Below, in pieces: positions 1 to 24,625 of a stretch of 24,625 bases of DNA (its first letter is position 1; every line of letters starts with the position of its first letter). The notes under the pieces were generated by a model, which saw nothing but the letters and a program-made list of their open reading frames with translations, had not been told where the DNA came from and made no database searches. The stretch spans positions 1-24,625 of the IMG/VR virus record IMGVR_UViG_3300026114_000163. One strand, given 5' to 3'. A program made the translations under genes and the position numbers. This stretch comes from a virus.

Positions 1-73
1 ACAAACATACACAAAACTAGAAACATTCCTAGCCGCTGTATCACAGCAGCAGGAGGCACAAGGAGAATCCTAA
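1..73 (+). CDS. C-terminal end of an unidentified upstream phage gene (partial)
   Basis: An open frame runs in from the left edge (first full codon at 2-4) and stops at TAA 71-73. The 23 visible residues end in a Gln/Glu-rich tail, AAVSQQQEAQGES. The stop overlaps the next start in a TAATG junction, which implies translational coupling and the same transcript. The product cannot be identified from so little sequence. The position next to small conserved phage genes and a fibre gene suggests the virion module (inference). Confidence 0.6.
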   Translation, partial: QTYTKLETFLAAVSQQQEAQGES

Positions 74-684
74 TGGCTCTTAAGCATGTAGGTAGAATCA
101 AAAACAATCAGAGAAAGGTCGTAGTTGCTTATCGCACAGTGCCAGGGGATGCCGAATCCTGCATCGTAGTTACTACTGAAAATCTAATGGCAGACGAGCA
201 CGATGCGCTAATGAAGTGTGTAGAAAGTCACACAGGTCAAAACGCAACAGAATTTGCCGAAGCAATGGCTCGCACACAGTTGCCAGACGGTAGAAACATG
301 CTTGCTGGTTTTCACACCACAGGTAGGATGATGAAGGTTGCTACTAACGAAGTAGAAATGGTTCCTGATCGCAACACTGCTATTCCGCTTAACGAACTCA
401 ATCAACAGATTGCAGAGCAGAAAGGCGTATCTGTAGAGGATCTTGCTATCAGTGGTGGTGATCAGCCTGTTGACAGTCAACGAGAAACTACACTAGAAAC
501 TGTGGACTACGATGCTCCTCAAGCCGAGCCTGTAAGCACACAAGGTGCCTTATCAGACGAAGAAATTGCTGCCAAATATCGCAGTGATGCAGACCGCTTA
601 TACAAAGAAGCAAAAGCGCTTAGAGAGCAAGCAGAAGAACTGTCTCCTACAAAGAAAAAGACCAAAGCAGCAAGTGGCCAGTAA
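73..684 (+). CDS. Conserved T4-like phage protein, possibly virion-associated
   Basis: This 203-residue soluble protein has no signal peptide or membrane segment. The start ATG overlaps the previous stop (TAATG) and has AAGGAG about 8 bases upstream. Residues 1-120 look like a compact domain. The rest is low-complexity and acidic, then Lys/Glu-rich (about 160-203, ending in KKKTKAASGQ), likely a flexible or coiled-coil tail. I recall similar proteins from marine T4-like phages but cannot assign a gp number or function. The 3' end overlaps the next gene by 11 bases. A structural or assembly role is inferred only from its neighbours. Confidence 0.75.
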   Translation: MALKHVGRIKNNQRKVVVAYRTVPGDAESCIVVTTENLMADEHDALMKCVESHTGQNATEFAEAMARTQLPDGRNMLAGFHTTGRMMKVATNEVEMVPDRNTAIPLNELNQQIAEQKGVSVEDLAISGGDQPVDSQRETTLETVDYDAPQAEPVSTQGALSDEEIAAKYRSDADRLYKEAKALREQAEELSPTKKKTKAASGQ

Positions 685-976
685 AAAACTTCCGCCAGAG
701 GTTATCGACTATTGGCCAGAGGTTTTTGAAGATGTGGAAGTAGAAGTCGTCCCAGTAGATTATCTCCATTCTGTTCGAATATCTTTCGAAGATGGCATAA
801 CCTGGGACATAGACCTTACCAAAGAGGAAGGTTTATATGATTTAGAGGCTTCTATTGCTGACCTCTTTGAGACCTATGAAGATTCTATCACTCATATCGA
901 CTTTCGTTTAAACACAGAAAAGGTCAAACAAGACATCTCTAAGCGCACTCATCTGTTTATGAAGAAGCGGCGATAG
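674..976 (+). CDS. Small conserved T4-like phage protein (GTG start)
   Basis: About 100 residues, beginning VASKKLPPEVIDYWPEVFED and ending in a basic KRTHLFMKKRR tail. The frame is open further upstream to an ATG at 545, but that would put 130 bases inside the preceding gene. The conserved-looking part begins at the GTG at 674, giving an 11-base overlap typical of this genome, so I chose GTG. The protein is acidic with aromatic patches and has no membrane segment or recognised enzyme motif. The pattern (PPEVIDYWPEVF..., then a WDID segment, then FRL) resembles a small protein common in marine T4-like phages near virion genes. Function unknown. Confidence 0.7.
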   Translation: MASKKLPPEVIDYWPEVFEDVEVEVVPVDYLHSVRISFEDGITWDIDLTKEEGLYDLEASIADLFETYEDSITHIDFRLNTEKVKQDISKRTHLFMKKRR

Positions 977-990
977 TAATAGACTAGATT

Positions 991-998
991 GATAAATA
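991..998 (+). promoter_or_regulatory. Late promoter octamer GATAAATA
   Basis: GATAAATA matches the NATAAATA/TATAAATA late promoter consensus recognised by gp55-type sigma factors of T4-like phages. It lies in a 52-base intergenic gap, with the Shine-Dalgarno TAGGAG (about 1016-1021) and the ATG at 1029 downstream, which fits late transcription of the fibre gene. Confidence 0.6.
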
Positions 999-1028
999 CT
1001 TTAGTAAGATTAATCTAGGAGCAAATTG

Positions 1029-2591
1029 ATGGCATTTCAATTTCGTCGTGGCACTGACGCAGAAAGACAAAGTATAACCCCCAAAGCAGGAGAACCGCTT
1101 TTTGTTACTGATACCGGCAAAGTTTTTGTAGGTAACGGTACTACACAAGGTGGAGTACCTGTATTTGCTAATGTTTCCGACGACGCAACTCCAAGTTTAG
1201 GAGGAAATCTAAACCTTAACAACAACGATATTGTAGGCACAGGCAATATTAATATCACAGGCACTATTACTGCAACGGGCGACATTAATCTAGGGGACGG
1301 TGCTGAAGATAATGTAATAGTTGGCGGGCAAATTCAATCCAGTTTAATTCCAGATTCTGATGCTACATACGATTTAGGGACAACCTTGTCTACTTGGCGT
1401 AGTGGATTTTTTGAAAATATAGATACTGAAACTTTTAGTGCTATTGGCAATGTTACTCTTGGTAATGGATCTGAAGATACTATTATTGTAAATGGTCAAA
1501 TTGACTCATCTCTTGTTCCAAATCTTGACGGAGAATATGATCTAGGTAATTCAGTGGCATCATGGAGGAATGGTTTTTTTGAAGGACTAACAGTAGATGG
1601 CGACATTGAGGCGAATTCTCTTAGTGTAGGTTCTATATTTAAAGACAATAGCGGTATTCTCTATGACGGAAATTCAAATACCTTAATAGCTGACCTACAG
1701 GGTGCAATTTTTGATGTGAACGGGGTACTTCTAGTAGACACTTTAACAGGTAATGCTACCTTGGGAGATGTGACTGCAGATGCATTTCGAGGTTCCTTAT
1801 TTGCCGATGATAGCACATTGATTGTAGATGGAATTAACCTCAATGCTTTTTTTGCCGATGTAACTGCTGTAGATGTAACTGCAAATGCGTTTCAAGGATC
1901 CTTAATTGCTAATGATACGACAGTGATGATAGACGCTAATAATCAAATTTTAAATATGCCACGAATTCAATCTCCTACAAATGCCCTGTTACTTGCTAAC
2001 AGTTTAGCAGTCGACGAGTCACAACAGTTTGGAATCACTTCTCAGGTAGAATCATTTGAAACATTCTCACAAATTCAATTAAGGGCAGAAAGTGATATTG
2101 ACTTATCTTCACCTCTTTATAACTACGGGGAAATAGTTTGGGAAAGAAATGACGTCAATGGCTTAACCAATACTGCATTTCTAAGAGCTGGGTCAGATTA
2201 TATTACTTTTGGCGCAGGAGTAGACAACGAGTCTGCAAATGAGTTTGCAAATCGCATAATACTTCTTTCTGGAACTCTTGGAATAGGAGTTGCTCCGGCA
2301 TTAGATGCCACTGAAAAACTTCTAGTTGGCGGCAATGCTGTTGTCCAAGGCGAAGTAGAAGCATCGTCATTCAAAGGATCGCTAGCAGCAGACGATTCGA
2401 CAATAATAGTTGATTCAATTGATCAAATAATTAATTCAAATCAAGTAAGATTAAATGTGTTATCTGAAGAAATCATAGAACCTGCTAGTGGAACCATAGC
2501 AGTTGCAGACGGTATAGGATGGGATCCTATTTCTACTGGACAAGAAACAATGGTTGTATACCTTAATGGTGGCTGGCAAGCCCTAGCCTAA
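1029..2591 (+). CDS. Tail-fibre-like structural protein with Mtd-type N-terminus
   Basis: A 520-residue protein, probably a fibre or other host-recognition appendage. Residues 1-45 (FQFRRGTDAERQSITP, then GEPLFVTDTGKVFVGNGTT) match the major-tropism-determinant N-terminal type found on many phage fibres. Residues about 84-190 hold two copies of a roughly 55-residue unit (GDGAEDNVIV / GNGSEDTIIV; TYDLG..W R.GFFE). A second motif recurs at about 251-266, 286-301 and 446-461 (AFRGSLFADDST, AFQGSLIANDTT, SFKGSLAADDST). The beta-rich segment around 415-435 (LGIGVAP...KLLVGGNA) is common in phage fibres. No C-terminal self-cleaving chaperone is visible. The start is the ATG at 1029, not the TTG just before it, because GGAG is 7 bases upstream of it. 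Confidence 0.8.
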   Translation: MAFQFRRGTDAERQSITPKAGEPLFVTDTGKVFVGNGTTQGGVPVFANVSDDATPSLGGNLNLNNNDIVGTGNINITGTITATGDINLGDGAEDNVIVGGQIQSSLIPDSDATYDLGTTLSTWRSGFFENIDTETFSAIGNVTLGNGSEDTIIVNGQIDSSLVPNLDGEYDLGNSVASWRNGFFEGLTVDGDIEANSLSVGSIFKDNSGILYDGNSNTLIADLQGAIFDVNGVLLVDTLTGNATLGDVTADAFRGSLFADDSTLIVDGINLNAFFADVTAVDVTANAFQGSLIANDTTVMIDANNQILNMPRIQSPTNALLLANSLAVDESQQFGITSQVESFETFSQIQLRAESDIDLSSPLYNYGEIVWERNDVNGLTNTAFLRAGSDYITFGAGVDNESANEFANRIILLSGTLGIGVAPALDATEKLLVGGNAVVQGEVEASSFKGSLAADDSTIIVDSIDQIINSNQVRLNVLSEEIIEPASGTIAVADGIGWDPISTGQETMVVYLNGGWQALA

Positions 2592-3394
2592 GCGGGGTTA
2601 GTTTCATCTTGCCATTTTTCTTTAGCTTCTTCGATTCCATTTTGTCCTGTAACGACAAACACTAGATGAACTCTATCAACAGGTGAATCATTATTAACAT
2701 AATGAGTATAGCCTTGATTAATAAACCAAACAGAACCGTCTGCAGGCATGTGTTGTTCGACTGTGGTTTTTTTACCTTTAACACCGAAGATACAATCTGG
2801 ATGTGTTACTAAAGGAATATGTATTCTTACTGCTTTATCAGTGTTAATATCTATATGCGGTTTAATTTTTTCACCAGACTTCAAAACTGCGAATCGAGAT
2901 CGCGAAACATGTCCGACTTGTTCCTCTAAGGTATCCATAATTTCCTGTATATAACCTTTGCAATATTCATTTCGTTTATCGTAACGCTTTTCATCAGCAA
3001 TCGGCACATATTCAGGATGAGTAGGATCACTTATCTTCTCCAACTTCCTTGCAAAATTCCTAGGATCAATTTCGTTGCTTTTAATTTTTTCTGCTAGATT
3101 TTTTGAATCTTCGGCAGTATCTCCATTATATTCAGTAAGGCACAACATTTTGTAGGCTTCTCCGCCTTCTGCAATTAAACTTCCTTCTCTTTCCTTCTTT
3201 TCTTCTTCAGTTAAAAAATATTCCAATAAAACACGTCTTACAATAAGACCATCTTCCTGTGATTTATCATAATCTAATCCGTTATATTTAGACCAGTCAT
3301 CGTATTCGAATTCATAAAATTCTTTCAATAATCTATCAATATCTATCTTGATATCTAACTTTGCCATTAAAGGAAGATGTTGTCTTTTTTTCAT
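2588..3394 (-). CDS. 2OG-Fe(II) oxygenase, aspartyl/asparaginyl beta-hydroxylase type
   Basis: 268 residues. The C-terminal half carries the double-stranded beta-helix signature: the metal facial triad H180-x-D182 (in KPHIDIN), the distal H231 (QGYTHYVNN), and R241 (DRVHLVF), which would bind 2-oxoglutarate. IHIPLVTHP at 191-199 is typical of the aspartyl hydroxylase family. The first 160 residues are helical and charged, with no recognised domain. The substrate is unknown and could be a protein side chain or a small molecule. GGAG lies 6 bases from the chosen ATG, and a late promoter match sits just upstream. This is the last gene of the minus-strand block, overlapping the fibre gene end by 4 bases. 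A second, shorter member of the same fold is at 6425-7000. Confidence 0.8.
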   Translation of the reverse strand: MKKRQHLPLMAKLDIKIDIDRLLKEFYEFEYDDWSKYNGLDYDKSQEDGLIVRRVLLEYFLTEEEKKEREGSLIAEGGEAYKMLCLTEYNGDTAEDSKNLAEKIKSNEIDPRNFARKLEKISDPTHPEYVPIADEKRYDKRNEYCKGYIQEIMDTLEEQVGHVSRSRFAVLKSGEKIKPHIDINTDKAVRIHIPLVTHPDCIFGVKGKKTTVEQHMPADGSVWFINQGYTHYVNNDSPVDRVHLVFVVTGQNGIEEAKEKWQDETNPA

Positions 3395-3413
3395 TTTTTT
3401 CTCCGTCTTTTAT

Positions 3414-3421
3414 TATTTATT
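3414..3421 (-). promoter_or_regulatory. Late promoter octamer AATAAATA
   Basis: On the minus strand AATAAATA matches the T4-like late consensus. It sits in the 73-base gap 3395-3467, with GGAG and the ATG of the 2OG oxygenase gene about 10-27 bases downstream. This placement matches the fibre promoter. The gap holds nothing else recognisable. Confidence 0.5.
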
Positions 3422-3467
3422 AGTTCACTATTGCGTTGATTAAGCAAGTGGCAAATACATCTTTTCA

Positions 3468-5219
3468 TTACACATTTCTTAAAGCATCTCCTAGGCCTTG
3501 GTAATATGCCTTATCTTCATCATATGGATCTGTCCAGTCTGAGAAGTCAAGGTTAGGATAAAGCAGTTTTAATTCTTCAGCAACAATTTCTCTATTATTA
3601 AAGAACACAACAGTTTCGTCGCATTTAAATCCGCTGTCTATGTTATTAAAATCTCTGTATCTAGTAAGCCTAGTAACAGGTTCAGGAGCTAACACTTTAG
3701 TTATAGAATGTCTATATCGTTGTGCTACAGAATTAAGAAATGGCATGTTAGGCAAATAATCAAAAAAGTCTAATATTTGCTGTTTTAAAGACACACTAGA
3801 AGATTTAATTTCATAGTATAAGGTTCTACTATTATAAAAAACCTGATACCACCAGTGATATTGATACATTTTTATTAATTCTTCATTGGTATAGGAAATA
3901 CATTCATATATCTTCTTATCTCTATAGTAGTGCATTTTGTTATCAAATTGACACTGAGAGATAAAATCAGGATTTGTAATAGAATTATGTTGCCCCATGT
4001 TATGAAACTCGGTAGGAATTTCAAGTTCTTTGATTTTGATTTGATACTTGTCTATGTAGTTTTTCTGAGATAACGGCGCGTTCGGCAAAACCGAAAGAGA
4101 ATATCCACGCGAATAATAAACATCTAAATCAAAGTCTTTTTGCAAGGTGTCTAACCAGCTGTCAGGCGTTTCATTAGGTAATCCTACTATAAGTTCAGTA
4201 TGCACAGGATATTCGGCGTTATCAAATATATCAGTCATTATATCATCTTTCACATTCCACCTATCCGAAGCATGGAGGACGTCTTTTGTATGTGTCTGGA
4301 TGCCTACTTTTAGATGTGGCCATCTATCAAAAGTAAGTTCGGAATTAATTTTGTTTATAATTTTATGAAACTCTGCTTTGTTATTTTTTACAAGACCACT
4401 CAGACCTACATCTATATTGTTATTGTATTTTTCTTTTGCCCTCACCATCTCTTCTAGTATTTCATGATCACGCTCGAATATTCCAAAATTAGCATCAATC
4501 ACAAGGCAAACATTCATGCCATTTGAAGGATGCCAGATCCAATCTATTGTTTCGTAAATAGAGTCTAAATCAAATTTCCTAATTTTTGACCTTGTACTAG
4601 ATCCCCAATCACAAAATGAACAACCATAAGGGCATCCTCTGTTTGTTTCTAGTACACAATTAGTTGGACTATTAGGATTTCCTACAAGATTATCGAAAAT
4701 TCCATCTACATAAGGAGTAGGTATTTCAATATCCATGTGAGAATTTCGAAGTTTAGAAACGTTATAATGATTAATAGAAAATGTGTTAGGTATATAAGAC
4801 CAATCTTTTTCAAGGTTTAACAGAAGTTCTTCAAAATGCTTCTCCGATTGTCCAACAAAACAAATGTCTACAAATGGTCTTTCTGTAATGTACTGTGTTG
4901 CAGTTTCTCGGTCCTCTGGAACTTCTATCCCGCCATAAATTACAACTCCTCTTGGATTGATCTTTTTATACTGTTCACACAGTATATCGTTGTAATCTTT
5001 GTTCCACATATAGTTAGTGACACACATGATATCTATTTTTTTGAATTCTTTTGCATATTCTTGTATTTCTTTTCTTTCGTACCATATGTCTCTAAAAACA
5101 AAATTATCACGCAGTTCGGTATTTTTTAAACAATACGACATTAACCATCCGCTTGCATAGGGGATGTTGTTTTGCATTAGTTTTAAAAAGGAGGCTATGT
5201 TAACAAACTGGATGTTCAT
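3468..5219 (-). CDS. Radical SAM protein, B12-binding (BchE/MiaB-like layout) type
   Basis: 583 residues. The radical SAM cluster motif is C196-x3-C200-x2-C203 in ETNRGCPYGCSFCDWG. It is followed by segments typical of the TIM barrel: GLSGLVKNN, VGIQTHTKDVL, and TELIVGLPNETPDSWLDTL. Residues 1-180 look like the Rossmann-type domain that binds cobalamin in this class (VVIYGGIEVPED near 92-103). The DxHxxG cobalamin ligand motif is not visible, so B12 binding is doubtful. The C-terminal 200 residues are unassigned. AAGGAG lies about 5 bases from the ATG, and the 5' end overlaps the preceding gene by 20 bases. It could methylate or rearrange an unknown substrate; no substrate can be inferred. 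Confidence 0.8.
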   Translation of the reverse strand: MNIQFVNIASFLKLMQNNIPYASGWLMSYCLKNTELRDNFVFRDIWYERKEIQEYAKEFKKIDIMCVTNYMWNKDYNDILCEQYKKINPRGVVIYGGIEVPEDRETATQYITERPFVDICFVGQSEKHFEELLLNLEKDWSYIPNTFSINHYNVSKLRNSHMDIEIPTPYVDGIFDNLVGNPNSPTNCVLETNRGCPYGCSFCDWGSSTRSKIRKFDLDSIYETIDWIWHPSNGMNVCLVIDANFGIFERDHEILEEMVRAKEKYNNNIDVGLSGLVKNNKAEFHKIINKINSELTFDRWPHLKVGIQTHTKDVLHASDRWNVKDDIMTDIFDNAEYPVHTELIVGLPNETPDSWLDTLQKDFDLDVYYSRGYSLSVLPNAPLSQKNYIDKYQIKIKELEIPTEFHNMGQHNSITNPDFISQCQFDNKMHYYRDKKIYECISYTNEELIKMYQYHWWYQVFYNSRTLYYEIKSSSVSLKQQILDFFDYLPNMPFLNSVAQRYRHSITKVLAPEPVTRLTRYRDFNNIDSGFKCDETVVFFNNREIVAEELKLLYPNLDFSDWTDPYDEDKAYYQGLGDALRNV

Positions 5220-5784
5220 GAAACTCCTTTAATTTTGGCTTTTGTCCTACATATATTATCCGTTGATAACAACTGGGATTCGCACTGTTAGGACAGACTT
5301 GATAAAATTTGTTTGATATTTGCCAACTGTATTTACTTTTATGCTGTAATCCTCTAAAAATTCGGTCATTAACTTTTCCTGTATTATCTTCTCTTGAAAT
5401 AAAGAAATTGTCAAATCCCTGCCGTTTACATTCAGTAATTTGCTGGTCAATTTGATCTACAATATATGATCTAATTCCATTTGCATAAAATCTGTCTGGA
5501 CGCAGAGATTTTGATCTGAAAGAGTTGTGAACATAATATCTTGTCCCGACCCTTACACTACTATTATAGAAAGGTCGACACCATGCTACACTGCCTGATA
5601 TAGGAAAATTGTCTATTGTACTAAGGGAAAAGCAAATCGCATAATCGGTGTATATTTCTTTTGGCTGATAATTTTTTCTAAGACTGTTCGACGAATCATT
5701 TTCTGCTTCTCTAAAAAGCCATGCTAAACCAGTAGGACAAGATATCGAAGTATTGGTAATTACCTCTTCCTGTGATTGTGTCAT
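5200..5784 (-). CDS. Unrecognised protein, possibly a GNAT-like acyltransferase
   Basis: 194 residues with no membrane segment. An alternation of strands and helices around 48-135 (AICFSLST, SGSVAWCRPFYNSSVRVGTR, then a helix at 103-122 and GFDNFFISRE) is reminiscent of acetyltransferase folds used by phages. No clear acetyl-CoA loop (Q/RxxGxG/A) is present, so this is only a suggestion. It contains six Cys, including C16, C51, C69 and C119, but no zinc motif. The start ATG overlaps the stop of the desaturase gene (ATGA), and no Shine-Dalgarno is visible, so translation is probably coupled. Confidence 0.6.
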   Translation of the reverse strand: MTQSQEEVITNTSISCPTGLAWLFREAENDSSNSLRKNYQPKEIYTDYAICFSLSTIDNFPISGSVAWCRPFYNSSVRVGTRYYVHNSFRSKSLRPDRFYANGIRSYIVDQIDQQITECKRQGFDNFFISREDNTGKVNDRIFRGLQHKSKYSWQISNKFYQVCPNSANPSCYQRIIYVGQKPKLKEFHEHPVC

Positions 5785-6425
5785 CTTTTAAAAACGCCAA
5801 ACTTAATTAGCCTTTCTATAAACCAACCTGTAGTATCAAACCGATGTAAACGTAATCTTTTTCCATTGTGATGCTGTTTGTGATAACCTTCACCTGCCAT
5901 TAAAATATTCATCCAGGGAACATCTTTCGCTCCTTTGGCATCATGGGTAACGGCATTACCTAACCCGTACCCTATTCTTGCTAGAAGCCATGGTATGAAA
6001 ACAAAAGATAGGAAGAAATAGGGAGAAATAAAAAAACTTATAACAGCAGTTGTTAACCAAATCTTTAACCAATGTTTATGAAAGAATTTCATCCTCGGAT
6101 TTTTATACAAGCCTTTTGCAAAACGTCGAGGTATATTCGGTACAGTCCAAGTCGAAGTGATTACTTTCCAAAAACCTTTATGTGTAGGAGAATGTGGATC
6201 ATGTTCGGTGTCAGAAGTTGCATGATGCATTCTATGAGTAGCTGCCCAGCCAAGAGGCGATAAAGAACCTGCTAAAACCGCCATATACAGACTTACCGTT
6301 TCAAAAATTCGACCTGCTTTAAAAGAATTATGAGTCCAGTAACGATGTAATCCAGCAGATATGCCTATATGAGCAATTATCTGATACCAAATGATTCCTA
6401 CTACTATTGAAGTTGTCAGTGCCAT
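5781..6425 (-). CDS. Fatty-acid / acyl-CoA desaturase-like membrane di-iron protein
   Basis: 214 residues with all three histidine boxes of the membrane desaturase family: H27-x4-H32 (HRYWTH), H64-x2-HH (HRMHH) and H182-x2-HH (YHKQHH), plus H161. Hydrophobic stretches at about 3-22, 45-62 and 121-150 fit a small integral membrane enzyme. It is shorter than typical bacterial delta-9 desaturases (about 270-370), losing mainly N-terminal sequence. The reaction would be oxygen-dependent insertion of a double bond (or hydroxylation) in an acyl chain. The open frame extends 7 codons upstream to a TTG. I chose the ATG at 6425 because TTGGAG is 8 bases upstream and it forms a TAATG overlap with the preceding stop. 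Desaturases are known in marine cyanophages. Confidence 0.85.
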   Translation of the reverse strand: MALTTSIVVGIIWYQIIAHIGISAGLHRYWTHNSFKAGRIFETVSLYMAVLAGSLSPLGWAATHRMHHATSDTEHDPHSPTHKGFWKVITSTWTVPNIPRRFAKGLYKNPRMKFFHKHWLKIWLTTAVISFFISPYFFLSFVFIPWLLARIGYGLGNAVTHDAKGAKDVPWMNILMAGEGYHKQHHNGKRLRLHRFDTTGWFIERLIKFGVFKR

Positions 6426-7000
6426 TAGTGTTCTCCAAGTATACAAGCAACTAGATGTATCCTGTCCTCCTTGCTTGCATTGAAAGCAGTGTGCGGCAGT
6501 GTTGTGTCAGTAATGTACCAACTATTTTCCTCTAAACCACATACTTCATTATCGATTACCATGTAACATCCTTCCTGCGTTTTGATAGGAAAATGTAATC
6601 TTTTTGACGAATCCTTATGCCATGAAAGGCAAGTTTTAGGTTTTGATTCCATTAATCTAACTCTTCCTAACTTAAAATGTTTAGTTAACTCACGGTATAC
6701 ATCCTCAAATAGTGTATTGTCAAAAGATCTGCATAAGAAGTTGAAATCTTTTTCTTCTAAAATAATCTCTTTTTCTGGAACATGAATTTTTTCATTCCCG
6801 TTATCATCAATTATTGTTGATTGATTTTGCCAATCTAATCTTAGACTGCCGACGCCTTCACTATAATCAAATGAATCCTTATTGGTGCAATTTAAACAAA
6901 TCTGGTTGTCTTTCCACTGTATTTTATTTTTTTGTAATAAATCAGAAAGTTCTTTCTTAAGGTCAAAAATCGGAAGAAAGTTTATTTTTTCATAAAGCAT
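6425..7000 (-). CDS. Small 2OG-Fe(II) oxygenase, aspartyl hydroxylase-like
   Basis: 191 residues. The C-terminal half has H128-x-D130 (LSWHKDSS), the distal H170 (TTLPHTAFN) and R180 (EDRIHLV), in the same order and spacing type as the oxygenase at 2588-3394. The N-terminal 90 residues are unassigned and include C35 and C38. The frame stays open for 15 codons upstream to an ATG at 7045, but a perfect late promoter TATAAATA (7020-7027) lies inside that extension. GGAGAGG follows the promoter and precedes the ATG at 7000. The start at 7000 is therefore much better supported. The stop overlaps the desaturase start. The substrate is unknown; co-expression with the desaturase is likely. Confidence 0.75.
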   Translation of the reverse strand: MLYEKINFLPIFDLKKELSDLLQKNKIQWKDNQICLNCTNKDSFDYSEGVGSLRLDWQNQSTIIDDNGNEKIHVPEKEIILEEKDFNFLCRSFDNTLFEDVYRELTKHFKLGRVRLMESKPKTCLSWHKDSSKRLHFPIKTQEGCYMVIDNEVCGLEENSWYITDTTLPHTAFNASKEDRIHLVACILGEH

Positions 7001-7019
7001 AGATTGGCTACCTCTCCAA

Positions 7020-7027
7020 TATTTATA
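7020..7027 (-). promoter_or_regulatory. Perfect late promoter TATAAATA
   Basis: The minus strand reads TATAAATATTGGAGAGG, an exact T4 late octamer directly followed by a Shine-Dalgarno, 20 bases before the ATG at 7000. It lies in the 41-base gap 7001-7041. It would give a late transcript for 7000 down to 2588: oxygenase, desaturase, the unrecognised protein, the radical SAM protein and the second oxygenase. Confidence 0.65.
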
Positions 7028-7041
7028 ACAATTTGCATATG

Positions 7042-7899
7042 TCATAGCAAGTTTGTTTTATATTGTAAAATTGTTTTTTTGTCTTGTGTCAATAAATTAC
7101 CTATTCCAAGACGGTTAATTAATCCTTGTCTATCATAATCATTAAACCGAGGGTTATGTGTTGTACAAAAGATCACAGTATCTGATACTTCTACTCCTAA
7201 TTCATGCGCAATAAATTCCTGCTTCTGCCTATAGTTATCAAACATATAATCCGGAGAGAATTCTTGTATTACAGGCAAATGTAGATTTACGCTAACTTGA
7301 TTTACATAGCTGTAACGAGTTAATATATCCATAGAACAAGAAACAATATCTTTGTAGTAACACATCCCAATTTTACATTTGCCAGTCCCAAAAGTTTTAC
7401 TCAGACTAAACGCACAAAACTTTACACATTGATAATTTACATTAATCTCTGGTAGAGAACACAAGCCGAAATAGGCAAAATCTAGAAAAACTGGTATATC
7501 TAACATATCACATCTTGCTAATATATCATCTAAGGCTGCAGGCATATTGCCTGTTGAAGAAAAAGGGACGCTAAGTATCAATCGGTAACCAGGTGTTAGC
7601 TGACTAGGATTATCTATTTCTAACGCGCCAAGTCCCTTGTGATATAAGTATTCACCTTTGAAAACCATTAGAGGTTTGTTAGGAAAAGCATGTGCGAAAT
7701 CTGGAAAGGCACCCGTTACTCCATCAGTAAGCGCAGCAGAAAAATTTTCTAAACCTTTTATTTTACAGTTATCGCTAGAATGTATCCATTCATTATACCG
7801 CGAGATAAAGATGTTTAGATCGGCATCTTGCCAAATACTGTGTTGTAAAAAACTTTGTACGTCTTTGTCACAAATCGATAAAGGTTTTTCCGTGATCAT
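7042..7899 (-). CDS. PLP-dependent fold-type I aminotransferase-like protein, short C-terminus
   Basis: 285 residues. PLP features are K168 in FSLSKTFGTGKCKIGM (Schiff-base Lys plus a following Gly-rich segment), D140 in PVFLDFAYFG (pyridine nitrogen partner) and S114/T116 near a phosphate-binding turn. VPFSSTGNMPAALDDIL matches the segment preceding the Asp strand in class I/II aminotransferases. Only about 117 residues follow the Lys, against about 175 in the DegT-family enzyme of this window, so the small C-terminal domain is reduced. It may be a specialised or degenerate enzyme. ATGA overlap with the preceding gene. The amino donor and acceptor cannot be predicted. Confidence 0.7.
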   Translation of the reverse strand: MITEKPLSICDKDVQSFLQHSIWQDADLNIFISRYNEWIHSSDNCKIKGLENFSAALTDGVTGAFPDFAHAFPNKPLMVFKGEYLYHKGLGALEIDNPSQLTPGYRLILSVPFSSTGNMPAALDDILARCDMLDIPVFLDFAYFGLCSLPEINVNYQCVKFCAFSLSKTFGTGKCKIGMCYYKDIVSCSMDILTRYSYVNQVSVNLHLPVIQEFSPDYMFDNYRQKQEFIAHELGVEVSDTVIFCTTHNPRFNDYDRQGLINRLGIGNLLTQDKKTILQYKTNLL

Positions 7900-8435
7900 G
7901 ATAACTGTAATAATTTTCTAGGCACTGTGCTACTAATTTTCGAAAGCCATTCTTTATAGCTTTTTATCTCCATTTCTAAACCGCGCGGCCGTGCCATTGC
8001 CCATTTAAAATCAAAAGCTACTAACTGCCCGTTTTTTACAGTGAGATTACTTAAACTGCCGTTTCTTTTATAAACTTCCTTTGAACGGAAAAATTTATAC
8101 ATTTCTATAATTTGATCTTCTATATCCGGTACCACACTGTGCAATTGCTGCTGAAAATTCAAAAGATCAGCATGTGTGTATTCTTGAACAATTACCCTAT
8201 CATGATAATTAACATCAATAGTTTTTGGAATCCATTCGCTATCTAAAACCTTCAACCATCGAACTTCATTATCAAAAGCCTCTGAAATTTGTTGGGGATT
8301 AAACTTTGTAACCTCACCGTTACATGTAATCGCATTTGGCTTGAATTGACGTTGAATTAAATGTTTTTCATAGTCAATGTAGACTTCTACCATAGTCCCT
8401 AGATTATTATGGTTCCTATGAAATAGACTGTACAT
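7896..8435 (-). CDS. Kinase-like fold protein (LPS-kinase/RIO-like), minimal
   Basis: 179 residues. E57 in FDNEVRWLKVL resembles the helix-C Glu, RVIVQEYTHADLL (80-92) the hinge, and KRNGSLSNLTVKNGQLVAFDFKWA (residues 123-146) the catalytic loop Asn followed by the metal-binding DFx segment with D142. The usual HxD before the catalytic loop is not present (KRNGSLSN instead), and the N-terminal glycine loop is not visible. It may phosphorylate a sugar or lipid carrier, or be an inactive relative. The ATG at 8435 lies one base after the upstream stop (TAAGATG). An alternative ATG at 8393 has AGGG closely upstream and would remove 14 residues. Confidence 0.55.
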   Translation of the reverse strand: MYSLFHRNHNNLGTMVEVYIDYEKHLIQRQFKPNAITCNGEVTKFNPQQISEAFDNEVRWLKVLDSEWIPKTIDVNYHDRVIVQEYTHADLLNFQQQLHSVVPDIEDQIIEMYKFFRSKEVYKRNGSLSNLTVKNGQLVAFDFKWAMARPRGLEMEIKSYKEWLSKISSTVPRKLLQLS

Positions 8436-8436
8436 C

Positions 8437-9417
8437 TTAGTTGATACATCCTACTAATGTAAACCGCGTGCCTCTTTCTTCTTCCATCTCATTCTCGTTA
8501 AGTACGTTAAAATTACCCGGCATCTGTTTTTTAAATTCTTCTATAGAATCAACACAGTTAATATGTCCTTCTATTCCGTACATGTTATTTGATTGTAGGG
8601 CGAAAATAGCATGTTTATTAACTTCATTCCAGAAAGGCCAATCTTGCATTGGCAGCATGTGTTCACAAGATGTATTAATTATAAGATCTGTGTCTTTGTA
8701 ACGCGATAAACACTTTTCGAATACATCGGCTTGCATATGTTCAATGTTTGAAAGATTTTGGAAAAGATGATTTTTTGCTATTTTTAATACCTGCTCATCT
8801 AGATCAATACAGGATATCCTTTTTGCATATTCTTTAAGTCTAGGAATTAAAATACTACCGTACCAAGATCCAAATATTATAACTTCTAACTCTCGAGATT
8901 TTTGTAAAAATTGAGAAACACTGCCGAGTAACTGATTTTTTGCGTTTAATTGATTATCGCTAAAACTGTCTAAAATGTTGTTGGCTAATTTAGGGTTATT
9001 TCGACATGCTGCTAAAACATTTCCTAACAAATTAAGATTATAATTGCTCGTAGAATTTAATAAAGTTGTGTAAAATCTCTGCTCGTCGTTTTCTTTTATT
9101 GCAAATAACAACGGATCTAATATATTTTGTACTTCTTTAACATTACTTATATCTGCGTTTAAATTAGATAGTACAATGTCTACAATATTTCTGTAATCAT
9201 TTTCTTTTATTGCAAATAACAACGGATCTAATATATTTTGTACTTCTTTAACATTACTTATATCTGCGTTTAAATTAGATAGTACAATGTCTACAATATT
9301 TCTGTAATCATTTTCTTTTATTGCAGTCATAATAGCATACGCATGTGTTAGATCTATGTTATCGTTTTCTAAACTTAAAATATTTTCATAATATTTTAAA
9401 TTTTCTCTATCTATCAT
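8437..9417 (-). CDS. Class I methyltransferase-like protein with duplicated N-terminal repeat
   Basis: 326 residues. The C-terminal part has a Rossmann-type SAM-binding layout: the motif I-like strand and turn VIIFGSWYGSILIP (179-192), acidic strand-2 end CIDLDE (D205, D207), QADVF (D231), and strand 4 DLIINTSCEHM (244-254). The motif I Gly pattern is GSWYG rather than the classic GxGxG. The N-terminal part (about 32-111) contains two exactly repeated 37-residue units plus a third start of the unit: AIKEND occurs at residues 32, 69 and 106. AAGGA is about 8 bases before the ATG. The start overlaps the carbamoyltransferase gene by 11 bases. The methyl acceptor is unknown. Confidence 0.65.
   Translation of the reverse strand: MIDRENLKYYENILSLENDNIDLTHAYAIMTAIKENDYRNIVDIVLSNLNADISNVKEVQNILDPLLFAIKENDYRNIVDIVLSNLNADISNVKEVQNILDPLLFAIKENDEQRFYTTLLNSTSNYNLNLLGNVLAACRNNPKLANNILDSFSDNQLNAKNQLLGSVSQFLQKSRELEVIIFGSWYGSILIPRLKEYAKRISCIDLDEQVLKIAKNHLFQNLSNIEHMQADVFEKCLSRYKDTDLIINTSCEHMLPMQDWPFWNEVNKHAIFALQSNNMYGIEGHINCVDSIEEFKKQMPGNFNVLNENEMEEERGTRFTLVGCIN
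9089..9325. repeat. Perfect 111-bp tandem duplication inside the methyltransferase-like gene
   Basis: Bases 9089-9199 and 9200-9310 appear identical at every position. A third, partial copy (TTTTCTTTTATTGCA) follows at 9311-9325. The period is 111 bases, or 37 codons, so the frame is kept. Absence of any synonymous difference means the duplication is very recent, maintained by conversion, or an assembly or sequencing artefact. Confidence 0.9.
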
Positions 9418-10930
9418 TACATTTCCTTATGACAGTATTGTTTATAACAAGTAGATTAAGACCACATTTTTTAAATGTACTGATAGCATCAGTTGGAGTT
9501 TCAACTATAGGTTCCTGGCAGTTGAAACTGGTATTCAAAACCATAGGAATATCGGTCAATTTACTGAATTTTTCTATCACTGTATAAAATTTGTTATTAA
9601 TCTCTTTGGACACAGATTGAACTCTTGCAGTTGTGTCTACATGGGTAACGCCAGGAATTTTATTTGATTTCGCAGGCACAATTCTTGACATGTAAGGCGA
9701 TACTTGATCGGTATCAAAATACTCTTGATAATGTTCTTCTAGCACTGCCGGCGCAAACGGTCTAAAATCTTCACGTTTTTTGATTGTGTGATTGATTCTG
9801 TCTTTGATATTAGGATCTCTAGGATCTGCCAGTATGCTTCTATTTCCTAGTGCTCTATTACCGCTCTCCGATTTACCTTGATACCACCCTACAATTTTGC
9901 CATCTGCAATTGCCTGTGCAGTCTCCTTTGCTACTTCGTCGAACGACTTCTCAATCCAGTCAAATTCGTCTAACAGCGCAGTGTCTAAATCCCAGTCTGT
10001 GCCCGCGTATACCGTCGTGTCGTGAACGTTGTTATTAATCACATAGTCTGCATGCATATAAGTACCGAGTGCTTGTCCTTCATCGCCTACGGCCGGAGGA
10101 ACGTGTACCTTGTCGTAGTGTTCAGTAAGCATTTCATTTACATAGCCATTATATGCAACGCCGCCTGCTACACAAATATTATCGCTGGTTTTGAGAGGAT
10201 AGACGATTTCTTTAATTAAGTGCTCTGTCTTTTTTTGCAGTGTGTAAGCAGTGTCTTGTTTTTTGGTTTTTTCTAAAAGTTCTTTTGCACCATTAGGAAG
10301 TTTGTGGTTAGGGTTGTCAAGATATAGATCTATCATATCTGCAATGTCCTCATCCCAATTGCCGTATCCTGCCAATCCCATAACTTTGCCGGCGCCGAGA
10401 TATCCTAACCCTATATCCTGTGCTAGCCTGTTCCAGAGTCCGCCGATAGATAATTGGTTAGATAGATCGATAATTTTGCCTGTCCTGTCTACAAAGATAC
10501 AATTAAATTGCCAGCCTCTGCCATCAATTGCTAGTATATCAGATTCTTTAAATTCTGATGAAAGAAAGGCGTAAGCCGCGTGACTCTGATGATGATCAAT
10601 ATAATAATACTGTTCTGTTTGGTAACAGTCCCAGAGATGTTCTGGTCGAAAATTCAAGAACTCTGTATTTGGCAGTGTTTTTTCTAGGAGATCGATCACA
10701 AACTCCTGACCGAGATTAGACACTGTGAATGCAAATACATCACTGTGAGAATACTTTTCGTAGTTAGGTACAAATTGTTCTCGAAAGAATCGCCTGCTGG
10801 GTTCTTTGTCATGAGAGTTTTTAGGATTAAGATTGTGCTTTAGTCTTGTATAGCGTTCTTCCTGTCTGTGAGTAACACCGTCGTACCAGTTATGATCATG
10901 AATGTTTACAGCAATAGAAAAAATTTTCAT
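9407..10930 (-). CDS. NodU/CmcH/TobZ-family carbamoyltransferase
   Basis: 507 residues, full length for the family. The N-terminal Kae1-like domain has the metal motif H113-H-x2-H117 (DHHQSHAAY), AIDGRG (134-139), LGAGKVMGLAGYG, CVAGGVAYNG (253-262) and PPAVGDEGQALGT (278-290). The C-terminal domain has GNRALGNRSILADPR (358-371), REDFRPFAPAVL, HVDTTARVQ and VLNTSFN (464-470). Family members make carbamoyl-adenylate from carbamoyl phosphate and ATP and pass the carbamoyl group to a hydroxyl, usually on a sugar or antibiotic. The start forms an ATGA overlap with the preceding radical SAM gene, so the two are probably coupled in expression. Relatives occur in marine phages. The acceptor here is unknown, possibly a glycan made by the upstream genes. 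Confidence 0.9.
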   Translation of the reverse strand: MKIFSIAVNIHDHNWYDGVTHRQEERYTRLKHNLNPKNSHDKEPSRRFFREQFVPNYEKYSHSDVFAFTVSNLGQEFVIDLLEKTLPNTEFLNFRPEHLWDCYQTEQYYYIDHHQSHAAYAFLSSEFKESDILAIDGRGWQFNCIFVDRTGKIIDLSNQLSIGGLWNRLAQDIGLGYLGAGKVMGLAGYGNWDEDIADMIDLYLDNPNHKLPNGAKELLEKTKKQDTAYTLQKKTEHLIKEIVYPLKTSDNICVAGGVAYNGYVNEMLTEHYDKVHVPPAVGDEGQALGTYMHADYVINNNVHDTTVYAGTDWDLDTALLDEFDWIEKSFDEVAKETAQAIADGKIVGWYQGKSESGNRALGNRSILADPRDPNIKDRINHTIKKREDFRPFAPAVLEEHYQEYFDTDQVSPYMSRIVPAKSNKIPGVTHVDTTARVQSVSKEINNKFYTVIEKFSKLTDIPMVLNTSFNCQEPIVETPTDAISTFKKCGLNLLVINNTVIRKCNDR

Positions 10931-11757
10931 TCTGTTTCTGTTATCCCCAACTTATTAAGAATCATCTGTTTCTGCCAATCTGAACGTCGTGGAATAATGT
11001 CCATGCAAGTCTCGCAGTATTTTTCAAATTGGAATAAATCAAAATTCATCATTTTATCTACGTTTTCTTTGGTTATTTCATACTGTCTAGAGCCATTAAT
11101 AACTTTTCTGCTGCAATGACGAATTTTCTGTATTTCAAAATCTACAACAGGCACTAGAGGAAACTGTGCGCAAACTCGTCTGTCAATTTCTGGTGCCTGT
11201 TCCTGTCTTTTAAATTCTGGTGATCTAGAATTATATTCTTTAAATTCTGTATTTTTGTGGTCAATTTCTGTTAAATCAAAATTTTCTCTATACCTAAAGT
11301 AGTTAGGAGTTTCAATAATTAGATTGTAATTGTTTTTGTCGTTTTCTTCGAAAAAATCAAATTTGCCAAGTTTTTCAATCCTATCCTCGTAAAAGTCTAA
11401 CACCAGATGTTCTATATAGATAATTTCTGGGTCTTCTAACACCCAAGGATAACTGTTTCTTACAAGAGAATTACTTAACACCTGTATAACAAGATTGTCG
11501 TGTTTCTTTATTTCAGCAATTACTTCATCAAGATTTCTAATAAGGCCAGGCTCTCCGCCTAGTAGGCAGATTCTTGTTTTATAGGGAGAAAGATACTCTA
11601 CAGTGCGTTTTAGAAAATCCATATCTACATGGAGATTTCTCATCTGTTTTGTCCATGCTGTGCAGTAGTGACAGGACTTATTACAGGACTTCGAAAGATA
11701 AAAGTCTACTGTAAGATATTCTGATCCTTTAAGATCTTTTAAAGTTTTGATCGTCAT
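10927..11757 (-). CDS. Radical SAM protein with C-terminal auxiliary-cluster cysteines
   Basis: 276 residues. C25-x3-C29-x2-C32 (KSCNKSCHYCTAW) binds the SAM cluster, and ICLLGGEPGL (63-72) contains the GGEP SAM motif. Four later cysteines (C196, C215, C248, C251 in YCETCMD) could hold an extra Fe-S cluster of the twitch/SPASM type. The region between the barrel and these Cys is short, so the barrel may be partial. Four bases separate it from the nitroreductase stop; the upstream Shine-Dalgarno is weak. Its close pairing with the carbamoyltransferase suggests both act on one product, but the substrate is not predictable. Confidence 0.8.
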   Translation of the reverse strand: MTIKTLKDLKGSEYLTVDFYLSKSCNKSCHYCTAWTKQMRNLHVDMDFLKRTVEYLSPYKTRICLLGGEPGLIRNLDEVIAEIKKHDNLVIQVLSNSLVRNSYPWVLEDPEIIYIEHLVLDFYEDRIEKLGKFDFFEENDKNNYNLIIETPNYFRYRENFDLTEIDHKNTEFKEYNSRSPEFKRQEQAPEIDRRVCAQFPLVPVVDFEIQKIRHCSRKVINGSRQYEITKENVDKMMNFDLFQFEKYCETCMDIIPRRSDWQKQMILNKLGITETE

Positions 11758-11761
11758 TTTT

Positions 11762-12475
11762 TTATAAACTTCTTCCGTTCAAATATATAGTTGTTTCTTT
11801 GTTATAACTAGGAAATTTCCAAAATTCATTCGGTAAACCGTTTCTACAATCTTCTGGAACATCTTTATTTAGAGTGTCCGCATGCTCCTTTCTGTCTCTA
11901 TCTTCATTTTCATAACCTATACCAACTAGTAGTTTAGGTTCTTTTTCTGTTTTTATAAGCTTTTTAACAGGTTCTTCGTCCATCGCAGAACAGATTCCTG
12001 TTTTATAACCGAGTAAACCAGCTGTCAAAATTAATTCACCGACGCTAATACCCATACTGTAGTTTTTTTGTTCAGTAAGTACTCTTTGTCCAAATTCACT
12101 GCCGTTTTTTCCTCTTAGATGAGTTGCGCCACGTGCTTCTCCTTCGTCCTCTACATATACAAACAACACATTTGCATATACCTGAGAATTCTTTACAGCA
12201 TAATTTTGATATAACCAATTCTCGCCTTTGTCTTCTTCTAGTGCTTCTTTTATTCCTAGAGTAAATTTATGTGTACAATTATATATTTGTTTTATAATAT
12301 ACTCATCTGTAAAAATATGCAATGACAAATGTTTCTCATTTTGTTTAGAAGGAGATTTTTTTGCAGCATAAATTAATAATTCTAAATCCTCATTAGGTAT
12401 AGATTTAGATAAATCATAATTTCTCTGTGCTCTTTGCACAGTATCTATAGATTTTTTTATCTCATCTCTATTCAT
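11762..12475 (-). CDS. Nitroreductase-family FMN protein
   Basis: About 237 residues. Evidence: an N-terminal RAQRNYD...SIPNEDLELLIYAAKKSPSKQN pattern (residues 15-46) with the helix and Ser-rich FMN phosphate site of nitroreductases; a central helix GISVGELILTAGLLGYKTGI; and LLVGIGYENEDRDRKEH near the C-terminus. Family members use FMN and NAD(P)H to reduce nitro, ene or imine groups, or act as dehydrogenases in natural-product pathways. The frame is open 7 codons further to an ATG at 12496, overlapping the upstream gene by 20 bases. I chose the ATG at 12475, one base after the upstream stop (TAAGATG), the same junction seen at 8435-8439. A more distant relative is at 15409-16083. Confidence 0.75.
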   Translation of the reverse strand: MNRDEIKKSIDTVQRAQRNYDLSKSIPNEDLELLIYAAKKSPSKQNEKHLSLHIFTDEYIIKQIYNCTHKFTLGIKEALEEDKGENWLYQNYAVKNSQVYANVLFVYVEDEGEARGATHLRGKNGSEFGQRVLTEQKNYSMGISVGELILTAGLLGYKTGICSAMDEEPVKKLIKTEKEPKLLVGIGYENEDRDRKEHADTLNKDVPEDCRNGLPNEFWKFPSYNKETTIYLNGRSL

Positions 12476-12476
12476 C

Positions 12477-13091
12477 TTATGTGGAGACCCAATCATACAA
12501 ATGATTACTTTTGATTACGTCTAAGTCTGAATATGCAGTTAATATGTCTGTTTTTTCTATCAATTGGTGTTTTTTTAAATATTGGTACACATAAGAGTAT
12601 GCTTTTTGATTTCTATCTATGCTCGTTATACCTGCTATTTGACTATCGTCGCAGAGCGGCAAATATAATTGACAGTAATAACCTCGATCCAAAAATTTAT
12701 TCATAGAAAAAGTAGAACTATGTAAAACACATCCCGAAGTATTGGTTCCTCCGTATATTATTGTAGTATGATTAGGTGATAATTCAAAACCAATTTCACT
12801 AAGATGGGCCTCAAGAGTAGAGAACTTATCTTCTTTGTAAAATTGTAACCAAGTCCAACCTTTATCCAAGGTTGCTTGTTTTTTCAATACAATATTTTTT
12901 GAACATTCAGTGTCCTCTAGATCTGTTCTATCTGTTGCGCCTGCTGATGCTATTACACATTTTTCTCTATCTATATACCTATCATTAATAATATCTTGTA
13001 GGGCATATGTTCGATATCTATCTGCAAAATCATCGGTTAATGCAGGATGTCCTTCTATGTCCATTAAGAAAATTAAACAATTTTTATTCAT
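12477..13091 (-). CDS. Isochorismatase-like cysteine hydrolase
   Basis: 204 residues, not obvious at first sight but with the family's catalytic layout. D11 sits in IFLMDIEGH at the end of strand 1. A Lys in FYKEDKFSTLEAHLSEIGF (K86 or K89) precedes the L..L...G helix. C121 lies in IIYGGTNTSGCVLHSST, matching the G-x-x-T-x-x-C-V nucleophile motif. It is followed by FLDRGYYCQLYLPLCDDS, equivalent to the GY.V.VV.DA strand. Members hydrolyse nicotinamide, ureido, carbamoyl or vinyl-ether substrates. C5, C45 and C63 are additional. There is no strong Shine-Dalgarno. The start is 10 bases after the QueC/radical SAM gene, so it is probably the same transcript. Nicotinamidase identity is not supported over other amidases. 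Confidence 0.65.
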   Translation of the reverse strand: MNKNCLIFLMDIEGHPALTDDFADRYRTYALQDIINDRYIDREKCVIASAGATDRTDLEDTECSKNIVLKKQATLDKGWTWLQFYKEDKFSTLEAHLSEIGFELSPNHTTIIYGGTNTSGCVLHSSTFSMNKFLDRGYYCQLYLPLCDDSQIAGITSIDRNQKAYSYVYQYLKKHQLIEKTDILTAYSDLDVIKSNHLYDWVST

Positions 13092-13101
13092 AGTTTATAC
13101 T

Positions 13102-15333
13102 TTACAGAATATTTCTATCTGCATTTTCTTCTTGTTGTTTTACTTTATCGTCCCAAGATTTAAAAAGTTTTTCTTTTTCAGATGATAATTCTTTAGGAAT
13201 ATAAAATTCTTCTAGTTCAGGAAATACATCAAATAAATGACTTTCCCATTTAGTACCTTCGTAAAATTTATCTCCTCTTAATAGATATTCAAATACATCT
13301 TGCACGTCTACATCTGGGTCATTAGGCATTTCTAACGCTGCTACAATATCAGGCCAATCTTGGTATTTTGGTATCAATTTATCTTTTATAGGTTTAGGCA
13401 AATTGCTAGGCTTTAAATGTTTAGGGTTTTCGACATGTGCCCAATTTAATTGATTGATAACTGGATTTTCTTTGCACCAATCAATTATCTCATAAAAACG
13501 CATAACACTTAAGAATGATACTAGTCCATTAAAATCAACTACTACATTAGGGTATTTTTTGCATAATTCAATATTTTCTACTACTTCGGCCCATTCAGTC
13601 CTTCTTCTCATGTATTCAATAGTTTTACCTATTCCGTCGATTGATGCGACAAATGTTACACGATCGAAGTGCGGCACATATTTAAATATGTTATGCTTGC
13701 CTGCTTTGGTTTTTGTTAGATTAGTTTGGTACTTTATTCTTATTCTTTTAGAATGTCCAGAATCAATAAGTGCATCTAACATTTCATAATGTTTTTTCAT
13801 TATTAAAGGTTCGCCACCAATAATCTTTATGCTTTTGATGTATTGGGCAATTTCTAAAATTTGTTCTGTAACCCCTTGAGTTTTATCTTTCATTACGTGA
13901 GACATGCGTTCTTCGCGTGCATCATCCATTGGTTTAAAAATTTTATCACTCCATACGCCTTTTTTGGCTACTTGCCAACGTGTAGTGGAATTATCGTGAT
14001 GGCACATAAAACAATCTAAGTTACATTCTGATCCATATATTTTAAGTTGAACCTCAAATATTCTTTCGGCACCTTTAAGCGTAAATTCACCGGTCTCCTT
14101 GAATTTTGTAACTTGTCTTTCTATTTTGTTCCAAAATCTTGGATCATTTGTGTGAATTTTTAGACAATTTGTTCTTCTAGACCTTCCGTAGAGATTTTCG
14201 TCACTACGACAACGTTGACACCATTTGTTTACTGCTTTTAAATCAGACCCTACTGTAGTCATCTCTCTACGCAAATCATTCATGTAATCACTTTTTTCCA
14301 TCCAATCTTTAAGAGGAACTTCTTCTACACTTACACCCGATGGTTTTCCAAAACAACATGCTTGGTACTGTCCGTCTATTTCTGAATATATTTGTGTGAA
14401 CGGAATAGTACAAAAATAGATATCTTTATCTTTTGCTTGCTTTACTATGGATCCTTCTTTATCAGCAACTTTTTGACCTTCTTCGTCCATTATTTGCCAC
14501 CAAGATTCGGTACTAATATTTCCGGGTGTAGATTTATCCCCCGGGCCACCTTTGGTCAACATATCCTTTGATACCAGTGGATTGGGTAAATCAAAAGCCC
14601 AGGCCTTCTCTGCACACCAAAAGCAACTGTTGCATTCATGTTTGAAATTGTCAGTTTGTTTTGCCGTGCCGACGCACGACCTTGTTAAAGGAAACAAACT
14701 GTCCATTAAGTTATGTTCTTGGAATACTCCAGCAACAAATTTTTTATTAACGTTAGCATATGCCTGATATATATAAAAATGTTTTTCTTTATAGCCAGTT
14801 CTGTACTCTTCGATCCAGGGCATGCCTTGGTCTCTGCGTCTTTCGGCCAAATAATAAAATCCCTTTGCTTGCATTTCGTTGTCTGGCGGGTTACGTGTCA
14901 TACCGTCTAGTCTTACTGCGCCAGGATGTTTTTTCATTGCATCCCAAGCGATATTGTCTAACTGCATAATCTTTGACACTTGTGTTCTACGCATCCCTTC
15001 AAACTGAGGATAAGTTTCGATAACCTTATCTACTTTTTCAAAAGTAACAAAATCTTCAGTTTTGTCGTTAAAATCAAATATTTGTATATCGTCAATCAAG
15101 TTATTGGGAAAGTTATTTTTCATCCATTTTACAATTTTCTCTGCAGCATCTGCATCTAATGGAGCATTCAGATCTCTGCATGTAATTGGAATTATTCTAA
15201 TCTGGGGATAAAAATTAGCAACAAGATAAAATAAGGATGCACTATCTAGTCCCCCTGATAAAGAAATTAAACATTTTTCTGGAATTTCTTTAGGAAAAAG
15301 ATCGATAGTTTGGCCGCCGTATGTTAAATGCAT
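13102..15333 (-). CDS. Fusion: QueC-like PP-loop ATPase + twitch/radical SAM enzyme
   Basis: 743 residues. Part 1 (1-250): a PP-loop SGGLDS at 26-31, then a QueC-type zinc site C220...C234-x2-C237-x2-C240 followed by AEKAWAF. QueC enzymes activate a carboxylate with ATP and form a nitrile. Part 2 (about 300-743): a Cys-rich segment (C308, CC at 326-327, C372, C375) typical of twitch-domain radical SAM proteins, then C437-x3-C441-x2-C444 (CNLDCFMCHHD), KIIGGEPL (503-510) and VASIDGIGKTIEYMRRR (562-578). A complete radical SAM enzyme thus appears joined to a complete QueC-like ATPase. AGAGGA is about 9 bases before the ATG. A 75-base gap (15334-15408) precedes it, with only a poor late-promoter-like AATAAACA. 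The substrate is unknown; it may be a carboxylate that the two halves process in succession. Confidence 0.8.
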   Translation of the reverse strand: MHLTYGGQTIDLFPKEIPEKCLISLSGGLDSASLFYLVANFYPQIRIIPITCRDLNAPLDADAAEKIVKWMKNNFPNNLIDDIQIFDFNDKTEDFVTFEKVDKVIETYPQFEGMRRTQVSKIMQLDNIAWDAMKKHPGAVRLDGMTRNPPDNEMQAKGFYYLAERRRDQGMPWIEEYRTGYKEKHFYIYQAYANVNKKFVAGVFQEHNLMDSLFPLTRSCVGTAKQTDNFKHECNSCFWCAEKAWAFDLPNPLVSKDMLTKGGPGDKSTPGNISTESWWQIMDEEGQKVADKEGSIVKQAKDKDIYFCTIPFTQIYSEIDGQYQACCFGKPSGVSVEEVPLKDWMEKSDYMNDLRREMTTVGSDLKAVNKWCQRCRSDENLYGRSRRTNCLKIHTNDPRFWNKIERQVTKFKETGEFTLKGAERIFEVQLKIYGSECNLDCFMCHHDNSTTRWQVAKKGVWSDKIFKPMDDAREERMSHVMKDKTQGVTEQILEIAQYIKSIKIIGGEPLIMKKHYEMLDALIDSGHSKRIRIKYQTNLTKTKAGKHNIFKYVPHFDRVTFVASIDGIGKTIEYMRRRTEWAEVVENIELCKKYPNVVVDFNGLVSFLSVMRFYEIIDWCKENPVINQLNWAHVENPKHLKPSNLPKPIKDKLIPKYQDWPDIVAALEMPNDPDVDVQDVFEYLLRGDKFYEGTKWESHLFDVFPELEEFYIPKELSSEKEKLFKSWDDKVKQQEENADRNIL

Positions 15334-15408
15334 AAATTATAATCCTCTGTATAGTCCTCGTACTTATCAGTCAATATGTACCTTATGTTTATTAAAGGCT
15401 TCGTTGTA

Positions 15409-16083
15409 CTATTCGTCTACAAATGTAAAAATGTCTTCGAACGGTGCGTCTGTATCAAGTTTTGAATCTTCCGGTGTAAGTGTTTCCCATTTATACTTTT
15501 CTCCTTTACCTATCGTTTGTATTAGAGCAGGAGTAAAATCTAGAAATGGAAAATTAATCCATTTTTCTAGCCGTTCAGGAAAACATATATTATACGAAGT
15601 ATCCCATCCCTTTTCTAAAGCAACACCAGTAATTACCTTAGCAAGCATGCCTATTTCTATTGCACAAGATTCTCTATTGTTACGATTAACAAATTTATAA
15701 TTGTCTAATTCCCACAACGAATGAGAAGCATCAAAAGTTTTTCTATAATAGGCATTTGGTGATGCAATTCTCGGCCCGTATATTAATGTCCAAGGAGCAG
15801 AATACATATGATATAGTCCTGGATTTGGTCTATATCTGTCTCCGGGATCGCCTAATGCTTTGAGGTCAGTATTTATTTTATTTCCTTCACACAAATTCCA
15901 AAGTTCGTTGCTCCGGTTTTTATTAGGACCCAAAACGTGTACTTCATATGGATATCCTTTTTGCTTAGATGAGACCAACGGATATGCGGTTTGAAGTATT
16001 TGCAAAATTTCTTCTTCAGTAGGAAATATGGAGGTACTATAATTTACTACATGTTTCCTATTCTTTAATGACTCTTGTATCAT
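15409..16083 (-). CDS. Divergent nitroreductase-like protein
   Basis: 224 residues. The N-terminal helix and RKHVVNYSTSIFPTEEEILQ (residues 9-28) followed by a hydrophobic helix, then EVHVLGP, resembles the start of nitroreductase-fold proteins. ESCAIEIGMLAKVITGVALE (138-157) corresponds to the long central helix. The FMN-binding Ser/Arg pattern is less clear than in the protein at 11762-12475, so cofactor binding is uncertain. AAGGA is about 9 bases before the ATG. It lies between the two QueC-like genes, suggesting a shared pathway. Confidence 0.55.
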   Translation of the reverse strand: MIQESLKNRKHVVNYSTSIFPTEEEILQILQTAYPLVSSKQKGYPYEVHVLGPNKNRSNELWNLCEGNKINTDLKALGDPGDRYRPNPGLYHMYSAPWTLIYGPRIASPNAYYRKTFDASHSLWELDNYKFVNRNNRESCAIEIGMLAKVITGVALEKGWDTSYNICFPERLEKWINFPFLDFTPALIQTIGKGEKYKWETLTPEDSKLDTDAPFEDIFTFVDE

Positions 16084-16107
16084 ATATAATTTCCTTACTG
16101 TAAATAT

Positions 16108-16779
16108 TTAATTCAAAGCCCAAGCACGTTCTTGACACCACCAACATACACCGCAAGTTGTTTTATTGCTATCGAGATTAGTACATGAATAGGTTATGTC
16201 TAAAAGGCTCATAATTCCAAACTGTTTATAACATTCTATAATAAACTTTTTGTTAACAAATTTGAACGGTGCTAAGTAATCATCTACTCTTTCAATTTCG
16301 TGCCATAAATGGTATCCTGGTAATCGTTTTACGCTCAGCCCATCTTCTTGTTTGATAAAATTTTGTTGAACTTCTAACGGCGGTCCCATTGACACTCCGT
16401 TCATTACTAAATCCACAACTTTATATTTCTCTAATCTGTTAAGTAAGGATGCAATATACGTATTTTTATTATTATTTTGATTACCTTGGGTATTAAAAAC
16501 TGTAGAAATTGGCCACTGTAAATCAACGTCTGGAAAAGATCTTTGAATATAATGCACAATATCAATTACAGCATTAGAATCGGTAGGAGCCCATAAATCG
16601 TATCCATTATAGGGCTGTATGGTGATATTCAAGTTTTTGGCATAACTAGTTTTTGCAAGAATGTAACATAACAACGTGCTATCGGCACCTCCCGACATTG
16701 ATAGTCCAAGAGTTTTATTTCTAAAAACTTTTTTTTTAGACATGACCTGTATTGTGCCGAATTTATTTTTATAACGCAT
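16108..16779 (-). CDS. Stand-alone QueC-like PP-loop ATPase
   Basis: 223 residues, about QueC length. The PP-loop is SGGADS (29-34). The zinc-type cysteines are C199, C209, C212 and C215 in TTCGVCWWCQERAWALN, at the extreme C-terminus. It shares extended similarity with the N-terminal half of the fusion at 13102-15333: FVNKKF...SLLDITYSC against NVNKKF...SLFPLTRSC, and YDLWAPTD against RDLNAPLD. They are therefore paralogues. The family reaction is ATP activation of a carboxylate and addition of ammonia; the substrate here need not be carboxy-deazaguanine. The start overlaps the DegT gene by 11 bases. An alternative ATG at 16743 with AGG upstream would remove 12 residues. Confidence 0.75.
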   Translation of the reverse strand: MRYKNKFGTIQVMSKKKVFRNKTLGLSMSGGADSTLLCYILAKTSYAKNLNITIQPYNGYDLWAPTDSNAVIDIVHYIQRSFPDVDLQWPISTVFNTQGNQNNNKNTYIASLLNRLEKYKVVDLVMNGVSMGPPLEVQQNFIKQEDGLSVKRLPGYHLWHEIERVDDYLAPFKFVNKKFIIECYKQFGIMSLLDITYSCTNLDSNKTTCGVCWWCQERAWALN

Positions 16780-17842
16780 CTTTTACTGTTTTAATAACGT
16801 ATTCTACTTCGGAATCATCTAACCATGCGTGAATTGGTAAAGATAATACAGTATCAGAGGCCTGTTTCGATGCTGTACAAAAGTCTTTTCTAAATTCTAT
16901 ATTTTTATACATACTATTTTTGCTTAACGGAGTTTCGTAGTGTATAGATGCTCCAATTGCATTCTTTACTTGTTTTCTTTGGTCTTTATTTTCAAATCTT
17001 ATCACGTACTTGTGATAATTGTGATCAAGTTCTTTGGTTATGTGTTGCGTAACCAAAGGGCAGTTTGCAAATCCGGTGTTATATTTATCTGCAAGTTGCT
17101 GCCTGCGTTTTTGATTATGTTCGGCATCTTGTAGGCGCAATTCTATAATTTTTCCGTTTAAAACATACATACGACTGTTATATCCTAGCATAGAAAAATC
17201 TTTATCCTTGCCGTGTCTACGAATCTTTCTTACAGTGTCTGCAATTTCGTCATTGTCGGTTAAAAATACGCCGCCGCCATTTATTCCAGCAATAACTTTG
17301 TTTGTGTTAAAACTAAAAACGCTGCAGTCGCCGATGGTGCCTGCCGAGATCCCGTTGAGGCTGCTGCCCAAACTTTGCGCAGCATCTTCAACAAATAGTA
17401 TTTTTTTTTCTTTGCAAAATTCTTCAATTTTACTAGTATCAGTCATATTACCGAACAGGTGAGGATATACAATTGCTTTTACTTTGTCTGAATACATGCG
17501 TTTGATGCTGTCTAAAGACATATGATATGAATCTAAATCGATATCACAAAAAACCGGTGTTGCACCTACCATACTGACACAGGCTGAACTGCTTATCCAA
17601 CTAAAGTCTGTAACTAAAACTTCGTCACCTGGGCCAATGCCGTGCGCTAACAAGGAGAAGTGCAACGCATCAGTAGCACTAGAAACACTAACACAATGTT
17701 TACGTCCTATGCGTTGAGCAAATTTATCTTCAAACGAACTGTTGTCTTCATAGTTTGCTTGTGACATAAAATTATTAAATAATTCTTGATATTGTTCTTT
17801 GTTTTCTTTATATTCTCTATCCCAGCCGTCGTAAGGTATCAT
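16769..17842 (-). CDS. DegT/DnrJ/EryC1/StrS-family sugar aminotransferase
   Basis: 357 residues, full length. Key residues: K182 in FSFNTNKVIAGINGGG (PLP Schiff base), VEDAAQSLGS (151-160, with D153 and Q156), and SSATDALHFSLLA (54-66) for phosphate binding; PGDEVLVTDFSW follows the latter. These enzymes transfer an amino group from glutamate to keto-sugars used for O-antigen, capsule or antibiotic sugars. AAGGAG is about 14 bases from the ATG, unusually far, and an in-frame TAA two codons upstream rules out an earlier start. The gene lies between a radical SAM gene and the QueC-like gene. It probably makes an amino sugar for the glycan genes upstream or a precursor for the QueC-like step (inference). 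Confidence 0.9.
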   Translation of the reverse strand: MIPYDGWDREYKENKEQYQELFNNFMSQANYEDNSSFEDKFAQRIGRKHCVSVSSATDALHFSLLAHGIGPGDEVLVTDFSWISSSACVSMVGATPVFCDIDLDSYHMSLDSIKRMYSDKVKAIVYPHLFGNMTDTSKIEEFCKEKKILFVEDAAQSLGSSLNGISAGTIGDCSVFSFNTNKVIAGINGGGVFLTDNDEIADTVRKIRRHGKDKDFSMLGYNSRMYVLNGKIIELRLQDAEHNQKRRQQLADKYNTGFANCPLVTQHITKELDHNYHKYVIRFENKDQRKQVKNAIGASIHYETPLSKNSMYKNIEFRKDFCTASKQASDTVLSLPIHAWLDDSEVEYVIKTVKDAL

Positions 17843-17860
17843 AATTAAATTTAAAACTCC

Positions 17861-18619
17861 TTAATTCGTTAAATTTAAAGATTGCATTTTATCTCTTGAC
17901 ATTCTTTGCCATACTTCTAATGATGCAGATTTATATCCCCAATATTCTTTCTTAACACGTTGCTGAGTGTGTTTTTTATCAGGACTGGTTAATTTAAAAT
18001 CAACGTTTTTCCTAAGTAGAGGACTATCGGGGTTAAATCCTCGGTTCGTATTAATTAACAACAAACTAAAATCTTCTTCTTTTGCAATTTCTATTGCGCG
18101 GTCTACCTCGTGTTCGTTATAACCAAAAATTATGTATTGCCATACAATTACGTGACCCAGATCTCTTCCCTGTTTCATTCTTTGCCAGACTTCTTGAAAA
18201 TCGGAGCCTATTCTATATAACTCACTTTTTTCATCAATGCCGTCTACTCCAAAATACCATGCATTTTCTCCAACACCGTAACTGTAGGCCTCGTCCCACC
18301 ATGCATCGCTTTTGCCGCTACCCACTGTGGCAATTCTCACTGCTTTGCCCTGTCCGTTGCACATTTTTAAAAGATTAAGAAACTTAGGATGGTAAATTGG
18401 GTCTGATATCTGACCACAAAATGTTATACCAAGTTCATAATAATCTAGAATTTTTTTAAATTGCTCTTCTTCTAGGTCAAACGACCGTTTTATTTGTTCT
18501 TGACTTGTTGTTTTTTGTCGAATACATTGAGGGCATCTAAAAATACATCTATGAGAAGCATCTATATTAGGCCTACAAAATCTTTGGTATTTTACATATT
18601 CGTCAGTAATTCTTGCCAT
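17861..18619 (-). CDS. Radical SAM core protein lacking its own auxiliary domain
   Basis: 252 residues. C25-x3-C29-x2-C32 in HRCIFRCPQCIR binds the SAM cluster. FCGQISDPIYHP (67-78) takes the place of the GGEP region, as in several phage radical SAM proteins. AWYFGVDGID and VWQYIIFGYNEHEVDRA match later barrel strands. There are no Cys clusters beyond residue 90. The preceding gene (18603-18953), overlapping by 17 bases, encodes a separate Cys-rich protein that looks like the missing auxiliary-cluster domain. The two probably act as a pair. Substrate unknown. Confidence 0.8.
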   Translation of the reverse strand: MARITDEYVKYQRFCRPNIDASHRCIFRCPQCIRQKTTSQEQIKRSFDLEEEQFKKILDYYELGITFCGQISDPIYHPKFLNLLKMCNGQGKAVRIATVGSGKSDAWWDEAYSYGVGENAWYFGVDGIDEKSELYRIGSDFQEVWQRMKQGRDLGHVIVWQYIIFGYNEHEVDRAIEIAKEEDFSLLLINTNRGFNPDSPLLRKNVDFKLTSPDKKHTQQRVKKEYWGYKSASLEVWQRMSRDKMQSLNLTN

Positions 18620-18953
18620 TTGCTTGATCTCTAACTTCTATTTTTTCTTCTTTTTTAACTTCATCCATATCTACGTTAACGCCGCACTTCTTTTTACACA
18701 TATAAGAAGCGTCTTGAGGTCTATTAATTAATGTCTGAAAAAAGTTTTCCCATTGTTCAGACTTAAAAATATCTTCTAGCGAGTTGTTATTAGATAACAG
18801 TAATTCATCATCTTTTAATCCGCATGCCTTTACATACCTGTAGACCGGCGGGTCGTCCATCCAACAACACGGAAGCATAAATCCGTCAGATGTGTATGCT
18901 GCTCCTTTGTTGTCTTTTTTACCAAATGCCAAACACTTAGGTTCAATTTTCAT
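18603..18953 (-). CDS. Stand-alone twitch/SPASM-like Fe-S auxiliary protein
   Basis: 116 residues with six cysteines: C7 (PKCLAFG), C29-C30 (GFMLPCCWMD), C44, C86 and C90 (YMCKKKCG). The sequence order G-AAYTSDGFMLPCCW, a SLEDIFKSEQWENFF helix, then CxxxC is that of the C-terminal auxiliary [4Fe-4S] domain of twitch/SPASM radical SAM enzymes. There is no SAM-cluster CxxxCxxC. The C-terminal 25 residues are charged. AGAGGA lies about 6 bases from the ATG, which overlaps the previous stop (ATGA). It overlaps the radical SAM core gene downstream, which it probably serves in trans. Confidence 0.7.
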   Translation of the reverse strand: MKIEPKCLAFGKKDNKGAAYTSDGFMLPCCWMDDPPVYRYVKACGLKDDELLLSNNNSLEDIFKSEQWENFFQTLINRPQDASYMCKKKCGVNVDMDEVKKEEKIEVRDQANGKNY

Positions 18954-19801
18954 GCATTGTCCTCTATAATTTTAAATATTGGCGATACGTCTGGTTCTTT
19001 GATACTTCTATTCCAGTAAACGCTACCGCCGTCGACTAAGGATTTATCTCTCTGATAGATTACGTTTTTTCCAAAGTATCTACATTCTTGAAATATTCTA
19101 GGTGCTGGATCAAATGTATTTTTTGTATAAACATAAGTTTCAAACATTCCTAACAAATCATCTACAGGTGCAAATACATTATTGTTTTTTGAATCAATAT
19201 ATTTCTCATTATAGGTTAATATACCGTGATTAGGATATTGGTCTATTATATCTTGTATTGTTGCATAGTATTTGTCATTTGTTCCAAGGAATAGGTGCTC
19301 GAACTGTATATTGTTTGTTACGGGTTTATGTATATCAAAATTGATTGTTTTTTCAAAGTGTTCACCTACGCCGTTAGGATATACTTCGTGGTCGCAAAGA
19401 TCAAATATTCTATATGGTGCAAAAAAAGAAACTGCTTTGGGATATATGGTAGGATGATTTTCTGAATACACAGATATTAACTTATGCGAAAATAATCTTT
19501 TAAGAGAACTTTGCTGTGTTTCTGTATAATTATCAAAATCTATGTAAGCCAGACTCATTTGACTTCGGCCCATAATCAGAGAAAAATCTTGCTTTCTCGG
19601 TGCTACACTGTCAAATTCAATATCTTGACAGTGAATATATTTGTTTTTTATTGCCATAATATAGTCAGATGGTAGAAATTTTCTATTACATATCACTATA
19701 ACCCTTGCATTGATTCCTAGTGATTTAAGATAAGAACTATACTCGTAACTATAGTAAAATAGGCCGTCGCAAGGTTTACTGGTACAAACTATATTAATCA
19801 T
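18950..19801 (-). CDS. Glycosyltransferase-like protein (GT-B fold, GT4-like)
   Basis: About 283 residues. The start MINIVCTSKPCDGLFYYSYE and SYLKSLGINARVIVIC fit the first Rossmann half of GT-B glycosyltransferases. The C-terminal half has FETYVYTKNTFDPAPRIFQE (positions ~230-250) followed by YFGKNVIYQ, like the donor-binding region where an acidic residue sits before an E-x7-E type helix. The frame continues upstream only from a TTG (19831). I chose the ATG at 19801, which overlaps the preceding gene by 8 bases. Donor and acceptor are unknown. Confidence 0.6.
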   Translation of the reverse strand: MINIVCTSKPCDGLFYYSYEYSSYLKSLGINARVIVICNRKFLPSDYIMAIKNKYIHCQDIEFDSVAPRKQDFSLIMGRSQMSLAYIDFDNYTETQQSSLKRLFSHKLISVYSENHPTIYPKAVSFFAPYRIFDLCDHEVYPNGVGEHFEKTINFDIHKPVTNNIQFEHLFLGTNDKYYATIQDIIDQYPNHGILTYNEKYIDSKNNNVFAPVDDLLGMFETYVYTKNTFDPAPRIFQECRYFGKNVIYQRDKSLVDGGSVYWNRSIKEPDVSPIFKIIEDNA

Positions 19802-20474
19802 TGTTTTCAAAATAAAATTTAAGCCACTCAAAGTCGTTTATTTTTTGTAACTCGATAATGTTGTCTTTGTTTTCTTCACCGAATTTTCTACCTTCTTTGG
19901 CGCCTTTTATAGCATCTATGCCAAACGGTCGATTGACACCTTGATTACACCATGTTTCTAAACGTTCAAATGTTTCTGAATTAAGTTGTCTATCTATTGT
20001 TTGGCTAGCAAGTTTCGCACACTCTCTAAAACCAGATCGCCAAGCACTAAATGAATCAGTATTGAACGCTGTTATATTTGATGTTTGTTCGACTGCTCGA
20101 AAACTATTGGATATACTAGTTGTCATATCCGCTCTAGAAGTATCCATTTTTATAGTTTTGGTTCTTGGAAGCAGTTTTACACCTCCATACCCGTACACGA
20201 GATCATTTACAGGATTTTGAGAATTCCACACATGAACAGTGTCTAAATTATATTCGTCTACTTCGTAATCAAATGAAAAGTCATCCAACAGTTCAGCATC
20301 AGCATCTACTACCCAAAACATTTTTGTAAAACATCGCTTTGCGGCTTTGATATGTGCTTGGTGTATTCCTTTTACACCGTCTACTCTTTTTGCAGAAGGA
20401 AAACGAGATTTTAAAAGTTCCCAGTTTTTATCTGCGTTTGATTCATTATAAGATATAAACACAATGTCATACAT
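19794..20474 (-). CDS. GT2-like (GT-A) glycosyltransferase
   Basis: 226 residues. IVFISYNES at the start is a GT-A first strand. The metal and nucleotide-sugar motif is D57-A-D59 in FWVVDADAELLDDF. VHVWNSQNPVNDLVYGYGGVKLLP matches a family frequent in marine T4-like phages. The C-terminal part has FRAVEQTSNITAFN and SAWRSGFRECAKLA, probably acceptor binding. No Shine-Dalgarno is visible. The 22-base gap before it is very AT-rich (TATATAATAG) and may hold a weak promoter. Confidence 0.75.
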   Translation of the reverse strand: MYDIVFISYNESNADKNWELLKSRFPSAKRVDGVKGIHQAHIKAAKRCFTKMFWVVDADAELLDDFSFDYEVDEYNLDTVHVWNSQNPVNDLVYGYGGVKLLPRTKTIKMDTSRADMTTSISNSFRAVEQTSNITAFNTDSFSAWRSGFRECAKLASQTIDRQLNSETFERLETWCNQGVNRPFGIDAIKGAKEGRKFGEENKDNIIELQKINDFEWLKFYFENND

Positions 20475-20496
20475 ATTACTATTATATATTAAAACT

Positions 20497-21720
20497 TTAT
20501 CTTTGTCTAGTATTACCGTAGTGTATTACTCGGCTAACCGAACTTGAGAATTTTCGCCAGGGATCTATCACAATACTGAAAGGAGGAATTGGACAATAAA
20601 TCTCGTCTCGAGTTTTTGTTTCTGTGTAATCATAGGTTACTGAGGCAGAGTGTGCCATAAGAAACACACCAGGTTCTGTAGGTTGATAATCGTCGCCTGT
20701 ATAAGGATCTATATAGGTAGGTTTAATTCCTGCTTCTTGTACGTAGTGTCCTACTAGTAAACTGTATGATCCGTCTGTGTAAGGAACTTGTGGCTTATAT
20801 GCTTTGCCGTGTATGTATATGGGCATGTTATTTTCATTTGCGTGCTTTACTAGTTCGAGAGCAAGATTTTTTGCTTGTATCTCTCTCGCACTCATAATAG
20901 CATCAAATAAGTCATAGCCTAGACCAAGTTCCTGCGCCATATAACGTAGAGCGATGTTATCTCTAGGATGGCAGGCGCCTCCGTCCCCCATGCCTGCTGT
21001 CATGTACTGTGGCGACATTATACGTTTGGTAGAATTAGCAAGTGCTTCTGTTACTACATCCACGTTGATATTTTTTTGTTTTTCTGCAACGTCCTGTATC
21101 ATGTTAACTAGAGATATTTTTGTAGAAATAAAAGTATTGTAAAAGACCTTGATACATTCACACTCGTCATAGGTACCGACAACTGTAGAAGGATTGTTTT
21201 CCATGACAGTATCATAAAATTCTTTTAACTGTTTAGCGTCTCCTGTTTCAGATCCGTCGTCGGTGCCAATCATTATCATTTCTGGATTGACCATGTCCCA
21301 GCCAACAGATCCCATTGCTATAAGATAGGGGTTATAAACAAATCTTGTATTAGTTATGATTGGTGTGAATTCTCTTCTCGTAGTGCCAGGTAATACAGTA
21401 GATATTAACACCAACAGTTGGTCTTGGTTCATGTGTTTGTCTGCTTCTTCGAGAACAGACTTCACAGTATCATAGGAGAAGTCTTTTGGCGACAAATGGT
21501 TAGTAGGAGCACTTCCGTCATAGTCAGCATCATGTGGTGTGGGAACTGCTACAAACACAATATTACAGCCTTGCACACATTCTTGAATATTGTAGGTAAA
21601 GTCAACAAGGTCGCTGTCAAGAGGATCAAGGTCGTATCCTTTCACAGTGTGGCCCTTCTTTGCAATTTCTTCAGCACAAGGCAAACCCAGTTTACCTACT
21701 CCGATATATCCTATATTCAT
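20497..21720 (-). CDS. UDP-glucose/GDP-mannose 6-dehydrogenase family
   Basis: 407 residues. N-terminal NAD-binding GxGxxG at 7-12 (GYIGVGKLGLP), VAVPTPHD (57-64), STVLPGTTR (107-115) and YNPYLIAMGS; a central helix with K191 and N195 (ECIKVFYNTFISTKISLVN); and the catalytic C250 in GGACHPRDN. The family oxidises the C6 hydroxyl of a nucleotide sugar to a carboxylate with two NAD+. Here HPRD replaces the more usual FPKD. The C-terminal Rossmann half (IYIHGKAYKP onward) is shorter than in bacterial Ugd. AAAGGAG is 7 bases from the ATG. It gives a uronic acid donor that the neighbouring glycosyltransferases could use (inference). Confidence 0.85.
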   Translation of the reverse strand: MNIGYIGVGKLGLPCAEEIAKKGHTVKGYDLDPLDSDLVDFTYNIQECVQGCNIVFVAVPTPHDADYDGSAPTNHLSPKDFSYDTVKSVLEEADKHMNQDQLLVLISTVLPGTTRREFTPIITNTRFVYNPYLIAMGSVGWDMVNPEMIMIGTDDGSETGDAKQLKEFYDTVMENNPSTVVGTYDECECIKVFYNTFISTKISLVNMIQDVAEKQKNINVDVVTEALANSTKRIMSPQYMTAGMGDGGACHPRDNIALRYMAQELGLGYDLFDAIMSAREIQAKNLALELVKHANENNMPIYIHGKAYKPQVPYTDGSYSLLVGHYVQEAGIKPTYIDPYTGDDYQPTEPGVFLMAHSASVTYDYTETKTRDEIYCPIPPFSIVIDPWRKFSSSVSRVIHYGNTRQR

Positions 21721-21735
21721 CCAGACTCCTTTAAC

Positions 21736-22761
21736 CTATTTACAGGTGTTATTCAATTTGACTTCGAAGTCTGAAAATCTTTGTCTATTTTGTTTAGCCA
21801 CTTCTAGAAAAAGTCGTTTGTTTTCCTTTAATCTTGGCAGGAGTTTTTTAAAGAGCAAATTTAGATTTGCTCTTTTTAGGTCTTCAACTATTCCAACGAT
21901 CCATTCTATTCTATCTGTGTGATATTTTCCCAAATAACCTTTACCAAAAATATCATCGAATGTATCAAATCCCCATTCGTGTAATTTTTCGTAAACAGCA
22001 TCGTCTCCGAGAATAACAAAAGGACGCATTCCTATAATAGGCTTAAAGGTCTTTTCACTAATAAAAACATCTGTATGCACAGTCGTTTCAGTAACAATGT
22101 TTAAAAAATGCGAATTCCAATACTCGGATGAACCAAGACCAGTAATGTCATTGGTAATTCCTCCGGCATTTCCTGCTACTGCTAAATTGCCTTCTTGATT
22201 TTCTATATCCTTTTGTAAAGTGATAGGAACAGATAAGCCTTTATAATCCCACGGAACAGGCTTAGGGTGCTTGCCTAGGCTGATGAATCCTTGTTTATCT
22301 AGATTTTTATCGTAAAGTTTTCTTACCAGTTCTATTCTGTGTTCATGTGGCTTTCTATTAAGGCACATGAACAATTGCATGTCTTTGTTGACGTTAGTGC
22401 AGTCAAACTTTTCAAAACTGCTAATATGTTCAAAAACAAAATCCATCCAAAAACTAAAATAATATCCGTTATTATAATTTCCGAAATAGATTAAATTTTT
22501 GGCGTTTTCTTTAATATAGTTATTAGGTTCCTGCCTGCATATTCTATTTTCCCAGTCTACAGTGCTGTAGCATAATATTAAATTAGGTTGACTTTGTATT
22601 ATTCTTTTGAGATCAGAATCTAATTCAATCCAAGTTGTATTGATAAACGCAGCATTGTTAGATAATTTTTTAAGTATCTGTTCTTTGATTTTTTTATCAT
22701 GCAGACCAGTAATGTGAACACCATCAAACCCCTTATCGTATATCATTTGACTATCTTGCAT
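21736..22761 (-). CDS. Phage glycosyltransferase-like protein with SEKTFKP motif
   Basis: 341 residues. FMCLNRKPHEHRIELVRKLY (131-150) and SLGKHPKPVPWDY, then NIVTETTVHTDVFISEKTFK (221-240), PIIGMRPFVILGDD and LHEWGFDTFDDIF. The TE...SEK.FKP..G.RPF block resembles the donor-binding half of GT10 (fucosyltransferase-type) GT-B enzymes (T/SEK.F.......P). The N-terminal 110 residues are variable. It shares the block with the next gene, suggesting paralogues. It overlaps the upstream gene by 11 bases; no clear Shine-Dalgarno. A strong hairpin lies inside its 3' part. The sugar donor is not known. Confidence 0.65.
   Translation of the reverse strand: MQDSQMIYDKGFDGVHITGLHDKKIKEQILKKLSNNAAFINTTWIELDSDLKRIIQSQPNLILCYSTVDWENRICRQEPNNYIKENAKNLIYFGNYNNGYYFSFWMDFVFEHISSFEKFDCTNVNKDMQLFMCLNRKPHEHRIELVRKLYDKNLDKQGFISLGKHPKPVPWDYKGLSVPITLQKDIENQEGNLAVAGNAGGITNDITGLGSSEYWNSHFLNIVTETTVHTDVFISEKTFKPIIGMRPFVILGDDAVYEKLHEWGFDTFDDIFGKGYLGKYHTDRIEWIVGIVEDLKRANLNLLFKKLLPRLKENKRLFLEVAKQNRQRFSDFEVKLNNTCK
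21737..21744 (-). promoter_or_regulatory. Possible late promoter, one mismatch (TGTAAATA)
   Basis: The minus strand reads TGTAAATAGGTTAAAGGAG before the ATG of the sugar dehydrogenase. One base differs from NATAAATA, but the spacing to the Shine-Dalgarno resembles the three better matches in this window. It overlaps the last codons of the preceding gene. Confidence 0.25.
21850..21877 (+). terminator. Perfect 11-bp hairpin plus T-tract inside a coding region
   Basis: On the plus strand AAAGAGCAAAT - TTAG - ATTTGCTCTTT (21850-21875) folds without mismatch and continues to TTTTT (21873-21877). This looks like an intrinsic terminator for plus-strand, antisense transcription. On the minus (coding) strand the same stem is followed by A residues, so it would not act as a classical terminator there. 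It lies in codons for about residues 296-304 of the glycosyltransferase-like protein. Confidence 0.35.
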
Positions 22762-24052
22762 TTCTATCTAACCATGCAAATGTTTCCAACCATTGTTTTT
22801 TTCCATTGAGGCTGAAAAACAGATTTCTATTATGAATTAACTTATCTTGGAAATAGTCACTGTAATAGATATCATGTAGTTTTTTCTCAGGCATGTTAAC
22901 AACGTTTTGAATATTATCAATGATTAATTTTGTTCTCAATTTGAGATTTTGTTCTTTATCGTACGATTCGTCAAATAACTCAGGAAATGTTTCGTATCCG
23001 CAAGATCTTAAATATCTAAGAAAACCAGGACAAGCAGCAACAATAAAAGGATGATATTGAACCATAGGTTGGTATATTTTTTCTGTAACAAATAATACAT
23101 TTTGCTCTGTATTGTCATAGGTTGTTTCTGTTACAAATGAAAAGTAGCTGTCTGTAAAATGTTTAGATATTAACATTCTCTGGTTTAAGCCTTCTCCTAT
23201 AGAATCTTTATCATAATCTAGAATGTAAGGAGCATTTGCTAAAAACTCTTCTGCATGACGAATTATTTTATTGTTGAATTTATTATTATATGAATATTTT
23301 CTTATAATATCTTTACAAGAATCTTTATTAGGGTTGTTATATCTATTTAACCAACTATAATAAGAAAGTTCTAGTAAGCCACGTCTTTTTAATTCTGCAG
23401 CAAAATATATTCTATGATCACGAGGATTGGCATTTTTAAAAATAAAACGTTTATTTTTAGTTTGGTGTAAGTTCTTTCTACGGTGTTCGTTGTTAACAAA
23501 TATTGCCCCATGTCCATCTTTTTCTAAAAGTCTACATTCGTTATGATAAGTTGCTTCGAAAGAGTTTAGACCATACACATTTATTTTGTTTAATCCATTT
23601 TTTATATATTTTCCATAGTTTTCTTGAATATTCAAGTCGCCGAAAACAAAAAATACTTTTTTATCAGGTATTTTTAATTCTTTTAAGCAGTAATCAATGA
23701 TATCTATAAATCTTGGAAAACTTAGAGGAAATCCTTCATTTGGAAACCAAAGAAGAAGATTAAGTTTTGAACTTGTATTTTGCAATAATTGTAAAACATC
23801 ATTATCTATCCATGTAAAAACATTTTGCCAAATAGTTGCTTGATCAATCCAATCAATTTCGATATGATAAAATGCTTTTTCACCTTTGTATGTTTCTTTA
23901 GTTACCTTTCTAATAGGAATTTTAAGATAAGACGAATATTCTGATATGAACGTAGGTTTAACACTTTTAAAATTGTACTCTTCTGTACTCCTTAAATGAT
24001 AGGGTATTGAATTGGGTATTCGAATATCAGTTTGATAGTAGAGAGTAATCAA
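22751..24052 (-). CDS. Phage glycosyltransferase-like protein, larger paralogue (TTG start)
   Basis: 433 residues. SFVTETTYD (305-313), VLFVTEKIYQPMVQYHPFIV (319-338) and LRSCGYETFPELFDESYD (348-365) correspond to the TE...SEK.FKP block of the gene at 21736-22761. This supports a shared GT-B-like donor domain. The N-terminal 200 residues differ and contain FFVFGDLNIQENYGKYIK and NVYGLNSFE. The only plausible start is TTG at 24052: it overlaps the previous TGA (TTGA) and has GGAGAG 7 bases upstream, as good a site as for the ATG genes. The region is conspicuously AT-rich. Donor and acceptor unknown. Confidence 0.65.
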   Translation of the reverse strand: MITLYYQTDIRIPNSIPYHLRSTEEYNFKSVKPTFISEYSSYLKIPIRKVTKETYKGEKAFYHIEIDWIDQATIWQNVFTWIDNDVLQLLQNTSSKLNLLLWFPNEGFPLSFPRFIDIIDYCLKELKIPDKKVFFVFGDLNIQENYGKYIKNGLNKINVYGLNSFEATYHNECRLLEKDGHGAIFVNNEHRRKNLHQTKNKRFIFKNANPRDHRIYFAAELKRRGLLELSYYSWLNRYNNPNKDSCKDIIRKYSYNNKFNNKIIRHAEEFLANAPYILDYDKDSIGEGLNQRMLISKHFTDSYFSFVTETTYDNTEQNVLFVTEKIYQPMVQYHPFIVAACPGFLRYLRSCGYETFPELFDESYDKEQNLKLRTKLIIDNIQNVVNMPEKKLHDIYYSDYFQDKLIHNRNLFFSLNGKKQWLETFAWLDRNAR

Positions 24053-24625
24053 TTATACTCTCCAGGAAAGTTTGGTAACAAGAAATCATAAACAAATTTT
24101 GAATGAGCCTCTTTGCTAGGATGATTGTCGTACCCGTCGTCCCAGGTATTAACTGTTGCAAGCGTATATTCTCTTAACCCGCCGTCTCTGTTATCCGTGA
24201 ATATAAAATTATCCCAATCAATTTCATTTTGAATAGTTTTAAACTGTGGACTGCAAAATTGTATGTGCTCTCCAAAGCCGTCTCTATGAACCATAAAACG
24301 ATAATTCCATTTTTTGGTTTTACAGATGTTTTGCATCAGTAAGATAGACTTTAAAGTAGAGTACCATTGATAATTTAGATTCCATAAATATTCCTGAAAG
24401 TATTCAAATGTCTTTACATATTCTTTATCAATTTTAGATATCTTTGTCCATTCTGTTTTTGATGTAACCTTGGAACACTGCATTAACCACCAATTGTCTG
24501 CTGTTGTTCGGTCTATGTTGCCGGCAGAATTTTCAAAAAATGTACCTGGATTAAAATCGTTACCTTGTTCAGTATTGGTATTAAATAAATCTTTTACAAA
24601 AGGTGTCTCCTTTTGCGAAATCGGA
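24049..24625 (-). CDS. SGNH/GDSL-hydrolase-like protein, C-terminal part (partial)
   Basis: The frame is open without a stop to the right edge, so the ATG at 24483 (MQCSKV) is an internal Met. About 191 residues are visible. The end carries DDGYDNHPSKEAHSKFVYDF, matching the final D-x-x-H-P...H block of SGNH hydrolases, where Asp and His complete the catalytic triad. The Ser-containing GDS block would lie beyond the edge. FTDNRDGGLREYT precedes it. Members remove or transfer acyl groups from glycans or lipids. The next gene starts in its stop codon. Confidence 0.6.
   Translation of the reverse strand, partial: PISQKETPFVKDLFNTNTEQGNDFNPGTFFENSAGNIDRTTADNWWLMQCSKVTSKTEWTKISKIDKEYVKTFEYFQEYLWNLNYQWYSTLKSILLMQNICKTKKWNYRFMVHRDGFGEHIQFCSPQFKTIQNEIDWDNFIFTDNRDGGLREYTLATVNTWDDGYDNHPSKEAHSKFVYDFLLPNFPGEYN

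Follow-up and report, generated by a model that had tools for sequence, protein, structure and literature searches.

PP-loop domains of the QueC superfamily activate a carboxylate (or carbonyl) by adenylation and hand it on to a nitrogen or sulfur nucleophile. Canonical QueC is defined by the motifs SGGxDS, C(x)8CxxCxxC, YxQxHxxE, VPxRN and YPDC, and its residues Y35, R99, Y131 and Y189 are essential (PMC13329287, 2026). Pelagimyophages are reported to carry host-recognition clusters that include radical SAM (rSAM) cassettes, glycosyltransferases and UDP-glucose 6-dehydrogenase, and O-chain modification has been suggested for such clusters (PMC7029224).

The locus described here lies in a viral window (the whole stretch of DNA that was analysed) of 24,625 nucleotides, and encodes an undescribed phage enzyme of two domains, which adds a new phage branch to the QueC superfamily. 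The first-pass annotation had pointed to one 743-residue frame and to a domain order not known from any standard enzyme. The frame is real and lies on the minus strand, which had not been given, with an ATG start and no internal stops; the plus strand across 13102-15333 has many stops. Among described enzymes none was found to have its domains in this order. The motif residues that had been named (SGGLDS at 26, C220/C234/C237/C240, CxxxCxxC at 437-444 and GGEP at 506) are all in place. The features of the fused gene are as follows.

13102..15333, minus strand: fused CDS, QueC-like PP-loop domain plus N-terminal-twitch radical SAM enzyme, 743 aa
14584..15333, minus strand: PP-loop domain of the QueC superfamily, residues 1-250 (profile match to QueC by hhalign, E 6.6e-8; tied structural matches Cap9 Z 13.7, QueC Z 13.0, QatC Z 12.8)
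15241..15258, minus strand: SGGLDS ATP-binding loop, residues 26-31 (motif in 49/49 relatives)
14614..14676, minus strand: Zn-type Cys site C(x)13CxxCxxC (C220, C234, C237, C240; invariant in alignment A7)
14416..14583, minus strand: linker, residues 251-306, which corresponds by homology to the N-terminal leader in rSAM relatives that stand alone (alignment A3; dN/dS 0.11-0.42)
14209..14412, minus strand: N-terminal twitch/auxiliary cluster Cys (C308, C326, C372, C375; invariant in alignment A9)
13201..14415, minus strand: N_Twi_rSAM region, residues 307-711 (NF033640 E 3e-85)
14002..14025, minus strand: radical SAM CxxxCxxC, CNLDCFMC, residues 437-444 (invariant in alignment A9)
13807..13818, minus strand: GGEP SAM-binding motif, residues 506-509

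The N-terminal half is, at the level of the fold, a member of the QueC superfamily and not a canonical QueC. With the fused protein alone the Pfam QueC model gives E 0.16, far under the cut-off. The same model is matched by all 13 of the relatives scanned (best 7.7e-7), and in hhalign a 29-member profile of relatives and one built from nine canonical QueCs align at 94.6% probability (E 6.6e-8, 199 columns), a control profile in the same comparison reaching 0.2%. The AF2 model of the fused protein (mean pLDDT 81) places residues 18-250 near Cap9 (Z 13.7), QueC 3bl5 (Z 13.0) and QatC (Z 12.8), with LarE and TilS also within Z 12-14; matches less than 1 Z unit apart count as tied, and further PP-loop enzymes, LarE for one, are among the ties. 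Canonical QueC was absent among the first 50 Foldseek matches and second by VIA-align, and a PDB profile search with the PP family returned partial PP-loop matches only. The QueC-type PP-loop fold proposed in the first pass is thus supported by the Pfam matches of the relatives, by the profile comparison and by the modelled structure.

The active-site residues also set this branch apart. SGGxDS is kept in 49/49 phage relatives, as are the four site cysteines, whose spacing is 13-14 in 48 of them. YxQxHxxE, VPxRN and YPDC each occur in 0/49 relatives, and the fused protein has Val221 where QueC has a Tyr after the first Zn Cys. Invariant positions of the phage PP family (alignment A7) include D54, D60, K121, P149, R167, K197, F199, T217 and S219-C220.

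The C-terminal half is a clear case of N_Twi_rSAM (NF033640), with the cysteines of the SAM cluster and the auxiliary cluster intact. With the NCBIfam model NF033640 (twitch domain-containing radical SAM protein), residues 307-711 score 286.7 bits (E 3e-85), where the cut-off is 170, and cover model positions 4-398 of 398. C437/C441/C444 and C308/C326/C372/C375 are invariant in alignment A9; in the fused protein the auxiliary stretch has Cys at 308, 326, 327, 372, 375 and 390. Residues 423-673 of the AF2 model match BlsE (Z 10.7), and this half also resembles the SuiB, anSME and SkfB folds. A PDB profile search with the twitch rSAM gave no match. The family score and the BlsE-like fold bear out the earlier view of a full twitch/radical SAM enzyme, and the model contains both folds.

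The fused gene lies in a cassette of genes for rSAM enzymes, flavoproteins and sugar enzymes, of which the following are in the window.

8437..9417, minus strand: methyltransferase-like (PF13649 1.7e-4, under the curated cut-off)
9407..10930, minus strand: NodU/NolO-type carbamoyltransferase (PF16861 3.5e-65; phrog_1601 1.5e-108)
10927..11757, minus strand: rSAM F07 (PF04055 8.5e-9)
11762..12496, minus strand: nitroreductase F08 (PF00881 2.4e-9)
12477..13091, minus strand: conserved protein F11 (alignment A5; no Pfam family)
15409..16083, minus strand: nitroreductase-family flavoprotein F05 (PF00881 matched by 8/15 family members, best 1.2e-11)
16108..16779, minus strand: stand-alone QueC-like paralogue, 223 aa (PF06508 E 4.4e-6; about 25% to the fused PP domain)
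16769..17842, minus strand: DegT/PseC-type sugar aminotransferase (PF01041 8.3e-85)
17861..18619, minus strand: rSAM F00 (PF04055 7.3e-7; same strand as PP in 22/22 loci)
18603..18953, minus strand: SPASM-only small protein F02 (PF13186 0.016; fused to other genes elsewhere)
18950..19831, minus strand: GT-B glycosyltransferase F10 (AF2 pLDDT 89.7; PimA Z 15.3, BshA Z 14.9)
20497..21720, minus strand: UDP-sugar dehydrogenase-like (named by eye; 72% homologue in L008)

Several other genes deserve mention. The stand-alone paralogue, two genes upstream of the fusion, has SGGADS and CGVCWWC, and its relatives were found in L003, L005, L035 and L036 only. The F11 family has an invariant G-x-N-x-x-G-C motif; a by-eye assignment as an isochorismatase-like cysteine hydrolase was dropped, with nothing in Pfam and E 0.84 in the PDB profile search. 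Window positions 3468-5219 encode a B12-binding radical SAM protein (PF02310 and PF04055), which adjoins two 2OG-type oxygenase-like genes and a desaturase-like gene, and 7042-7899 is a shortened class I/II aminotransferase-like gene with 32% identity to its homologue in the Pelagibacter phage Mosig. Carbamoylation of 5-hydroxymethylcytosine by the NodU gene (PMC8670742) was considered and rejected, the thymidylate-synthase-type gene being present in 1/12 long relative viral records and there with two stops. The gene after PP in L108 and L109 has no Pfam match and is not retained as a GT8-like glycosyltransferase.

Neighbours on the same strand as the PP gene were counted at the 22 non-redundant loci with enough flank. 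F00 is present at all 22, followed by SPASM (19), DegT and a separate twitch rSAM (18 each), F07 (17), NodU (16), GT-B (15), the methyltransferase (13), and the nitroreductases and F11 (12 each). It is thus the F00 rSAM, different from the fused twitch rSAM, that constantly accompanies the PP domain. A UDP-sugar dehydrogenase lies beside PP in 2/22 loci. The minimal T4-like modules (L066 4435-8861 and L071 5712-8858) have the order nitroreductase-(twitch rSAM)-SPASM-F00-PP, in which the twitch rSAM is optional, lie between baseplate genes, and contain no GT-B, DegT or NodU. The PP family occurs at no fewer than 164 places in viral contigs, and none was found among 50,697 public phage records. 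Four cell-genome contigs with the family were found in a second scan, the first having found none; at least one of them (L107) shares the cassette and could be of phage origin, binned together with a cell.

The phages with the fusion are marine and probably have SAR11 bacteria as hosts. Gene similarity suggests that the window lies in the host-recognition region of a pelagimyophage-like phage, and a full-length gp6-type baseplate gene is present in 4 long relative records. Pelagibacter phage Mosig EXVC030M (L106, MT647606.1 50446-74994), whose host is 'Ca. Pelagibacter ubique' HTCC1062, has a sister cassette between its tail-fibre genes and VrlC. The identities are 54% for GT-B, DegT and NodU and 57% for F07, and F00, SPASM, methyltransferase and nitroreductases are also present; this stretch has no PP and no twitch rSAM gene. 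Since Mosig is in culture, the pathway enzymes are open to study in a living phage-host pair.

The best explanation, with a probability of about 0.5, is that the fused protein is an ATP-dependent carboxylate-activating enzyme that tailors a glycan-linked metabolite, within a modular cassette of a pelagimyophage-like host-recognition region. The PP domain would use ATP to adenylate the carboxylate or carbonyl of a non-deazaguanine substrate, a nitrogen would then be joined to give an amide, amidine or ligated amine, and the twitch rSAM would make a radical change on the same product. The substrate may be a sugar or sugar-linked metabolite in its acid or amide form, modified by several rSAM enzymes. 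The neighbours would aminate, carbamoylate and methylate the product, with GT-B, DegT, NodU and the methyltransferase supplying, attaching and decorating the sugar, and the GT-B may move the product to a surface glycan of the host or virion. The fusion would hold two enzymes of one pathway together without being needed for catalysis. Among the substrates listed in the first-pass annotation, a sugar acid appears to fit these surroundings best, and a deazaguanine is unsupported, given the 0/49 motif count. The core chemistry itself may not act on a sugar, since L066 and L071 lack GT-B, DegT and NodU, and the scarcity of a UDP-sugar dehydrogenase beside PP also counts against the explanation.

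The fact that the PP and rSAM halves are separate genes in relatives raises the question of a chimeric assembly or a missed frameshift. Frames identical to the fused CDS are present in two other assemblies (L001, L002), and nine further loci (L004, L006, L025, L035, L037, L040, L041, L046 and L049) have diverged fused homologues whose PP half shows 54-83% identity. The search of viral contigs for the same fusion, as proposed in the first pass, yielded ten non-redundant viral loci in all. Comparisons with L025 and L004 give dN/dS of 0.08-0.15 for the PP half and 0.05-0.11 for the rSAM half, which indicates purifying selection on both, the linker being less constrained. The best match in the viral structure library, A0A1B1IX00 (974 aa, aligned over 790 columns), may be a further such fusion already in public databases. 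With independent fused homologues in hand, and no stop or frameshift between the halves, the artefact is refuted in practice and the fused frame is genuine. A separate matter is whether the fusion serves to channel an unstable intermediate from one active site to the other, as the first pass had proposed. In favour of this, the fused form is kept in several lineages, and many unfused relatives (L007-L010, L028, L030, L032) have PP and twitch rSAM side by side with the order unchanged. However, the arrangement is not stable. Among 49 PP genes, ten are fused to the twitch rSAM, eight are its direct neighbours (in seven the order is the same, often with few-base overlaps), nine have it a few kilobases away, one is fused to a different rSAM, and 21 have none in the flank, which, the flanks being limited in length, does not mean none in the genome. 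The PP tree forces at least four changes between fused, split, separated and rSAM-lacking states, and close pairs on it differ: L006 is fused and L008 has two genes, and L037 is fused and L036 has no twitch rSAM in its flank, like L034, another neighbour of fused relatives. Other adjacent cassette genes fuse as well, including PP with the F00 rSAM in one 458-aa frame adjoining a PP-twitch rSAM pair (L032 10264-11640), GT-B with SPASM (L041 3951-5165 and L049 3867-5087) and F00 with SPASM (L077 2426-3496). For this reason the fusion signals a shared pathway and not, by itself, channelling; as a requirement channelling is unsupported, and it is an unlikely purpose of the fusion. The natural fused, split and rSAM-less forms are ready comparisons on whether the fusion matters.

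Two other chemistries compete with the tailoring of a glycan-linked metabolite. The enzyme could be a true QueC that makes preQ0 or another deazaguanine with which DNA or tRNA is modified, the rSAM then contributing one more step. Membership in the QueC superfamily, the canonical QueC commonly carried by other phages (303 records) and a FolE in 1/12 long relative viral records are in keeping with this, but the relatives lack YxQxHxxE, VPxRN and YPDC, and the Tyr that Val221 replaces is the essential Y189 of QueC. QueD and a TGT domain were not found in the 12 records, an absence that is only indicative because the records are fragments and the host may supply the functions. A deazaguanine substrate and a nitrile product made from its carboxylate, as first suggested, are therefore unsupported; canonical preQ0 synthesis is rejected on the absent motifs together with the pathway genes not found, and the wider reading is very improbable. 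The modification of a protein or peptide has somewhat more in its favour, and is a possible if doubtful reading. The PP domain could act like Cap9 or QatC and join an activated carboxylate to a protein N-terminus, or the SPASM/twitch, PP-loop and nitroreductase enzymes could mature a phage protein or small peptide. SPASM/twitch enzymes often have peptides as substrates, and the resemblance of the rSAM half to SuiB, anSME and SkfB agrees with this, as do the top structural match to Cap9-CdnD and the nearby QatC, although these matches are tied with LarE and other PP-loop enzymes. This reading stands because the smallest modules are without sugar enzymes. Against it, the Cap9-type YxDC motif is absent, and the genes of the window, like those of the minimal modules, abut or overlap, so that the RiPP version, which needs room for a precursor peptide, is rejected.

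Returning to the glycan-linked metabolite, a more specific proposal can be made tentatively: the reaction of a phage-specific QueC branch may be an ATP-dependent amidation, nitrile formation or ligation, not described before, whose substrate is a sugar-linked metabolite modified by radical SAM enzymes. If so, marine phages would carry a modular pathway, like those for natural products, that rewrites the surface of the host (or virion).

Among known systems, the pelagimyophage host-recognition cluster and Mosig have a gene set of the kind found in the window, with GT, DegT, NodU, rSAM, nitroreductase and desaturase genes, which in them lie beside tail fibres. They differ in that the Mosig cassette is missing the PP-loop and twitch-rSAM genes, and in that the available sections of PMC7029224 do not describe a QueC-like/rSAM fusion. 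The C-terminal half scores above the N_Twi_rSAM family cut-off across the full model, and differs in following a PP-loop domain on the same chain. WbpG-type N-sugar amidotransferases (PF06508 cluster 5) are of the same PP-loop superfamily, and the DegT and glycosyltransferases here make a sugar context plausible, but their motifs SGGxDSxY and CxxC(x)6CxC (PMC13329287) are not in the phage family (alignment A7).

QueC itself (PF06508 cluster 1) shares the Rossmann PP-loop fold over residues 18-250, SGGxDS, a C-terminal CxxCxxC Zn-type site and a conserved Lys ahead of the Cys site. The Cys spacing is 13 in the phage protein and 8 in QueC, and the phage protein has no QueD partner found and no TCY tyrosine, with RDxNAPxDAdAA and RLDGMTxNPP in place of YxQxHxxE, VPxRN and YPDC. 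Cap9 (type IV CBASS) and QatC (qatABCD) are QueC-superfamily enzymes outside queuosine synthesis and among the best structural matches. They are protein deazaguanylases, and their partner protein, a CD-NTase or QatB, has an essential N-terminal Gly. No CD-NTase or QatA/B/D was noticed among the neighbours in the phage cassette, the family is missing QueC motifs that Cap9 retains as well as the YxDC of Cap9, and the PP-loop enzyme here is phage-borne and has rSAM partners. QueC-type enzymes have recently been found reused in phage defence, for protein tagging. The family described here is a further QueC-type branch, on the phage side, with its substrate pocket rebuilt and its radical SAM partners constant.
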